The notes: generated from the letters alone by a model not told the origin. 64,000 bases of DNA from Oceanibacterium hippocampi (GCF_900172325.1 NZ_FWFR01000003.1:558001-622000); one strand, 5' to 3'. Shown: positions 1 to 64,000, numbered from the stretch's first letter. A program made the numbers and translations.

Positions 1-101
1 TGCTCGGCGGGATCTATCTGCTCGACGAGCACCTGACCCTGGTGCAACTCGGCGGTGCGGCGATCACGCTGGTCGGCGTCGCATTGGCGAGGCGCGGATG
101 A
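1..101 (+). CDS. C-terminal end of an EamA/DMT-family membrane transporter (partial)
   Basis: The frame is open from the window edge to a TGA at 99-101 and reads LGGIYLLDEHLTLVQLGGAA and so on, ending VALARRG. A short loop with a conserved Leu-Leu-Asp-Glu stretch followed by a last hydrophobic helix is the usual end of a 10-helix EamA (drug/metabolite) transporter. The stop overlaps the start of the MaoC gene in an ATGA, so the two are probably co-translated. The substrate cannot be told from this fragment. Confidence 0.72.
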   Translation, partial: LGGIYLLDEHLTLVQLGGAAITLVGVALARRG

Positions 102-559
102 CGAAAAGCCGCTATTTCGAGGATTTCACCCTCGGCGACCGCTTCGAGACGGTCGCCATGACGGTGACGGAGGCGGAGATCCTCGGCTTCGCCCTGAAAT
201 ACGATCCGCAATACTTCCATCTCGACGCCGCGCGCGCCGCCGATGGCCCGTTCGGCGGGCTGATCGCCTCCGGCTTCCAGACGCTGTCGCTTTCCTTCAG
301 CCTGTTCCTGCGCCAGGGCTGGGTCGAGGAGGCCAATCTCGGTTCGCCCGGCCTCGACGCGACACGCTGGCTGCGCCCGCTGCGACCCGGCGACACCATC
401 CGTGTGACGGCAACGGTGACCGAACTGAAACCCAGCGTCTCGAAGCCGGACCGCGGCATCGTCCGCATGCTGCACGAGACCTGGAACCAGCATCAGGCGG
501 TCATCATGACCGTCGACTGCATGCATATGCTCAGGCGTCGTCCGGACTCGGCGGGCTGA
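98..559 (+). CDS. MaoC-like hot-dog-fold (R)-specific enoyl hydratase/dehydratase
   Basis: The 153-residue product is the size of a single hot-dog domain. It carries the MaoC hydratase signature: Asp36 and His41 in YDPQYFH, followed by the glycine-rich turn GGLIASG near residues 53-59. Members of this family hydrate enoyl-CoA thioesters; the exact acyl group cannot be read from sequence. The ATG overlaps the stop of the upstream transporter (ATGA), so the two form an operon. The last 29 bases overlap the 3' end of a convergent gene on the other strand. Confidence 0.85.
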   Translation: MTKSRYFEDFTLGDRFETVAMTVTEAEILGFALKYDPQYFHLDAARAADGPFGGLIASGFQTLSLSFSLFLRQGWVEEANLGSPGLDATRWLRPLRPGDTIRVTATVTELKPSVSKPDRGIVRMLHETWNQHQAVIMTVDCMHMLRRRPDSAG

Positions 560-1079
560 ACCGCTGAATGGCGGCCGCGAACTCGTCCGCGCGGGCGTCG
601 AGCGGGTTGAGCGCGATGTTGATCCGTGACTGCCCGCGCCGGGCGTTCGCGCGATAGAACATCCGGTCGATGAAGCCCGGCTCGACGAGGAAGCGCTCCG
701 GCTGCTCGACATCGAGACCGATGAAGGCGTCCCGCTTGACGTGATGCAGATCGATGCCGTCGATCGCCGCCCAGGGAATCGTCGCCGGCCCGAGGCGGCG
801 GTCGGAGATCCCCTCCGGACCGATCCGGACGACCGGACGTTGATCGCGAAGCTCGCCGATCCCCTTCAGCGCCACGGCGCCGAACAGCGCCGCGAGCGCG
901 GCACCGATCAGGCGCGCCGCGATCGGCTGGCTGGCCTCGACCGGCTGGCCGACCAGCAGCACCACCCCGACCCCGGCGAAGACAAGGGCGCCCGCCGTGA
1001 CGAACAGCATCCGGCCGCGGCGATAGCGGAACAACGCCTCGCCGTCGTCGCCGTGCCGGTCGCTGGAGGCCTCGGCCAT
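531..1079 (-). CDS. Membrane protein with a PH-like C-terminal domain (STM3941-type)
   Basis: The 182-residue product starts at MAEASSD. This start is preferred to an upstream one inside the ettA 3' end because it leaves an 8-base gap after ettA. Two hydrophobic helices (about residues 18-40 and 50-70) are followed by a beta-rich soluble part with the pattern IGPEGISDRRLGPATIPWAAI, then a domain rich in aromatic and basic residues. Small proteins of two helices plus a bPH/STM3941-like domain look like this, but the family assignment is tentative and the function unknown. It overlaps the MaoC gene tail to tail. Confidence 0.6.
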   Translation of the reverse strand: MAEASSDRHGDDGEALFRYRRGRMLFVTAGALVFAGVGVVLLVGQPVEASQPIAARLIGAALAALFGAVALKGIGELRDQRPVVRIGPEGISDRRLGPATIPWAAIDGIDLHHVKRDAFIGLDVEQPERFLVEPGFIDRMFYRANARRGQSRINIALNPLDARADEFAAAIQRFSPPSPDDA

Positions 1080-1087
1080 GCGCGTCC

Positions 1088-2761
1088 TCAGCGGCTGATC
1101 GGCTTGTAGCGGATGCGATGAGGCTCGGTCGCCTCGGCGCCCAGCCGGCGACGCTTGTCTTCCTCGTAGTCCTGGAAGTTGCCCTCGAACCATTCGACGT
1201 GGCTGTCGCCCTCGAAGGACAGGATATGGGTCGCGATCCGGTCGAGGAACCAGCGGTCATGGCTGATCACCACGGCGCAGCCGGCAAAGTCGAGCAGGGC
1301 CTCCTCGAGCGCGCGCAGGGTATCGACGTCCAGATCGTTGGTCGGTTCGTCGAGCAGCAGCACGTTGGCGCCGGATTTCAGCAGCTTGGCCAGGTTGACC
1401 CGGTTCCGCTCGCCACCGGAAAGCTGGCCGACGCGCTTCTGCTGGTCCGCGCCCTTGAAGTTGAAGTCCGAGACATAGGCCCGGCTCGGCACTTCGCGCT
1501 TGCCCAGCAGGATGACCTCGTTGCCCTCGGAGATCTCCTCCCAGACGGTCTTCTTCGGATCGAGCGTCTCGCGCGACTGGTCGACATGGCCGATCTGCAC
1601 CGTCGGGCCGATCTTGAGGCTGCCGGCGTCGGGCGTCTCGTCACCGGTCAGCATGCGGAACAGCGTCGTCTTGCCGGCGCCGTTCGGGCCGATCACGCCG
1701 ACGATGCCGCCGGGCGGCAGGCGGAAGTTGAGATCGTCGATCAGCAGCCGCTCGCCGAACCCCTTGCTCAGATGCTCGGCCTCGATCACCAGGTCGCCGA
1801 GCCGCTGCCCGGCCGGAATGACGATCTGGGCCCGTTCGTCTCGCTTCTCCGCATCCTGGGAGAGCAGGTCCTCGTAAGCCGAGATGCGCGCCTTCGACTT
1901 GGCCTGGCGGGCTCGCGGCGACTGCTGGATCCATTCAAGCTCGCGCTTGAGGGTCCGGCGCCGCGCGTCTTCCTGGCGTCCCTCCGCCTCGAGCCGCTTC
2001 TCCTTCTGGTCCAGCCAGGACGAGTAATTGCCCTTCCACGGAATGCCGTGGCCGCGGTCGAGTTCGAGAATCCAGCCGGCAACATTGTCGAGGAAGTAGC
2101 GGTCATGGGTGACCGCCACGACCGTGCCCTTGTAGTCGCGCAGGAAGCGTTCGAGCCAGGCGACGCTTTCCGCGTCGAGATGGTTGGTCGGTTCGTCGAG
2201 CAGCAGCATGTCCGGCTGTTCGAGGAGCAGGCGGCAGAGCGCCACCCGACGCTTCTCGCCGCCCGACAGCTTGGCGACCTCGGCATCGCCGGGCGGGCAG
2301 CGGAGCGCGTCCATGGCGATTTCCACTTTGCGGTCGAGATCCCAGAGATCCTGGTTGTCGATCTGCTCCTGCAACTCGCCTTGCTCGGCGATCAGCTCGT
2401 TCATCTCGTCGTCGGTCAGTTCCTCGCCGAAACGGGCCGAGACCTCGTTGAACCGGTCGAGGATCGCCTTCTTCTTGCCCACGCCGAGCACGACGTTGCC
2501 GAACACGTCGAGCGAGGGATCGAGTTCCGGCTCCTGCGACAGGTAGCCGACGCGGACGCCCGGCGCGGCGAAGGCCTCGCCGTTGTATTCCGTCACCTCG
2601 CCCGCCATGACCCGGAGCAGCGTCGACTTGCCGGCCCCATTCAGGCCGAGCACGCCGATCTTGGCGCCGGGCAGGAAATGCAGCGTGATGTCCTTCAGGA
2701 CCTGCTTGCCACCGGGATAAACCTTGTTCAACCCGATCATCGAATAGATGTATTCGGCCAT
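1088..2761 (-). CDS. ettA: Energy-dependent translational throttle protein EttA (ABC-F ATPase)
   Basis: The 557-residue product begins [20 protein letters not shown] and matches EttA along its whole length. It has two ABC domains with Walker [10 protein letters not shown] (near residue 40) and GPNGAGKTT (near 355), and signatures [11 protein letters not shown] and [11 protein letters not shown]. Both Walker B sites read LLLDEPTN, and the charged linker of the P-site interaction motif lies between the domains. There are no membrane segments, as expected of a ribosome-bound factor that gates entry into elongation according to the ATP/ADP ratio. The ATG at 2761 is chosen because EttA proteins start exactly there; the frame stays open a further 24 codons upstream without similarity. 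It is followed after 8 bases by the small membrane protein gene. Confidence 0.96.
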
Positions 2762-2947
2762 GACCTGCTTCATTGTTGATGGAGACACACACACGAGCGG
2801 GGCCTTTGTAGCCAATGCACAGCGGCGCCGCAATGGCGCTCCGGCGGGGCCGGGCGCGCATAGCAGCGATGCCGGTCGCGGACTGGCGCAACCGCCCAGC
2901 CGCCCCTAGACTGCCGGCCTGATCGAACGGGGAATTCGGGGTCCGGA

Positions 2948-3841
2948 ATGCCGACAGCGGCGATGATACTGGCGGTCTTCTTCTGGGCCTCGTCGCTCAA
3001 CGCCAACAAGGCGCTGGTCGCCACCCTCTCGGTCACCGAGGTCGCCGGCACCCGCTTCGCGCTCGGCGCCCTGGTCATTTGGTCGCTGGTGCTGATCACC
3101 CGGCAGCGGGTCAACATCCGCAGCCTCGACAAACGGATCCTGCTGATGGGCTTTCTCGAGCCCGGCCTGGTCTCGGTGCTGGTGATCTGGGGCGTGACGC
3201 TGACCACGGCGACGCACGCCATCATCCTCTGGAGCATGATGCCGATCATCCAGCCGGTGCTCGGCAGGCTGGTCCTCGGCGAGCCGATGAGCCGGGTCGT
3301 GGTCATCGCCTCGCTGATCGCGCTGGCCGGCAGCCTGATCCTGGTGAGCGGCAGCCTGTCAAGCCCGGCCGCCAGCATCGAGGGCGACCTGCTCTGCCTC
3401 GCCGGCGTGCTGTGCGCCTGCCTGAACCAGCTTGCCGCCCGGCGGGTCGCGACCGGCGGCACGTCCAATCCGTTCGTCATCACCGCCTTCCAGCTCACGC
3501 TGGCACTGATCTTCATTCTCGGCGTGATGGTCTTCATCGAGCGCCCGGACATCACCCTCGACCAGCAGGGCGATACCGCCTACATGCTGCTCGCCTATGC
3601 CGGGCTGGCCGGCAGCGCCGGGCCGTTCCTGCTCTACAACTACGCGCTCCGGCACATGACGGTCGGACGGATCAGCCTGTTCATCCCGCTGACCGCGCCG
3701 ATCGGCGCCGCCATCGCCTGGGCGCTGCTCGGCGAGGAGCTGCAATGGTTCGAGTTCGTCGGCCTTGCCGTGATCGTCACCGCAGTCTTCCTGCCGCTGC
3801 TGTCCGAGCAGCGCCGGCGGCAGGCAAGGCGGCTTGCCTAG
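2948..3841 (+). CDS. EamA/DMT-family transporter (10 transmembrane helices)
   Basis: The 297-residue protein is almost entirely hydrophobic and shows the duplicated five-helix EamA layout. Each half ends with the usual helix pair around a Leu-Gly-Glu element (LVLGEPMS near residue 112, LLGEELQWFE near 262). Proteins of this class export amino acids, nucleosides or drugs, or import small metabolites; the substrate is not predictable. The gene is transcribed divergently from ettA and ends 6 bases before the convergent oxidoreductase gene. Confidence 0.85.
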   Translation: MPTAAMILAVFFWASSLNANKALVATLSVTEVAGTRFALGALVIWSLVLITRQRVNIRSLDKRILLMGFLEPGLVSVLVIWGVTLTTATHAIILWSMMPIIQPVLGRLVLGEPMSRVVVIASLIALAGSLILVSGSLSSPAASIEGDLLCLAGVLCACLNQLAARRVATGGTSNPFVITAFQLTLALIFILGVMVFIERPDITLDQQGDTAYMLLAYAGLAGSAGPFLLYNYALRHMTVGRISLFIPLTAPIGAAIAWALLGEELQWFEFVGLAVIVTAVFLPLLSEQRRRQARRLA

Positions 3842-3847
3842 GGCGCG

Positions 3848-6800
3848 CTATTCCGCCGCCGCACGGGCTTCACCGGTCTCGCCGCGGAAGGCGGCGCGCA
3901 GCGCCGCTTCCTTCTCCGCCGCTTTGGCGATCGCCGCTTCCTTGACATGGCCGAAGCCGCGGATCTCCAGCGGCAACGAGGCGAGCGCCACCGCCGCGCC
4001 GTGGTTGCCGGCATCGAGGCCGCCGACCAGTTCGCCAACGAGGGCCTCGTAGTCGCGGATCGCCCGGCGCTCGGCCCGGCGCTCGTCGGTCCGGCCGAAC
4101 GGGTCGAGGAAGGTTCCGCGCAACCCGCGCAGGCGGGCGAGCAGTCGGAAGGCACGCATCATCGAGGGGCCGAATTCCTGCTTCACCAGGTGCCCGGTCA
4201 GCGGATCGCGCTTGGCGAACAGCGGCGGGGCAAGGTGGAATTTCAGCTTGTAGTCGCCCTCGAAGGTGGCGCCGAGGCGCTTCTCGAACTCGCCCGAGGC
4301 ATAGAGCCGGGCGACCTCGTACTCGTCCTTGTAGGCGAGAAGCTTGTGATAGCCCCTGGCAACCGCCTCGGCGAGACCGTTCCTGCCGGGCGTGCGCTCC
4401 GCCTCGGCGGCGCGCACCTTCTCGACCAGTGCCGCGTAGCGGCGGCCGAGCCGGGCATTCTGGTAGCCGGTGAGGAAGTCCCGCCGGCGGGCGACGATGT
4501 CGTCGAGCGTCTCGGCGAAGGCCGGCGCCTCGACCGCTTTCAGGGCCGGACGCGCGGCGCTCTCGACGGCCTCCAGGTCGGCGGCCGCCCGCCGGCCCCA
4601 GTCGAAGGTCTTGCGGTTGGCCTCGACGGCGACGCCGTTGAGCGCGATCGCCTCCTCGAAGGCGGCGACGGATAGCGGGATCAGGCCCCTCTGGAAGGCG
4701 AAGCCGACAAGGAAAAGGTTGGCGGCGATGGAATTGCCGAGCAGCGCTGTCGCAAGCCGTGTCGCGTTGACGAAATCGGCCTGCTCGCCACCGACCGCCT
4801 CGGCGATCAGGGCCTCGACCTCGGCCGCGTCCAGCTTCATGTCCGGCTGCAGCGCGAACGAGGCGACCGGCACCAGGTGGCGGTTGATCACCGCGCGCGT
4901 CCGTCCGGGCGCGTAGGTTGCCAGCGCCTCGGCCCCGGCGGCGACCACCATGTCGCAGCCGAGCACCAGGTCGGCCTGGCGGCTCGGAATCCGCGTCGAG
5001 CCGGCGGCGCCGCCCTCGCTCATGATCCGCACATGACTGGTCACGGCGCCGTTCTTCTGGGCGAGACCGGTCTGGTCGAGCACGGTGACGCCCTTGCCCT
5101 CGATATGGGCCGCCATGCCGAGCAGCGCGCCGACGGTAACAACGCCGGTCCCGCCGATGCCGGTGACCAGGATGTTGAAGCTCTGGCCGATCGGCGCGGG
5201 CGTCGGCTCCGGCAGGCCGGCGGCCGGCTCGGTCTGCGCCGTGGCGGCGGCGGGCTCGGGCCTGGCCGGCTTCTTCAGCGCGCCGCCCTCGACCGTCACG
5301 AAGCTCGGGCAGAAGCCCTTCACGCAGGAGAAGTCCTTGTTGCAGTTCGACTGGTCGATCTGCCGCTTGCGGCCGAACTCGGTCTCCAGCGGCAGCACCG
5401 CGACGCAGTTCGAGACGACGCCGCAATCGCCGCAGCCCTCGCAGACCGCCTCGTTGATGAAGGCCCGCTTGGCCGGGTCCGGGAAGGTGCCGCGCTTCCG
5501 CCGGCGGCGCTTCTCGGCGGCGCAGGTCTGGTCGTAAATCAGGATGGTGACGCCCTCGACCTCGCGCAACTCGCGCTGAACCTGCTCCAGTTCATCGCGG
5601 TGCCGGATCGTTGTGCCCGGCGCCCAGTCGGTGCCGGCGACGTATTTCTCCGGCTCGTCGGTGACGACGACGATGCGCTTGACGCCCTCGGCATGGACCT
5701 GGCGCGAGATTTGCCAGGGGGTGAGCTGGCCGTCGTGGCGCTGTCCGCCGGTCATGGCGACGGCATCGTTGAAGAGGATCTTGTAGGTGATGTTCACGCC
5801 GGACGCGGCGGCTGCCCGGATCGCCATCTTGCCGGAATGGAAATAGGTCCCGTCGCCGAGATTCTGGAAGACGTGCTTTTCCTTCGCGAACGGCGCCTGG
5901 CCGATCCAGTTGGCGCCCTCGCCGCCCATGTGGGTATAGGTCGCGGTGCGCCGGTTCGGCATGTAGACCGCCATGGTGTGGCAGCCGATGCCGGCCATGG
6001 CGCGGCTTCCCTCCGGCACCTTGGTCGAGCTGTTGTGCGGGCAGCCGGCGCAGAACCACGGCGCCCGGTTGAGCGTCGAGGCAGGCATCCGGTTGCCGTC
6101 CTCGCGCCGGTCGGCGAGCGCCAGCTGGTCCCGGATGTCGGTCGGGATGTCGAGCGCGGCGAGGCGGGCGGCAAGCGCATGGCCGACCGAGCGCGCCGAC
6201 AGGTCGCCGTCCTCGGACAGCAGCGGGCTGCCGTCCGGCGCGGTCTTGCCGACCAGTCGCGGCCGGCGCTCCATGTCGAACAGGATCCGGGCGATCTGGT
6301 CCTCCATGACCGCGCGCTTCTCCTCGACCACGATGATTTCCTCGAGCCCCTCGGCAAAGGCGCGCAGGCCCTCGGGCTCCATCGGCCAGGGCATGCCGAC
6401 CTTGTAGACCGTGATGCCGAGCGACGCGCAGGTCGCCTCGTCGAGGCCGAGTTCATGCAGCGCCTGGCAGACGTCGAGCCAGGCCTTGCCGGTCGAGACG
6501 ATGCCGAAGCGCGGCTTCGGCGCCGCGTGGCTGACCCGGTCGATGCGATTGGCCTTCGCGAAGGCGCGCACCGCCGGCAGCTTGTAGCGCAGCAGGCGCT
6601 CTTCCTGCGGGCGGGCGGAATCCGGCCAGCGGATATGCACGCCGTCGTCCGGCATCGGCGCATCGGTCGGAATGACGATCTCGGGGCGCATCGGATCGAC
6701 CGCGACCGAGGCCGTGCTCTCGATCGTGTCGGTGAGGCACTTCATCGCGACCCAGCAGCCGGAATAGCGGCTCATGGCGAAGCCGATCAGGCCGAAATCG

Positions 6801-7339
6801 AGATATTCCTGCACCGTCGAGGGGTTCAGAACCGGGATCATGGCGGCGATCAGCGCCTGCTCCGACTGGTGCGCCGTGGTCGAGGATTTCGCCGTGTGAT
6901 CGTCGCCGGCGAGCACCAGCACGCCGCCGTTCGGCGCGGTGCCGGCCAGGTTGCCGTGCTTCAGCGCGTCGCCGGACCGATCGACGCCCGGGCCCTTGCC
7001 GTACCAGATGCCGAAGACGCCGTCATAGTCGCTGCCGCCGAACAGGTTGAGCTGCTGGGTGCCCCAGACGGAGGTCGCCGCGAGGTCCTCGTTCACACCG
7101 GGCTGGAAGTGGATGTCGTTGTTGCCGAGGAAAGGTGCCGCCTGCCAGAGCGCCTGGTCGTAGCCGCCGAGCGGCGAGCCGCGATAGCCGGAGATGAAGC
7201 CGCCGGTGCGGAGGCCCGCCGCCGCGTCGCGCTGGCGCTGCATGATCGGCAGGCGGACCAGTGCCTGCGTTCCGGTCACATAGATGCGCCCACTTTCGAG
7301 GACATACTTGTCCTCCAGCGAAATCCTGGCCACGGCCAT
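3848..7339 (-). CDS. Fused indolepyruvate:ferredoxin oxidoreductase
   Basis: This 1163-residue protein is the single-chain form of 2-oxoacid:ferredoxin oxidoreductase that decarboxylates aryl pyruvates (indolepyruvate and related acids) to acyl-CoA. The N-terminal part (GYRGSPLGGYD) is the pyrimidine-binding half. The middle holds the thiamine-diphosphate part (FCAGCPHN, GIGCHTMA, GGEGANWIGQ). A Cys-rich segment around residue 625 (CEGCGDCGVVSNC, then CNKDFSC and FCPSF) should bind Fe-S clusters. The C-terminal third (GIGGTGVVTVGALLG) is the gamma-type domain. ATG 7339 is preferred to a GTG three codons earlier because GAGGAG lies just upstream. The gene follows a complete Liv transporter on the same strand, which suggests use of imported amino or keto acids. 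Confidence 0.92.
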   Translation of the reverse strand: MAVARISLEDKYVLESGRIYVTGTQALVRLPIMQRQRDAAAGLRTGGFISGYRGSPLGGYDQALWQAAPFLGNNDIHFQPGVNEDLAATSVWGTQQLNLFGGSDYDGVFGIWYGKGPGVDRSGDALKHGNLAGTAPNGGVLVLAGDDHTAKSSTTAHQSEQALIAAMIPVLNPSTVQEYLDFGLIGFAMSRYSGCWVAMKCLTDTIESTASVAVDPMRPEIVIPTDAPMPDDGVHIRWPDSARPQEERLLRYKLPAVRAFAKANRIDRVSHAAPKPRFGIVSTGKAWLDVCQALHELGLDEATCASLGITVYKVGMPWPMEPEGLRAFAEGLEEIIVVEEKRAVMEDQIARILFDMERRPRLVGKTAPDGSPLLSEDGDLSARSVGHALAARLAALDIPTDIRDQLALADRREDGNRMPASTLNRAPWFCAGCPHNSSTKVPEGSRAMAGIGCHTMAVYMPNRRTATYTHMGGEGANWIGQAPFAKEKHVFQNLGDGTYFHSGKMAIRAAAASGVNITYKILFNDAVAMTGGQRHDGQLTPWQISRQVHAEGVKRIVVVTDEPEKYVAGTDWAPGTTIRHRDELEQVQRELREVEGVTILIYDQTCAAEKRRRRKRGTFPDPAKRAFINEAVCEGCGDCGVVSNCVAVLPLETEFGRKRQIDQSNCNKDFSCVKGFCPSFVTVEGGALKKPARPEPAAATAQTEPAAGLPEPTPAPIGQSFNILVTGIGGTGVVTVGALLGMAAHIEGKGVTVLDQTGLAQKNGAVTSHVRIMSEGGAAGSTRIPSRQADLVLGCDMVVAAGAEALATYAPGRTRAVINRHLVPVASFALQPDMKLDAAEVEALIAEAVGGEQADFVNATRLATALLGNSIAANLFLVGFAFQRGLIPLSVAAFEEAIALNGVAVEANRKTFDWGRRAAADLEAVESAARPALKAVEAPAFAETLDDIVARRRDFLTGYQNARLGRRYAALVEKVRAAEAERTPGRNGLAEAVARGYHKLLAYKDEYEVARLYASGEFEKRLGATFEGDYKLKFHLAPPLFAKRDPLTGHLVKQEFGPSMMRAFRLLARLRGLRGTFLDPFGRTDERRAERRAIRDYEALVGELVGGLDAGNHGAAVALASLPLEIRGFGHVKEAAIAKAAEKEAALRAAFRGETGEARAAAE

Positions 7340-7365
7340 GGCTACCACTCCTCAACGTTACGGCG

Positions 7366-8061
7366 TCAGACCTCGAGCCATTCCCGGCGGATCTGCTCGT
7401 TCGCGCGCAATTCGTCCGGCGTTCCCTCGTAGACGATGCGCCCGTGCCCCATAACGTATACGCGATGAGAGATACTGAGGGCGATGGCCAGTTTTTGCTC
7501 CACCAGCAAAATAGATATGCCCCTGGCCGCGATCGCCTCGAGCAGCGTGCCGACCTGGGTCACGACGCGCGGCGCCAGCCCTTCGGTGGGCTCGTCGACG
7601 ATCACCAGGTCGGGATCGCCCATCAGCGTCCGGCACATGGTCAGCATCTGCTGCTCCCCGCCCGACAGGACCCCGCCCGGCACGTCGGCCCGCTCGCGCA
7701 GGTTCGGGAACAGGTCGAACATGTCCTCCATGCTCCAGCGTCCGCTCTTGCCGGCCTTCTTCTGGCCGAGCAGCAGGTTCTGCCGGGCCGTGAGCGCCGG
7801 GAAGATGTCGCGGTTCTCGGGCACGTAACCGAGCCCGCGCTGGGCGATCTGGTGCGGCTTGAGACCGGCTATCTCCTCGCCCTTGAAGACGATCGACCCG
7901 TTCGGCGGGACATCGCCCATGATCGCCTTCGCCGTCGTCGACCGGCCGACGCCGTTGCGCCCGAGCAGGCTGACGATCTCGCCGTCGCCGATCTCGAAAT
8001 TGACGCCCTGGAGAATATGACTCTTGCCGTAATAGGCGTGCAGGTCGCGTACCTCAAGCAT
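7366..8061 (-). CDS. livF: Liv-type ABC transporter ATPase (LivF), with Arg in Walker A
   Basis: The 231-residue protein has the compact LivF form: signature LSGGEQQMLTMCRTLM, Walker B LVIVDEPTEGLAP and the switch histidine segment ILLVEQKLAIAL. Walker A reads GRNGVGRSTT, so the invariant nucleotide-binding lysine is replaced by arginine. The codon is CGG on the coding strand, read directly. The start overlaps the end of livG by 8 bases, so the genes are co-translated. The partner LivG keeps a normal Walker A (GPNGAGKST), so the pair may have one weak and one active site. Liv systems import branched-chain or other amino acids, amides or aromatic acids. Confidence 0.92.
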   Translation of the reverse strand: MLEVRDLHAYYGKSHILQGVNFEIGDGEIVSLLGRNGVGRSTTAKAIMGDVPPNGSIVFKGEEIAGLKPHQIAQRGLGYVPENRDIFPALTARQNLLLGQKKAGKSGRWSMEDMFDLFPNLRERADVPGGVLSGGEQQMLTMCRTLMGDPDLVIVDEPTEGLAPRVVTQVGTLLEAIAARGISILLVEQKLAIALSISHRVYVMGHGRIVYEGTPDELRANEQIRREWLEV

Positions 8062-8827
8062 CCGCCATTTCCTCCGCTTCCTCGGCGGTGCCGAGATAGG
8101 CCTCCTGCACGGCCTTGTTGCCGCGGATCCGCTCCGGCGTGTCGGTGGCGATCAGTTCGCCGTAGACCAGCACCGAGATCTTGTCGGCAAGGTCGAAGAC
8201 GACGCCCATGTCATGTTCGACCATGACCAGCGTCTTGCCCTCCGAAATGCGGCGGATGAGTTCGACCGCCTGGTCGGTTTCGCTCCTGCTCATGCCCGCA
8301 GTCGGCTCGTCGAGCATGATCACGTCGGCGCCGCCGGCGATCGTGATGCCGATTTCCAGCGCCCGCTGCTCGGCATAGGTCAGCACGCCGGCCGGGATGT
8401 CCCGCCGGTCGGCGAGGCCGATCTCCTCGAGGATCCGCTCGCTTTCCTCGGTCAGGTCCCGGAGCTGGTCGACAAGACGCCAGAAGGCGTAGCGGTAGCC
8501 CGCCGACCACAGCATGCCGCAGCGGACATTCTCGAACACGCTCATGCGCGGGAAGATGTTGGTGACCTGGAAGCTGCGGCTCAGCCCCTGGCGGTTGATC
8601 TCGAAAGGCAGCTTCCCGGAAATATCCTCGCCATGCAGGAAGATCTGCCCGCCGGACGGCTCGTACTTGCCGCTGATCAGGTGGAACAGGGTCGATTTCC
8701 CGGCGCCGTTCGGGCCGATGATGGCATGGCGGGTGCCCTTGCCGATCTCCAGGTCGACACCCCGGATGATCTCGGTGCGACCGAAATTCTTCCGCAGATC
8801 GCGAAGGCGGATGGCCGGCTCGGTCAT
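8054..8827 (-). CDS. livG: Liv-type ABC transporter ATPase (LivG)
   Basis: The 257-residue protein contains Walker [12 protein letters not shown] near residue 38, the LivG-type insertion (SRSFQVTNIFPRMSVFENV), Walker B VIMLDEPTAGMS and the H-loop LVMVEHDMGVVFDLADKI. The signature motif is the atypical LTYAEQRALEIG instead of LSHGEQR. Its 3' end overlaps livF and its 5' end overlaps livM (ATGA), showing tight coupling. It should form a heterodimer with LivF on the cytoplasmic face of the LivH-LivM pore. Confidence 0.94.
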   Translation of the reverse strand: MTEPAIRLRDLRKNFGRTEIIRGVDLEIGKGTRHAIIGPNGAGKSTLFHLISGKYEPSGGQIFLHGEDISGKLPFEINRQGLSRSFQVTNIFPRMSVFENVRCGMLWSAGYRYAFWRLVDQLRDLTEESERILEEIGLADRRDIPAGVLTYAEQRALEIGITIAGGADVIMLDEPTAGMSRSETDQAVELIRRISEGKTLVMVEHDMGVVFDLADKISVLVYGELIATDTPERIRGNKAVQEAYLGTAEEAEEMADA

Positions 8828-10116
8828 GCTGAACTCCCCTTCGCGTCATAACTGGTCGCCGCCTGGAAGCTGGCGGCGACGGCCGGCGCCAGGCGCCGCG
8901 TCAGGTACCCGCCGGCGAGTGTCAGGGCCGTGAACACCGCCCATGGCAGCGGCGAGGTGAAGTCGACGGTGACGTAGAAGACCGTCATCTCGACCTCGCC
9001 GGTCGGCGCGCCGTTCCGGTAATGGAACATCTCGAGCAGGCCGACCAGGCCGCAGAACAGCATCGCGACCGGGATCACCATCGTCAGGTAGGGCACCACG
9101 AGGCTTCGCAGCCGGCCGAGGCGCCAGGCCGGCACATGCATCATCATGATGCCGGTCAGGCCGGTCGGGACGTAAAGCACCGTGGCCAGGAAGACGAGGC
9201 CGACATAGAGCACCCAGAGATCCGTGTAGCCGCTCAGCACGGTCTGCAGCAGGGTGAAGATCACGGCCCCCACGATCGGCCCGATGAAGTAGCCGATGCC
9301 GCCGATATAGGCCATCAGGAGCACGCCGCCCGAGGTCGTCGCGTTCAGGTTCTGCTCGGTCAGGATCTCGTAGTTGATGGCGAACAGCCCGCCGGCGATG
9401 CCGGCGAAGAAGCCGGCCGCGCAGAACGAGATCAGCCGCACCGTGCGCTGGCTGTAGCCGACGAACTCGGCCCGCTCCGGATTGTCGCGCACGGCGTTCG
9501 CCATCCGCCCGGCCGGGGTGCGCGAGAACAGGTACATGAACAGCACCGCCACCAGGACCCAGACGGCGATCAGGTAATAGACCTCGATGTCCTGCAGGAA
9601 ATTGAAGCCGAAGATGCCGGGCCCGGTGGTCCGGTCGCCGCTCACCCCTTCCTCGCCGCCGAAGAAGACGACAAGGATCAGCGACAGTGCCGCGACCAGT
9701 TCGCCGATGCCGAGCGAGATCATGGCGAAGACGGTGCCGGCGCGGCGGGTCGAGAAACTGCCGATCACCAGCGCCATGAACAGGCCGAACAGGCCGCCCA
9801 TGAACGGCGTCAGGTAAATCGGAAAGACGAAGAGCTGCTGGTCGACCCAGTCGATCATGTGCATGGCGAAGAAACCGCCGAGACCGAAATAGACCGCGTG
9901 GCCGAAGGACAGCATGCCGCCCTGCCCGAGCATCATGTTGTAGGAGAGCGCGAAGACGATCGCGATCCCCATCTGGTTCATCACGGTGACGGCCAGCCCC
10001 GAGGTGAAGATCTGCGGCAGGATCAGCAGGACCGCCGCCGAGACGAGCCAGACGGCGAGCCGGCGAAAGGTCGCGCGCCTCGTCGTCGCGGCCCCTGTTG
10101 TCGCGATCACGCTCAT
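8824..10116 (-). CDS. livM: Liv-type ABC transporter permease (LivM)
   Basis: The 430-residue integral membrane protein has the LivM core, with the motifs QMGIAIVFALSYNMMLGQGG and LSFGHAVYFGLGGFFAMH, FSRTPAGRMANAVRDNPERAEFVGYS and GIGYFIGPIVGAVIF. It is longer than the common 320-360 residues because of a C-terminal extension (about residues 340-430) with two further hydrophobic stretches, a variant seen in other LivM proteins. It overlaps livG by 4 bases and livH by 4 bases. Confidence 0.93.
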   Translation of the reverse strand: MSVIATTGAATTRRATFRRLAVWLVSAAVLLILPQIFTSGLAVTVMNQMGIAIVFALSYNMMLGQGGMLSFGHAVYFGLGGFFAMHMIDWVDQQLFVFPIYLTPFMGGLFGLFMALVIGSFSTRRAGTVFAMISLGIGELVAALSLILVVFFGGEEGVSGDRTTGPGIFGFNFLQDIEVYYLIAVWVLVAVLFMYLFSRTPAGRMANAVRDNPERAEFVGYSQRTVRLISFCAAGFFAGIAGGLFAINYEILTEQNLNATTSGGVLLMAYIGGIGYFIGPIVGAVIFTLLQTVLSGYTDLWVLYVGLVFLATVLYVPTGLTGIMMMHVPAWRLGRLRSLVVPYLTMVIPVAMLFCGLVGLLEMFHYRNGAPTGEVEMTVFYVTVDFTSPLPWAVFTALTLAGGYLTRRLAPAVAASFQAATSYDAKGSSA

Positions 10117-11063
10117 GACTCACGTTTCCCCATGAGGCCCTGCGGGCGGAAAATCAGCATCAGCACCAGCATCAGGTACGGAATGATCGGCGCGATCTGC
10201 GGCAGGGTGATGGTCCACACGTCGACCAGGAAATCGTCCGGACTGAAGCTCATTCCGAAGAGCCCGAAGAAATCCGATACCGAAACGTCGAGGGCGACGG
10301 CGACGGTCTGGATCAGTCCGATCATGATCGAGGCGACGAAGGCGCCGGACAGCGATCCGAGCCCGCCGAAAACGACGACAACGAAGACGATCGTGCCCAG
10401 TTCGAAGGCCATCGCCGGACCCGTGCCGAGAACCGGCCCGGCGATCACGCCGGCGATCGCGGCAAGCGCCGAGCCGACCCCGAAGGTCGCCATGAAGATG
10501 AACGGCACGTTGTGGCCGAGCATGGCGACGATGTTCGGGTGGGTGATCGCCGCCTGGATGATCATGCCGACACGGGACCGGGTGAGGACCGCGAAGAGGA
10601 GCACGAAGATCGCGATCGAGACCAGCAGCATGAACGCCTTGTAGGCCGGGAAGGCGTTGCCGAACATCTCGAAGAAAGTGAAGTCGAGCACCTCCGGCAC
10701 GCGGTAGTCCTGGAGCTGTTTGCCCCAGAAGAACTGGACGACCTCCTCGATCAGGAAAGCAAGGCCGAAGGTGAAGATCAGTTCCGCCACGTGGCCGTAG
10801 CGATGCACGTGGCGGAGGCCGTAGCGTTCGACGAGGGCGCCGAGCAGGCCGGCGATGATCGGCGCGATGATCAGGGCCGGGAAGAAGCCGATGTAGCCGC
10901 TCATCGTGAAGGCGAAATAGGCCCCGAGCATGTAGAAGCTCGCATGGGCGAAATTGAGCACGCCCATCATGCTGAAGATCAGCGTGAGCCCGCTCGAGAG
11001 CATGAACAGGAGCAGTCCGTAAACCAGCCCGTTCAGGATCGAAAACAGAATGAGTTCAAACAT
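10113..11063 (-). CDS. livH: Liv-type ABC transporter permease (LivH)
   Basis: The 316-residue membrane protein begins MFELILFSILNGLVYGLLLF and has the LivH signature of an early GLTLIFSMMGVLNFAHASFY helix and a late GGLGSLSGAFVASIMIGLIQ segment. The ATG at 11063 is chosen because LivH proteins start just before this first helix; the upstream extension (to 11135) is polar and lacks similarity. It overlaps livM by 4 bases. About 190 bases separate it from the binding-protein gene, consistent with unequal expression within one operon. Confidence 0.92.
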   Translation of the reverse strand: MFELILFSILNGLVYGLLLFMLSSGLTLIFSMMGVLNFAHASFYMLGAYFAFTMSGYIGFFPALIIAPIIAGLLGALVERYGLRHVHRYGHVAELIFTFGLAFLIEEVVQFFWGKQLQDYRVPEVLDFTFFEMFGNAFPAYKAFMLLVSIAIFVLLFAVLTRSRVGMIIQAAITHPNIVAMLGHNVPFIFMATFGVGSALAAIAGVIAGPVLGTGPAMAFELGTIVFVVVVFGGLGSLSGAFVASIMIGLIQTVAVALDVSVSDFFGLFGMSFSPDDFLVDVWTITLPQIAPIIPYLMLVLMLIFRPQGLMGKRES

Positions 11064-11202
11064 GATCCGCCTGACATTGCCGCCGGCCGGGACCGTTGAC
11101 CGGGCAGGGAAAGGACGGCGACAACCGTTCGCCACGCCTCATTCGGGCGACGCCGCAGCAGAAACGGACATCAACGCGGGCAATCCGGTTGTCGCGGATG
11201 GC

Positions 11203-11229
11203 CCCGCCGGCGACACGGTCACCGGCGGG
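11203..11229 (-). terminator. Intercistronic hairpin between the binding-protein gene and livH
   Basis: An 8-bp inverted repeat, CCCGCCGG and CCGGCGGG, is separated by an 11-base loop. It follows the binding-protein gene and precedes livH. There is no T-run, so it is more likely an RNA-stabilising or attenuating hairpin than a full terminator. Confidence 0.35.
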
Positions 11230-11254
11230 ACGTCCGTCTGTCAGCGCCCTGTCG

Positions 11255-12508
11255 TCAGGACGGCCTTTTCATCTTGCAGGTCGTCGGAAGCTCGACGGCC
11301 GACACTGGCACTGCACGTTCCTCGACGAGACCGAAGCCGGAATTGTCCATGTCGAACTCAACATTCTCGTCGGTATGGACGAAGATCCGGATCGGCATCG
11401 CGAGCTGGTGGTCGGAGGCCCGCATGATCACGCGGTCGCCGGCGATGGTGGTGAATTCCATGCCTTCCAGGGCCCGGGCGATATCGTCGACGTTGGTGTT
11501 GCCGGCCTTGTCGATCGCCCTGGCGAGCATCTGGACGGTATTGATGATCCGGAACTGGGTGATGTTCTCGTTCTCGTACTTCGCCTCGTAGGCCGTCGTG
11601 TAGGCCCGGAAAGCATCCGTGTGGGCCGGGTTGGCCGCGCCCTCGGTGACCAGCATGATCCGGCCCTTGCCGGCGGCGCCGAGCGTCGCGGTGATACCGT
11701 TACCTGCCGCGTAATAGGTGTAGAACGGAACATCGAGGCCGATGTCGTTCGCCGCCTTGGCGAGGTTCACCATGTCCGCGCCCCAGTTGCCGGTGATCAC
11801 GGCCTTCGCGCCGGAAGCCTTGATCTTGGTGACGTAGGGGGTGAAGTCCTTGACCTTGCCGATCGGGTGCAGCTCGTTGCCGACGATCTCGAGATCGGGG
11901 CGCTTCTTCCCGAGCATGTCGACCGCGGCGGCCGCGACCGCCTTGCCGAACGAGTAGTCCTGGCCGATGACGTAGACCTTGTCGATGTCGGCGCGGGCTT
12001 TGATGTCGTCCGTCAGCGCCTCCATCTTCATGTCGGCGTTGGCGTCGAAGCGGAAATGCCAGAAATTGCATTTCTCGTTGGTCAGCGCCGGGTCGACGGC
12101 CGAGTAGTTGAGATAGAGAATCCGCTGGTCCGGGTTGCGGGTGTTGTGCTTCTCGACCGCATCGGTAAGCGCGTTGGCCACGCCCGAACTGTTGCCCTGG
12201 ACGATCACCTTGACGCCGTCGCCGATCGCCTTCTTGAGCTGGATGAGGGCTTCCTTGGCGCTGACCTGGTTGTCGTACCCGGTGACCTCCAGCATCGTGC
12301 CGCCGAGCACCCCGCCTTTCTTGTTGACGAGTTCGTCGGCTGCGAAGGTGAACTGCTTGAGGCCGCTCTGGCCGACCGCAGCAAAGGGTCCCGACAGCGG
12401 GTCGATGAAACCGATCTTGATGGTGTCGGCGGCCTGCGCCTGGCCGACAGCGATCCCGGCGGTCATTGCCAACGCAACGACGAGCCCGGCAAATCTGGAT
12501 GTTTGCAT
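11255..12508 (-). CDS. Periplasmic substrate-binding protein of the Liv-type transporter
   Basis: The 417-residue product starts with a signal peptide (MQTSRFAGLVVALAMTAG, cut probably after AQAA) and then DTIKIGFIDPLSGPFA, the standard entry of type-I periplasmic binding proteins of the Leu/Ile/Val family. Two adjacent ATGs exist; 12508 is preferred because AGGGAG then sits five bases upstream. As the first gene of the operon with livH-M-G-F and the oxidoreductase, it sets the specificity of the importer. The ligand is unknown: amino acids, amides and aromatic acids are all possible for this family. Confidence 0.92.
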   Translation of the reverse strand: MQTSRFAGLVVALAMTAGIAVGQAQAADTIKIGFIDPLSGPFAAVGQSGLKQFTFAADELVNKKGGVLGGTMLEVTGYDNQVSAKEALIQLKKAIGDGVKVIVQGNSSGVANALTDAVEKHNTRNPDQRILYLNYSAVDPALTNEKCNFWHFRFDANADMKMEALTDDIKARADIDKVYVIGQDYSFGKAVAAAAVDMLGKKRPDLEIVGNELHPIGKVKDFTPYVTKIKASGAKAVITGNWGADMVNLAKAANDIGLDVPFYTYYAAGNGITATLGAAGKGRIMLVTEGAANPAHTDAFRAYTTAYEAKYENENITQFRIINTVQMLARAIDKAGNTNVDDIARALEGMEFTTIAGDRVIMRASDHQLAMPIRIFVHTDENVEFDMDNSGFGLVEERAVPVSAVELPTTCKMKRPS

Positions 12509-12648
12509 CATCACTCCCTTGTGCCTCGTGGCGCATGCAATGCAATGCACCTATTGATTGTTGGTTTTTCCCTGTAGGCGCATGATGGCGGAGGCTCGGT
12601 CAACTGTCCATATTTTATGGGGAGCGCCAAGCAACCGGCGGGACATGC

Positions 12649-13542
12649 TCAGCGCCAGCAGCCGACCCGCACGATAAAGGGCCGCGACTCGCCGAATACA
12701 CTGTCCCGGGTCCGTTCCGCCCGCTCCGTCCCGGCCTGCAGACGATGCGCCGAGACGCCGTTCTCGGCGAGGAACTCGAGGACCGGCCGGGCGGCGATCG
12801 CGATCCCGACATCGGTCACCAGATTGCCGGACTTTCGATAGATCTCGGGCGTGTTCGCTTTCGCGAAGACGACCCCGACGACTGCCCCCCGGGCGTCGAG
12901 TACCGGGCCCCCGCTGTTGCCCGGACGGACATCGCCGCGCACCAGGAAGAAGGCCGGCAGTACGTCGCCCGGCATGACCGGCCGGAGCACCACCGCATTC
13001 GTCATGCTCGGCAGGATCGGCGCGACCCCCTGGGTCGGATAGCCGATGAGGTCGGCCCTGCCGCTCGCCTGCAGGACCGCACCCGGATCGAAGACAGCTA
13101 CAGCCGGCGCCGCTGCGTCGGTCGTCAGCAGGGCGAGGTCGAGGGTCATGTGGCTGGCGACAAGGTGAGCCGTACGGCGTTCGCCGCCGGTCGTCTCCAC
13201 CGACAGCGCGGAGCAGTTGCGCACGACATGGACGTTGGTGAGCACCTGTCCGCCGTCGGCGACGAAGAAGCCGGTGCCGATCCCGGTCAGCCGTCGACCG
13301 GGTTCGACCGGCTTCGGGCCGGAAAATCCCTGCTGCATGCGCTCGATCCGCCGCTGGCGCACCGTCTCCGCCATCTCGTCGCTGACGATCTCGCCCGCGC
13401 ATTTGGCGGCGAAGGTACGGCTGACCATCTCGCGCGCCTTGTCGTAGCAGTTGACCACCGCGGCTTGTTCGGCGCGCACGGCCGACGCACCGGCGCTTGC
13501 CGCGACCGACAGGATGATGGCGAACAGTATTCCCCGGGTCAT
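12649..13542 (-). CDS. Secreted trypsin-like serine protease (S1 family)
   Basis: The 297-residue product begins MTRGILFAIILSVAASAGAS, a signal peptide ending near AVRAE. The catalytic triad is readable: His in VLTNVHVVRNCS, Asp in MTLDLALL and Ser in PGNSGGPVLD, in the order of trypsin-like/DegP-type proteases. No PDZ domain follows; the last 60 residues are unassigned. It should act in the periplasm or outside. The gene is divergent from the patatin gene, and its 3' end lies 140 bases from the start of the binding-protein gene. Confidence 0.85.
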   Translation of the reverse strand: MTRGILFAIILSVAASAGASAVRAEQAAVVNCYDKAREMVSRTFAAKCAGEIVSDEMAETVRQRRIERMQQGFSGPKPVEPGRRLTGIGTGFFVADGGQVLTNVHVVRNCSALSVETTGGERRTAHLVASHMTLDLALLTTDAAAPAVAVFDPGAVLQASGRADLIGYPTQGVAPILPSMTNAVVLRPVMPGDVLPAFFLVRGDVRPGNSGGPVLDARGAVVGVVFAKANTPEIYRKSGNLVTDVGIAIAARPVLEFLAENGVSAHRLQAGTERAERTRDSVFGESRPFIVRVGCWR

Positions 13543-13723
13543 GCAAGTCCTTTCCGCCTGTCCCGGCACGACTCAGGAGCGCCACGGCGACAGGCGGAAA
13601 CCAGTCTAGCGGCGCGCCCGGACATTGTCCCCTCCTTCGCTGGGCCGCCCCGTCACAACCGCCGCCCGCCACGCGTCCTCAGTCGGGATAGCAGGCGAAA
13701 CCGAACTGACGGACCTCGAGCCA

Positions 13724-15133
13724 ATGGCGAAAACAGCACGGATCCTGTCCATCGACGGCGGGGGCATCCGGGGGATCATCCCGGCACTCGTCCTGAAGAA
13801 ACTGGAAGGCCAACTCGGCCATGGCATCGCGGAATCCTTCCACATGATCGCCGGCACCTCGACCGGCGCCCTGATCGCCGCCGGATTGTCACGCCCGCGG
13901 CCGGAGCCGCTGAGCGCGAACGAACTCGCCCGGCTCTACGTGGAGGACGGTCCGAAGATCTTTCAGCGCTCGCTCTGGCACGGGGTTTCCTCGCTCGGCG
14001 GCCTGACCGACCAGCGCTACGACGCCGCGCCGCTCGAGCGGATACTCGATATGACCTTCGGCAACACGCTGATGTCGGAGGCCGCGACCGACCTGCTGGT
14101 TCCGGCCTACGAGATCGAACGCAGCAGCGGCGGCCGGCGCGAGAAGGGTCCGCATTTCTTCAAGAGCTGGCACGCCCGCGGACACCGCAATGAAAAGCCA
14201 GACTCGCACGACTTCTATGTCCGCGACGTGGTGCGCGCCTCGACCGCGGCGCCGACCTATTTCGAGGCGGCCGACATCCTCGACCGGGCTGGCGACGAGC
14301 GCTACCTGATCGACGGCGGCGTCGTGGCGAACAACCCGGCGCTCTGCGCGCTCGCCTCGGCGCGCCGTCTCTATCCGGCCGCGGATTCCTTTCTGCTCGT
14401 CTCGCTCGGAACCGGCGACCTCGGCCGCCCGATCGAGTTCGACGCGGCCCGGCACTGGGGAATCTCCGGCTGGGCGCGGCCGTTGCTGAGCGTGATTTTC
14501 GGCGGCGGGTCCGAAAGCGTCGACTATCAGCTCGGCCAGTTGCTGACGCCGGGGCGCTCCTTTTTCCGCTTCCAGACCGACCTGCTGCCGTTCGCCGACG
14601 GGCTGCAGGGGCCGAACGACGACTTCGACGACGCCTCGCCCGACAACCTGCTGAAGCTGCAACGGAAAGCCACCGAGCTGGTCGAGGCCCGCGCCGACGA
14701 CATCGTTGCCCTGGTCAAGCTGCTGCAATCCGACATGGCGCCGCGCGAGGCGCTCACCGGCGAGGACCGGCCCGCCGCGCCGCCGCGCCCGGCCGCGCGG
14801 CCGGAGCCGCGACCGGTATCCGCCACCCCGTCGGTCCCGCCGCAGGCCAGGCCGCCGATCGTCGAGCTTGACGAGGAGGATGGCGGGAAAGCGGACACGG
14901 CCCCGGGAGAGCCGGCGGCGCCCGCCGAGGCAGTCGCCGGGCCGGCGGAGGGCGACGTCGGCCGGCCGAACGAAGCCGGCGACGACGCGCCCGGGGGCGT
15001 CGGCGCGCCGTCGACCCAGGTGACGATGGACCCGGCGCAACCGGCGACCCCGGACGACACGGCGGAAGGGCCCGACGAGGATACGGCGAGCGCCGACACC
15101 GGCGGCGGGGACCCGGCCGGCCCCCAGGGTTAG
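13724..15133 (+). CDS. Patatin-like phospholipase with long acidic Pro/Ala-rich tail
   Basis: The 469-residue protein begins MAKTARILSIDGGGIRGIIP. GGGIRG is the oxyanion-hole loop, GTSTG (near residue 45) holds the catalytic serine, and DGGVVANNPA (near residue 200) gives the Asp of the Ser-Asp dyad. The lipase domain covers about 330 residues. The rest (about residues 350-469) is rich in Pro, Ala, Gly, Asp and Glu and looks disordered. No signal peptide is visible, so the enzyme probably acts on membrane lipids from the cytoplasm or is secreted by another route. The ORF is open further upstream, but conserved sequence starts at 13724. Confidence 0.9.
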   Translation: MAKTARILSIDGGGIRGIIPALVLKKLEGQLGHGIAESFHMIAGTSTGALIAAGLSRPRPEPLSANELARLYVEDGPKIFQRSLWHGVSSLGGLTDQRYDAAPLERILDMTFGNTLMSEAATDLLVPAYEIERSSGGRREKGPHFFKSWHARGHRNEKPDSHDFYVRDVVRASTAAPTYFEAADILDRAGDERYLIDGGVVANNPALCALASARRLYPAADSFLLVSLGTGDLGRPIEFDAARHWGISGWARPLLSVIFGGGSESVDYQLGQLLTPGRSFFRFQTDLLPFADGLQGPNDDFDDASPDNLLKLQRKATELVEARADDIVALVKLLQSDMAPREALTGEDRPAAPPRPAARPEPRPVSATPSVPPQARPPIVELDEEDGGKADTAPGEPAAPAEAVAGPAEGDVGRPNEAGDDAPGGVGAPSTQVTMDPAQPATPDDTAEGPDEDTASADTGGGDPAGPQG

Positions 15134-16086
15134 ACCGGATCGGATGACGCCGCGTCGCCGAAGCGTTCGGCGAGCCAGTCCCGAAACGGCGCAACACGCG
15201 GATCGTCCCCTGCCCCAGCGGAGGTGACGAAGAAATAGGCCAGCGGCTCGTCGAGCGCCGGCTGAAACAGGATGCGAAGACGGCCGGTCGCCAAGTCATC
15301 GCGTGCCAGCGCCGTCTTGCCGAGCGCCACGCCGGCGCCTGCGACCGCTGCGTTCAGGACGTCGGCCGAACTGTCGAAATGCAGCCCGGATCGCAGATCG
15401 ATGGTATCCCCGCCGCCCGCCGCGCCAAGGTAGCGCGCCCAGTCATAGAGGCCGCTTTCGGCTTCAAGCGCGCCGGAATCATGCAGCAGGGTGAGACCCG
15501 CTAGATCGCGGATACTGTCGATCCTGCCGTGACGGGCGATGAAGTCCGGGCTTGCCATCGGCGCCACCTGGTTGCCCGCGAGGCGGACAGAGAGGCATCC
15601 CGGCACCATGCCGAGGCCATAGTGAATCGCGCAGGCCGCCGCGCCGGCGCCGAGATCCGGCACCTCGCGGTCGGTCCTTATCGCGATCGGAATCGCGGGA
15701 TAGGCGGCGCGGAACTCGTCGAGATGGGGCACCAGCCACTTGACCACGACCGACGGTGACGCGGAAACGACGAATGGATCGCCCGGAAGCGGCGTCGGCC
15801 GGAGCGCATCGAGGCCGGCATGAAAGCTTGCCAGCCCATCGGCCACCGCGGGCGCCAGCCGTCGTCCCGCCTCGGTCAGCCCGACGCCCTTGCCTTCGCG
15901 GCGGAACAGCGCGATGCCGAGCGCTTCCTCCAGCGCGCGGATCCGGTGGCTGACCGCAGACGGGGTGACGCCCAGTTCGGCCGCCGCGGCGGCGAAGTGG
16001 CGGTGCCGGGCAGCCGCCTCGAAAACCCTCAGGAAATCCAGTGGCGGCAACCGGCCGGCGCCAGCCGGGTGATGAGGTCCACTCAT
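15130..16086 (-). CDS. LysR-family transcriptional regulator (GcvA-like)
   Basis: The 318-residue protein has a winged helix-turn-helix at residues 12-70 (LDFLRVFEAAARHRHFAAAA, then VTPSAVSHRIRALEEALG) and a ligand-binding domain beginning near residue 95. The core resembles the GcvA/AmpR branch. It is transcribed divergently from a DMT transporter gene 100 bases away, a common layout in which the regulator controls the transporter. Its stop overlaps the stop of the patatin gene on the other strand by 4 bases. Confidence 0.9.
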   Translation of the reverse strand: MSGPHHPAGAGRLPPLDFLRVFEAAARHRHFAAAAAELGVTPSAVSHRIRALEEALGIALFRREGKGVGLTEAGRRLAPAVADGLASFHAGLDALRPTPLPGDPFVVSASPSVVVKWLVPHLDEFRAAYPAIPIAIRTDREVPDLGAGAAACAIHYGLGMVPGCLSVRLAGNQVAPMASPDFIARHGRIDSIRDLAGLTLLHDSGALEAESGLYDWARYLGAAGGGDTIDLRSGLHFDSSADVLNAAVAGAGVALGKTALARDDLATGRLRILFQPALDEPLAYFFVTSAGAGDDPRVAPFRDWLAERFGDAASSDPV

Positions 16087-16186
16087 TGCATTATTGAGAA
16101 AGATTCACTGGTTGTCGCAGCCGGGTTCCGAGAATATTGAACAACACCAGCCGACGGAAAGAGTTCTTTTCATCAATCGGACGATC

Positions 16187-17092
16187 ATGGCCGATCTCTG
16201 GATCCCGATAACCCTGTTCGCCGCGCTGATGCAGGCGGTCCGCACGGCGTTGCAGAAGCACATGACGGCATCGCTGTCGACGGCGGCGGTCAGCCTCGCG
16301 CGCTATCTCTACGGACTGCCCTTCGCGCTCGCCTATCTCGCGCTGCTCGCCGTATGGAGCAGCGACGGCGGCCCGCGGCTGACGCCGGCCTTCCTCGTCG
16401 ACGGCGCCGTGGCCGGTGCCGCCCAGGTCATCGCGAGCGCCCTGATGGTCGCCCTGTTCCGGTACCGGAATTTCGCCGTCGGCATCACCTATTCCAAGAC
16501 CGAGGCAATCCAGACGGCGGTCCTGTCGAGCCTGCTGCTGGGTGAATCCCTCGACGCGGTCGCCTCCTTCTCGGTCGCGATCGGCGCCGTCGGCATCATG
16601 GTGATCTCGACCACCGGCCAGCAGTACGGCGTCGGCGCGCTGGCCAAGGCGCTGACTGCCCGTCCGGCCCTCATGGGCCTGGCCTCCGGCCTCGGTTTCG
16701 CCGTCGCCTCGGTCTATATCCGCTCGGCAGCCCATGCCCTCGACGGCGGCGACGACATCATTCGCGCCGCCGCGACGCTTGCCTATGTCGTATCGCTGCA
16801 GACGATCATGCTCGCCGCCTACATGGCCGTCCGGGAACGCGCCGCGCTGGCGGCCCTGATCCGCGCCTGGCGGCCGGCCGGACTGGTCGGCCTGACCTCC
16901 GTGCTCGGCTCGGCCGGCTGGTTCACCGCGATGACCCTGCAGCACGCCGCGCTCGTCAAGACGCTCGGACAAATAGAGATCGTCGCCACGTTGGCAATAT
17001 CTCACTATATTTTTCGCGAACCGCCGACAAAACGTGAATTGTTCGGAATGGCGCTGGTTTTCGCGGCTGTCATCACGTTATTTCGACGGTAA
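16187..17092 (+). CDS. EamA/DMT-family transporter
   Basis: The 301-residue hydrophobic protein starts MADLWIPITLFAALMQAVRT and has about ten predicted helices in two EamA-like halves; the last residues are LFGMALVFAAVITLFRR. An upstream in-frame extension from 16094 is polar and ignored. The divergent LysR gene is the likely regulator. The substrate is unknown. Confidence 0.83.
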   Translation: MADLWIPITLFAALMQAVRTALQKHMTASLSTAAVSLARYLYGLPFALAYLALLAVWSSDGGPRLTPAFLVDGAVAGAAQVIASALMVALFRYRNFAVGITYSKTEAIQTAVLSSLLLGESLDAVASFSVAIGAVGIMVISTTGQQYGVGALAKALTARPALMGLASGLGFAVASVYIRSAAHALDGGDDIIRAAATLAYVVSLQTIMLAAYMAVRERAALAALIRAWRPAGLVGLTSVLGSAGWFTAMTLQHAALVKTLGQIEIVATLAISHYIFREPPTKRELFGMALVFAAVITLFRR

Positions 17093-17376
17093 TGACGTTA
17101 TCCTATTTTTCAACACGTTGTTTTTATTGAATTATTTACTCCCTCTAATCCTATTTTTGCATATTTGGGAAGCACTCGCGCGCAGAGTCGCGAAACAAAA
17201 GGAATTGTCAGCCCCACGATTCCGTCCCATTATTATCGGACAAGAAACAAGGGCAACGGCGACCGTGCCTGTCACGGCGACCGAGACCGCAGGGAGAGAT
17301 ATGTCGGGGCGCAGGTGTTATTCCGCCCCGCAGTTGCCAGGCCGGATAGCGGCGTTGGCAGCGGGCGGGTGCGTGC

Positions 17377-18192
17377 ATGTCCGGTAGTTTGGCCGAACGA
17401 AGCGAACCGGATCCGCGCACGGCGTCGGGACCGCTTCTCGACGTCAGTGGCATCAAGTTGAGTTTCGGCGGCATCAAGGCGCTGGACGATGTCAGTTTTA
17501 CCGTCGACAGCGGGCAGATCGTCGGCCTCATCGGGCCGAACGGCGCCGGCAAGACCACGATGTTCAACTGCCTGAGCCGGGTCTATGTGCCGAACGAGGG
17601 CCAGATCCGCTTCAAGGGCCAGCCGATCCTCAAGGAACCGACGCACCGGATCGCCGATATCGGCATCGGTCGCACCTTCCAGAACCTGGCGCTGTTCAAG
17701 ACCATGACCGTTCTGCAGAACGTCATGGTCGGCGGACATTGCACGACCGCCAGCGGCTTCATCGGCAATGCCCTGAGGCTGCCGTCGGTCCGCCGGGAGG
17801 AAGACGAACTGGTCGGCCGGGCGTGGAGCCTGATCAGCTATCTCGGTCTGGAAAGCGTTGCCCACGCACGGGTCTCCGACCTCCCTTTCGGCACCCAGAA
17901 GCGGGTCGAGATCGGCCGCGCACTGGCCAGCAAGCCGACCCTGCTGCTGATGGACGAACCGGCCGGGGGCCTCAACCATGAGGAAATCGGCGGCCTGGGC
18001 GACCTGATCCGCCAGATCCGAGACGAACGCGACATAACGGTGCTGATCGTGGAACATCACATGAGCCTCGTGATGGCGATATCCGACAAGGTCGTCGCCC
18101 TCGATTTCGGGCGCAAGCTTGCCGAGGGCACGCCGGCGGAGGTCCAGAAGGACCCTGAAGTCATTCGCGCCTATCTCGGGACCAACGACTGA
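17377..18192 (+). CDS. livG: Liv-type ABC transporter ATPase (LivG), second system
   Basis: The 271-residue ATPase has Walker [12 protein letters not shown], the LivG insertion RTFQNLALFKTMTVLQNVMV, signature LPFGTQKRVEIGRAL, Walker B LLLMDEPAGGLNHEE and H-loop VLIVEHHMSLVM. It is the first gene of a five-gene transporter operon on the plus strand. A 284-base spacer, visibly richer in A/T than its surroundings, precedes it and should hold the promoter, although I could not point to one. A start slightly downstream cannot be excluded. Confidence 0.93.
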   Translation: MSGSLAERSEPDPRTASGPLLDVSGIKLSFGGIKALDDVSFTVDSGQIVGLIGPNGAGKTTMFNCLSRVYVPNEGQIRFKGQPILKEPTHRIADIGIGRTFQNLALFKTMTVLQNVMVGGHCTTASGFIGNALRLPSVRREEDELVGRAWSLISYLGLESVAHARVSDLPFGTQKRVEIGRALASKPTLLLMDEPAGGLNHEEIGGLGDLIRQIRDERDITVLIVEHHMSLVMAISDKVVALDFGRKLAEGTPAEVQKDPEVIRAYLGTND

Positions 18193-18905
18193 TGGCGACA
18201 CTTCTCGAAGTCCGCAATCTCGAAGCCTTCTACGGCCAGACGCAGGCCCTGCACGGCATCGACTTCTCGCTCGAGGACGGCGGCATCACAACGCTTCTCG
18301 GGGCCAACGGCGCCGGCAAGACGACGACCCTCCGGGCCATCTGCGGCATGATCACGACCAGCGGGGAAGTCAATTTCGCCGGCACCCCCGTCATGGGCCG
18401 CAAGACCGAGGACATCGTCCGCCAGGGCATCGCGCATGTCCCGGAGGGGCGCGGCACCTTCGATCGCATCACGACCGAGGAAAACCTCCGCCTCGGCGCC
18501 TATACCCGGCGGGACTCGGCGGCGGTGGCCGAGGATATGGAGACGGTCTTCAGCTATTTCCCGCGCCTGCGGGAACGGCGCAACCAGCAGGCGGGCACGA
18601 TGTCCGGCGGCGAGCAGCAGATGCTCGCGGTCGGGCGCGCCCTGATGCTGCGGCCGCGCCTGATGCTGCTGGACGAGCCCTCCTTCGGTCTCGCCCCGCT
18701 GATCGTGCAGGAACTGTTCGAGATCCTGCGCACGATCAACCGCGAGCAGAATGTCAGCATGTTGCTGGTCGAACAGAATGCCTCGCTGGCGCTCAGTCTC
18801 GCCGATCACGCATATCTTCTGGAGACCGGCCGGGTCGTCATGTCGGGCACCTCGGAGGAAATTGCCTCGGACGAGAGCGTCCGCCAGGCGTATCTCGGTT
18901 ACTAG
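18192..18905 (+). CDS. livF: Liv-type ABC transporter ATPase (LivF), second system
   Basis: The 237-residue ATPase has a normal Walker A (GANGAGKTTTLRAI), signature MSGGEQQMLAVGRALM, Walker B LMLLDEPSFGLAPL and H-loop MLLVEQNASLALSLADHAY. Its first base is the last base of the livG stop codon, so the two are translationally coupled. Unlike the LivF of the first system, it keeps the Walker lysine. Confidence 0.93.
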   Translation: MATLLEVRNLEAFYGQTQALHGIDFSLEDGGITTLLGANGAGKTTTLRAICGMITTSGEVNFAGTPVMGRKTEDIVRQGIAHVPEGRGTFDRITTEENLRLGAYTRRDSAAVAEDMETVFSYFPRLRERRNQQAGTMSGGEQQMLAVGRALMLRPRLMLLDEPSFGLAPLIVQELFEILRTINREQNVSMLLVEQNASLALSLADHAYLLETGRVVMSGTSEEIASDESVRQAYLGY

Positions 18906-18917
18906 GGAGCAGCCGGC

Positions 18918-19793
18918 ATGGATCTCTTCCTGCAGCAACTATTCGGCGGACTGGCGACCGGCGCGATCTACGCCAGCATCGCGCTCGCCGTGGTCATGAT
19001 CTACCAGGCCATCGACCACTTCAATTTCGCCCAGGGCGAGATGGCGATGTTCTCGACCTTCATCGCCTGGCAGCTCCTCGACTGGGGTTTTCCCTACTGG
19101 GCCGCCTTCTTCGCCTGCATCGTGATCTCCTTCCTCGGCGGCGTGGCGATCGAGCGGATCGTCTTCAAGCCGATCCACAACGCGCCGGTGCTCAGCCATA
19201 TCATCGTCTTCATCGCGCTGTTCTCGATCTTCAACAGCGTCGCCGGGTTCATCTGGGACTACACGATCAAGGCCTACCCGAGCCCCTTCCCGTCCGAGAC
19301 GCCGTTCGAGACGACGCTGATCGGCATGCACCAGCTCGGCATGATCGCGATCGTCCTGGCCATGCTGGGGGCAATTTACGTCTTCTTCCGCTTCACATCG
19401 GTCGGACTGGCCATGCGGGCGGCGGCCGCCAACCCGGTGTCGGCACGGCTCGTCGGGGTCAGCGTCGACTGGATGCTGGCGCTCGGCTGGGGTCTCGCGG
19501 CCGCCATCGGCGCCGTCGCGGGCATGCTGATCGCGCCGATCGTCTTCCTCGAGCCCAACATGATGCTCGGCATCCTGCTCTACGGTTTCGCCGGCGCCGT
19601 GGTCGGCGGCCTGACCAGCCCCGGCGGTGCGGTCGTCGGCGGCTTCCTGGTGGGCGTGATCGAGAATCTCGCGAGCCTGGTGCCGTTCATCGGCAGCGAG
19701 CTCAAGCTGACGGTCGCCCTGGTGCTGATCGTCGGCGTGCTGTTGGTACGTCCGTTCGGCCTGTTCGGCCGCGTCGTCGTGAACCGGGTATAG
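18918..19793 (+). CDS. livH: Liv-type ABC transporter permease (LivH), second system
   Basis: The 291-residue permease reads MDLFLQQLFGGLATGAIYAS, followed by the conserved DHFNFAQGEMAMFSTFIAW helix and the late GGLTSPGGAVVGGFLVGVIE segment. It is of normal length for LivH and lies 12 bases after livF. Confidence 0.93.
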   Translation: MDLFLQQLFGGLATGAIYASIALAVVMIYQAIDHFNFAQGEMAMFSTFIAWQLLDWGFPYWAAFFACIVISFLGGVAIERIVFKPIHNAPVLSHIIVFIALFSIFNSVAGFIWDYTIKAYPSPFPSETPFETTLIGMHQLGMIAIVLAMLGAIYVFFRFTSVGLAMRAAAANPVSARLVGVSVDWMLALGWGLAAAIGAVAGMLIAPIVFLEPNMMLGILLYGFAGAVVGGLTSPGGAVVGGFLVGVIENLASLVPFIGSELKLTVALVLIVGVLLVRPFGLFGRVVVNRV

Positions 19794-19797
19794 CGCA

Positions 19798-20841
19798 ATG
19801 GCAACCGATACAGACCGATACGCCGGCGCGCCGCGCGCCATGCCGACCCGGAACCCGGCCGACATGCTCCAGATCGCCGGGATCGAGATGGTCTCCTGGC
19901 GACGGATCTGGCTTGTCGCCGGCCTCGTGATCGCAATCGCCCTGCCCTTCCTGTTCGAAGGCTTCACCGTCTTCCAGCTGACCCGGGCGCTGATCTACGC
20001 GATCGCGATCCTCGGCCTCAACCTGCTGACCGGCTTCAACGGCCAGTTCTCGCTCGGCCACAGCGCCTTCTTCGCGATCGGCGCCTATACGACCGCGATC
20101 ATGATGGACCGCTGGGAGGTCGCCTATTACTGGACCATCCTGCCGGCCGCGGCGGTCTGTTTCGTGGCGGGCTTCCTGTTCGGCCTGCCGGCGCTCCGCC
20201 TGGAAGGGCTCTATCTGGCCCTGGCCACCTTCGCGCTCGCCACGGCGACCCCGCAGATCCTGAAATACGAGCCGGTCGCCAAGTTCACCGGCGGCGTGCA
20301 GGGTCTTGACGTGTTTCCCGACGATTCACCGGTTTCGTTCCTCTCGAACGATCAGTGGTGGTACTATTTCACACTCGTCGTCGCGCTGATCGCCTTCCTG
20401 GTCGCCTGGAACCTGGTGCGGGGCCGTACCGGCCGGGCGATGATCGCGATCCGCGACAATCCCATTGCCTCGAAAACGATGGGCATCAACACCGCGCTCT
20501 ACAAGTCGCTCACTTTCGGCGTCAGCGCCGCCTTCACCGGCGTCGCCGGCGCGCTGGAGGCGATCGTGATCCAGTTCGTTGCACCGGACAGCTTCACCTT
20601 CCTGCTCGCGGTGAGCTTCCTCGTCGGCCTCGTGGTCGGCGGCATCGGCTCGATCCCGGGCGCGATCTTCGGCGGCCTGTTCATCCTCTTGATACCGAAC
20701 TGGGCCGACCAGATTTCCCAGGGCCTGTCCTGGGCGATTTACGGACTGTTCCTGATCGGGGCAGTCTACGTGATGCCTGCCGGGGCGGCAGGTCTCGTCC
20801 GACTGGTGACGATGCGGCTCGCCAAGAAGCCATCCGGTTGA
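19798..20841 (+). CDS. livM: Liv-type ABC transporter permease (LivM), second system
   Basis: The 347-residue permease contains AILGLNLLTGFNGQFSLGHS, RTGRAMIAIRDNPIASKTMG and VGGIGSIPGAIFGGLFILLI, all typical of LivM. It is the usual length, unlike the extended LivM of the first system. It follows livH by 4 bases. Confidence 0.93.
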   Translation: MATDTDRYAGAPRAMPTRNPADMLQIAGIEMVSWRRIWLVAGLVIAIALPFLFEGFTVFQLTRALIYAIAILGLNLLTGFNGQFSLGHSAFFAIGAYTTAIMMDRWEVAYYWTILPAAAVCFVAGFLFGLPALRLEGLYLALATFALATATPQILKYEPVAKFTGGVQGLDVFPDDSPVSFLSNDQWWYYFTLVVALIAFLVAWNLVRGRTGRAMIAIRDNPIASKTMGINTALYKSLTFGVSAAFTGVAGALEAIVIQFVAPDSFTFLLAVSFLVGLVVGGIGSIPGAIFGGLFILLIPNWADQISQGLSWAIYGLFLIGAVYVMPAGAAGLVRLVTMRLAKKPSG

Positions 20842-20920
20842 AGCGGCACGGGCGGACGACAGGGAACAAGTAAGGGATAAAACTGGAGATCGAACTCCAC
20901 AACGCAAGGAGGAAAGCGTC

Positions 20921-22147
20921 ATGAGTACCTACTCGAAATATCTGGCCCTCGCCGCGGCTGCGGCGCTGGGTGGCATGGTGGCCAGTCAGGCCATCGCCGC
21001 CGACAAGATGTACGGCCCGGGCGTGACCGACACCTCGATCAAGATCGGCCACATCAATCCATACAGCGGCCCGGCATCGGCCTACGGCACGATCGGCAAG
21101 GCGATTGCCGCCTACTTCAAGAAGGTCAACGACGAGGGCGGCGTGAACGGCCGCATGATCGACCTGGTCTCGGTCGACGACGGCTACAGCCCGCCGAAGA
21201 CCAAGGAGCAGGCCCGCAAGCTCATCGAGAGCGACGGCGTCCTGCTGATCTTCCAGTCGCTCGGCACGCCGACCAATTCGGCCATCCACACCTACATGAA
21301 CAAGAAGGAAGTGCCGCAGCTCTTCGTCGCCACCGGCGCCGCGAAATGGGGCGATCCGCAGAACTTCCCCTGGACCATGGGCTGGCAGCCGAACTACCAG
21401 ACCGAAGGCGCGATCTACGCCAACTGGCTGCTGAAGAACCACCCGGACTCCAAGGTCGCGATCCTTTTCCAGAACGACGATTACGGTAAGGATTACCTGC
21501 ACGGCTTCGAGGCCGCGCTCGGCGACAAGGCGAAGACGATGATCGTCGCCAAGGAGAGCTACGAGGTCACCGATCCGACGATCGATTCACAGGTCGTGGC
21601 CCTGAAGGCGAGCGGCGCCGACACCTTCTTCAACGTCACGACCCCGAAGTTCGCAGCCCAGGCGATCAAGAAGGTCGCGGAAATCGGCTGGAAGCCGATC
21701 CATCTCCTGAACAACGTCTCGGCCTCGGTTTCCGCCGTTCTGAAGCCGGCCGGTCTTGAAAACAGCGTCGGTGTCATCACCACGCAGTACCACATGGATC
21801 CGACCGATCCGACGTGGAAGGACAATGCCGAGATGAAGGAATGGAACGCCTGGATGGACAAGTACCAGCCGGACGGAGACAAGGCGAGCAGCTTCAACGC
21901 CTATGGCTACGCGGTCGCGCAGACCATGGAGCAGGTCCTGAAGCAGGCCGGCGACAACCTGACGCGCGAGAACGTCATGAAGGAAGCCGCCAACCTCCGC
22001 CAGTTCCACGCCAAGCTGCTTCTGCCAGGCGTCGAGATCACCACCAGCCCGACGGACTTCTTCCCGATCGAGTCGATGCAGATGGTGCGTTTCAACGGCA
22101 CGACGTGGGAGCTCTTCGGCGACGTGGTGAAGGCCGAGAGCAGCTGA
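20921..22147 (+). CDS. Periplasmic substrate-binding protein of the second Liv-type system
   Basis: The 408-residue protein has a signal peptide (MSTYSKYLALAAAAALGGMV to SQAIAA) and then DTSIKIGHINPYSGPASAYG, the start of the type-I binding fold. AAGGAGGAAAG precedes the ATG. The fold continues with the usual lobes (VDDGYSPPKTKEQARKLIE; VSASVSAVLKPAG). It ends the transporter operon and is followed by a strong hairpin terminator. The following acyl-CoA synthetase gene hints that the ligand may be a carboxylic acid, but this is inference. Confidence 0.93.
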   Translation: MSTYSKYLALAAAAALGGMVASQAIAADKMYGPGVTDTSIKIGHINPYSGPASAYGTIGKAIAAYFKKVNDEGGVNGRMIDLVSVDDGYSPPKTKEQARKLIESDGVLLIFQSLGTPTNSAIHTYMNKKEVPQLFVATGAAKWGDPQNFPWTMGWQPNYQTEGAIYANWLLKNHPDSKVAILFQNDDYGKDYLHGFEAALGDKAKTMIVAKESYEVTDPTIDSQVVALKASGADTFFNVTTPKFAAQAIKKVAEIGWKPIHLLNNVSASVSAVLKPAGLENSVGVITTQYHMDPTDPTWKDNAEMKEWNAWMDKYQPDGDKASSFNAYGYAVAQTMEQVLKQAGDNLTRENVMKEAANLRQFHAKLLLPGVEITTSPTDFFPIESMQMVRFNGTTWELFGDVVKAESS

Positions 22148-22170
22148 CCCTTCGCGTCTCCTGATACAGG

Positions 22171-22204
22171 CGGCCGCCGGTTCCGACCGGCGGCCGTTCC
22201 TTTT
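22171..22204 (+). terminator. Rho-independent terminator after the second Liv operon
   Basis: A perfect 11-bp stem, CGGCCGCCGGT and ACCGGCGGCCG, with a TCCG loop is followed by TTCCTTTT. Confidence 0.85.
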
Positions 22205-22242
22205 ACCCCGACCAAGGCCAACGCGACCGAGAGAGCCCGATC

Positions 22243-23781
22243 ATGGACGTTCGCACCCTGATGCGCCGCGCCGCGCTCTACAATGCCGACCGCGAGGCGA
22301 TCGTCTGGCGCGACCGGCGCCTGACCTTCCGTGACGCCTGGGCGCGCGGTCTCCGCCTTGCCAATGCCCTGCGATCGCTCGGCCTGCAACCCGGCGACCG
22401 CATCGCCTCGCTGGAGGACAACACGGTCGAAGCCGCCGACCTGCTGCTCGGCGCGGCCGCCGCCAACCTCGTCCGGGTACCGCTTTATCCGCGCAATGCA
22501 CGCGCCTCCCATCTCCACATGATCGGCAATACCGGCTGCCGGGCGATCGTCGTCGCCGCCCGCTACGTGCACGAGATCGAGGGCCTGCGGGACGAGCTTC
22601 CGGCGCTCGAACATGTGCTGATCCGCGATGACGGCTACGAGGACTGGCTCGCATCCTGGCCGGCCGACGATCCCGACGTCGCGATCGCGCCGGACGACTA
22701 TTTCATCATCCGCCATACCGGCGGCACGACCGGCCTGCCGAAGGGCGTCGCCTACACGCACCGCGCCTGGCTCGCCGCCGGACGGGACTGGTTCTATCTC
22801 TACCCGCCGCTGGAACCGGGCGACAAATGCCTGCATTGCGGGCCGATCAGCCACGGCGCCGGTTACCTGTTCGTGCCGACCTGGCTCGGCGGCGGCTGCA
22901 ACGTGCTGCTCGACCAGTTCGATCCGAAGGGTACGGTCGAGCTGATCGAACGCGAGGGCATCGGCTACACCTTCATGGTGCCGACGATGCTGAACGCGAT
23001 CCTGCACGAGCCGTCCGCCGCCGGGCGCGACTGGTCACGGCTGAAATGCCTGCTGATCTCGGCCGCGCCGATCGCCGACGACACCGCCCGCCGCGCGCAC
23101 GAGTTGCTCGGCGACGTGCTCTACCAGGGCTACGGCCAGACCGAGGTCCTGCCGGTCGCGATGATGGGGCCGCGCCAGTGGTTCGCGGAAATCGAGGGCT
23201 CGAAGCCTCTGCGTGCCTGCGGCATCCCCCTGCCCTTTGCCGAACTGCAGATCTGGGATGCCGAGAACCGTCCGCTGCCGACCGGCGAGGCCGGCGAGAT
23301 CGTCGCCCGGACAGACGGCCAGATGACCGGTTTCTGGAACGACCCGGTCGGCACCGCCGAGCGGATCGTCGACGGCTGGGTCAAGACCGGCGATGTCGGG
23401 ATGATGGACGAGAACGGCTATCTCTACCTGCTCGACCGGGCCGGCGACATGATCATCTCGGGCGGCTATAACATCTACCCGGCCGAGCTCGAGAACGTGC
23501 TCAACGACCACCCGGCGGTGATCGAGGCGGCGGTTTTCGGCATCCCCCACGACCGCTGGGGCGAGACTCCGATGGCGGTCGTCGTGACCGCGGAACCGGG
23601 GGCGGTGAGCGAGGACGAGCTGATCCGGCTCTGCGGCGACCGCCTCGGCTCCTACAAGAAACCCTCCGCCATCGTCGTCCGGCAGGAGCCGCTGCCCAAG
23701 AGTCCGGTCGGCAAGATCAAGCGCAAGGATCTCCGCGAACCCTACTGGGAAGGCCGCGACCGCCGGGTCGGCGGCGGCTGA
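22243..23781 (+). CDS. AMP-dependent acyl-CoA synthetase/ligase
   Basis: The 512-residue enzyme belongs to the ANL superfamily. It has the phosphate loop HTGGTTGLPKGVAYTH (near residue 160), GYGQTEVLPVAMMG (near 300), the adenine/ribose motif TGDVGMMDENGYLYLLDR, and the C-terminal lysine region KSPVGKIKRKDLREPYW. It should activate a carboxylic acid to an acyl-CoA via an acyl-AMP; chain length or aromatic preference cannot be read. It follows the terminator of the second Liv operon on the same strand, so the imported compound may be its substrate. Confidence 0.9.
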   Translation: MDVRTLMRRAALYNADREAIVWRDRRLTFRDAWARGLRLANALRSLGLQPGDRIASLEDNTVEAADLLLGAAAANLVRVPLYPRNARASHLHMIGNTGCRAIVVAARYVHEIEGLRDELPALEHVLIRDDGYEDWLASWPADDPDVAIAPDDYFIIRHTGGTTGLPKGVAYTHRAWLAAGRDWFYLYPPLEPGDKCLHCGPISHGAGYLFVPTWLGGGCNVLLDQFDPKGTVELIEREGIGYTFMVPTMLNAILHEPSAAGRDWSRLKCLLISAAPIADDTARRAHELLGDVLYQGYGQTEVLPVAMMGPRQWFAEIEGSKPLRACGIPLPFAELQIWDAENRPLPTGEAGEIVARTDGQMTGFWNDPVGTAERIVDGWVKTGDVGMMDENGYLYLLDRAGDMIISGGYNIYPAELENVLNDHPAVIEAAVFGIPHDRWGETPMAVVVTAEPGAVSEDELIRLCGDRLGSYKKPSAIVVRQEPLPKSPVGKIKRKDLREPYWEGRDRRVGGG

Positions 23782-23848
23782 CGCCCGGCTTTCGTCCCAT
23801 ACGATAATTCGCTATTGTAGTCTTTCCTAATCTATGGAGGGGACTGCC

Positions 23849-25654
23849 ATGGCGGGAGTGGGGGCGGCTGGCGCGACCGGCGGCGGGATCTTCCATTTCG
23901 TGATGATCAAGCCGACGCATTACCATTCCGACGGTTATCCCATCATGTGGTACCGCTCGGCGATCCCGTCCAACACGCTGGCGGTGATCAACGCGCTGGC
24001 GCTCGAGGCCCGGGACCAGAAGATCCTCGGCCCGGATGTCGATATCCGGCTCCATACCTTCGACGAGACCAACCAGCGGATCCCGGTCAGGAAACTCGTC
24101 CGGATGATCGAACGCGACGGCGGCAAGGGCCTGATCGCGCTTCTCGGCGTGCAGTCGAACCAGTTCCCGCGCAGCATGGATCTCGCCCGCCGCTTCCGCG
24201 CCGCCGCCATCGACGTGGCGATCGGCGGCTTCCATGTCTCCGGCTGTCTCGCCATGCTGAAAGACATCCCGCCCGACATCCAGGAAGCGATCGACCTGGG
24301 CTGCAGCCTGTTTGCCGGCGAGGCCGAGGACGGCCGTCTCGGCCGCGTCATCCGCGATGCCTGGGATGGCCGGCTGGAGTCCGTCTACAACTACATGAAC
24401 GACCTGCCGGGCCTTGACGGTGCACCGGTGCCCTATCTGCCGGCCGAGCACCTGAAACGAACGGCCGGCACCCATTCGTCGTTCGATTGCGGGCGCGGCT
24501 GCCCCTATCAATGCTCGTTCTGCACGATCATCAACGTGCAGGGGCGAAAATCCCGTTCGCGCACACCGGAGGATATCGAACGCCTGATCCGCGAGAATTA
24601 CGCCCAGGGCGTCGACCGCTTCATCCTGACCGACGACAATTTCGCCCGCAACAAGGACTGGGAACCGATCCTCGACCGGATCATCCATCTGCGCGAGGTC
24701 GAGAAATACGACCTGAAATTCTTCATCCAGGTCGACACACTCTGCCACCGCATCCCGGGCTTCATCGAGAAATGCGGCCGCGCTGGCATCCGCCGCGTCT
24801 ATATCGGTCTGGAAAACATCAATCCCGACAATCTCGCGGTAGTGAAGAAGCGCCAGAACCGGATCGTCGAATACCGGACGATGCTGCAGGAATGGAAGAA
24901 GATCGGGGCGCTGATCTATGTCGGCTACATCATCGGCTTCCCGAACGACACGCCGGAACGGATCCTGCACGACATCGAGATCGTGAAGCGCGAGCTGCCG
25001 GTCGATCTCATGGAGATCATGATGCTGACGCCCCTGCCCGGCTCGGAGGACCACAAGGTCCTGCACGAGAAGGGCGTCTGGATGCATCCCGACATGAATC
25101 GCTACGACCTCTATCACTGGACGGTCGAACATCCGCTGATGTCGCGCGCCGACTACGAGGCGGTCTACTGGGAGGCCTGGAAGGCGTTCCACACCCAGGA
25201 GCAGATGGAGACGATCATGCGGCGGAACGCCGCCTACGGGATCAGTCTCGGCAAGACGCTGCTGCTGCTGATGTGGTTCTACACCTCGGCCCTGATCGAG
25301 GACGTCCACCCGGTGGAAAGCGGCTATCTCCGCCTCAAGTACCGGACCGAACGGCGCCCGGACATGCCGCGCGAGAGCATGCTCGCCTTCTACCCGAAGT
25401 ACGCCTGGGAAACCCTCTCGAAACATGTCCGGCTGGTCGCCATGATTGCCCGCATGGGGCTGATCTACCGGCGGCTGAAGCGCGACCCGAACCGCAGGGC
25501 TTACAGCGACATGGCGATCACGCCTGCAACCGACGCCGAACTGGACGAATTGGGGCTGTTCCACGAGACCCGTGGCGGCGAGGCGGCGGTGGCGAAGAAG
25601 CGCAAGGCGGACAAGGCCCGCGATGCGACGCATCCGGCGGTCGCCGCGGAGTAG
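23849..25654 (+). CDS. Radical SAM protein, B12-binding-type subfamily, function unknown
   Basis: The 601-residue protein has the radical SAM cluster motif Cys-x3-Cys-x2-Cys in GCPYQCSFC (near residue 219), after FDCGRG, with FILTDDNFARN and VYIGLENINPDN as later core strands. The first 180 residues resemble the cobalamin-binding region of the BchE/hopanoid-methylase class, but no clear DxHxxG cobalamin motif is visible. ATG 23849 is preferred to 23834 because GGAGGGG then lies 6 bases upstream; in the longer version this site would be coding. The last 100 residues are basic. It follows the acyl-CoA synthetase by 67 bases. The reaction is unknown. Confidence 0.85.
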   Translation: MAGVGAAGATGGGIFHFVMIKPTHYHSDGYPIMWYRSAIPSNTLAVINALALEARDQKILGPDVDIRLHTFDETNQRIPVRKLVRMIERDGGKGLIALLGVQSNQFPRSMDLARRFRAAAIDVAIGGFHVSGCLAMLKDIPPDIQEAIDLGCSLFAGEAEDGRLGRVIRDAWDGRLESVYNYMNDLPGLDGAPVPYLPAEHLKRTAGTHSSFDCGRGCPYQCSFCTIINVQGRKSRSRTPEDIERLIRENYAQGVDRFILTDDNFARNKDWEPILDRIIHLREVEKYDLKFFIQVDTLCHRIPGFIEKCGRAGIRRVYIGLENINPDNLAVVKKRQNRIVEYRTMLQEWKKIGALIYVGYIIGFPNDTPERILHDIEIVKRELPVDLMEIMMLTPLPGSEDHKVLHEKGVWMHPDMNRYDLYHWTVEHPLMSRADYEAVYWEAWKAFHTQEQMETIMRRNAAYGISLGKTLLLLMWFYTSALIEDVHPVESGYLRLKYRTERRPDMPRESMLAFYPKYAWETLSKHVRLVAMIARMGLIYRRLKRDPNRRAYSDMAITPATDAELDELGLFHETRGGEAAVAKKRKADKARDATHPAVAAE

Positions 25655-25672
25655 CCTGGCGCGAAAGGCCGC

Positions 25673-26329
25673 TCAGACCCGTCCGGGATCCGGCCGGCGT
25701 TGCCGCAGGGCGAGCACGAGAATGAGTGCGGCGAAGCCGAACAGCCCGCCGAGGGCCGGTTCCGGAACCGCCGCATTCATCTGGTAACTGATCGCCGCGA
25801 TGGCAAAGCTGTCCTTCTTGGTACTCCCGGTCCCGTCGGAGAAGGTGAACACCGATCCGGTGCCGAGCGCCGACAGGTCGACCTCGCATTCCTTCTTGCC
25901 GCAATCGCCGATCGACCGGAAACGATCCGAACCGAACAGCGCGAACAGGTCCTTCTCGACCCCGTCAACGAAGACAGAAAAGGACTCTTCGTCCTTCTTG
26001 ATATCGCTGAAGACCCAGGAACCGAGCGTCACCGGTACCGAAAATGAAAAGAGCAGGAACTCCGACCGCTCGCTGCCGTTCTTGCCGGTCTTGTCGTCAA
26101 GCACGTTGTCCTTGACGCCCAGGCCATATGACTTCGACTGGTTGACTTCCTCGGCCGAGCCGAACCGTGTCGCGGTGATCGTCAGATCCGCCAGCGACAA
26201 CGACTGGACCTTCTGGTTCCGGTCGTTCCGGAAATCGGTCATCACCGTCGCCTCGGCGGGCGGCGCGGCGACCAGCAGGCCGGCGGCGAATCCGGCCAGG
26301 ATGGCAATCAGGACGACGGATCGGGACAT
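25673..26329 (-). CDS. Exported PEP-CTERM surface protein
   Basis: The 218-residue product begins MSRSVVLIAILAGFAAGLLV, a signal peptide ending near PAEA. It ends with the PEP-CTERM tripartite signal: VPEPALGG, a hydrophobic helix and the basic RQRRPDPGRV. Such proteins are sorted by an exosortase (EpsH/XrtA), often together with exopolysaccharide; no exosortase gene is in this window. The middle part (about 150 residues) is Ser/Asp/Phe-rich with one close Cys pair (DCGKKEC) and resembles extracellular beta-sandwich proteins. It ends 18 bases from the radical SAM gene, tail to tail. Confidence 0.85.
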   Translation of the reverse strand: MSRSVVLIAILAGFAAGLLVAAPPAEATVMTDFRNDRNQKVQSLSLADLTITATRFGSAEEVNQSKSYGLGVKDNVLDDKTGKNGSERSEFLLFSFSVPVTLGSWVFSDIKKDEESFSVFVDGVEKDLFALFGSDRFRSIGDCGKKECEVDLSALGTGSVFTFSDGTGSTKKDSFAIAAISYQMNAAVPEPALGGLFGFAALILVLALRQRRPDPGRV

Positions 26330-26499
26330 CACAACCACTGCTTCCATTTGCTCCGGAAGCTGATGTCACGCCCCGACGCGGGGCATGCCTCCCGGATCAT
26401 CGGCCGATCCTGCGCGCGCAATGATGAAGATTGCCTGAGCAAGCGTGGTTAACGCGCGCTCCGCCCGGCGCCCGAACAGGCGTTAGCAACACCCCGGGT

Positions 26500-26525
26500 G
26501 GAACCATTCGCCGCTGGACTGCGTT
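26500..26525 (+). promoter_or_regulatory. EcfG-type promoter upstream of the DUF883 operon
   Basis: An exact GGAAC at 26500-26504, a 17-base spacer and CGTT at 26522-26525 match the alphaproteobacterial general-stress sigma consensus. The first gene starts at 26705. The whole 26330-26704 spacer has no gene. Confidence 0.75.
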
Positions 26526-26704
26526 TTCTCTCAAACCGGCGCGCGAAACCGTTCCCGAAAAGAATTCCCGCCGCGCCGACGTTCGGCCGCTGGTAGTAGC
26601 CGCTGCCCGGCCCATTTCACTGATCACTTCACCCGCCGGGAACACGGCCCCCAGGCCTGACGGCATATCCGCCGACACCCGGCGCCGCACAAGGAGAGAC
26701 CGAC

Positions 26705-27019
26705 ATGGCCGACGCAGCCGCGCGCAAGGATACCGAGGAACTGAGGGAGCAGATGGAAGCGCTTCGCGCCGATGTCAGCGCGCTGACCGAGAGCCTCGTG
26801 CGGGTCACCGGCAACCGCGCCCATGACGGCGCCGAGGCGGTCAGGAACGCCGCGCATGAAGGCGCCGACGCGGTCAGGAACGCCGCCCGGGCCGGCCAGG
26901 CGCGCGCCGAGGATGCCGCCGCCACCGCGCAGGATTATGTCCGCGAGCGGCCGCTGGCCAGCGTGCTCGTGGCGCTCGCCGTCGGTTTCACCATCGGCAA
27001 GCTGCTGGAGCGGCGCTAG
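26705..27019 (+). CDS. DUF883/YqjD-ElaB-like membrane-anchored protein
   Basis: The 104-residue product has a long charged amphipathic N-terminal part (residues 5-75, rich in Ala, Glu, Asp, Arg) with two nearly identical stretches, VRNAAHEGADAVRNAAR. It ends with ERPLASVLVALAVGFTIGKL, the C-terminal anchor typical of the DUF883/YqjD family. Some members bind ribosomes to the membrane in stationary phase. It is the first gene of a four-gene operon behind an EcfG-type promoter. Confidence 0.85.
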   Translation: MADAAARKDTEELREQMEALRADVSALTESLVRVTGNRAHDGAEAVRNAAHEGADAVRNAARAGQARAEDAAATAQDYVRERPLASVLVALAVGFTIGKLLERR

Positions 27020-27043
27020 GGCCGGCCGAGGGGGCGCAGCGCG

Positions 27044-27508
27044 ATGGACAGGATCTTTCGCCTGCTCGCCATGCGCGCCTCGCTGGCGCTCGGCACGGTC
27101 ATCGTTGCCGCGGTCACGGCGGTTGTCGGCGTCTGTTTTCTGCTCGCCGCCGGCTACATGTTCCTCTGCACGTTGATGGAACCGGCCCTTGCTGCCCTGT
27201 CGATCGGCATCGCGACGTTGGTCATTTCCTTCGTGACCGCGACGATCGGCTGGCGCCTCGCGGCCGGCCCGGACCCGGCGCTTGCCCCGTCGGAAAGCGG
27301 GGGTACCGCCCCGCCGCCGGGAGCACGCCCCACGCCCGACCCGATGCAACTGGCCGACGCGGCGAGCCGCTTCACCCGGGAGAATCCGGGTATGGCGACC
27401 TTCGGCGCCCTGGCTGTCGGGGTCATGCTCGGCATCAGCCGGACGTCGCGCCGGGCAGCGAGCGACCTGCTGCACGAGGTGAGCACGACCAGGCAGCCGC
27501 CGCGCTGA
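27044..27508 (+). CDS. Phage-holin-family (holin_3_6-like) membrane protein
   Basis: The 154-residue protein has two close transmembrane helices (about residues 17-40 and 48-70) and a cytoplasmic tail with Ala/Pro-rich spacer and a second amphipathic segment. This layout, next to a DUF883 gene, is the usual pairing of the chromosomal holin-family stress proteins; it is unlikely to be a lysis protein. The gap to the upstream gene is 24 bases. Confidence 0.7.
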   Translation: MDRIFRLLAMRASLALGTVIVAAVTAVVGVCFLLAAGYMFLCTLMEPALAALSIGIATLVISFVTATIGWRLAAGPDPALAPSESGGTAPPPGARPTPDPMQLADAASRFTRENPGMATFGALAVGVMLGISRTSRRAASDLLHEVSTTRQPPR

Positions 27509-27532
27509 TTCCCTGAACCACGAGGAAGGCGA

Positions 27533-28711
27533 ATGGCCGACCCGGAACGCCCATCGGCAGCCGCCGCCCGACCGCCGGTGCGGGCCGGCCTGTTGCGGAA
27601 CGACAGTCGAGCGATCGCCCTGTCGCTCCTCGTGCTGGCGACGCTGGCCTGCTTCGCCGCGCTCTATTTCGCCGCCGACCTGTTCCGCCCGCTGGCGATG
27701 GCGTTGATGCTGAACGTGCTGTTGTCGCCGCTGGTCCGTGGCCTTGGGCGATGGCGCGTGCCAAGTGGCGTCTCGGCCGCGCTGATCGTCTTCATGCTGC
27801 TCGGCGGCGCAGCGGGAACGATCGCCTTGCTGTCGGAACCGGCGGCCCAGTGGATCGACGAGGCGCCGTCGATCAGTCGCGAGATCAAGCAGAAGGCCGG
27901 CGCCCTGCTGCGCCCGGTCCGGAACGTGAAGGAAGCGTCGGAGGAGGTCGAGAAGCTCGCCGACACGACCCCCGGCAAGAGCCCCGAGAAGGTCGTCGTC
28001 AAGTCGGCCGGCCCGCTGGAGCGGCTGATCGCGTCGCTACAGGATATCGGCGTCGAACTCGCGATCGCCCTCGTGCTGCTCTTCTTCCTGCTCTCCTCGG
28101 GCGACGCGATGGCGGAGCGCGTCGTCGCGATGACATCGGATAACGAGCGACGGGCCCGGTATCTCAACGCGTTGCGGACAATCCAGCGCGATGCCTCCAC
28201 CTATTTCCTGACCATCTCGGCGATCAATCTCGGCCTCGGCGTGGCGGTCGGCGCCGCGCTCTATCTCGTCGGCCTGCCGAACGCGATCCTCTGGGGCGCG
28301 CTCGCGACGGTGCTGAACTACATGCCCTATCTCGGCGCGGCGATCGGAATCGGGCTGGTCGCCATCGTTGCCCTGATCACCCAGGAGACGATCGGCGCAG
28401 CAATGCTGGCGCCGGCTGTCTACGCGGCGCTGACCATTCTGGAGGGCCAGTTCATCACGCCGTCGATCCTCGGCCGGCGGCTGACGATGAGCCCGATCAA
28501 TGTCTTCCTCGCCGTGGTTTTCTGGGGCTGGCTGTGGGGCATTCCCGGCGCGCTGATGGCGGTGCCGATCCTGGTGATCGTCCGGGCGCTCGCCGACAAT
28601 GTGGCGCCCCTGCACCCGCTGTCAGAGCTGCTCAGGCCGCTAGGCGACCGGGGCGGGCCTGGCCGAGGTCCGGTCGAAGACAATCCGCGGAACAAGCAAA
28701 GGAGCGCATGA
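27533..28711 (+). CDS. AI-2E family transporter (PerM/TqsA-like)
   Basis: The 392-residue protein has the usual eight hydrophobic segments and the AI-2E/UPF0118 motifs: an N-terminal pair after residue 22, a soluble loop around 115-160, ILWGALATVLNYMPYLGAAI and ALTILEGQFITPSILGRRLT, and a last helix pair with WGWLWGIPGALMAVP. The family includes exporters of AI-2 and Na+/H+ antiporter-like proteins, so the substrate is open. The last 4 bases overlap the next gene (ATGA). Confidence 0.88.
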   Translation: MADPERPSAAAARPPVRAGLLRNDSRAIALSLLVLATLACFAALYFAADLFRPLAMALMLNVLLSPLVRGLGRWRVPSGVSAALIVFMLLGGAAGTIALLSEPAAQWIDEAPSISREIKQKAGALLRPVRNVKEASEEVEKLADTTPGKSPEKVVVKSAGPLERLIASLQDIGVELAIALVLLFFLLSSGDAMAERVVAMTSDNERRARYLNALRTIQRDASTYFLTISAINLGLGVAVGAALYLVGLPNAILWGALATVLNYMPYLGAAIGIGLVAIVALITQETIGAAMLAPAVYAALTILEGQFITPSILGRRLTMSPINVFLAVVFWGWLWGIPGALMAVPILVIVRALADNVAPLHPLSELLRPLGDRGGPGRGPVEDNPRNKQRSA

Positions 28712-29205
28712 TGGATTTTTCCCTCTCTGAAATGCTGAACCTGCGCGAGATGGTCATTCCGCTGCATGAGGTCGCGTTCAGACTCACCCTTGCCCTTCTT
28801 TTCGGCATGATCATCGGCCTCGATCGCGAATTCCGGAAGCGGCCAGCCGGGCTCCGGACGCACATGCTGGTCGCCCTCGCCGCCTCGGTCTTCACCGTCA
28901 TCACCTTCGAGCTGTTCCACGAGGTCAGCGAGATGACCGGGTCGGTCAATGCCGACCCGATCCGCGTCATCGAGGCGGTCACCGCGGGTGTCGCCTTTCT
29001 CGCCGCCGGAACGATCGTCCAGTCGCGCGGCAACGTGCGCGGCCTGACGACCGGGGCCAGCATGTGGCTGGCCGGCGCCACCGGCATGGCCTGCGGCGGC
29101 GGCTATTACGCGATCGCTGTGCTGATTGTCGCCCTCACCCTGCCGACGCTGCTTCTGCTCGGCATCGCCGAGCACCGTCTCGGGAAGTCGAAATCCGACG
29201 ACTGA
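28708..29205 (+). CDS. MgtC/SapB family membrane protein
   Basis: The 165-residue product begins MMDFSLSEMLNLREMVIPLH and carries the MgtC core: LLFGMIIGLDREFRKRPAGLRTHMLVALAAS, with AGVAFLAAGTIVQ and VRGLTTGASMWLAGATGMACGGGYY (quoted in parts). ATG 28708 lies within the stop of the AI-2E gene and has AAAGGAG upstream. MgtC proteins help in low magnesium and acid stress, in part by acting on the F-type ATPase. This is the last gene of the operon; a hairpin follows. Confidence 0.88.
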   Translation: MMDFSLSEMLNLREMVIPLHEVAFRLTLALLFGMIIGLDREFRKRPAGLRTHMLVALAASVFTVITFELFHEVSEMTGSVNADPIRVIEAVTAGVAFLAAGTIVQSRGNVRGLTTGASMWLAGATGMACGGGYYAIAVLIVALTLPTLLLLGIAEHRLGKSKSDD

Positions 29206-29228
29206 CCGGCGGATGATGGCGGACAGCA

Positions 29229-29257
29229 GAACGGGCGCTGCATCGCAGCGCCCGTTC
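29229..29257. terminator. Bidirectional hairpin terminator between convergent genes
   Basis: A perfect 13-bp stem (GAACGGGCGCTGC and its complement) closes a 3-base ATC loop, placed between the ends of the mgtC-like gene and the convergent PLDc_N gene. It lacks a long T-run. Confidence 0.75.
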
Positions 29258-29298
29258 TCCCGAAGGCAGTCGCATCAATCAGATCGAGGCGACCGGTA

Positions 29299-29475
29299 TC
29301 ACTTCGGACCGGCGACCAGCCAAGCGATCAGACCGATCACCGGCAGGAGCAGGATGACGAGGATCCAGATGACTTTCGCACCGGTCGAGGCGGAACTTCC
29401 AAGGACCTTGACGATCGCCCAGATGTCCGCGATCAGGATTATGAGGCCAAAAATGCCCCCCACTTCGACGCCCAT
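29299..29475 (-). CDS. Small PLDc_N-domain membrane protein, copy 1
   Basis: The 58-residue product starts MGVEVGGIFGLIILIADIWA and consists of two transmembrane helices separated by a short loop (SSASTGAKVIW), ending GLIAWLVAGPK. It is the phospholipase-D nuclease N-terminal (PLDc_N) module without any catalytic HKD domain. A close paralogue lies at 40895-41095. The ATG at 29475 has GAGAGGGAGAG upstream. An exact EcfG-type promoter starts 47 bases upstream. Confidence 0.82.
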   Translation of the reverse strand: MGVEVGGIFGLIILIADIWAIVKVLGSSASTGAKVIWILVILLLPVIGLIAWLVAGPK

Positions 29476-29521
29476 TGTTCTCTCCCTCTCTTGCGACGCC
29501 AAGGGCGCCCGATGCGAGGTA

Positions 29522-29547
29522 AACGGAGTGGTACGCCTTTTGGTTCC
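29522..29547 (-). promoter_or_regulatory. EcfG-type promoter of PLDc_N copy 1
   Basis: On the minus strand, GGAAC at 29547-29543 and CGTT at 29525-29522 are separated by 17 bases. The start codon is at 29475. Confidence 0.78.
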
Positions 29548-29580
29548 CCTTCGCCGGCAGAGCCTGCGAGCCGGCAGTCG

Positions 29581-30477
29581 TCAGCCGCCCGCCTGCTCGG
29601 CGATCAGCCTGGCGATGCGCGACGCCTCGTTCTCGGGCAGCGTCGAGACGAGCACGAAGAAATGCGTCCCCGTCTGCCACAGGACGGCCCTGGTGTTGCC
29701 ACGCACGATCGAATAGCCGTCGAAATCCTCGGCCCTGGCCATCGGAAAACCCGGAACATCCGGCGGTTGCGCAGGCCTGTCCGCGCGGCGGGCGAAAAGC
29801 ATCAGCCGCCGCCCGGCCGTATCGGCGTAATCCGCCTCGAAAGCGTCGCCGGCGATACCGCTCATGCGGCGCCCGCCCCTGAAGGCGAAGCCCGCCGAGT
29901 CGAGCCGGGGCGGCACGATCGCGATCGAGCCGTCCCTGCCGCCGAGACCCCGGATCGAACCCGGCAGGCGGGCGGTAACGCCGTCCGAAAAGGACGCGAT
30001 CGCCTGCCCCACGAACTGACGCTGGGCCAACCGTTCCCAGTTCGCCGCCTCGATCTCACCGCGCACCAGCCAGGCAGCGAGCGCGCTCACCGCGGCAATG
30101 GCGAATGCCGCCGCGAGGAGCGCAATGGAATGCAGCGTCGAATACGGCCAGTAGCGGGAAATCGGCAGAAGCCCGGAGCGCCGGGACGCGGCCGGATCGT
30201 CTTCGCTCGCCCCGTCGCCATTGTTCCCGGCTGACTTCGCCTCGCCGGCGCGCCTGAGCGCCTCCAAGAAACGCTCGGGAACGGCCTCGTTCAGTACATC
30301 GTCGTCCAGTTCCGACAGGGCCGCGTTCTGCCGCCGATAGGACGCCACGATCGCGGCGTCATTGGCGTCGGTCAGCAAGTGACGCTCGACCTCCAGACGC
30401 GCTCGCGTATCAAGCCTGCCATCGACATAATCCTGCAGGGTCTTCAGATCGTAGTTCGAACGCCAGTTGAACTTCAT
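29581..30477 (-). CDS. Membrane-anchored anti-sigma factor
   Basis: The 298-residue protein begins MKFNWRSNYDLKTLQDYVDG. Its N-terminal domain has the pattern LQDYVDGRLDTRARLEVERH followed by NDAAIVASYRRQNAAL, as in anti-sigma factors of alphaproteobacterial ECF operons. No zinc-binding His-x3-Cys-x2-Cys is present. A single membrane helix lies at about residues 120-143 (LHSIALLAAAFAIAAVSALA), then a periplasmic part of 150 residues. An ECF sigma gene starts 633 bases away in the opposite direction and may be its target. An EcfG-type promoter reads toward it from 30805. Confidence 0.75.
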   Translation of the reverse strand: MKFNWRSNYDLKTLQDYVDGRLDTRARLEVERHLLTDANDAAIVASYRRQNAALSELDDDVLNEAVPERFLEALRRAGEAKSAGNNGDGASEDDPAASRRSGLLPISRYWPYSTLHSIALLAAAFAIAAVSALAAWLVRGEIEAANWERLAQRQFVGQAIASFSDGVTARLPGSIRGLGGRDGSIAIVPPRLDSAGFAFRGGRRMSGIAGDAFEADYADTAGRRLMLFARRADRPAQPPDVPGFPMARAEDFDGYSIVRGNTRAVLWQTGTHFFVLVSTLPENEASRIARLIAEQAGG

Positions 30478-31110
30478 AACAACCACTCACGGTACGGCTT
30501 CGGTTCAGGCTTCTTTCCTGTCTGATCGCGGATCCCGGAGATCGGGCTGTGACAGAAACGAGGCAGACCCGCCATCGGGATGTCGCTCCCTTGGCCAGTT
30601 CCCCGCGTATCGGCTGCCGCCCGGCCAGCCGGATGACAACGCCTTTTCATCGATCATCCCCGGCGGCCCCCGGCCGCAATCCGGACAAAACATCCATCGC
30701 GGACGCAACCCGTGCCCATCCGTGGACGTTGTCTCGATGGATCTCGCGTCTGCTCACCATTCTCCCGGGTCCTGCACTGGAACGCCTGAACAGAAGGTAA
30801 GTTCCCATCCGGTAACGCTTATTCGGCCAGTCGAGTGGCCAAGCCCGAGCCACCGGACAAGCCCTATGAGTAAGTTACTAAGTTTGCGCACCAGTCTCAA
30901 CAAACGTCAAATGAACAACAAACAGAATAGACGTTTCATGTACACATTGACCTATTTGACGCAGTTCGGCAATAGCCACCCAATCATCAACACCCACATT
31001 ATCTGTGTCCTTTGTATGACACGTAAGCCATTCATGAAATTTCGTTTGAAATCGTCGTAATCAATTCTCATTCTCTTGTCATCGTAACCGACAACCTTTG
31101 GGGGGTTACC
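30478..31110. other. 633-bp intergenic region between anti-sigma and sigma genes
   Basis: I find no supported gene here; open frames lack ribosome sites and similarity. Composition drops to A/T-rich from about 30860 to 31090. One exact EcfG-type promoter faces the anti-sigma gene (30781-30805). The size leaves room for a small RNA or long leaders. Confidence 0.5.
30781..30805 (-). promoter_or_regulatory. EcfG-type promoter facing the anti-sigma gene
   Basis: On the minus strand GGAAC (30805-30801), a 16-base spacer and CGTT (30784-30781) match the consensus exactly. The same place read on the plus strand also has GGAAC (30779-30783) followed after 17 bases by GTT, so it is nearly symmetric. 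The next start codon on the minus strand is about 300 bases downstream. Confidence 0.6.
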
Positions 31111-31659
31111 GTGACAATTAATACCGATGAGCTCATTCAGTACATCCCGCACCTCCGGCGCTTCGCTCGCGCGCTGACGCGCAGCGCAACGGAAGCCGAC
31201 GACCTCGTGCAGGATTGCCTGGAACGGGCCGTTGCGCGGATCGAGCAATTTCAGGACGGCACCAATCTCCGGGCATGGCTGTTCAAGATCATGCACAGCA
31301 TCCACATCAACGGCTGCCGTCGCCGCGCCCGGCGCGGCACCGAGGTCGAGCTGGAGGAATGGCGGGACGGCGACCAGTGCGCCCCCGTGCAGGAACTTCG
31401 CCTCGAGATCCGCGACTTCCAGCGCGCACTGAAGCAATTGCCGCGTGACAGCCAGGTCATCCTCATCCTGGTCGGCGCCCAGGGCGCGACTTACGAGGAG
31501 GCATCGGAAATCCTCGACCTGCCGATCGGGACCGTCCGTTCGCGACTGTCCCGGGCTCGCGAGAGCCTGCGCAAGTTGCAGGAGCAGACTTCCGCCGCCC
31601 CCTCCGCCAGGAAAGAGAAGCGGCGGCGGGCCCCTGCCACCGCGACCAGTTTCGCCTGA
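31111..31659 (+). CDS. ECF RNA polymerase sigma factor (EcfG/RpoE-like)
   Basis: The 182-residue protein has sigma region 2 (LRRFARALTRSATEADDLVQ, LERAVARIEQF, then TNLRAWLFKIMHSI) and region 4 (LPRDSQVILILVGAQGATYE, EILDLPIGTVRSRLSRARES). GTNxRAWLF and LxLVGAxGxxYEEAxEI closely follow alphaproteobacterial EcfG-like sigmas. The start is GTG at 31111 after a G-run. No phyR or nepR gene adjoins it, so it may be a secondary EcfG-like factor; the promoters around it make a local role in the stress island likely. The basic tail of 35 residues is unassigned. Confidence 0.88.
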   Translation: MTINTDELIQYIPHLRRFARALTRSATEADDLVQDCLERAVARIEQFQDGTNLRAWLFKIMHSIHINGCRRRARRGTEVELEEWRDGDQCAPVQELRLEIRDFQRALKQLPRDSQVILILVGAQGATYEEASEILDLPIGTVRSRLSRARESLRKLQEQTSAAPSARKEKRRRAPATATSFA

Positions 31660-31673
31660 ACGGGAGGTGCATC

Positions 31674-31868
31674 ATGCGCATCGTTGCCAGGCTCATGTCC
31701 CGCGACATTCTCCGCGCCTATGACGCCGGGGAACTCACGGAGGCTGAATGCGAGGGGGTCGAGGCCTATCTTCTCGACCATCCGGAAACACGGGCGCAAA
31801 TCGCCGATGATCGGCGACACGCGCCGGCGAATTCGAACCAGCGGCGGGACAACGTCAATAACCGCTGA
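31674..31868 (+). CDS. 64-residue protein after the sigma gene, possible mini anti-sigma factor
   Basis: The short frame starts 15 bases after the sigma gene and has GGGAGG before its ATG. The product (MRIVARLMSRDILRAYDAGE, then LTEAECEGVEAYLLDHPETR) resembles only the first helices of anti-sigma N-terminal domains, with no membrane helix. It may be a soluble minimal anti-sigma factor or the remnant of a longer one. The function is inferred from position only. Confidence 0.55.
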   Translation: MRIVARLMSRDILRAYDAGELTEAECEGVEAYLLDHPETRAQIADDRRHAPANSNQRRDNVNNR

Positions 31869-31975
31869 CCCTGATCGGATTCCGTCTTTCACTATTCACG
31901 ACAGAACCGCGAACAGGTTTTCCTCGTAACACGACAGTTCTTTCCATTTCTCTTTCATGGCGCGGGTCATTTCGC

Positions 31976-32000
31976 GGAACTGTTCAGTGACGACAGCGTT
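31976..32000 (+). promoter_or_regulatory. EcfG-type promoter of the first PRC-barrel gene
   Basis: GGAAC (31976-31980), 16 bases, CGTT (31997-32000). The start codon follows 35 bases later. Confidence 0.8.
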
Positions 32001-32035
32001 TCCTGTTCGCACTTCAACGAAAGTAAGGAAAAGCC

Positions 32036-32701
32036 ATGCTGAAGCACATTCTGATGACCACCGCCCTGACCGCTGCGATCGCCACGCCGGCGTTCGCCGA
32101 TTCGGCAACCCCGACGACGAAAGCCAACGATGACAGCGCCGTCGTTGGCGCGGTCACGATCGACTATGTCCTGAGCGCGGACCGGATCATCGGAGAGGAT
32201 GTCCGCAATGCCCAGGGCGAGACGCTCGGTTCCGTCGAGGACCTGATCGTCACCCGCGACGACCGCGTCGCCATGGCGATCCTGTCTGTCGGCGGCTTCC
32301 TCGGCATCGGCGACAAGCTGGTCGCGGTACGCTACGACGAACTGCGCCCGACCAAGGACGGCTTCATCATGTATGACGTCTCCAAGGACCAGCTCGAGAA
32401 GGCCGCCAGCTTCAGCTACGAGGAAGACGCGACTGCTGCCCGCGATCGTTATCTCCGTTCCGTCGACCGGCAGATGGACGAGTGGAACGAACGGGTGGAC
32501 CGTTATTACGATCAGGCCAAGGACAGCGCCAAGGACACCACGGCCGAGGCGAAGGGCGACCTGAAGGAGACCTGGATCGCCACCAAGCAGAAGTTCGCGG
32601 AGATGAAGAACGCGACCGGCGAGGCCTGGGACGATGCCCGAGCCTCCTTCGAGGAGGCGATGGAGGATCTGAAGCGGTCCTGGGACAACGCGAGGTCCTG
32701 A
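32036..32701 (+). CDS. Exported PRC-barrel protein with charged C-terminal helix region
   Basis: The 221-residue product begins MLKHILMTTALTAAIATPAF, a signal peptide ending near FADS. A PRC-barrel follows (residues 40-115: VLSADRIIGEDVRNAQGETL, AMAILSVGGFLGIGDKLVAV). The rest is a long charged helical region (KDSAKDTTAEAKGDLKETWI) resembling stress-associated helices. A second PRC-barrel gene is at 39920. It is expected in the periplasm; its role is unknown. It has its own EcfG-type promoter and a strong terminator. Confidence 0.85.
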   Translation: MLKHILMTTALTAAIATPAFADSATPTTKANDDSAVVGAVTIDYVLSADRIIGEDVRNAQGETLGSVEDLIVTRDDRVAMAILSVGGFLGIGDKLVAVRYDELRPTKDGFIMYDVSKDQLEKAASFSYEEDATAARDRYLRSVDRQMDEWNERVDRYYDQAKDSAKDTTAEAKGDLKETWIATKQKFAEMKNATGEAWDDARASFEEAMEDLKRSWDNARS

Positions 32702-32751
32702 CCGGCGGTCGCGGGACCACACAGCGGTCGCCGCAAGAAAACATGACGAAG

Positions 32752-32780
32752 AGAGCGGGCAGCAATGCCCGCTCTTTTTT
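32752..32780 (+). terminator. Rho-independent terminator
   Basis: AGAGCGGGC, a 6-base loop and GCCCGCTCT are followed by a run of T. It ends the PRC-barrel transcript. Confidence 0.92.
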
Positions 32781-32975
32781 GTGCACGAACGTCAGGGGAG
32801 AAATGTCGCGAACTGCATATTGTGATCGCCGCAAATAAATTTCTCAGGGAATCGGATCACAACTTACTGGCGATACCGAGAGCCGAAACGATGACGGCGC
32901 CGACCGTGGTGGATCCATTCCCCCCCGACGCTCGACGCCGTCTCGGTATGCAGCGATCAGGATGCGCGACCGCTG

Positions 32976-33155
32976 TCAGGCAGCCGGCGGACGGCGCCCC
33001 CGCACCACGTGCATGATCAAGGACACCACCAACAGAACGAGAAACACGAAGAACAGGATCTTCGCGATTTCGGCCGTCGCCGCAGCCACGCCGCCAAACC
33101 CGAGGACGCCGGCGACGATCGCGACGACAAAAAACACCAATGCCCAGTAAAGCAT
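32976..33155 (-). CDS. DUF1328 (YtjA-like) small membrane protein
   Basis: The 59-residue product reads [20 protein letters not shown], then [20 protein letters not shown] and [19 protein letters not shown]. The two helices with the GFGGxAxxxAxIAKILF turn are diagnostic of DUF1328. AGGAGAT stands at the right distance from the ATG. An EcfG-type promoter lies 110 bases upstream. It is a typical stress-induced small inner-membrane protein. Confidence 0.92.
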
Positions 33156-33264
33156 GTGAAATCTCCTTTCTGTCCATAGACCCGCCGGGACTCACTCCGC
33201 GACCTCCGGGCCGACAGGCGCCTGCGTGCCGCGACTCCGGTAGCGGGCGCCCTCGCTGCTCGTA

Positions 33265-33289
33265 AACGCCGCGATTGAACAAGGGTTCC
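33265..33289 (-). promoter_or_regulatory. EcfG-type promoter of the DUF1328 gene
   Basis: Minus-strand GGAAC (33289-33285), 16 bases, CGTT (33268-33265). Confidence 0.78.
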
Positions 33290-33434
33290 GAGCGCGCCCG
33301 CCGCCACCGCCCCTGACGGCAGGGCCCCCTCTCCCTACATGCAATTTCTGTGGCGCAGGCTTGGATTACCTGTAAATTATTCTTACTTCGGTACTCTCGG
33401 GAGCGTGTCTCCCCCAGCAGTGAAGAAGATATTC

Positions 33435-33845
33435 ATGAAGCGGACCGACCGTATACAGTTGATGCTCAACGCCGAAGAGCTTGACGCGTTGGACGAATGG
33501 CGGTTCGAAATGAGGATGCCGAGCCGGGCCGCCGCGATGCGGGCCCTGATGCGCCTCGGCCTCAAGCTGGACCTCGAGCGCGAGGACCTGAACATGGATC
33601 CGCGGACGGTTTCGTCGAGCCGGATCGGCGTCGTTGACGATGTCTCGGGCCAGTCCTCGTTCGCCGACGGGATCAATGCCCTGCCGCTGGATGCGAAAAC
33701 CGCGGCATTGGCCAAGGAACTGGCAGAACTTCGAGGATCGAAACCGACCGATGCCGTGCATGAGGCCTGTGCAATGGCCCTCGAAGCCTGGCGGGAAAAG
33801 CCCGCCGCGCGACAGGGGCGTCTCAGGGTCGTCGACGACAACTGA
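33435..33845 (+). CDS. Small protein with two ribbon-helix-helix/VapB-like segments
   Basis: The 136-residue product starts MKRTDRIQLMLNAEELDALD and continues with a helix pair (MRMPSRAAAMRALMRLGLKL) like a ribbon-helix-helix DNA-binding unit. A second unit (LDAKTAALAKELAELRGSKP, then TDAVHEACAMALEAWREKPA) resembles the N-terminal part of PSK/VapB antitoxins. No toxin gene adjoins it. It may be a regulator of the stress island. No EcfG motif is seen upstream. Confidence 0.65.
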   Translation: MKRTDRIQLMLNAEELDALDEWRFEMRMPSRAAAMRALMRLGLKLDLEREDLNMDPRTVSSSRIGVVDDVSGQSSFADGINALPLDAKTAALAKELAELRGSKPTDAVHEACAMALEAWREKPAARQGRLRVVDDN

Positions 33846-33889
33846 GCAGCCTCTGCGGCTTCCATCACGTCTGAACTGCCGACCGTCGC

Positions 33890-33915
33890 GGAACCAACGG
33901 TGACGAACCGGCGTT
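33890..33915 (+). promoter_or_regulatory. EcfG-type promoter of a small lipoprotein-M48 peptidase pair
   Basis: GGAAC (33890-33894), 17 bases, CGTT (33912-33915); the start codon is at 33953. Confidence 0.78.
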
Positions 33916-33952
33916 GGTGATCGTATTCGACATCAATGTCAGGAGAGAAACC

Positions 33953-34132
33953 ATGTCCCGCCAGCCGCGCAAGTCGCCCATCAAGATCGCCACCATCGCC
34001 GCCCTTGCCGGGCTTTCGGTCCTTTCCTTCTCGCTCGCCGCCTGCGACGACGGGCCGGCCGAGGAGATCGGCGAGAATATCGACGACGCTGTCGAGGACG
34101 GCGCCGATGCGGTCAAGGACGCGACCAACTGA
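33953..34132 (+). CDS. Small entericidin-like lipoprotein
   Basis: The 59-residue product has an export signal ending in the lipobox LAAC (LSVLSFSLAACDDGPAEE), then a short acidic helix with repeats IDDAVEDGADAVKDATN. It resembles entericidin-type lipoproteins in size and layout but is more acidic. It has a preceding EcfG-type promoter and lies 14 bases from the M48 peptidase gene, so the two are probably one transcript. Confidence 0.75.
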   Translation: MSRQPRKSPIKIATIAALAGLSVLSFSLAACDDGPAEEIGENIDDAVEDGADAVKDATN

Positions 34133-34146
34133 GTCGGACTGTCCCC

Positions 34147-34911
34147 ATGAAACGCCTCGCAAGCAGCGGCGCGGTGGCCCTGGCGCTCGCCGGCATGGTC
34201 ACCGCCTGCGAAACCACGCCGGTCACCGACCGGTCCCAGCTCGTGCTCATTTCCGAGGATCAGGCGACGGCGCTCGGCGCCGATGCCTATCGTCAGATCC
34301 TGGCCGAGAAGCAGATCTCCGACGATCCCGGGAAGAACGAGATGGTCAACCGTATCGGTCGCAGGATCGCGGCCGTCTCGGATGATCCCGGTTATGACTG
34401 GGAATTCAACGTGCTGGTCGACCCGACCGCCAACGCCTTCGCATTGCCGGGCGGCAAGGTCGCGGTCAACACCGGCCTGTTCGACGTAGCCCGGACCGAG
34501 GGGCAACTCGCCGCCGTGATGGCCCATGAAGTGGGGCATGCGGTGGCCCGCCATTCGGCCGAGCGACTTTCCCGGCAAATGGTCATCGAGACAGGGCTCG
34601 GCGCTGCCGGGATGACCTCGCAGACTGCGGCGCAGTTCAGCGGCCTGCTGGCTCAGGCCGCGACCCTCGGCCTTGTCCTTCCGTTTAGCCGCAAGCAGGA
34701 GGCGGAAGCCGACGAGATCGGCCTCATCTACATGGCCCGGGCCGGCTACGACCCGCGGGAGGCGGTCGAGCTGTGGCGGAATATTGACGCACAGGCCGGC
34801 CAGCGGGCCCCGGAATTCCTCTCGACCCATCCGGCGCCGGGCAACCGGATCGAGCATCTGCAATCGATCATGCCGAAGGCGCTCGCGATTTATCGCCAGC
34901 AGAACGGCTAG
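34147..34911 (+). CDS. M48-family zinc metalloprotease lipoprotein (LoiP/YcaL-like)
   Basis: The 254-residue product starts with a lipoprotein signal (MKRLASSGAVALALAGMVTA, then CETTPVTDRS). It carries the zinc-binding HEVGH in VMAHEVGHAVARHSAERLSR and the third-ligand region EAEADEIGLIYMARAGYDP. Such peptidases, of the LoiP/BepA type, control quality of outer-membrane proteins. It follows the small lipoprotein by 14 bases. Confidence 0.9.
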   Translation: MKRLASSGAVALALAGMVTACETTPVTDRSQLVLISEDQATALGADAYRQILAEKQISDDPGKNEMVNRIGRRIAAVSDDPGYDWEFNVLVDPTANAFALPGGKVAVNTGLFDVARTEGQLAAVMAHEVGHAVARHSAERLSRQMVIETGLGAAGMTSQTAAQFSGLLAQAATLGLVLPFSRKQEAEADEIGLIYMARAGYDPREAVELWRNIDAQAGQRAPEFLSTHPAPGNRIEHLQSIMPKALAIYRQQNG

Positions 34912-35005
34912 AGCAGCAACCGGCCGCGCCAGGCGGCTCGCGTTGAAGCCTCTCCGGCTGCCTGCCAGAAGGCTGCCGGACCCGCCTCCGTGAAAGAACG
35001 CCCCC

Positions 35006-35245
35006 ATGGATTACGAGATCGCCCGCTGGATCGCCTCGATCAGCGCCGTCGTCGCGGCGAGCGTGGTAGCCGCCCGCCTGGCCCCGCGAATCACCGGATG
35101 GGGGTTCGTGATCTTCACCGTATCGTCGCTGCTCTGGGTGACGATCGGGGCGCTCGAGGGCGAACACGCGCTCGCCTTCCAGAACGTCGTGCTTACCGCG
35201 ATCAATCTGTACGGGGTCTGGCGCTGGCTACTGCGCGACGCCTGA
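35006..35245 (+). CDS. Small membrane protein, function unknown
   Basis: The 79-residue product (MDYEIARWIASISAVVAASV, then VAARLAPRITGWGFVIFTVS) has two or three hydrophobic helices and ends GVWRWLLRDA. The ATG follows a weak purine-rich sequence. I do not recognise a named family. It is on the same strand as the M48 gene and convergent to the AsmA gene. Confidence 0.55.
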   Translation: MDYEIARWIASISAVVAASVVAARLAPRITGWGFVIFTVSSLLWVTIGALEGEHALAFQNVVLTAINLYGVWRWLLRDA

Positions 35246-35298
35246 ACGCCGCGCCCCTGTTGCGCCCTCCCGATCCTTCAAAACCGGTCGCAGCTTCG

Positions 35299-37344
35299 CT
35301 AGTCGGCCGAATCCTGCGACCGGACGGTCGGCTTCGGTGCAATCACCTTCGACGGCGCCGGATCGGCCGAGGATCCTTCGGCAGCGCCGCCGGCCCCCTT
35401 TCCTTCCGCTTCCTTGGTAAGCTTCCGGCAGTCGGCGTTCTCCGAATCGCTGCCGGCCTCGATGAACGGCAAGAGCGCCGCCAGGGGCGTCAGCAAGGCG
35501 CCGAGCGCCACCGCCGCGGCGCCCTGTGCCGCCGCTTGCGCCGTGAGAACCGAGACCGTCGGCCGGGCCAGATAACCGCGAACCCGGACGGGAGCGTGCA
35601 GCACGCCGATGCTCAGATCCTTCGGTTTGCCCCGGAACTCCAGGTCGAGCTTCTCGCTTCCGAGGTTGATGGTGCCCTCGCCCCGGATCGTCGAATCACG
35701 GGTCTCCAGAAGGATCAGGCGGGCGGTCAGGATCCCGTCCGCCGCCTCGAAGCCGGCAACGCCGCAGGAAACCGGCAGCCGCTCGTCGCCCTCAACCACG
35801 AGCGCCAGGCTTTCCATCAGATCGAGGCCGACCAGTTCGACGGCGAGAGCGCTGATCTCGCCGGACTGCAGGATCAGCGCGACATCACCGTTCGCCGTGC
35901 CGAGCGCCTTGCGGATGCTGTTTCCGCTCATCGAGAGTTTCACGCGCCCCCGGATATTGCCCCGGGCCGCTTCGGGCTGACCGTAGTCGGCGACGATCCG
36001 GGCCAGATCGACGGCCTCCAGTCGCGCGTCGACGCTGGTCTGGACCGGCTCCACCGCCCCGTTGACCTCGACATCGGCGTCCAGGTCGCCGTTCCCGACG
36101 CCAAAGCGTATCGGCTTCAGGGAAAGACGCTGACCCTTGATCGTGACCCGGGCCTTCATGTCGTCCAGCGGCAGGTTCGGCGCGATGACTTTCTTGCCCG
36201 TCACCTCGATTTCCGCATCGAGGCGCTTGAGCGCCGCGACATTCAGGGTCGCGTCGGGAAAGACACGCACAGGCGCGTCGTCTGAATCGGTCGCGCCTTC
36301 GGCCGGTCGGGCGGCTCCGCTCCGGTCGCCGATGGTGCGTGGCAGGCCGATCAGGGGGCCGAGATCGGCGATGTCCAGCCGTTCGGAATCGAGCTTTCCC
36401 TCGACGAAAACCGGATCCCTGTTGCCGTCGATGCGAAGCGTTCCGCCCATATCGCTGTCGCCGATCCGGCCGGTGATACCCTCGAACGACCAGACCCCGC
36501 GATCCTCGGCGAAATCTGCCGCCAGTTCGTAGTCGCGGGTCGCGAGGGCATCGATCCCGAAGAGCTGGAGGACCAGCGCGACATTCGGACCCGAGATATT
36601 GAACCTGCCGCGAACCCCGTCGATCGTGCGGGGATCGGTGATCGCGCCATCGAAGGCGGCGCGGGTCTCGCCGAAAGCCAGTTTCAGCCGCAGGGGCCAC
36701 GGATCGCCGTCGCGCAACGCCTCGAACGAACCGCCGTCACCTTCGACGGTGAAATCCTCGCCGCGGAGCGTGCCGCCGCCCCTCACCGCAACACCTTCCG
36801 CTCCGCCCTCCACCTCGCGCGCGGTCATGTCGAAGTTGGCGTCGATTGCCAGGTCCTGGGCCGGGTCGCGGTACGACACCCTCCCGTCGCGGATCGTCAG
36901 CCGCTCGACACGCGGAATGTCGGCGCGCTCCTCTGAAGAGGCGACATCCGGCTCTGCAATGTGCCAGTTGCCCTGGCCGTCTTCGGAAACGGCGAGCGCC
37001 AGACGGGGGCGCTCGAGCCGGACTTCCGGGAACACGAGGTCGAAGGTCAGGAGGTCCTTGAGGACGATAACAAGCTCCAGGCGATCGATTTTCAGCATCG
37101 CCTTCTCGCCCCCCCAATCGGCATCGGCGACGGCGATGTCGTCGATGCGAATGCGGGGCTGGAGAGACAGATCGACCGAGATCGCGCCCGCGATTCGGGC
37201 CTCCCGCCCCAGCCGTTCGCTCGCCATCGTTTCCAGCGGCCCGCGAAACCAGTTCCAGTCCCACACGAGGACGAGCGCCCCGAGCGTGGCGACAAGGGCG
37301 AGAAGGACGCCGGTGCTCCAGGCGGCAAATCGCTTATGGGTCAT
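35299..37344 (-). CDS. AsmA-family membrane/periplasmic protein
   Basis: The 681-residue product has one N-terminal helix (GVLLALVATLGALVLVWDWN), then WFRGPLETMASERLGREARI, the AsmA start. The C-terminal AsmA_2 part contains DVALILQSGEISALAVELVG and FRGKPKDLSIGVLHAPVRVRGYLARP (quoted in pieces). AsmA-like proteins span the periplasm and affect lipid transport to the outer membrane. The last 40 residues are Gly/Ala/Ser-rich. An EcfG-type promoter lies 82-107 bases upstream. Confidence 0.88.
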   Translation of the reverse strand: MTHKRFAAWSTGVLLALVATLGALVLVWDWNWFRGPLETMASERLGREARIAGAISVDLSLQPRIRIDDIAVADADWGGEKAMLKIDRLELVIVLKDLLTFDLVFPEVRLERPRLALAVSEDGQGNWHIAEPDVASSEERADIPRVERLTIRDGRVSYRDPAQDLAIDANFDMTAREVEGGAEGVAVRGGGTLRGEDFTVEGDGGSFEALRDGDPWPLRLKLAFGETRAAFDGAITDPRTIDGVRGRFNISGPNVALVLQLFGIDALATRDYELAADFAEDRGVWSFEGITGRIGDSDMGGTLRIDGNRDPVFVEGKLDSERLDIADLGPLIGLPRTIGDRSGAARPAEGATDSDDAPVRVFPDATLNVAALKRLDAEIEVTGKKVIAPNLPLDDMKARVTIKGQRLSLKPIRFGVGNGDLDADVEVNGAVEPVQTSVDARLEAVDLARIVADYGQPEAARGNIRGRVKLSMSGNSIRKALGTANGDVALILQSGEISALAVELVGLDLMESLALVVEGDERLPVSCGVAGFEAADGILTARLILLETRDSTIRGEGTINLGSEKLDLEFRGKPKDLSIGVLHAPVRVRGYLARPTVSVLTAQAAAQGAAAVALGALLTPLAALLPFIEAGSDSENADCRKLTKEAEGKGAGGAAEGSSADPAPSKVIAPKPTVRSQDSAD

Positions 37345-37425
37345 CCAATCCTCCGGTCCGCCCCCCGCACCGGCTGCCGGGGAAGCCGTCGGGCCGCCTC
37401 GGCCCGCGATCCAGGTCTTCCTGCC

Positions 37426-37451
37426 AACGATCTGGGACGGAAATCCGTTCC
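37426..37451 (-). promoter_or_regulatory. EcfG-type promoter of the AsmA gene
   Basis: Minus-strand GGAAC (37451-37447), 17 bases, CGTT (37429-37426). It lies back to back with the sod promoter, 41 bases apart. Confidence 0.8.
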
Positions 37452-37491
37452 CGACAGGGGCTCTGGTGCCGATGCTCCGGTCCCGTGCGAC

Positions 37492-37516
37492 GGAACTCGA
37501 TGTGCGGCGCCGCGTT
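37492..37516 (+). promoter_or_regulatory. EcfG-type promoter of the superoxide dismutase gene
   Basis: GGAAC (37492-37496), 16 bases, CGTT (37513-37516); the start codon is at 37591. Confidence 0.82.
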
Positions 37517-37590
37517 TATCGGGCAATGGCTTCACCATCGACACGAGCCGCGCCGCATGGCGCGGCGTCAAACCGGATACAGAGGGCATT

Positions 37591-38355
37591 ATGACATTCG
37601 AACTTCCCGATCTCCCCTATTCGAAGGACGCGCTGGCACCGCACATGTCGGCCGAGACACTGTCCTTCCATCACGACAAGCATCAGAAGAGTTACGTCGA
37701 GAAACTCAACAGCGCGGTGAACGGCACCGAATTCGCCGGCAAGTCGCTGGAAGAGATCATTCGCGCGACCGCGGGAAAGTCCGGGGAAAGCGGTATCTTC
37801 AACAACGCCGCGCAGACCTGGAACCACACCTTCTTCTGGCATTCGATGAGCCCGAAAGGAGGCGGCGCGCCCGATGGCGCCCTGGCCCGGCAGATCGACC
37901 GGGACTTCGGCGGCTTCGACAAGTTCCGGAGCGAGTTCCTGGAGAAGGGCAAGGGTCAGTTCGGCAGCGGCTGGGTCTGGCTGGTGCTGGCGAACGGCAA
38001 GCTGGAGGTCGTGTCCACCGGCAACGCCGACACGCCGATCGCCCATGACAGCCAGCCTTTGCTGACCTGCGACGTCTGGGAGCATGCCTACTATCTCGAC
38101 TACCAGAACCGTCGGCCGGACTATCTGGAGAGTTTCCTCGACAATCTCGCCAACTGGGCCTTCGCGGCCGAGGAGTTCGCCAACCAGGGCGAGGGCAGCC
38201 GGACCGCCGCGCGCCGCTACCAGGATGCGCAGGCCGACTATGCCCGGAGCGGCAAGGCTGACGACGCCGGCCGGGCGGCGCAGCAGGCGCTCGACGGCAG
38301 CGAAGGCAAGAGCCTCGAGGAAGCGCGTCGGAAGACCGCCGGCAGCTCGGGCTGA
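37591..38355 (+). CDS. sodB: Iron-type superoxide dismutase with C-terminal extension
   Basis: The 254-residue product matches SodB: it begins MTFELPDLPYSKDALAPHMS and has His27 in FHHDKH and the Fe-type AAQTWNHTFFWHSM with glutamine before the Trp. It also has GSGWVWLVL and the Asp/His pair in CDVWEHAYYLDYQNRRPDYL. It converts superoxide to hydrogen peroxide and oxygen. The catalytic domain ends near residue 195. About 55 extra residues (YARSGKADDAGRAAQQALDG and on) are absent from normal SodB of about 193 residues. An exact EcfG-type promoter and a terminator bracket it. Confidence 0.95.
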   Translation: MTFELPDLPYSKDALAPHMSAETLSFHHDKHQKSYVEKLNSAVNGTEFAGKSLEEIIRATAGKSGESGIFNNAAQTWNHTFFWHSMSPKGGGAPDGALARQIDRDFGGFDKFRSEFLEKGKGQFGSGWVWLVLANGKLEVVSTGNADTPIAHDSQPLLTCDVWEHAYYLDYQNRRPDYLESFLDNLANWAFAAEEFANQGEGSRTAARRYQDAQADYARSGKADDAGRAAQQALDGSEGKSLEEARRKTAGSSG

Positions 38356-38388
38356 GCCTCCCCTCGAAAGGCACGAGCCGCCAACTTG

Positions 38389-38420
38389 GGCGGGATGCCA
38401 GGCATCCCGCCATTTCTTTG
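38389..38420 (+). terminator. Rho-independent terminator after sodB
   Basis: GGCGGGATGC, loop CAG, GCATCCCGCC, then ATTTCTTTG. Confidence 0.82.
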
Positions 38421-38483
38421 CCTGCCCGCGTTCGCGTCCACAAGTCGTCAGGAGATTTCTGTTCCTGCCGCATGCGCATACGC

Positions 38484-38508
38484 GGAACTCATCGAAGAAC
38501 TCGACGTT
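38484..38508 (+). promoter_or_regulatory. EcfG-type promoter of a 48-residue protein gene
   Basis: GGAAC (38484-38488), 16 bases, CGTT (38505-38508); the start codon is at 38585. Confidence 0.8.
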
Positions 38509-38584
38509 GATCTTCGTAAGGCGCGGCGACGCGCCAGAGAGTTCACCGGCGCCAAGGCGCTACAGACATGAAGGGATCAACGAA

Positions 38585-38731
38585 ATGCTCAGGAACAAGA
38601 AGACCCGACTTGCCGCAACCATGATCTTTCTCTTCGTCGGCGCCAACATGGCGTCGGGTTGCGCCGCCCTTGTCGGCGCGGCCGCCGGTGGCGCCGCCGC
38701 CTACGTGGTGACGCAGGAAAACAACGACTAA
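38585..38731 (+). CDS. Tiny lipoprotein-like protein (48 residues)
   Basis: The product reads MLRNKKTRLAATMIFLFVGA, then NMASGCAALVGAAAGGAAAY and VVTQENND. A basic start, a hydrophobic stretch and a Cys in ASGC suggest export and lipid attachment; the remainder is a Gly/Ala helix. A purine-rich site is before the ATG. It is too short for many gene finders. It has its own EcfG-type promoter and terminator. Family unknown. Confidence 0.68.
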   Translation: MLRNKKTRLAATMIFLFVGANMASGCAALVGAAAGGAAAYVVTQENND

Positions 38732-38826
38732 CAACTCCGAACCCCATATCGCGCCGGTCGCGCGTCGACCCCCCCGAACCCTCAAGTCGCACGCGCAGCC
38801 CCTCCCCCTCAACCGGCGCGGTTGTG

Positions 38827-38862
38827 GCGCCCCGCTCCCCCCCGGGCGGGGCGCTTTCTTTT
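38827..38862 (+). terminator. Rho-independent terminator
   Basis: GCGCCCCGC, a 10-base loop, GCGGGGCGC, then TTTCTTTT. It follows the tiny lipoprotein gene. The rest of the 38732-39036 spacer holds only the next promoter. Confidence 0.8.
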
Positions 38863-38888
38863 CCGCCCGTCGCGCCAACCGATGCACG

Positions 38889-38913
38889 GGAACCCTGGCC
38901 CGCGAGCCGCGTT
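38889..38913 (+). promoter_or_regulatory. EcfG-type promoter of the DJ-1/PfpI gene
   Basis: GGAAC (38889-38893), 16 bases, CGTT (38910-38913); the start codon is at 39037. Confidence 0.72.
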
Positions 38914-39036
38914 CTACCGGCAAGGGCCGTCAGCGGCCGCCATTGCCTGCCCGACTGAACCGCAAGCAGACCGCGGCGCCGGGCACGCATGAATCTCGAC
39001 CCATCCCGTCAATTTCCGACTCAAAGGAGCCCTTCG

Positions 39037-39594
39037 ATGGCCAATATCAGCGAAGCACGCGTTCTGATCGTCTCCGCCAACGGCTTCGAGCAATCCGAGC
39101 TCGAAATCCCCCGCGACAAGCTGCGTGGCGCCGGCGCCACGGTGCAAGTGGCGAGCCCCGGAGGATCCACGATCACCGGCTGGGACAAGGACGACTGGGG
39201 CAGGCCGGCGACCGTCGACCTGTCGATCGCCGACGCCAAGGTCGACGACTACGAAGCGCTCGTCCTGCCCGGCGGCCAGATCAATCCCGACCTTTTGCGG
39301 ATCGACAACCGGGCCATGAGCCTGATCCGGGCCTTTCTCGACAGCGGCAAGCCGGTCGCGGCCGTTTGCCATGCGCCCTGGCTGCTGATCGAGGCCGGCG
39401 CCGTGAAGGGCCGGGAGGCGACCTCCTATCCCTCGATCCGGACCGACATGGAGAATGCCGGGGCAATCTGGAAGGACGAGGAAGTCGTCGTTTCGGACGG
39501 CATCATCACCTCGCGCAATCCCGGCGACCTCGATGCCTTCGTCGACAAGATCATCGAGGAGATCGAGGAAGGTCGCCATCGTCGCGCCGCCTGA
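39037..39594 (+). CDS. DJ-1/PfpI family protein (type 1 glutamine amidotransferase fold)
   Basis: The 185-residue product has Glu18 in NGFEQSE and the nucleophile Cys111 in VAAVCHAPWLL, and LVLPGGQINPDLLR before it. Members act as chaperone/deglycase-like or general stress proteins (YhbO/YraA-like); some are wrongly called proteases. AAAGGAG precedes the ATG, which is preferred to an upstream ATG at 38989. It follows an exact EcfG-type promoter. Confidence 0.9.
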   Translation: MANISEARVLIVSANGFEQSELEIPRDKLRGAGATVQVASPGGSTITGWDKDDWGRPATVDLSIADAKVDDYEALVLPGGQINPDLLRIDNRAMSLIRAFLDSGKPVAAVCHAPWLLIEAGAVKGREATSYPSIRTDMENAGAIWKDEEVVVSDGIITSRNPGDLDAFVDKIIEEIEEGRHRRAA

Positions 39595-39600
39595 TTGTTT

Positions 39601-39625
39601 GGAACCGTCCCCGCAGCGCGTCGTT
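39601..39625 (+). promoter_or_regulatory. EcfG-type promoter of the CsbD-PRC pair
   Basis: GGAAC (39601-39605), 16 bases, CGTT (39622-39625); the start codon is at 39673. Confidence 0.82.
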
Positions 39626-39672
39626 AACCCTTTCGATGAATACGCCACACATTCCCCTCACAGGAGACAGAC

Positions 39673-39870
39673 ATGAACTGGGACCAGATCGAAGGCAAAT
39701 GGAAGCAGCTCACCGGCGACGTCCAGGCGCGCTGGGGCAAGCTTACCAATGACGACATCGATGTCGTCGAGGGCAACCGCGAGAAACTCGTCGGCAAGAT
39801 CCAGGAACGCTACGGCGTCGCGAAAAGCGAGGCTGAAAAAGAGGTCGACGAGTGGTCGGCCCGTCACTAG
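39673..39870 (+). CDS. CsbD-family stress protein
   Basis: The 65-residue product [20 protein letters not shown], then [20 protein letters not shown] has the full CsbD consensus. It is a soluble, abundant general-stress protein of unknown mechanism. An exact EcfG-type promoter precedes it, and the second PRC-barrel gene follows after 49 bases. Confidence 0.93.
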
Positions 39871-39919
39871 GGCCGCACGTTCCCGAAACCCCTCTTCATT
39901 TCATCACCAGGAGAACGAC

Positions 39920-40642
39920 ATGAAACATCTCTTCGCTTCAGTCGCCGTTGTCGCAATCGTCGCCGGCACGTCGTCAGTCGCCCTTGCCGACTGCGAGATC
40001 GTCGATGCGGACTTCGAGAAGACCCTGATGGAGCAACCCGAGAAGCGCGCCGGCTACGCCGGCACGACAGTCCGGGACCTGCGCGCCCTCCGCGACGCCG
40101 CCATGACGCTTGCGGCCTATGGCAAGGAAGATGCCTGCGAGGAAGTCGCGACGGCCATCCGCGAGATCTCGGAGGATCCCGACAAGGCCTACGAGGACAG
40201 GCGTGCGAGCAACGGGGGCGGTGACAAGATGGCCCCGTTGGCCGAGCGGGAGAAGGCTGACTACAAGAACGCGGTCCCGGTCGCGCAGATGAGTGGCCAG
40301 CTCCGCGCTGACAAGTTGCTTGGCGCGGATGTGCGGGGCGTCAACAACGAGACGATCGGCGAGGTCACCGATATCATCCTCGATCCGACGGGGAAGCCCG
40401 GCTACGCGGTCATCTCCTACGGCGGCTTCCTTGGCCTTGGCGAAGAAGTTTCCGCAGTGCCCTTCGACCGCATGAAGGTCTCGAAGCAGGGCAGCGTGTT
40501 CTACCTTGCCATGACGGAGGAACAGCTTGAACAGGCACCGCGTTTCGAGCGCGGCAAGTTCGACTGGATCCAGGATGAGAACTGGCGGAAGAAGAACGAT
40601 AGTTACTACGGATCGATGAAGTCCGGCGCCAACGCTGACTGA
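39920..40642 (+). CDS. Exported PRC-barrel protein, second copy
   Basis: The 240-residue product starts with a signal peptide (MKHLFASVAVVAIVAGTSSV, cut after ALA). The mature N-terminal part (residues 24-110) is a helical region with two Cys (DCEIVD, DACEEV). A PRC-barrel follows (QLRADKLLGADVRGVNNETI, GYAVISYGGFLGLGEEVSAV). The barrel is clearly related to the one at 32036. GGAGAA precedes the ATG. It is likely co-transcribed with csbD. Confidence 0.85.
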   Translation: MKHLFASVAVVAIVAGTSSVALADCEIVDADFEKTLMEQPEKRAGYAGTTVRDLRALRDAAMTLAAYGKEDACEEVATAIREISEDPDKAYEDRRASNGGGDKMAPLAEREKADYKNAVPVAQMSGQLRADKLLGADVRGVNNETIGEVTDIILDPTGKPGYAVISYGGFLGLGEEVSAVPFDRMKVSKQGSVFYLAMTEEQLEQAPRFERGKFDWIQDENWRKKNDSYYGSMKSGANAD

Positions 40643-40657
40643 TCAGCGGTTGGTGTT

Positions 40658-40683
40658 CCCCCGGCGCCCCACGGCGCCGGGGG
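40658..40683 (+). terminator. Strong hairpin after the second PRC-barrel gene
   Basis: An 11-bp stem, CCCCCGGCGCC and GGCGCCGGGGG, with loop CCAC; no T-run follows. Confidence 0.65.
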
Positions 40684-40894
40684 GCTCGCTTGACAATCCT
40701 GCGCGAAATAATCGAGCCGCTGGCGGTCCCGTCAGCGGCCATTTTTCTGGGCGACCGCGGAGGCCGACCCGCGGGTACGGGGAACGTACGTAGGACAGTT
40801 GACCGCACACAGCAAAGGGGCCCGCCGGTCTCCCGGCAGGCCCCACGCCTGTTGCCGATGACGGGCCGAAGCCCGTCCGGAACTTCCCGGCTCC

Positions 40895-41095
40895 CTAGGC
40901 CCGGGAGTGGGCGAGATCACGGCCGGAGGGACCGAAGATCAGCCACAGGATGAAACCGAGCACCGGCAGGAACAGGATCACCAGGGTCCAGATGACCTTG
41001 CCCAGGACGGACGCACCGGAGCCCAGAATCTTGACGATCGCGTAGATGTCGAGCGCCAGAATGATCAGTCCGAATATGCCTCCAAATTCAACCAT
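40895..41095 (-). CDS. Small PLDc_N-domain membrane protein, copy 2
   Basis: The 66-residue product MVEFGGIFGLIILALDIYAI, then VKILGSGASVLGKVIWTLVI is a close paralogue of the one at 29299-29475, with two helices and GFILWLIFGPSGRDLAHSRA as its end. GGAAAGAG lies before the ATG. It overlaps the end of the upstream small gene by 8 bases. Confidence 0.85.
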   Translation of the reverse strand: MVEFGGIFGLIILALDIYAIVKILGSGASVLGKVIWTLVILFLPVLGFILWLIFGPSGRDLAHSRA

Positions 41096-41378
41096 CGCTC
41101 TTTCCTTTCCTGGTTTCGGTGAATGCTGGATCGGTCGTCTCGTGCGGCCGGCCGCTCCCGTCGGGAACGGCGCCCGCGCCGCCCGGCCGGCGCGCGACAT
41201 CGTTGCGTCGAATGCGTTCGGCCCGGCGTTTCGCACGAACCTTCTCATCCTCGTCGCGGCCGGCGGCGGCGACCAGCGCCGCCCGTTTCGCGGCGGCTCG
41301 GCTGCGCCCCGGCGTGCCTGCCGCGCCGGACGCGGGCGCCGTCGCGTTGTGACGGGTACGATCGTCGTCGTCCTTCAT
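41088..41378 (-). CDS. Small basic hydrophilic protein, function unknown
   Basis: The 96-residue product MKDDDDRTRHNATAPASGAA is rich in Arg, Ala, Asp and Glu, without membrane helices. AAAGGA stands 7 bases before the ATG and the end overlaps the PLDc_N gene, which supports translation. It may be a DNA- or ribosome-associated stress protein; this is only a guess from its composition. Confidence 0.5.
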   Translation of the reverse strand: MKDDDDRTRHNATAPASGAAGTPGRSRAAAKRAALVAAAGRDEDEKVRAKRRAERIRRNDVARRPGGAGAVPDGSGRPHETTDPAFTETRKGKSDG

Positions 41379-41415
41379 CTCGGTTCCTTTGCGCTTGGGG
41401 ATCGGTCGGTTGGCG

Positions 41416-41664
41416 TCAGTCAGCTAGGCCGGACTGGCCCGCCTCGCCCGGTTCGGGCGGCAGGATCGGCGTCGTGACGCCGGATTGCTGGGCAGTGCCG
41501 GTGCCCTCGCCCGCGGTACCGGGTTCGTCGGTCGTCGTGACCGCGACCATGTAGACGGCGAGGAACACCACGACGAGCACCAGCCCGCCGACGAGTACGT
41601 AAAGGATCGGGCGATCCAGGTTGCCCTGGCGGGCATTGACCGGATCGAATTTCTTGCGTGGCAT
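41416..41664 (-). CDS. Small single-helix membrane protein, function unknown
   Basis: The 82-residue product MPRKKFDPVNARQGNLDRPI has one transmembrane helix (residues 21-42, LYVLVGGLVLVVVFLAVYMV), then a Gly/Thr/Pro-rich periplasmic tail. GGAGGA precedes the ATG. A near-consensus EcfG-type site with TGTT in place of CGTT lies 47 bases upstream. Confidence 0.65.
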   Translation of the reverse strand: MPRKKFDPVNARQGNLDRPILYVLVGGLVLVVVFLAVYMVAVTTTDEPGTAGEGTGTAQQSGVTTPILPPEPGEAGQSGLAD

Positions 41665-41710
41665 GCGTCCTCCGTTTCCGGGGCAGTTGTCATGACCTCC
41701 TGCCGCAACC

Positions 41711-41736
41711 AACACCCTCCGCCGCCGTGAAGTTCC
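41711..41736 (-). promoter_or_regulatory. Weak EcfG-like promoter (one mismatch)
   Basis: Minus-strand GGAAC (41736-41732), 17 bases, TGTT (41714-41711). It would serve the 82-residue membrane protein gene. Confidence 0.4.
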
Positions 41737-41754
41737 GCCTGGTGCGGGGCCGGA

Positions 41755-42315
41755 CTAGAGAAGGAAGTAGCCGGCGAGGGCGAACGAGGCCCCGGATATG
41801 GCAAGGCCGACCGCAAGCAGCAGGCCGTCGAAGGCCGAGATGCCGAGGCTGAGAATGGCAATCGCGAGCGCCGGCACGGCCGCACCGCCGGGCACTAACG
41901 CCAGCGGATACATCAGCATCGCCAGCACCACGCATATCAGCGCCACGACCCGGCGCGACGGGCCTTCCAGCAAAGCCGGCCAGCGCGGCCGGATGATCCG
42001 GTCGACCCGCGCGAGCCAGGGCTTGATCCGCCCGATCGCCCGCCGCGCCCGTTCGCTGGCGACCTCGATCCTGAGAAGCCGCCCGGGTATCCAGGGCGTC
42101 TGCCGGCCAAGCAGAACCTGCCCGGCCACGAGGATGATCAGCGCGCCGAGCAGTATCGTGGCGCCGGGAATGGCGCCGACCGGCGACAGCGCGATCAGCG
42201 AGAAGACCAGCAGAAGCGGGCCGAACGCGCGCTTGCCGACCGCCCCGATCATCGCGTCAACCGAGACATGCTCGCCCTCGGACGCCTCGGAAACCCGGTC
42301 GGCGACGTCGATCAA
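41755..42315 (-). CDS. ExoD-family membrane protein (exopolysaccharide synthesis)
   Basis: The 186-residue product begins MIDVADRVSEASEGEHVSVD and continues IGAVGKRAFGPLLLVFSLIA, LSPVGAIPGATILLGALIIL and an amphipathic loop, then two more helices. This is the ExoD layout. In rhizobia exoD is needed for exopolysaccharide and alkaline tolerance. It lies on the same strand as the 92-residue gene 32 bases upstream. Confidence 0.85.
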   Translation of the reverse strand: MIDVADRVSEASEGEHVSVDAMIGAVGKRAFGPLLLVFSLIALSPVGAIPGATILLGALIILVAGQVLLGRQTPWIPGRLLRIEVASERARRAIGRIKPWLARVDRIIRPRWPALLEGPSRRVVALICVVLAMLMYPLALVPGGAAVPALAIAILSLGISAFDGLLLAVGLAISGASFALAGYFLL

Positions 42316-42347
42316 CCCGACCGGTCGGGTCTCGTCAGTCTCGCCGC

Positions 42348-42626
42348 CTATGACGCGTGATCCAGGTCGGCGGGGGTCAGCACGATCGTTTCCTCGCCCG
42401 TGCTCTCCCCGGCTTCCAGCTTTCCGGCCGCGGCGGCTTCGAGCGCAGCCCGATGCTGCAGCAGCGCCGACCAGTATTCGTGGAAGTCGCCGCTGGCGGT
42501 GGTGCCGAAGCTCTCCTCGAAGACCTCGCGCTCGATCACGACGACATAATCGTCCTGATCATGCTTGGCCCGGACCTGAAGCTGGCCCTCGGTGAAGTCG
42601 TAGCGGCCTTCGATATCGAATTGCAT
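42348..42626 (-). CDS. 92-residue soluble protein, function unknown
   Basis: The product MQFDIEGRYDFTEGQLQVRA, then KHDQDDYVVVIEREVFEESF is acidic with one likely beta hairpin followed by helices. It somewhat resembles DUF1488-type proteins but I cannot assign it. The start at 42626 has AAGGAG before it; the longer ORF is not supported. Its EcfG-type promoter begins 29 bases upstream. Confidence 0.65.
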   Translation of the reverse strand: MQFDIEGRYDFTEGQLQVRAKHDQDDYVVVIEREVFEESFGTTASGDFHEYWSALLQHRAALEAAAAGKLEAGESTGEETIVLTPADLDHAS

Positions 42627-42654
42627 GGCTGGCTCCTTGGCTGTGTCTTCCGTC

Positions 42655-42679
42655 AACGCCGCGCGGCGGGGCCGGTTCC
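42655..42679 (-). promoter_or_regulatory. EcfG-type promoter of the 92-residue protein gene
   Basis: Minus-strand GGAAC (42679-42675), 16 bases, CGTT (42658-42655). It forms a divergent pair with the next promoter, 26 bases apart. Confidence 0.8.
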
Positions 42680-42705
42680 CGGCCGGGCGAGACGGGGCCG
42701 CGGTT

Positions 42706-42730
42706 GGAACCAATGGACCCGGCGGGCGTT
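42706..42730 (+). promoter_or_regulatory. EcfG-type promoter of the entericidin gene
   Basis: GGAAC (42706-42710), 16 bases, CGTT (42727-42730); the start codon is at 42782. Confidence 0.82.
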
Positions 42731-42781
42731 TGTCCTGTCACACGCACCGTGACGGTGCCCGTTCAACGAGGGAGAACCACC

Positions 42782-42961
42782 ATGACGTCCCTGCTCAGCC
42801 GCGATACCGCCAAGCTCTGCCTTGCCTTCCTGCTGCTCGGCATGACCAGCGTCGCGCTGCCCGCCTGCAACACGGTCGAGGGCGCGGGACAGGACATCGA
42901 GGCCGCCGGCGACTCGATCAGCGACACCGCCCGCGATGCCGAGGCCGAGCTGTCAGACTAG
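42782..42961 (+). CDS. Entericidin A/B-family small lipoprotein
   Basis: The 59-residue product has a lipoprotein signal (AFLLLGMTSVALPAC) and then the entericidin pattern CNTVEGAGQDIEAAGDSISD. Entericidins are stationary-phase lipoproteins sometimes described as an antidote/toxin pair; here one copy is visible plus a more distant relative at 33953. It has its own EcfG-type promoter. Confidence 0.88.
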   Translation: MTSLLSRDTAKLCLAFLLLGMTSVALPACNTVEGAGQDIEAAGDSISDTARDAEAELSD

Positions 42962-43122
42962 GGCGGCGCCACGGCGCCCCCTCTCCACCCTTGAGCCGCC
43001 AGCGGTTTCACTTACTGTGATATCGTGGCCGGCGGGCGACCGCCGGCCGGGCGGACAGGGCTGCCGCACGATGCGAAACGGTCCCATGCGCCGGGCCTCG
43101 CGTCCCAGCCTGCGGAAGGGAC

Positions 43123-44442
43123 ATGTCGAACGCATCGCGCAAGACCAGTTTCCGGACGACGCTGACGCGCAGCCACCTGCTGGTGCTTCTGCAGCAGATC
43201 ACGCGCGGCTTCTTCTTCATTCCGACCCTGCTCGCGGTTCTCGGCGTCATCCTCGCCATCGTTGCCGTGTGGATCGACCGGAATGCCACCGTCGAATCGC
43301 TGATTCCCTTTCTCAGCATCCAGGTAAGCGGCGCCCGCTCGGTGCTGTCGACCATCGCCGGCGCGATGATCACGGTGATCAGCCTTGTCTATTCGCTGAC
43401 ACTGGTGGTCTTCACGCTCGCGGCCAGCAATATCGGCCCCCGCATTCTCGAGACCTTCACCAGCAACCGGGTCAACCAGACGACCATCGGCCTGCTCGGC
43501 GCCACCTTCCTCTATGCGCTGATCGTGCTCTATCTCGTCGGCGACGACGAGGTACCGAACATCTCCGTCGTGCTTGCAATATTCCTTTCGGCGACGAGTT
43601 TCTTCTGGCTGATCTATTTCGTTCACGATGTCGCCCGCCGGATCATGGTCGACAACGAGATCGGCCGCACGCAGCGCGCCCTGCGAAGAGCAGTCGACCG
43701 CCTGCTCGCGGATGACCCGCCGGAACGGCTGGATCGCGCGGAGGTCCTGCCCGACAGCGAGTGGCGACCCGTCCGGGCGCCCCGCGCCGGATACGTGACC
43801 TCGGTCGATGCCGACGGTCTTGTCGCTCTTGCCCGCGCCAACAACGGGTTCATCGAGATGATCGCCGTGCCGGGAAGCTTCGTCGTCGAAGGGGCGCTCG
43901 TCGCCAGGCTCTACGGCGATGCCCGGAACTGCGAAGACGCCGATGTCACCGCCGGGGTGTTGATCGCCGACGCGCGCGCCCCGGAAGGGGATATCCAGTT
44001 CAACGTGCATCTGAACGTCGAGATCGCGCTTCGCGCCCTGTCACCGGGCGTCAACGATTCCTATACCGCGATCAGCGCCATAGACCATCTTTCCGGCTCG
44101 TTCGCCAGGATCCTGCAGCGGGGAGCGCCCTCGCCGCTTCGTGTCGATACGGACGAGACGCCCCGCCTCTGGCTGCAGCTGATCGGCGTCAGCGATATCG
44201 TCGGCACCGCGCTCCATCCGCTCCGTCAGGCCGCCCGGGAGAACGTCTTCGTTACCCTGCACCTGATCCGGGCACTTGGCCGGATCTGGGAAGTCGTGCC
44301 GGACGAACACTCCAGCCTGATCCGGAAGCATCTCCGGCTGATCGCAACCGACACGGAACGGACGAACGGCAGTCGCGACGACAGACGCGAGATCGCCATG
44401 GCGATCCGCGCCGCGCGGCGCTTCCGGCAGAACCGTTCGTGA
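43123..44442 (+). CDS. DUF2254 membrane protein
   Basis: The 439-residue product has four N-terminal membrane helices within residues 20-165 and a soluble C-terminal domain with DADGLVALARANNGFIEMIA, VPGSFVVEGALVARLYGD and ALRALSPGVNDSYTAISAID, characteristic of DUF2254. The role is unknown; a mechanosensing or envelope role has been suggested. No EcfG motif is seen upstream. The ATG lies after GGAAGGGAC. Confidence 0.85.
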   Translation: MSNASRKTSFRTTLTRSHLLVLLQQITRGFFFIPTLLAVLGVILAIVAVWIDRNATVESLIPFLSIQVSGARSVLSTIAGAMITVISLVYSLTLVVFTLAASNIGPRILETFTSNRVNQTTIGLLGATFLYALIVLYLVGDDEVPNISVVLAIFLSATSFFWLIYFVHDVARRIMVDNEIGRTQRALRRAVDRLLADDPPERLDRAEVLPDSEWRPVRAPRAGYVTSVDADGLVALARANNGFIEMIAVPGSFVVEGALVARLYGDARNCEDADVTAGVLIADARAPEGDIQFNVHLNVEIALRALSPGVNDSYTAISAIDHLSGSFARILQRGAPSPLRVDTDETPRLWLQLIGVSDIVGTALHPLRQAARENVFVTLHLIRALGRIWEVVPDEHSSLIRKHLRLIATDTERTNGSRDDRREIAMAIRAARRFRQNRS

Positions 44443-44463
44443 CGGCGCGCGAGGATGCCAGGA

Positions 44464-44973
44464 TCAGGCCATATCCTCTGTACCGCGCCCAACCACGCCA
44501 CCGCGCACAACCGGCCGTGCGGAGGGATACTTGAACGAGGCGTAGCGCAGGACGAGCACCGAGATCGCCAGCATCATGATGCCGCCGGTCACCACGAGGA
44601 GCCCGAGATGGGGGTGCTGAATCGCTTCCATCAGGTCGACATGCTCAAGGTTGACCATGCCGATCAGCAGCCGGGTCATCGCCGTCAGTGCCACGTATAT
44701 CAGGAAGCGGACCGGCATGTGGTTGGTCGAGAAGTAGATCCCGACCATGGCGCCGAGTTCGAGAAAGATGAACAGCAGCAGGATGTCCTCGACCGTCGCA
44801 TGACCCTTGCCAAACATCTTCAGGAACTCGAACCCGGCGGCCCAGACGATGGTCGCGCCGATCGCGAAGAGCGCCAGCACGTGGAACCCGTTCACCAGCA
44901 CCGTCCCGACCTTGTCGGCCAGGCTATGTGCCCGACCCAGCCGTTCCTCGATGCCGTTCAGCTTCTCCGCCAT
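44464..44973 (-). CDS. psiE: PsiE-family phosphate-starvation-inducible membrane protein
   Basis: The 169-residue product contains four hydrophobic helices and the PsiE core LLLFIFLELGAMVGIYFSTN, HMPVRFLIYVALTAMTRLLI. Its biochemical function is unknown. It is convergent to the DUF2254 gene, with 21 bases between the stops. Confidence 0.85.
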   Translation of the reverse strand: MAEKLNGIEERLGRAHSLADKVGTVLVNGFHVLALFAIGATIVWAAGFEFLKMFGKGHATVEDILLLFIFLELGAMVGIYFSTNHMPVRFLIYVALTAMTRLLIGMVNLEHVDLMEAIQHPHLGLLVVTGGIMMLAISVLVLRYASFKYPSARPVVRGGVVGRGTEDMA

Positions 44974-45101
44974 CCCCCATCCCCCTCTGATGCCGTCCTT
45001 CCCGAGACGTCATGATGGGCGCGCCTCGGGACACGTCAAGCGCGCAGAACGATGAACTCCGGCACGCGCAAACCGGACCAACCAGCGGAAGGAGACGACC
45101 G

Positions 45102-45479
45102 ATGTTTGAAATCCTGGCGGAATCGACGCCGGACATTCTCGCGATCCGCATCAGCGGCAAGCTCGACAAGTCGGACTACGACCGCCTGCATCCCTGGCTG
45201 GACCAGCGCCTGCATGAACAGCCGCGTCCGGCCATGCTCATCGTCATGGAGGATTTCAGAGGCTGGGACAGCCTCGGCGCCGTCGTCGAGGACATCAAGC
45301 TGGACATGGCGCATCACGACGACCTGCGACGAATTGCCATGGTCGGGGACCAGGCCTGGCAGAAATGGATGGCCATGATCGCCGTTCCGTTCGTCAGTGC
45401 CGAGATTCGCTATTTCGACGCGAACGAGATCGATCTCGCGCGGATCTGGCTGCGCGGCAGCGGGAACGGAAACGGCTGA
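45102..45479 (+). CDS. SpoIIAA-like (STAS/Crisp-type) protein
   Basis: The 125-residue product MFEILAESTPDILAIRISGK, LDKSDYDRLHPWLDQRLHE, then LIVMEDFRGWDSLGAVVEDI fits the SpoIIAA-like family: an antisigma-antagonist fold without the phospho-serine. GGAAGGAG precedes the ATG. It sits next to the Cys-repeat gene tail to tail. Confidence 0.85.
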   Translation: MFEILAESTPDILAIRISGKLDKSDYDRLHPWLDQRLHEQPRPAMLIVMEDFRGWDSLGAVVEDIKLDMAHHDDLRRIAMVGDQAWQKWMAMIAVPFVSAEIRYFDANEIDLARIWLRGSGNGNG

Positions 45480-45507
45480 TGCGATACCCGATCGACCGTA
45501 GACGGCT

Positions 45508-45960
45508 CTAGCGCGCCGCCGCCGCACAGGGCGAGGCGGCCGCGCATGGGGCCGCGGCAGCGCAGGGCGACACGGCGGCGCAGGGTGATGCTGCCGCACA
45601 AGGTGACGCAGCCGCACAAGGAGATGCTGCCGCGCATGGCGACGCAGCCGCACAAGGCGAGGCGGCCGCGCATGGCGACGCAGCCGCGCAGGGTGATGCC
45701 GCAGCACAGGGCGATGCGGCGGCGCAGGGTGATGCCGCAGCACAGGGCGATGCGGCGGCGCAGGGTGATGCCGCAGCACAGGGCGATGCGGCGGCGCAGG
45801 GTGACGCAGCGCCACAGGGGGAGCCCGCCGCACAAGGCGCAGCCGACGAAAAGACCGCCGGCACCGGCTTCGGCCGGGTGAAGCTGTAATGATCCACCGC
45901 GACCGCCGCGCCCACCAGGGCCAGGGCTGTCCCGAACAGGAACGTGTTGCGCTCGCTCAT
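45508..45960 (-). CDS. Membrane-anchored Cys-hexad repeat protein (SPCAAA)18, undescribed
   Basis: The 150-residue product starts MSERNTFLFGTALALVGAAV, a helix that serves as signal anchor or signal peptide, then a linker (DHYSFTRPKPVPAVFSSA). From residue 41 to the end it is 18 hexads of the type Ser-Pro-Cys-Ala-Ala-Ala, giving 18 cysteines evenly spaced by six. The start codon is inside the stop of the YeeE/YedE permease gene (ATGA), which argues that it is translated. Ser, Pro and Cys codons differ between hexads (TCA/TCG/TCT, CCC/CCT/CCA, TGC/TGT) while the residues hold, so this frame is under selection. A soft, thiol-rich exported rod could bind metal or sulfane sulfur, or be a precursor for modification; the function is inference. 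Confidence 0.78.
   Translation of the reverse strand: MSERNTFLFGTALALVGAAVAVDHYSFTRPKPVPAVFSSAAPCAAGSPCGAASPCAAASPCAAASPCAAASPCAAASPCAAASPCAAASPCAAASPCAAASPCAAASPCAAASPCAAASPCAAASPCAAVSPCAAAAPCAAASPCAAAAR
45514..45843 (-). repeat. 18-bp tandem coding repeat (18 units)
   Basis: About 18 units of 18 bp encode the Cys hexads. Units 10-15 form three nearly identical 36-bp doublets (about 45686-45795), a sign of recent expansion. Outer units differ more at silent sites. Confidence 0.85.
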
Positions 45961-47171
45961 TTCTTCCTGAACCCGTCGAGGCCGAACAGGGGGCGTATCG
46001 CCACGCCGCCGATGCTGCCGGCGAAGGCCGCCGCGAACCAGAGCCAGCCATGCAGGCTGCCCGAGGCGATGCCGCTGAACAGCGCGCCGATATTGCAGCC
46101 GAAGGCGAGCCTGGCGCCATAGCCCATCAGGACGCCGCCGAGGGCGGCCGCGAGGAACGAGGCGAACGGCACCTTCACCTTCGGCGCGAACTTGCCGGCG
46201 AGCGCCGCCGCGAGGGCCGCGCCGAGGATGATGCCGAAGTTCATCACCGAGGTGACGTCGGCGAGCACGCTCGATCCGAGTGCCCTGGCCGGGCCCGGCC
46301 AGGTCCAGAATGCCCAGGTCTCGACCGGCACGCCCATGGCCTGGATCGCCTTGGCGCCCCAAAGGCCGAAGCCGAAGGTCACAGACCAGGGATGGCCGGC
46401 AATGAGCAGGGTCGCGACGTTGAGGGCGGCGAGCGCCAGCCCCGCGCCGACCAGCGGCCATGGACCGTGCAGCATCCGGGCAAGACCGCGACGCGGCGCC
46501 GGCTTGAGCGTCTCGAGCCCGCCATGGGCGCGACGCTCGATCAGGATGGTCACGACGCTTACCGCTGCCAGGCCGGCAAGCGTGACGATGACGCCGAAGG
46601 TCGCGCCGAACGTCCGGCCAAGACTGATTTCCGGCAACGAGGGCTGAGTGAGCCACCAGGGAAGATGCGCCGAGCCCAGCACCGCGCCGGCGATGAAGAA
46701 GATCAGCGTGACCAGCATGCGGGCGCTGCCGCCGCCGACGGTGAACAGGGTGCCCGAGCCGCAACCGCCGCCGAGCTGCATGCCGATCCCGAACATCGCG
46801 GCCCCGACCAGCACCGAGACGCCAACCGGCGCCAGCGCGCCGGCCAGCGGCTGGCCGTTGACGCTGCCCAGCGCGAGCAGCGGGATGAAGGCGACGGTCG
46901 CGGCCGCGATCATCAGCATCTGGGCGCGGATCGCGCGGCCCCGCCGCTCGACGACGAAGCGCCGCCAGCCGCCGGTGAAGCCGAACGAGCCGTGGTAGAG
47001 CGCCAGTCCCAGCAGGCTGCCGATGAGGAACAGCCCGGCCTGGCGGGCGTCGATCGCCTCGCCGATCGCGAGCGCCCCGAGGAGAAGAGTCAGACCGGCG
47101 ACAATGACCGGGGCCTTGTCGGGATAGACAGGGGCAACCGGGGTTGCCGCGGTGGCGTTGCTCAAGGTCAT
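45957..47171 (-). CDS. YeeE/YedE-family (TsuA-like) sulfur-compound permease
   Basis: The 404-residue membrane protein has about ten helices and the two characteristic Cys motifs: GMQLGGGCGSGTLFTVGGGS (near residue 135) and ARLAFGCNIGALFSGIASGS (near residue 360). In TsuA such cysteines pass thiosulfate through the membrane by short-lived contacts. The gene is between the rhodanese gene (102 bases upstream) and the Cys-repeat gene (4-base overlap), so the three are likely one sulfur-related transcript. The ligand is inferred from family; thiosulfate, selenium or other sulfur species are possible. Confidence 0.9.
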   Translation of the reverse strand: MTLSNATAATPVAPVYPDKAPVIVAGLTLLLGALAIGEAIDARQAGLFLIGSLLGLALYHGSFGFTGGWRRFVVERRGRAIRAQMLMIAAATVAFIPLLALGSVNGQPLAGALAPVGVSVLVGAAMFGIGMQLGGGCGSGTLFTVGGGSARMLVTLIFFIAGAVLGSAHLPWWLTQPSLPEISLGRTFGATFGVIVTLAGLAAVSVVTILIERRAHGGLETLKPAPRRGLARMLHGPWPLVGAGLALAALNVATLLIAGHPWSVTFGFGLWGAKAIQAMGVPVETWAFWTWPGPARALGSSVLADVTSVMNFGIILGAALAAALAGKFAPKVKVPFASFLAAALGGVLMGYGARLAFGCNIGALFSGIASGSLHGWLWFAAAFAGSIGGVAIRPLFGLDGFRKK

Positions 47172-47273
47172 TTCATCATGGTCGCAGAAACGGGGCCGCA
47201 GGCGGCCGGGTCAGTTCGAGGGAGGATGCCCGACACCCGGCCGGGCACCCTCCGCTCACGTTCGGATCGGCGA

Positions 47274-48194
47274 TCAGGAACCGGGCTCGACCGGGCGGGC
47301 CGGATCGGCGGTCCATTCGGCCATCGAACCATCATACATCTTGGTCCGCTTGTTGCCCTGGACCTCGCTCAGGCCGAACCAGATCACCGAAGCCCAGTGG
47401 CCGGTATTGCAGAACGCGATATTCTCCTTGTCGGCGTCGACATCCACGCCCTTGGCGAGGCTGGCAACCGTCTCCTTCGAGACGAAGCTCGCGTTCTCGG
47501 CGTCGTAGAGCTTGGCATTCTCGATATTGACCGCGCTCGGGATGGTACCGGCGACGCGGGCCACCGGGCTCTTGCTCTCGCCCTTGTACTGCGCGGCCGG
47601 ACGACCGTCGATCAGCCGGGTGCCGTCGGCACGGGCCTTCTCGACATCGGCGGCGGTGGCCAGGAGTTCACTGCGGAGGGTCCCGGTGAAGCTGGCGGCC
47701 ACGGGCTTGACCGCGTCGGTCGAGACCTCGCCGCCGGCGGCGACCCAGGCGCGCTCGCCGCCGTTCAGGATCGACACGGCATCATGTCCGAGCACCTTGA
47801 AGGTCCAGTAGATGCGGGTCGCGATACCGAACTCGGACGAATTGGTCCCGTTCGGCACGATGACGACATGGCTGTCGTTGCTTACGCCGAGGGAACCGAT
47901 GACCTTCTCGATCTGCTCAACCGGCGGCAGCATGCCGGGGACGCCGTTCACATTGGCGCGCCAGCCGGTGGTCGAATAGGGCGCGCTGATCGCACCCGGG
48001 ACATGGCCCTTGTCATAAGGGTTGCCGTCATTGGCCGCGTCGCGGACGTCGAGCACGACGAGGCTCTCGTTGCCGAGATGGGACTTGAGCCAGGCAGCGT
48101 CGACGAGCGGCTGGTCGGTCAGTCGTTCGGCCTGGGCGGCGCCGGCAATGGCGAGGCCGGCGGCAAGCACGGCCGCGAGAAGAGGAGTGCGCAT
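47274..48194 (-). CDS. Exported two-domain rhodanese (sulfurtransferase)
   Basis: The 306-residue product has a signal peptide (MRTPLLAAVLAAGLAIAGAA, cut after QA) and two rhodanese domains. The first begins LVVLDVRDAANDGNPYDKGH; the second ends with the active Cys in IAFCNTGHWASVIWFGLSEV. It should transfer sulfur from thiosulfate or a persulfide in the periplasm. CNTGHW replaces the common CRxGxR loop and may change the acceptor. It is the first gene of the sulfur operon; the upstream spacer is A/T-richer. Confidence 0.92.
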   Translation of the reverse strand: MRTPLLAAVLAAGLAIAGAAQAERLTDQPLVDAAWLKSHLGNESLVVLDVRDAANDGNPYDKGHVPGAISAPYSTTGWRANVNGVPGMLPPVEQIEKVIGSLGVSNDSHVVIVPNGTNSSEFGIATRIYWTFKVLGHDAVSILNGGERAWVAAGGEVSTDAVKPVAASFTGTLRSELLATAADVEKARADGTRLIDGRPAAQYKGESKSPVARVAGTIPSAVNIENAKLYDAENASFVSKETVASLAKGVDVDADKENIAFCNTGHWASVIWFGLSEVQGNKRTKMYDGSMAEWTADPARPVEPGS

Positions 48195-48863
48195 TTATTA
48201 CCCCATTTAATAGTGTGAAACAGAAAATTCAACTCGACGACAATGTGGTGAAATGCTGTCCGAAAAGCAAATGCAGGATAATCGTTGTATTTCATAACAG
48301 CCATGCGGAATCGACGGCGAGATGACCCGGCGTGCAGGCTCGGCAGGCTGCCGCCCATCGGAGAAGCACGGACCGGTCACGGGGAATAGGGGCATTGTCG
48401 GAGGGGCCGCGCCAGAGCCCCGTCCGGGCCAGGGCTGCGGCCAAGGCAACGGGGCGGAGTGGTGGTGCTTGCAGTCACGAGCGAACCCGTCTCTGCCGCT
48501 ACCAGCGCGTTAACAGGGAAAATACAGGGAATTCACCGCCATTTTAAGCGTGATCGCACTCAATCGCCCGAAATACACGCACATTTTCAACGACATGGAG
48601 GAATTTCCCTGCAGGATGGAACAGGGAATTCGACTCAAGGGATCAGGGAGTTCGGTGGCGAATAACAGGGAACACCAGGGCAGGATCAGAGTTTGAGTTC
48701 GGGGACGCCGCCCGTCCCTCGACGGGACGAGCGGTGTCTCCTGCGTTCGCAATCCTAAGTTCCTGCGGCGCGGAGATCCGTTACAAATTGCTATGACCGG
48801 TGTTTCTTGGTGGGATCGGATAATCACGTCACGGCATAGGACAATGGCCGGCAAGATAGGCTC
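48195..48863. other. 669-bp spacer with CAGGGAA-type repeats
   Basis: I see no gene. A cluster of CAGGGAA (48514, 48525, 48622, 48666), a variant CAGGGAG (48644) and an inverted TTCCCTG (48605) lie within 160 bp. Such clusters are common beside integrated elements. The right border coincides with a truncated gene. Confidence 0.5.
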
Positions 48864-48867
48864 GTGA

Positions 48868-49110
48868 TTGCGTTCGGAGGCGCGGCTCTCGGAGATTACC
48901 GGTCGCGGAGTCGTCTACGGGAACCAGACACTCGAAGAGGCCTATGTCTCGCGCACCGGCTTCGGCGCCTCGAAATTCGAGCTGGACGGCCGGGTCACCA
49001 GCTACGGCGCCATCGCCACCGGCGAATTCGAGATGCTGAGCGACACCGTCGAGCGCTTCGCCGGCCGCCCGCCGATGACCCTGCGGACGTTCCTCGAAAG
49101 CGCGCGCTGA
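48868..49110 (+). pseudogene. C-terminal fragment of an NmrA/SDR-type NAD(P)H quinone oxidoreductase
   Basis: The frame reads SEITGRGVVYGNQTLEEAYV and KFELDGRVTSYGAIATGEFE, the last third of NAD(P)-binding quinone reductases of the NmrA type, with an in-frame stop directly before it and no dinucleotide-binding N-terminus. It is a remnant cut by a rearrangement near 48860. Confidence 0.7.
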
Positions 49111-49116
49111 TCGCGA

Positions 49117-49524
49117 TCAGCGCGATCGTGCGCCGGCGCGGGTGGCATTCAGCGCGACGGCTGCCTGTATGAGAGCCTTCAGGGCCGCCTCGTCGATCGC
49201 ATCGCCCTCGCGGAAGTCGATGGCGCGCCTGGTGTTGCCGTCGAGGCTCGCGTTGAAGAGGCCCGAAGGGTCGTCGAGTGAGGCGCCCCTGGCGAAGGTC
49301 ATTTTCACGACCGCCTTGTAGGTCTCGCCTGTGCAGATCATGCCATCGTGGTACCAGACCGGCACGCCGCGCCATTTCCATTCCTCGACGGCCTCGGGGT
49401 CGGCCTCCCGGATCAGGGTGCGGATCCGCGCGAGCATTTCGCCCCGCCAGTCGCCGAGCGCCTCGATCTTCGCGTCGATCATCCGGGATGGCGACACGTC
49501 GGGCTGCGCCTCGCTATTCTCCAT
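49117..49524 (-). CDS. DUF1801-domain protein
   Basis: The 135-residue product MENSEAQPDVSPSRMIDAKI, then VEEWKWRGVPVWYHDGMICT and VVKMTFARGASLDDPSGLFN follows the DUF1801 (YdhG/frataxin-like) fold. It is probably a small soluble protein of unknown role. The start at 49524 has AGAGAGAACC upstream; the longer frame is unsupported. It is intact although its neighbours are truncated. Confidence 0.85.
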   Translation of the reverse strand: MENSEAQPDVSPSRMIDAKIEALGDWRGEMLARIRTLIREADPEAVEEWKWRGVPVWYHDGMICTGETYKAVVKMTFARGASLDDPSGLFNASLDGNTRRAIDFREGDAIDEAALKALIQAAVALNATRAGARSR

Positions 49525-49648
49525 GATGGTTCTCTCTTGCCGTCCGTCCCTTGTCGTGGCGGCGATGCAACCCGCCGCGGGAGCCTCGCCCAACCCGGCA
49601 CCTAATCGCACCGGCCGGCCGGATCAAGAATGGGAGCGGAGTGCCCGG

Positions 49649-49800
49649 TCACGCATAGCGCCGGGCGAAGGCGACGCAGACCACGATCAGCGCCGTTGCC
49701 GCGACCATCGTCCAGGCGACCGGTTCGCCCAGCAGCAGGCCGGCGAGCGCGAGACCGAAGAACGGCTGCAGCAGTTGCAACTGGCCGACGCTGGGGTGGA
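49649..49800 (-). pseudogene. C-terminal fragment of an EamA/DMT transporter, cut by an IS3 element
   Basis: The minus strand reads SVGQLQLLQPFFGLALAGLL, LGEPVAWTMVAATALIVV and CVAFARRYA before the stop. This is the last two helices of a DMT transporter. The frame is lost at the IS3 border near 49802; the N-terminal part is not found on the other side of the element. Confidence 0.8.
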
Positions 49801-49802
49801 GG

Positions 49803-51020
49803 TGACCTTGCCCCCCTGAACCCCCACCGATTTGAAGTTAGGGTCTGCTTCCGATTGAAGGAATTAGACGATGAAGCGCAGCAGGTTCACGGAAAAACAG
49901 ATCATCGGGATATTGAAGGAGCATCAGGTAGGTCTGTCTGCGACTGATCTTTGCCGGAAGCATGGCATCAGCGATGCGACGTTTTACAACTGGCGTTCAA
50001 AGTATGGCGGTATGGACGTGTCGGATGCGAAGAAGCTGAAGGCGCTGGAGGCAGAGAACGCGAAGCTGAAGAAGCTTCTCGCTGAATCGGTAATGGATGT
50101 GTCTACGCTGAAAGAGATACTCGGAAAAAAACTTCTGCCGCCGGGTTCGACGAGAAGCGCCGTGTACTGGGCGATCGACGACAAGGGCTACTCGCAGCGG
50201 CGGGCCTGTTCCCTGGTGGGGCTGGACCGGAAGACCTGCCGCTATGCATCGAGACGGCCTGCGGATGAGGCGATCCGCCCGCGACTGCGGGAGCTGGCGT
50301 CAGAGCGCCGCCGGTTCGGCTATCGCCGGCTGCATATCCTGCTCCGGCGCGAGGGGATAAAGGTGAACCACAAGAAGCTGTAGCGGCTCTACAAAGAGGA
50401 GCGCCTGACTGTGAGGAAGCGCGGCGGGCGCAAACGGGCGCTGGGCACGCGGGCGCCGATGGCGACCCCGCAGGGTTCGAACCAGCGCTGGTCTCTCGAC
50501 CTCGACTCGGATTCCCTAGTCGACGGCCGGCGGTTCCATATTCAATGCGTGATCGACGACTTCTTACGCGAATGCCTGGCAATGGTGGCGGACAACTCGA
50601 TCTCGGGCGTCCGTGTTGCGCGGGAACTTGACCGTATCGCCTCCCTGCGCGGCTATCCCGACCAGGTGGTCAGCGACAACGGCACCGAGTTGACGTCGAA
50701 CGCCATGCTGCAATGGCAGGAAGAGCGTGGTGTCGGCTGGCATTACATCGCGCGGGGCAAGCCGATGCAGAACGGCTTCGTCGAGTCCTTCAACGGTCGT
50801 CTGCGGGCCGAGTGTCTGAACGCCCACTGGTTCCTGAGCCTTGCGGACGCAACGGAAAAGCTGGAGGCTTGGCGTAGAGACTACAATGAGGAACGGCCAC
50901 ACAGCGCGATCGGCAACAAGGTCCCGGCAGCGCTTATGAAATCAGCACGCGCAGCCAGCCCGTGGCGCTGAAACAAGGCGGAAAACTCTAACGCCCGCCG
51001 AGGGTAGGTTGGGGAGCGCA
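49803..51020 (+). mobile_element. IS3-family (IS51/IS407-like) insertion sequence, degenerate
   Basis: The element begins near TGACCTTGCCCCCCTGAACC and contains one IS3 transposase reading frame. The ends were placed approximately, from the break of the EamA gene and the GGTTGGGGAG motif near 51018. A related copy in the opposite orientation is at 59461-60274. Confidence 0.75.
49871..50971 (+). pseudogene. IS3-family transposase with an in-frame TAG
   Basis: The frame starts MKRSRFTEKQIIGILKEHQV (orfA-like helix-turn-helix and leucine zipper). It continues in the same frame into the orfB part ([22 protein letters not shown]) and the DDE core ([32 protein letters not shown]). A TAG at 50381-50383 replaces the tyrosine of KKLYRLY seen in the other IS3 copy, splitting the gene into 170 and 187 residues. 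orfA and orfB normally overlap with a frameshift, so their fusion here is also unusual. Confidence 0.85.
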
Positions 51021-51070
51021 CCATCGGTCCGAAAAACTCAACGCGCTGCCGAGGGTGCGTTGGGGAGCAC
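50981..51070 (+). repeat. Imperfect direct repeat of about 39 bp at the IS3 end
   Basis: GAAAACTCTAACGCCCGCCG (from 50981) and GAAAAACTCAACGCGCTGCC (from 51031) start two copies that both end with GGTTGGGGAGC-like or CGTTGGGGAGC sequence. A duplicated IS end is the likely cause. Confidence 0.7.
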
Positions 51071-51767
51071 TGCAATCAACCCAAGGACTCTCCCTTAAAC
51101 CGGAGGGAAAACGGATCTCAGGTCATGGCGAGTAAACGCTCCGTCGGGATTGAGGGGCTCCGCGAGGTTGGCGCGGGCTTGGACTGGAGACGCCATGCGC
51201 CGATCTCGTTGGCGGCATCAGGATCATGCCGCCCGAAATAATAACTTCTGCGATGGACGGGCTATCTTTCCCAGGGCGCAAGATCAACCAAGCATCGGGA
51301 CACTCCCACCTTGCGTCACGGTGGTGAAAGGTCCGGGCCATCGGCGTGGCGGTTGTTCTGCCGGGACGGCTACGTGGCTCGCCCGCAGTGCATTATCTTG
51401 GACGAGAATAAGAAAACGAACGATCAGATCGCTGAGCGCCGAAGGCTGCCTGACACGTCTCAGCCTTCGGCCAACCGCCGTATTATTGTGGGCGCGGCAG
51501 AGGACAGCTGCCGCGCCTTGCAGCCCCCACTGACGCAAGGCCTAGGCAGGATGCCACATTTAGCGAACTGTCGGCCGGAAGCAAGCGAGGTCGGCAGTTT
51601 ATCTTGAATGATTGGCACCTCCTGTCTCGATGAGCCGAAACACCTTTGGATTGATCCTCGTCGTCTCCACCGAACGCCGGAACGAAACATTCCATTGCAG
51701 GATCAACCTTCCGGTGTCGACCCACGATCAGCCTCGCCGGGAGCAACCCCTTTCGTCCATTTTTATC
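51071..51767. other. 697-bp spacer without a supported gene, two strong hairpins
   Basis: No frame has a good ribosome site or recognisable product. Two perfect inverted repeats are seen: 51438-51448 with 51461-51471 (11 bp, GCCGAAGGCTG) and 51491-51500 with 51508-51517 (10 bp, GGCGCGGCAG). They may belong to an old element or act as a terminator for the convergent side. Confidence 0.5.
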
Positions 51768-52982
51768 TTATTGCCGCCCTATCTCTCCCCATGCCGCAAT
51801 CCACGGTTGGACGTTTTCCGCGGCCATAGGCTTGGAAATGAAGTAACCCTGAACGAGATCCACGCCTACGTTGTGCAGCATGTCCCAGTCTTCCTGAGTT
51901 TCGACGCCCTCGGCAACTATGCTCAGTCCCAACCGCCGCGCCAGTTCCACGCTTGCTTCCAAGATGGCCTTGGCCTTCACGTTTTTGGCAGCGCCACGCA
52001 CAAAAGCTCGGTCGACCTTCATCTCAGAAAAGGGGACTTGGGATAATTGTTCCATGGAGGAATAGCCCGTGCCAAAATCGTCGATAGACAACGGGAACCC
52101 TTTCATGTGCAGGCGGGCGAGGATATCCAGGGCATTCGCGGTATCCTGGAATAATCCCGATTCCGTGATTTCCAAGACTATCTGCCGTGGTTCTATTCCG
52201 AACTGTGTGGCTTCTTTGGCTAAGCGATCCGGAAAATCGGTATTTACCAACATATAGGCAGACAGGTTGACACAGACTTTCGTGACCAGGCCCGCCTTGG
52301 CCCACTCGGCGCATTGCCTCAGGGCCAGCCTCACGGTCCGTTCCGTCAATGCGCCGATCAGTCCATGTTTCTCGGCTGCCGCCACGAACTCGATTGGTGG
52401 GATCATGCCACGGTCGGGGTGTTGCCAACGTGCAAGTGCCTCGAACCCATCCAAGGCGCCGTCGGCGAGCGCGACCTTGGGTTGGAAATGCATCAGGAAC
52501 TGGTCTGCTTCCAGTGCGATCGATAAATCCATGGGAGTAATGTCGGGCACCACCCTGTCGCCGCCATAAGCCATTGGTACGGCACCCTCGAATCGCGCCA
52601 GAAGATCAACGGTCGCGGCAACTGTTAGGGGCTTCTCGATCGTGCCCAGGACGCGCAGGCCTCGAGCCCTCGCGGTATTCTCGACGGTGTTTAATAGCGA
52701 GGCGCCGGCGCCGCTGACAAACACAAACGCCGGCTTTATTGGTAGGGTTGACACATGCCGAACGAATTCGACACCGTCCATGTCCGGCATCATCAGATCG
52801 CAGAAGACGATATCGATGGATTGGTCCTTCTGGCGAAGCAGATCGAGCGCCTCTTGACCGTTCGATGCTTCCTGGATTGCAGTCAGGCCGGCTGTCTTGA
52901 GAATCCGCATGCCGACGCTGCGAGCGAAGGCTTTGTCATCCACCAGCAAAGCACGAAACTTGCCGTTTGCGTTCTTGGTCAT
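51768..52982 (-). CDS. Response regulator with EAL c-di-GMP phosphodiesterase output
   Basis: The 404-residue protein has an N-terminal receiver domain (phospho-acceptor Asp in FCDLMMPDMDG, near residue 62; Lys in IEKPL) and an EAL domain from about 150. The EAL signature is FEALARW. Residues for metal and catalysis are present: VNLSA, LEITESG, IDDFGTGYSS, MKVDRAF, VAEGVET and VQGYFISKP. It should degrade c-di-GMP to pGpG on phosphorylation. It is 52 bases after the second receiver gene, last in the sensory operon. Confidence 0.93.
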   Translation of the reverse strand: MTKNANGKFRALLVDDKAFARSVGMRILKTAGLTAIQEASNGQEALDLLRQKDQSIDIVFCDLMMPDMDGVEFVRHVSTLPIKPAFVFVSGAGASLLNTVENTARARGLRVLGTIEKPLTVAATVDLLARFEGAVPMAYGGDRVVPDITPMDLSIALEADQFLMHFQPKVALADGALDGFEALARWQHPDRGMIPPIEFVAAAEKHGLIGALTERTVRLALRQCAEWAKAGLVTKVCVNLSAYMLVNTDFPDRLAKEATQFGIEPRQIVLEITESGLFQDTANALDILARLHMKGFPLSIDDFGTGYSSMEQLSQVPFSEMKVDRAFVRGAAKNVKAKAILEASVELARRLGLSIVAEGVETQEDWDMLHNVGVDLVQGYFISKPMAAENVQPWIAAWGEIGRQ

Positions 52983-53034
52983 CTGTCTAGGTCCATGTAT
53001 GAGACTTATGGCTATCCCGCCACCGCGTCATGCT

Positions 53035-53853
53035 TCAGTCTTCGAAATCACCAACAATCAACTGCGCTTTCAAGGCGCTTTCTTTTGTAATCTCGCACAA
53101 ACGACCGAGCAGAGCCTCGCTTAACACCGTTCCGGAAGCCAAAAGCAAAAATCCCTTCTCGGTGAATATATCCTCAGCAAGTACCTTGCCATCCGGAATA
53201 GAAGTGATGTCCATGCATATCAAATTCACTACCTCGCGCTCATTGTCCGCGCGATAGCCCGCTTTTTCAGTAGCGATTGCTCGAATTTTCTCGAGCCGAT
53301 CGCCCCGATTCGCCGGCACCTCCCCACCCATCTCGGACCAGAGAACCCACGGCAGGGTTCGCTTCGCGGACTTGTCGGAGGTACCTTCCGGAAGGTCCAC
53401 GCATCCAATCGAGTCATAAACGACCTTGGGTTTCAGGATCACCGGTCTGGCAAAAGCCCTGTCGATAGCCTCAACCAGCTTAGCCATCGAAACGGGCTTT
53501 ACCATGTATCCGTTGGCGTCCAAGGCAAGAGCGGTCTTCACTAAATGCTCGTCGGCATGGCCCGTAAGCATGATGACGCACAGGTCCCGCGGCGTATTGT
53601 ATATCCTCCCCGAGCGGATGGAGCGGAGCACCTCTAGTCCGTCTACTGGCCGCATATTCCAGTCGCATAGAACGCAGTCGATGCTCTCGGAATTTCGCGC
53701 CAGGGCCTTCACTGCCTCGGTGCCGTTCGACGCACGCTCGATCCGCCCTGCTTGGCAAAGCATGAGCATGCTCTGGACGATTCCGCGCAGGAACGCCTTG
53801 TCGTCGACGATTAGAAATCCATGATCCGAGTAATCGGTTGTTTTCTCCCTCAT
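53035..53853 (-). CDS. Response regulator with a C-terminal domain of unknown type
   Basis: The 272-residue protein has a receiver domain (residues 10-130) with Asp in VLCDWNMRPVDG and Lys in YMVKPVSM. The C-terminal part ends with MDITSIPDGKVLAEDIFTEK, GFLLLASGTVLSEALLGRL. This resembles the short domain that precedes HD-GYP phosphodiesterases but no HD domain follows. It overlaps the kinase stop by 4 bases (ATGA). Confidence 0.85.
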   Translation of the reverse strand: MREKTTDYSDHGFLIVDDKAFLRGIVQSMLMLCQAGRIERASNGTEAVKALARNSESIDCVLCDWNMRPVDGLEVLRSIRSGRIYNTPRDLCVIMLTGHADEHLVKTALALDANGYMVKPVSMAKLVEAIDRAFARPVILKPKVVYDSIGCVDLPEGTSDKSAKRTLPWVLWSEMGGEVPANRGDRLEKIRAIATEKAGYRADNEREVVNLICMDITSIPDGKVLAEDIFTEKGFLLLASGTVLSEALLGRLCEITKESALKAQLIVGDFED

Positions 53854-56800
53854 GCTGTCGAGACCTTCACCTGTCGCCGAATAAAATCCTCGACCCGGTG
53901 GACTTCCATGACGGCGCGTTCCTCAAGCTCATTCAGTTCACTGATGTCACCGCCTCTAGCCAGGCGTTCCATTTCCTCGTACAACTTTGCGAGCGATCCA
54001 GCGGCGACACCTTGTGCTTCGCCTTTGGCGCCGTGGGCGGCGGCGGCTATGTTATTTGCATCGCTTGTCGAGATGGCCGCTTTTACATCCGCGAGAGAAG
54101 CTCTGGCGGCCGGCAGAAATTCAGACAAGATCTCGTGGAGTTCCGTCACTTCGCTGGTCGCCATGATTTCGGCCAATAGATTCACGTCAATCGAAGACAA
54201 TTTCACAGGGGCATCCGTGGAACCCTCGGCTGGGGCTTTCGGCGCCGATCGTCCGTCGCCAATCCATTTGCCCAGAACCGCGGCAATGCGGCCCAAAGTC
54301 TCCGGCTTGCTGATGAAGTCGTCCATACCGGCCTCCAAACACTCCTCCGCGTCCTCACGGAAAGCGTTCGCCGTCAAGGCTATGACCGGAATGCGACGGC
54401 CGCCCCCTGCCGCGTTCTCCTTGCGACGCAAGGCGCGCGTGAAGTCGAAGCCGTTCATCTCGGGCATCGAGCAATCGCAAAGTATCAGGTCGAAGTCATC
54501 GTTCTCCAATACTTCCAGGCCCTCGATCCCGTTTGAGACAAGCCTGCAGGTAACGCCGAGCGCCCGCAATTGTTTCCGAATGATGGCCTGGTTGACCAGG
54601 CGATCCTCAAGGACCAGAACACGCTTCCGTTGCAGCGCCGGATCGAATGGCGGGCGAGATACGATCCGATCCGCCTGCCTCCAACGGTCAATCGGTGTGC
54701 CGCCCATAAGCTGCATGATGTTGAGGTCCAGATACTCGGCATTCTGGCCCTTCGGAATTACTGCAACGAAACCCGCTCGCATTGCGAGGCGCTGATTTTG
54801 GGGTGATGGCTCGGGGCCGTAGATCACGGGGAGCCGATGTTGCGTTTCCTGTTGCCGCACGGTCTCCGGACCATGGCCTTGTGTAATGTCTGAAATGACA
54901 GTGGCGTTTCGGAAACTATCCTGTTCTCGCTCCCCTTTGCATGTGATGGTTAGAATACTATCAGGCAGGTCTTGCATCGACGTGACGTTTGCACCACGCG
55001 TCCTGAAATAGTCTTTTAGCCACCTTGCGGCGCCAGTAGGGTCCCCTTCAATCAGTATCGTTCGGTCCGATAGATCGAGGGTGGCCGGGGGCGTGGCCGA
55101 GGTCACCACAGCCGCGGGCAGGGTGAACCAGAAAGTGGCCCCTTCGCCCGGGATGCTGTTGCAGCCTATGGTTCCTCCAAAGTTCTCCAGCAAAGTGCGG
55201 GATATCGACAATCCGAGGCCAGTGCCCTCGTTGTGCCAATTGTCGGTATCATCTTGGACGAATGGATCAAACAGTCCCGACGCCATTGAATTGTCAAATC
55301 CCTTTCCGGAATCGTTGATCACGAACCGCAACTCGCACAAGTCTTTACCCCTGTCGGTCACGCTAAGGTTTACGTGCACACCCCCCTTTTCGGTGAACTT
55401 GACCGCGTTCCCGATAAGATTGAGCAATATTTGGCGAATACGAGGACCATCACAATGTACTATTTTCGGAACATCGCATTCCGCCGTCAAGGTTAATGAA
55501 ATTCCTTTCTGTACGGCCCTGCTGCGCAGAACTATCACCGCGTCTTTCAGGATAGCGACGATATCGACGTCGGTCGTTTCATGTATCCAATTCCCCGCCT
55601 CGATTTTAGAAAAATCCAGAATGTTTCCGATTAAGGCCAGCAGCGACTTACTGGCAGAAGTAGCAGCGTCAATCATTTCCACTTGCTCGTCGTCAACTTC
55701 GCCCATCTGCAACAACTCGAGGTTTCCGACGATCGCGTTCAATGGTGTCCGGATCTCATGGCTCATACTGGCGAGGAACTGGGACTTGGCCTTGTTGGCG
55801 GTTTCGGCGTCGTCCTTGGCGGCGCGCAATTCACACTCGATAGCCTGACGGACTTCGATCTCCCCGGACAGTTGGGAAGTGCGATCACTGACCTCGCGGG
55901 TAATGGCAATCGCGCGCCCAGCATTGGCCAGCGTGAACACGACAATCAACAGAACGACACCGACCGAAATCGGCAGGAACAGGGGCGATTGCCCGCTGAG
56001 TCCGTGCAGCCAATGCTCGTCAACCAAACCCACTTCCAGACGCCACTGACGCCCGCCAAACTCGAGGGGCTCAGACCAGTCAACCGAAACCGGATGGTCG
56101 CCATCATGGCCGGCTTCGATCAATGTCTGCGCAGGCGCGCCTGCCGGAATGTCGAGAACGCGGATGTGGAGTTTCTTGCTTTGCGCGATTTCCAAGAGGC
56201 TGGACGCCAGCGATCGCATGTTCAACACCGCAACAACAAAGCCGCGAAGGTTCTCACGTCTCGCCGCCGACGTGGCGGATATCGTATCGAACCGAGCGTG
56301 ATAAACAGCCCGGATTAGGATCACGCCCATCTCGCCGGACTGGACGAGCTCTATCGGTTCACTGGCTACCGTGTCGCCGGTATCGCGCGCGCGTTTCATG
56401 GCATTCAGGCGATATTTCTGACTGCTCATATCAAATCCGAGAGCCGGTCGGTTGGATGCCAGCGGTTCGACGAAAAAGATCGGGAAATACTCGGCGCGCG
56501 TTCCGGCGCGAACAAGACGCCCTTGCGAGTCCCACTCATTGATCTGAAATTCCCCGAATCCCTCGCGTCGGGCTGCCCTCTCAACTGCTGCACGTTGCGC
56601 TTGCGGCACACGTGGTACCCACTGCATAGCCTGAAACTCTGGTTGTCGGGCAGTTCGGCTTGCGAACGTGGAAAATTCATCACGAGTGACCGATACGGAC
56701 GAGGCGAACAACCGCTCAAGCATGCGGACTTCCTCGGCGTAGACCGGCAAATGAGAGGTCACTATGCGACGGACTTCCTCGCCCTTCTCATCTGCATAAT

Positions 56801-58442
56801 ACTTCGCCGTGAGCTCTGCATTGCGCTCCAGCCAGATAATGACTACGGAGAACAGCAATGCCGTCGTGAGTAGCGGCGTGACTATATGCGCCAAACGATC
56901 GCGCCAGATGCCCCGCGATTCCGGCAGTCCCAGAAGTACCAATGGCGCGAATAACATCACGCCGATACTGTCACCGCCCCACCAGTTGAACCAATAGATA
57001 AAAAAATCATGCCCCGAAACAACGCGCCCAGCCAGCCACGGCGCGACGACGCCCAGTGTTGGTGATATCGTGCAAACCAGTGGGCCGACGAGCACCAGAA
57101 ACCAGAACACGTCGCCCTCGCGCACCAGTACATTCGGCGATCGCCAGACGCGTCGCGCCAGTTGGGCCCCAATTGCCGCCTGCAAAGCCGCCCCGGTGGC
57201 GATGATCGGTGCCATGTACGCCGCAGTGCCCAAACCAGGCAATCCCGACTGGTGAAGCTCCAACAGGAAACTGAACACAAAAGAGCCGAGCCAGACGCCC
57301 GGCCAGTAGCGCCAGCCCCATACCAACAAGACACCGACCGCCAATCCCGCCGCCGGCCAAAAGGGCGATCCGTAACCGCCGGAACTCGCCACTAACCAAC
57401 CGATACCCGATAACGCCAGATAGGCCACAGCCAGCCACAACGTGCGCGTCAAGACGCCGGCGACTCCGATTGCTGCAGGCGCCGCGGAGATCGTCTCCGT
57501 ATTCTCCACGCCATCTTGTGCGGCGGCGCGCCCGAGGCTCGGCAATTCAATCGAGATACCAAGATAGCCGATGACGTTGGCATGATCGTCGCGAATGGCC
57601 GTGACGCTGAGCAACGCGCGAAAACACGTGCCGTTCTTGCGGACGCAGGTCCATTCGCGCCTCTCACTCTTACCCCGTTGCGCGTTGACGATGAAAACAT
57701 CGCGCCCTGGCCTAATCGAACGCCCGAACTCCCGCGTCAATTCCTTCGCGCGAACGGCGATTTCGGCTTCGTCGTGGAAACCGAGGTTGGAATACTGTTC
57801 GCCGATTACCTCATCCGAGGAGTAGCCGAACATCTGCTCGGCGCCGGGATTGAAATGGGTGATCGCGCCATCCGGTGTCGTCACGATAATGGACGAGCCT
57901 GCATTGTTCAGAAGAGCCTTCTGAAGACTTTCATTCGCATCTAATAGGTGGTTTTTCTTTCTTAGTTCGAGTTTCTCGACAACTTGCCTCGCCGACCGGA
58001 CGAGCGCGTCCCTTTGTTCTGCCGTCAACAGGCGCGGCACGCGGTCAATAACTGCGAGAGTGCCGATGTTGTGGCCATCTGGCGTCGTCAGTGGCACTCC
58101 GGCATAGAAACGAAAATTAGGCTCGCCGACCACCAGGGGATTGTCGTGGAAGCGTTTGTCCTCAAGGGCGTCGGGGATCTCGAGTATTTCCCGGCCTAGA
58201 ATTGTGTGGCCGCAGAAAGATGTGTCGCGCGGCAATTCGCTTACGCCCAGACCGAACCTGCTCTTGAACCATTGCCGCTCTGCGTCGACCAGTGTGATCA
58301 ACGATACGGGAACCTCACAGACCGTTGCCACATGCAGTGTCACGTCATCGAATGCCCTTTCGGTCCCGGTATCAAGGATATTGTAGCCGCGTAATACAGC
58401 TAACCGGGCCGGCTCATCCGATGGAATGGACGCTGATATCAT
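53850..58442 (-). CDS. Hybrid histidine kinase: GAF-PAS-MASE1-CHASE-HK-REC-REC-Hpt
   Basis: The 1530-residue protein has these parts: GAF (20-160, with RDTSFCGHTILG), PAS (175-300, FNPGAEQMFGYSSDEVIGEQ) and a MASE1-like set of eight membrane helices (330-560). A CHASE-like periplasmic sensor (570-780) and a last helix near 815 follow. Then come HisKA (FLASMSHEIRTPLNAIVGNL, near 890), a HATPase with NLIGNAVKF and GTGLGLSISRTLL, a degenerate receiver (ILIEGDPTGAARWLKDYFRT, no acceptor Asp), a complete receiver (LILCDCSMPEMNGFDF) and an Hpt domain (AAAAHGAKGEAQGVAAGS, His in AAHGAKG). It should be a multi-step phosphorelay kinase passing phosphate to the two downstream receivers. The DNA has visibly lower GC than its surroundings. 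Confidence 0.93.
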   Translation of the reverse strand: MISASIPSDEPARLAVLRGYNILDTGTERAFDDVTLHVATVCEVPVSLITLVDAERQWFKSRFGLGVSELPRDTSFCGHTILGREILEIPDALEDKRFHDNPLVVGEPNFRFYAGVPLTTPDGHNIGTLAVIDRVPRLLTAEQRDALVRSARQVVEKLELRKKNHLLDANESLQKALLNNAGSSIIVTTPDGAITHFNPGAEQMFGYSSDEVIGEQYSNLGFHDEAEIAVRAKELTREFGRSIRPGRDVFIVNAQRGKSERREWTCVRKNGTCFRALLSVTAIRDDHANVIGYLGISIELPSLGRAAAQDGVENTETISAAPAAIGVAGVLTRTLWLAVAYLALSGIGWLVASSGGYGSPFWPAAGLAVGVLLVWGWRYWPGVWLGSFVFSFLLELHQSGLPGLGTAAYMAPIIATGAALQAAIGAQLARRVWRSPNVLVREGDVFWFLVLVGPLVCTISPTLGVVAPWLAGRVVSGHDFFIYWFNWWGGDSIGVMLFAPLVLLGLPESRGIWRDRLAHIVTPLLTTALLFSVVIIWLERNAELTAKYYADEKGEEVRRIVTSHLPVYAEEVRMLERLFASSVSVTRDEFSTFASRTARQPEFQAMQWVPRVPQAQRAAVERAARREGFGEFQINEWDSQGRLVRAGTRAEYFPIFFVEPLASNRPALGFDMSSQKYRLNAMKRARDTGDTVASEPIELVQSGEMGVILIRAVYHARFDTISATSAARRENLRGFVVAVLNMRSLASSLLEIAQSKKLHIRVLDIPAGAPAQTLIEAGHDGDHPVSVDWSEPLEFGGRQWRLEVGLVDEHWLHGLSGQSPLFLPISVGVVLLIVVFTLANAGRAIAITREVSDRTSQLSGEIEVRQAIECELRAAKDDAETANKAKSQFLASMSHEIRTPLNAIVGNLELLQMGEVDDEQVEMIDAATSASKSLLALIGNILDFSKIEAGNWIHETTDVDIVAILKDAVIVLRSRAVQKGISLTLTAECDVPKIVHCDGPRIRQILLNLIGNAVKFTEKGGVHVNLSVTDRGKDLCELRFVINDSGKGFDNSMASGLFDPFVQDDTDNWHNEGTGLGLSISRTLLENFGGTIGCNSIPGEGATFWFTLPAAVVTSATPPATLDLSDRTILIEGDPTGAARWLKDYFRTRGANVTSMQDLPDSILTITCKGEREQDSFRNATVISDITQGHGPETVRQQETQHRLPVIYGPEPSPQNQRLAMRAGFVAVIPKGQNAEYLDLNIMQLMGGTPIDRWRQADRIVSRPPFDPALQRKRVLVLEDRLVNQAIIRKQLRALGVTCRLVSNGIEGLEVLENDDFDLILCDCSMPEMNGFDFTRALRRKENAAGGGRRIPVIALTANAFREDAEECLEAGMDDFISKPETLGRIAAVLGKWIGDGRSAPKAPAEGSTDAPVKLSSIDVNLLAEIMATSEVTELHEILSEFLPAARASLADVKAAISTSDANNIAAAAHGAKGEAQGVAAGSLAKLYEEMERLARGGDISELNELEERAVMEVHRVEDFIRRQVKVSTA

Positions 58443-58736
58443 GATAAAACGCCGCGCAACATGCGGACTTCCAAGGTAACAAATTCAATAAGCCAATCAT
58501 AACCTCCCCTAAATCGGTTAATAACATATTAAATTTCGATACTTCATATCATTGAATTTTCAGACAACATCAGAGACACACGATCCGAATAACTCGTTAT
58601 TACTAAACAGATTTTCTCACTATACCGACGAATCTCGTTGATACAGTGTCGATAATTGAGTTCCTCCCCGGCAATCGGACAGTGACTTAAGCTCCTGAGT
58701 TGATGTCTCCTGATCTTCAACGCAAGGAGAGCAGCG

Positions 58737-59045
58737 GTGACGAAACGGAAGCAGCACAAGTCGGATTTCATGGCGCATGTGGCATTAGAAGCCGTGATGG
58801 GCGAACAGACAGTTGCCGATCTGGTGAGTCGGTTCGGCGTTCACGCGACGATGACCCATCAGTGCGAGAAGGCCTTGCTCGAAGAGGCGTCGGCGATCTT
58901 CCGGCGTAGCCGCGCTTCTGTGGAGTCGGAGGTGAATCCTGTTCGGATCAAGCAACTACATGCTAAGATTGCCGAGCTGACGGTGGGACAGGATTTTTTG
59001 GAACATGGGCTGCGTCTACTCCCCGGCGGGAGCGCATGGCGATGA
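58737..59045 (+). CDS. IS3-family transposase OrfA
   Basis: The 102-residue product (GTG start, preceded by AAGGAGAG) reads MTKRKQHKSDFMAHVALEAV, MGEQTVADLVSRFGVHATM and QLHAKIAELTVGQDFLEHGL. It has the helix-turn-helix and coiled-coil of OrfA proteins, with VGQDFLEHGLRLLPG near the end. The frame is open to the end and overlaps the orfB remnant. Confidence 0.8.
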   Translation: MTKRKQHKSDFMAHVALEAVMGEQTVADLVSRFGVHATMTHQCEKALLEEASAIFRRSRASVESEVNPVRIKQLHAKIAELTVGQDFLEHGLRLLPGGSAWR

Positions 59046-59454
59046 TTCAGCCCGACCATCCCACCCTGTCGATTGTCCGACAGTGCCGGCTAGCATCGAT
59101 TGGCCATTCGACTTTCTATCACGTGCCAAGACGTGAGAGCGCCTAGAACCTCGCCCTGATGGCCAAGATCGACCCGCAGTTCCTGGAGACGCCGTTTTAC
59201 AGCGCGCAGCAGATGACGTGGTACCTGCGGGCCGAAGGGCATCCGGTGAAAATACAACGGGTGCGCCGACTGATGACGCTTGTGGGTCTGATGCCGATTA
59301 ACCGGCAGCCGCGGACCGGCACACCGGTCAAGGTGCACAAGGTTTACCTGTATCTGCTGCGGGGCGTCAGTATCGAACGACCCAACTAGGTGTGGCACGC
59401 CGACTTCACGTACATCCCATTGGCGAAGGGGTTCCTGTATCTGGTGACCTGCTC
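59042..59454 (+). pseudogene. IS3 transposase OrfB, broken by two stops and truncated
   Basis: From the ATG at 59042 the frame reads through TAG codons at 59144-59146 and 59387-59389. It contains KIDPQFLETPFYSAQQMTWY, RVRRLMTLVGLMPINRQPRT, KVHKVYLYLLRGVSIERPN and VWHADFTYIPL. It stops being similar near 59454. It lacks the rest of the DDE domain. Confidence 0.82.
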
Positions 59455-59460
59455 CCCAGA

Positions 59461-60274
59461 GAGTCCGCGTTTATAGGTTAGCGCTGTTCAGGTTTTGGTC
59501 CTCTCTTGACCTTTGGTGATACTCCCGCGGGGTGAGCCCGTCGAGGCTCGTGTGGGGGCGATGATTGTTGTAGTCGTCGCGCCATGCCGCAATCAAATGG
59601 CGGGCATGGCGCAGGTTCGGGAAGAGGTGCTCGTTGAGGCATTCGTCCCGCAGGCGGCCATTGAAACTTTCCACCAGGCCGTTCTGCATCGGTTTGCCTG
59701 GCGCGATGTAGTGCCACTCGACCTGACGGTCCTCCTGCCATGTGAGCATGGCGTTCGATGTCAGCTCGGTGCCGTTGTCGCTGACCACCATGCATGGGAA
59801 GCCCCGCATATCGGCGATCCGGTCCAGTTCGCGGGCGACGCGGTGTCCCGACAGCGAAGTGTCGACCACGGTCGCCGGGCATTCCCGGCTGAAGTCGTCG
59901 ATCACGCAGAGGATGCGGAACCGACGGCCATCAGCGAGCGCGTCCGACACGAAGTCGAGCGACCATCGCTGGTTCGGGCCTTGGGGGATCGCCATTGGGG
60001 CTCTCGTGCCGATTGCGCGCTTGCGTCCGCCCCGCTTGCGAACGGTCAACCCTTCCTCGCGGTAGAGCCGGTAGAGCTTCTTCCAGTTCACCTCCCAGCC
60101 CTCCCGCTTCAGCAGGATGTGCAGACGCCGATAGCCGAACCGCCTCCGTTCCGAGGCCAGCTCCTTCATCCTGGCACGCAGCCCGGTGCCTTTCGGTCGC
60201 TTCGACCTGCGCCGATAGACCCGTGGATCGATCCCGGCCAGCGCACAGGCGCACCGCTGTAAGTAGCTCTTCTC
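59461..60274 (-). mobile_element. IS3-family copy (IS51/IS407-like), 5' part cut by IS21
   Basis: Only the orfB side of this minus-strand element remains. Its left end lies near 59461, against the previous remnant, and its upstream part is replaced by the IS21 element starting at 60275. The orfA part is missing on the other side of the IS21 element. Confidence 0.75.
59471..60274 (-). pseudogene. IS3 transposase OrfB, N-terminally truncated
   Basis: The intact part reads [80 protein letters not shown] and ends [12 protein letters not shown], with all three acidic DDE residues ([24 protein letters not shown]). The first residues would be in the lost part beyond 60274. It closely resembles the transposase at 49871-50971. 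Confidence 0.85.
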
Positions 60275-60386
60275 TGTGAACAGGCGTGCAATTTTGGCCC
60301 CGTAGAGGGGTGATCGGCGTCCAAAAATGACCCCCTTACACTGATGTGGATGATGCCCCCGAGGTCATCGGGGAGCACAGTGTGGG

Positions 60387-61955
60387 ATGTTGGTCGTGGA
60401 GACGATAGCGAAGATCCGGCGGGCATATTTTCAGGACAAGAAGTCGATCAAGCAAATCTGCCGGGAGTTGCGGGTGTCGCGGAACACGGTGCGCAAGGTG
60501 ATCCGCTCTGGCGCGACGGAGCTCACCTACGAGCGGACCATTCAGCCGCTGCCGAAGATCGGGCCCTGGAGAGACATGCTCGACGAGATGCTGACGGTGA
60601 ACGCGCGGAAGCCCAAGCGCGAGCGACTGACCCGCATCCGCATTTTCGAGGAACTCCGGGCTCGAGGGTATGATGGTGGTTATGATGCGGTCCGGCGATA
60701 CGCGGCGACGTGGTCCAAGGAGGAAGAGGTGGCATCTGCCGCCGCCTACGTGCCGCTAAGCTTCGATCCGGGCGAGGCCTACCAGTTCGACTGGAGCCAC
60801 GAGATTGTGGTGATCGATGGCGCGACGACCACGGTGAAGGTGGCGCACGTCCGGCTTTGCCACAGCCGGATGCTCTTCGTGCGGGCCTATCCGCGTGAGT
60901 CGCAGGAGATGGTCTTCGACGCTCACGACAAGGCCTTTGCCTTCTTCGGTGGGGCCTGCGCGCGGGGCATCTACGACAACATGAAGACGGCGGTGGATAC
61001 GATCTTCGTCGGCCGAGACCGCGCCTACAACCGCCGGTTCCAGCAGATGTGCGGGCATTACCTCGTCGATCCCGTTGCCTGCACCCCGGCATCCGGCTGG
61101 GAGAAGGGACAGGTCGAGAACCAGGTCGGTGTTGTCCGACGGCGGTTCTTCGTGCCCAGGCCGAAGTTCAAGAGCTACGCCGAGCTCAACGCTTGGCTCG
61201 AGGATCGCTGTGTTGCCTGGGCTAAGGCCAATCCGCATCAGGAGCTTCGGGATCGAACGATCTGGGATGTGTTCCAGGACGAGCGCGCGAGTCTTGTGCC
61301 CTATGTCGGTCCGTTCGACGGCTTCCATGCCGTGCCGGCGTCGGTCTCGAAGACCTGTCTCGTCCGGTTCGACAAGAACCGCTACTCCGTGGATGGCCGC
61401 GCCGTTGGCCGCCCTGTCGAGATCCGTGCCTATGCCGAGCGGGTCGAGTTCTGGCAGGACGGCAAGATCGTGGGGCAGCACGCCCGAGCCTTCGGGCGCG
61501 ACAAGGCCATCTACGACCCGTTGCACTACATTCCGGTTCTGGCTCGCAAGCCCGGTGCCCTCCGGAATGGCGCACCCTTCAAGGACTGGGACCTGCCGCC
61601 AGCGATCAGGCGCGTGCAGCGCAAGCTTGGCAAGGCCCCGAACGGCGACCGGCAGATGGTCCAGATCCTCAGCATGATCCCGATCGACGGGCTGGATGCG
61701 GTGGACGCTGCCTGTGCCGAGGCTCTGAACGAAGGCGTTCCCGCGGCCTCAGTCGTCATCAACATCCTGGCCCGACATCGGGAGCCGACCCCGCCACTGA
61801 CCATCGATACGCCGGCCGCACTGCGACTGACCTGCGAGCCGGTGGCCGATTGCAAACGCTACGACAGCCTCAGGAGACCCAACCATGGAAAGATCACAGG
61901 TGCTGGACGCGATGAGCCTGCTGAAGCTCTACGGCATGAAGGCCGCCTACGATGA
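60387..61955 (+). CDS. istA: IS21 transposase IstA
   Basis: The 522-residue protein starts [20 protein letters not shown], a helix-turn-helix ([20 protein letters not shown]), and has the DDE residues in [26 protein letters not shown] and [14 protein letters not shown]. The C-terminal part has the usual beta-barrel. The last 71 bases overlap istB. The frame appears intact, so the element may be active. Confidence 0.93.
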
Positions 61956-62613
61956 GATCATCACCACGGCGGTGAAGCGTCAGCACGAGCCGCAACAGAT
62001 CGTTGGCGACCTGCTGAATGCCGAGATCAGCGAGAAGCAGGCGCGCTCGATCAAATACCAGATGACGATCGCCAAACTGCCCTTGGCGAAAGAGGTCGAC
62101 GAGTTCAGCTTTGAGGAAACGCCCGTCAACGAGACGCTGGTGCGCGATCTGGCCACCGGGGAGTTCCTCGAACAGCAGCGCAATGTCGTGCTCATCGGTG
62201 GCACCGGGACCGGCAAATCCCACCTTGCCGTGAGCATCGCCCGGGCCTGCATCCGGCGCGGCAAACGGGGGCGCTTCTTCAATGTCGTGGACCTGGTGAA
62301 CAAGCTCGATGCCGAAGCCCGTGCCGACCGACAGGGGCGCACGGCAGACCTACTTTGCCGTCTCGACTTCCTGATCCTCGATGAGCTCGGCTATCTCCCC
62401 TTCGCGCAAACCGGCGGGCAGCTGCTGTTCCATCTCATCAGCCGCCTCTACGAGCGCACCTCGATCATCGCGACGACCAATCTCGACTTCGGGGAATGGC
62501 CTTCGGTCTTCGGCGACGCGAAGATGACCACTGCACTGCTCGACCGGCTGACCCATCACTGCGACATCGTCGAAACCGGCAACGAGAGCTGGCGCTTCAA
62601 GACCCGTGAATGA
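61885..62613 (+). CDS. istB: IS21 helper ATPase IstB
   Basis: The 242-residue AAA+ ATPase has Walker [19 protein letters not shown], Walker [21 protein letters not shown] and sensor region [17 protein letters not shown]. It works with IstA for target choice. Confidence 0.94.
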
Positions 62614-62742
62614 CCAGGACCCCGCTGGCCCGATACGGCTGCGCTGTATGGGGGCTACGCCGCATCGGGCCAGCTGCCCGTGCGCTCCATGGGGGTCATT
62701 TTTGGATGCCGATAGGGGGTCAAGATTGCGTGCCGATTGACA

Positions 62743-62877
62743 CTCGAGGACGACCTGGCCGACATGCAGGAGGAACTGGCGAAGACGAAGGATCCGAAGA
62801 TCAGGAAGGTCGCCAGGGAGGAAATCCGGCGGCTCGAGAGCATGCTGGCCAGGTTCCGGAAAGTCATCCCGGGGTGA
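62743..62877 (+). pseudogene. C-terminal 44 residues of a coiled-coil protein, cut by IS21
   Basis: Directly after the IS21 end the plus strand reads LEDDLADMQEELAKTKDPKI, RKVAREEIRRLESMLARFRK and VIPG, then TGA. Charged helix only; the gene is not recognised. Confidence 0.6.
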
Positions 62878-62971
62878 GGGTCAACGCTTCATCAATGTCG
62901 CAGATGATGTCCCATTGACAATTACCGATTTTCAATAGAAACGCGATCACGATAATAAGTTATCAATTCAT

Positions 62972-63781
62972 TCAATTTTTATCCACAACTAGAGATTGTC
63001 CGCCCAAATCAACCGAGATGTCATCGGCGACCGCGCGAAGGCGGCGCCCGAGCGAAGGAGCTTCGTCGTGCAGCATCTGGGAACTAAACCCAACTGCGCA
63101 TAGCCCTGCGCGGACCTGCCTATCTGCCGCCAAGATCGGGGCCGCAATGGCCGTATTCGCCGCATAGTACTCTTCACGGCTGATTGCGTAACCTAAGCGA
63201 CGAACGTCCTCCATCGCAGCCTCGATATCTTCGCGCCGCGTGAGCGTTGCGGTCGTAAAATGAGGCGTACCGTATCGCGTGAAGAACTGATTAACGACCT
63301 TTTGCGTCTGCCAAGCCAGAATAGCACGCATCATGACAGGAGCCTGTGGCGGGAAACGCTGGCCGACATCGATCGTAACCTTGATGGCCCTCGGACTTTC
63401 GAGGGCCGCCGTGACGAGGTATTCGTCGTTCGGCATCCACTCGAAGACAACACAAGTGAGTCCGGTTTCACGGACGAATGAGCCAATATGCTTCTTGCTG
63501 ATTTCGACGAGGTCGCGATTAAGTGCTGCGCGTGCGCCGAGTCCAATCAGGGACGGGCCAAGTCGGTAGGTCCGACGATCGTCGTCGTAATCGGCGAAAC
63601 CCGTGGCGACAAGCGTCTTGAGTATGCCGCTGCATGTGCTCTTGTTGATCGCTACGGCCTTCGCGATTGCTGATAGAGAAGCATCGGACCGATCAAGATC
63701 CGTTTCGAGGTAACGCAGGATATCGACCGCTCGACCAACGGCGGGCACGAGCTTCACATCTGCTGGAGCGATTTTAGACAT
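62972..63781 (-). CDS. IclR-family transcriptional regulator
   Basis: The 269-residue protein has an N-terminal winged helix (VPAVGRAVDILRYLETDLDR, ASLSAIAKAVAINKSTCSGI, LKTLVATGFADYD) and an IclR effector domain (residues 85-265; YLVTAALESPRAIKVTIDVG). It is followed downstream on the same strand 3' side by the IS21 remnants and is divergent-free. The Liv-type gene to its right suggests it may control that transporter. Confidence 0.9.
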   Translation of the reverse strand: MSKIAPADVKLVPAVGRAVDILRYLETDLDRSDASLSAIAKAVAINKSTCSGILKTLVATGFADYDDDRRTYRLGPSLIGLGARAALNRDLVEISKKHIGSFVRETGLTCVVFEWMPNDEYLVTAALESPRAIKVTIDVGQRFPPQAPVMMRAILAWQTQKVVNQFFTRYGTPHFTTATLTRREDIEAAMEDVRRLGYAISREEYYAANTAIAAPILAADRQVRAGLCAVGFSSQMLHDEAPSLGRRLRAVADDISVDLGGQSLVVDKN

Positions 63782-63861
63782 ATTCCCTATCAGACCGTTT
63801 TTCTCAACAAATATTCGGAATAATTCATGTACGTCGTTCGGACTTTCAAGCCCAGTTGGAT

Positions 63862-64000
63862 TCAGCCGCCCATGTAAATTCGCCGCACTTCTTCGCTTTG
63901 GCTCAATTCTCCAGCCTCGCCGCTGAGTCGGATCTGACCGAGTTCGAGGACGTAACCGCGTTGCGCTACACCGAGCGCAATTTCGGCATTCTGCTCGACA
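63862..64000 (-). CDS. livF: C-terminal end of a third LivF-type ABC ATPase (partial)
   Basis: The frame is open to the window edge and reads VEQNAEIALGVAQRGYVLEL, GQIRLSGEAGELSQSEEVRR, IYMGG before the stop. This is the H-loop-proximal end of LivF. It belongs to a third Liv operon extending beyond the window. Confidence 0.85.
   Translation of the reverse strand, partial: VEQNAEIALGVAQRGYVLELGQIRLSGEAGELSQSEEVRRIYMGG

Follow-up and report, generated by a model that had tools for sequence, protein, structure and literature searches.

Rhodaneses move sulfane sulfur, and two cysteines of the permease TsuA (Cys91 and Cys293) are reported to be indispensable. In bufferin systems, MNIO enzymes act on the peptide precursors. 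SoxT proteins, which are relatives of YeeE, import sulfur and depend on their conserved cysteines. The route of sulfur to and through YeeE-type importers is, according to the same paper, poorly understood (PMC11582611). Fusions of bufferin, cytochrome c and FGE domains have been reported, and the FGE enzymes are cuproenzymes (PMC12452194).

The stretch of DNA analysed here (the window) comprises 64,000 nucleotides of the Oceanibacterium hippocampi genome. Its minus strand carries a rhodanese gene (gene 1, 47274-48194), a YeeE/YedE-family permease gene (gene 2, 45957-47171) and a gene encoding a Pro-Cys repeat protein that we term xPC (gene 3, 45508-45960). A sequence-only reading of this DNA had claimed three minus-strand genes in this order with an ATGA coupling of the last gene to the permease, and all three were found at the claimed positions. 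The coupling is present as a 4-nt overlap on the minus strand (45957-45960, AAGAAATGAGC), with the xPC ATG sitting inside the permease stop codon. Only 28 nt separate the genes from a convergent SpoIIAA-like gene and the approximately 670 nt upstream contain no convincing gene, which together suggest a three-gene operon. Promoter and terminator scans of the operon detected no signal, and the regions upstream of the rhodanese yielded no common regulatory motif, just short unshared dyads.

The rhodanese is a two-domain protein of 306 aa, predicted to be exported, that matches PF00581 (E 1.4e-24) and has thiosulfate sulfurtransferases as its nearest solved relatives. Its single cysteine, Cys262, lies in the loop CNTGHWAS, and this loop is kept as CNTGH[WL]AS in 14/14 operon rhodaneses compared; the family match and the invariance of Cys262 in the operon orthologues identify a rhodanese with its active-site cysteine. 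The permease (404 aa) matches PF04143 with an E value of 4.4e-75 and 253.5 bits against a Pfam gathering score of 27, which places it in the YeeE/YedE superfamily. It contains exactly two cysteines (137 and 359), which align with Cys91 and Cys293 of TsuA (6leo), and both are kept in every operon permease covering the site. The first TsuA cysteine site is replaced, reading HGSFGF in the O. hippocampi permease and HASFGF or similar in the operon orthologues. The permease had been called TsuA-type, and that assignment did not survive: the protein scores 71.4 bits against a cut-off of 400 (NF052577) and 58.4 against 645 (NF041049), and with values this far under both cut-offs and two of the three transport cysteines, identity with TsuA was rejected. 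The broader claim of a sulfur operon stands, with a PF00581 rhodanese and a PF04143 permease encoded together with xPC.

The xPC protein has the predicted size of 150 residues. Its N-terminus (MSERNTFLFG...AVAVDHY) is followed by 18 consecutive SPCAAA-type Pro-Cys hexads in one unbroken run that holds all 18 cysteines, as had been counted from the sequence. The tandem array coding for the hexads (45518-45839, minus strand) displays an 18-bp period and a higher-order 36-bp period in TRF, and its 18 repeat units are 14 distinct DNA sequences that encode nearly a single peptide. Shuffled DNA of the same composition gave a maximum of 2 Pro-Cys hexads. Across the repeat units, codon positions 1 and 2 are near-invariant while position 3 is saturated (pS 0.72, pN 0.042, dN/dS approximately 0.02), which shows that the minus-strand frame is under selection as a protein; the dN/dS calculation proposed by the sequence-only reading thereby bore out its argument from silent-site variation. 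An origin as a chance or antisense ORF is excluded by the shuffles and the codon-position pattern. The plus strand carries a 111-aa ORF across the array that mirrors the repeat. In the AlphaFold2 model, residues 2-28 form a confidently predicted N-terminal helix and the repeats are disordered. The conserved hydrophobic N-terminal segment (approximately residues 1-22; 45895-45960, minus strand) has an AxA site before xDH and would serve as a signal peptide or a signal anchor. Because all 21 homologues compared have an AxA site after their hydrophobic stretch (AxAxD[HQ], with His in 19/21), a cleaved signal peptide is as possible as a membrane anchor. No Pfam or NCBIfam model matched the xPC protein, in agreement with the earlier statement that it belongs to no named family, and literature searches with the repeat strings and for Pro-Cys repeats found no relevant paper.

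The recurrence of xPC was investigated through a pattern scan for four consecutive [S/T/A/P]PCA hexads in one genome per species (84,980 species), which returned at least 118 stretches. The matches listed are mostly out-of-frame or unrelated low-complexity DNA. Among them, all twelve with an xPC N-terminus, from Aminobacter (2), Mesorhizobium soli, Aliihoeflea (2) and Devosia (7), directly follow a permease 71-82% identical to that of O. hippocampi, and a rhodanese lies upstream of the permease wherever the locus extends far enough. Adjacency to YeeE/YedE and rhodanese genes in other genomes had been set beforehand as a point on which the sulfur operon could fail, and it was found in 12/12 of these cases among the matches listed. 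The xPC ATG overlaps the permease stop in 11/12, as it also does in Sinorhizobium; in the twelfth, D. algicola, the xPC start is unclear, possibly owing to a frameshift. Alignment of the orthologues (A1) revealed the common N-terminus RNTxLFGxA...A.A.D. We define the xPC family by [RK]N[TS]xLFG...AxAxD[HQ], Pro-Cys units and coupling to the permease, and the O. hippocampi protein belongs to it. In a class sample of 385 genomes, the nearest permeases (approximately 61-72% identity) are followed by the same kind of N-terminus with other repeats, while no xPC-type gene follows any permease below approximately 60% identity among the matches listed.

These other repeats include NPCAA/NPCGA pentads with 28 Cys (G289), NPCAAGAAV-type nonads (G403 and G239), SPCAPA units (G040), APCGxxPVAA units (G270) and a form with 3 Cys whose permease is broken by stops (G337). 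The operon is also present on pSymB of S. meliloti, strains 1021 and Rm41 included; S. medicae and Neorhizobium have it too, and the xPC proteins of this group contain 3-7 Cys. Strain 1021 carries the complete set of four genes (rhodanese, permease, xPC and the DUF6969 gene described below) on pSymB, at approximately 1088140-1091328 of NC_003078.1. The Sinorhizobium xPC has a Pro-rich tail, and the Aliihoeflea tail is largely Pro-rich as well. Between 1021 and each of two strains of the S. meliloti group, the difference amounts to exactly one 18-bp unit. In ABS7 and AK57 a tract of Pro codons in the xPC gene is interrupted by frameshifts, either genuine or due to sequencing errors. At this locus the xPC gene is absent from the annotation of the Sinorhizobium records examined that have gene lists. 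The earlier reading had characterised the protein by its hexads. Because unit spacing (5, 6 or 9) and cysteine number (3-28, never below 3 in the homologues seen) both vary, the feature held constant for function is not the hexad, and the hexad period was rejected as a functional unit; the constants are the xPC N-terminus and the Pro-Cys unit, and not the hexad spacing or the cysteine dose.

A gene of approximately 200 aa directly downstream of xPC in Mesorhizobium, Devosia and others was identified as DUF6969 (PF22308, E 4e-71). In Aminobacter, Mesorhizobium, Aliihoeflea and Devosia there is exactly one DUF6969 gene per genome and it stands straight after the xPC gene (12/12); several Devosia show a 1-nt overlap between the DUF6969 and xPC genes. 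O. hippocampi departs from this arrangement, its sole DUF6969 gene lying on the same contig approximately 380 kb before the window (G000:C7:178796-179401), away from xPC and with FGE-sulfatase-like and cytochrome c genes as neighbours. Across 94 DUF6969 sequences, His60, His62, His73, His75, His89, Asp50, Asn108 and Arg162 (M. soli numbering) are invariant, which suggests a metal site. The protein has no apparent signal peptide. Its structure model is good (pTM 0.85), and comparison of this model with the PDB found no clear relative (Foldseek best E 0.5, VIA-align best Z 3.4, nothing by sequence search), a result that does not by itself prove a new fold. We know of no function for DUF6969, and our literature search found no paper naming it.

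The association of DUF6969 with Pro-Cys repeats extends beyond the operon. In the class sample, DUF6969 is present in 13/13 genomes with genuine in-frame Pro-Cys hexads against 90/385 overall (p=3e-9) and in 33 of the 45 genomes with the permease (p=3e-14), where genuine and artefact hexads were separated by eye from the matched sequences and the p values ignore shared ancestry. Genomes with artefact hexad matches have DUF6969 at the background rate (3/14). Runs of at least 5 Pro-Cys units occur within approximately 6 kb of DUF6969 in 37/80 neighbourhoods, against 0/11 comparison loci and 0/4 tiles of the window. Many of these Pro-Cys proteins are of NPCAAK type and carry cytochrome P460 (PF16694) as their C-terminal domain. 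DUF6969 and Pro-Cys proteins are likewise encoded in loci without the permease or an SseA-type rhodanese, where their neighbours are genes for cytochrome P460, FGE-like proteins and cytochrome c; these pairs suggest a role wider than sulfur import. A census of neighbouring families at the 37 Pro-Cys/DUF6969 loci found no dominant copper or sulfur family. It is possible, if somewhat doubtful, that Pro-Cys proteins and DUF6969 constitute an undescribed two-component system of Pseudomonadota, in which a cytosolic His-cluster enzyme would modify or load secreted Pro-Cys units in a manner distinct from MNIO and radical-SAM enzymes; such a system would serve sulfane-sulfur import where it is coupled to the YeeE permease and the rhodanese, and would perform other redox tasks where the Pro-Cys repeats are fused to cytochrome P460.

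A phylum-wide sample added 12 new DUF6969 loci, 10 of which have at least 4 Pro-Cys units nearby. Two of them, L391 and L392, come from another class and present the order PF04143 C-half, PF04143 N-half, a 77-aa NPC peptide predicted to be secreted, DUF6969, an SseA-like rhodanese and an ArsR regulator whose best NCBIfam match, BigR, falls below its cut-off. In L391, SoxC follows approximately 2.5 kb further on (604 bits, cut-off 420) and a SoxY gene lies approximately 7 kb from DUF6969. Locus L400 displays an unbroken run of permease, xPC, DUF6969 and rhodanese. The permease, the Pro-Cys protein, DUF6969 and the rhodanese thus travel together across classes, with sox genes in the neighbourhood at least in L391. 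SoxY was found in 8/19 genomes searched. The O. hippocampi genome gave no SoxY match in the same search that was positive in 8 other genomes, and because SoxY was found neither in O. hippocampi nor in 10/18 other genomes searched, sox lithotrophy is not a requirement of the module. The earlier reading of a three-gene sulfur operon is sustained for O. hippocampi but incomplete, as it missed DUF6969, its wider pairing with Pro-Cys proteins and the version of another class that is linked to sox genes.

The sulfur context of the operon is well supported: rhodanese, permease and xPC are encoded and inherited together, in most cases along with DUF6969, and the rhodanese and permease both retain conserved catalytic cysteines. 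Our tentative first choice, to which we give a little short of an even chance, is that the operon handles sulfane sulfur at the inner membrane, with xPC as a periplasmic thiol-rich carrier or buffer and DUF6969 as its cytosolic partner. In the periplasm, the rhodanese would take sulfane sulfur from thiosulfate or polysulfide and load it onto the flexible Pro-Cys tail; as a multi-thiol carrier or buffer, the tail would offer this sulfur at the mouth of the permease, and the permease would move it inwards. Cytosolic DUF6969 would prepare the Pro-Cys protein before Sec export, either by modification, by metal or sulfur loading, or by keeping the thiols reduced; in O. hippocampi this partner would be supplied from elsewhere in the genome. 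The carrier chemistry of xPC and the role of DUF6969 are our inference. A high-capacity buffer is awkward because the cysteine number falls to 3-4 in Sinorhizobium and one other genome.

The main rival, rather unlikely in our estimate, is that xPC instead acts like a bufferin, sequestering a thiophilic, copper-like metal in the periplasm, with DUF6969 in place of an MNIO. An X-X-His N-terminus is a Cu/Ni-binding ATCUN motif, and cleavage at the AxA of the conserved AxAxDH (His in 19/21) would generate one; the disordered tail, predicted to be exported, offers many soft ligands, and FGE-like (29/80) and cytochrome c (27/80) genes lie beside DUF6969. Copper genes are nevertheless missing from the commonest families beside the Pro-Cys/DUF6969 loci, the O. 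hippocampi operon and the sox-linked version both carry sulfur genes, and O. hippocampi possesses an MNIO located elsewhere, next to a DUF2282-like ORF. That MNIO (G000:C7:511939, outside the window) is the only one of the genome, and as it lies far from the operon, an MNIO partnership with xPC was rejected. The sox-linked replicate in another class tips the balance from the metal reading to the sulfur reading.

A modified, RiPP-like precursor, which we regard as unlikely, can be reconciled with either sulfur or metal: DUF6969 would be a metalloenzyme that alters the Pro-Cys units before export, and the modified protein would be the active species. DUF6969 accompanies Pro-Cys proteins consistently from one context to the next, retains five invariant His together with Asp, Asn and Arg over 94 sequences, lacks an apparent signal peptide and overlaps the xPC gene by 1 nt in Devosia; the G289 pentad variant also weakly resembles, below cut-off, the Cys-every-fifth RiPP model NF038108. 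Against this, no known enzyme fold was found for DUF6969 and the transporters and proteases that usually accompany RiPPs were not noted. The proposal that xPC has no sulfur or metal chemistry, its N-terminus and flexible Ala/Pro tail being a permease accessory or tether and its Cys units a tolerated repeat expansion, would suit the widely varying tail length and cysteine number and the largely Pro-rich Sinorhizobium and Aliihoeflea tails, but is very improbable given that Pro and Cys are kept while third codon positions saturate, that every homologue seen has at least 3 Cys and that Pro-Cys units are common to otherwise unrelated proteins beside DUF6969.

The gene set points to an undescribed carriage or buffering of reactive sulfur outside the cell membrane, and it recurs together with DUF6969 in many soil and plant bacteria. 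A conserved multi-thiol protein encoded beside a YeeE-type importer, with DUF6969 as its partner, renders the sulfur delivery step testable, and the DUF6969 link offers an initial clue to the function of PF22308 and of the NPC-repeat P460 proteins, which are widespread.

xPC and its operon share features with several described systems. CefA, a Cys-every-fifth RiPP (NF038108, cut-off 30 bits), shares the regular cysteine spacing, but O. hippocampi xPC did not match its model and the G289 homologue reached 16.7 bits. Bufferins and other MNIO-modified precursors resemble xPC as small Cys-rich proteins, predicted in its case to be exported, with a candidate cytosolic partner, and their association with FGE and cytochrome c (PMC12452194) recalls the neighbours of DUF6969. 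In contrast to bufferins, the xPC operon lacks an MNIO (PF05114), has DUF6969 as partner and contains sulfur genes, and the Pfam and NCBIfam bufferin models, DUF2282 included, did not match xPC. The NPC-repeat cytochrome P460 proteins of Alphaproteobacteria share with xPC the Pro-Cys repeats and the DUF6969 neighbour, and some lie beside a YeeE-type permease, but they carry a C-terminal PF16694 domain while xPC is free of Pfam matches. The other-class version is similar to the PmpA/PmpB split YeeE and BigR-type operons in its split permease, rhodanese and ArsR; it differs in adding a Pro-Cys peptide and DUF6969 and in an ArsR below the BigR cut-off. With the SoxT/TsuA importers, the O. hippocampi permease shares PF04143 and the two cysteines that correspond to Cys91 and Cys293 of TsuA, whereas it lies under the TsuA cut-offs, lacks the first TsuA cysteine and is coupled to the xPC gene. 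YeeE-type sulfur import is already known, and the module adds to it a candidate carrier, xPC, and a candidate partner, DUF6969, neither of which is described in this role in the resources searched.

The permease of the operon (45957-47171) shares approximately 80% identity with Aminobacter and Mesorhizobium proteins but only approximately 45% with the permeases of its own taxonomic family. This distribution of sequence identity suggests that the operon may have been acquired by horizontal transfer or that the permease represents a different paralogue. Upstream of the rhodanese gene, an otherwise gene-poor stretch carries five copies of CAGGGAA (48514-48672; four on the plus strand and one on the minus strand), a cluster that looks like mobile-element debris. 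Approximately 1.7 kb upstream of the same gene, two plus-strand ORFs (49871-50971) read as a candidate orfA-orfB pair of IS3-type transposase genes.

In two S. meliloti strains (L361, CP073680.1; L370, CP130047.1) the gene for xPC, the exported Pro-Cys repeat protein, is frameshifted within a tract of Pro codons, and the examined Sinorhizobium records that list genes in this region do not annotate the repeat gene. At L202/L232 (genome and contig G337:C88) stop codons break the permease, while xPC (3 Cys) and DUF6969 are still open.

Downstream of a distant YeeE permease, six loci (L008, L009, L011, L014, L015 and L019) encode an exported protein of approximately 164 residues (PQVIELTQVPCQFLD...GEYLFSCP); NPC-repeat genes come after it at several of these loci. 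By eye, this protein appears to resemble a cupredoxin; a Pfam search of one member returned no match. Proteins combining NPCAAK-type repeats with a C-terminal cytochrome P460-like domain were observed at L067, L068, L069, L072, L073, L075, L076, L078, L080 and L081, where their genes often adjoin DUF6969 and a second small NPC-repeat peptide. As a repeat family, these proteins are apparently undescribed.

Elsewhere in the genome, outside the window, the stretch that holds its sole DUF6969 gene (L250:6734-9041; G000:C7 ~178.7-181.0 kb) also encodes an exported FGE-sulfatase-like protein and a cytochrome c, with no Pro-Cys repeat gene nearby. An MNIO (PF05114) gene lies next to a DUF2282-like Cys-containing ORF, also outside the window (L360:1049-2367; G000:C7 ~511.5-512.8 kb); the two probably constitute a classical bufferin cluster.
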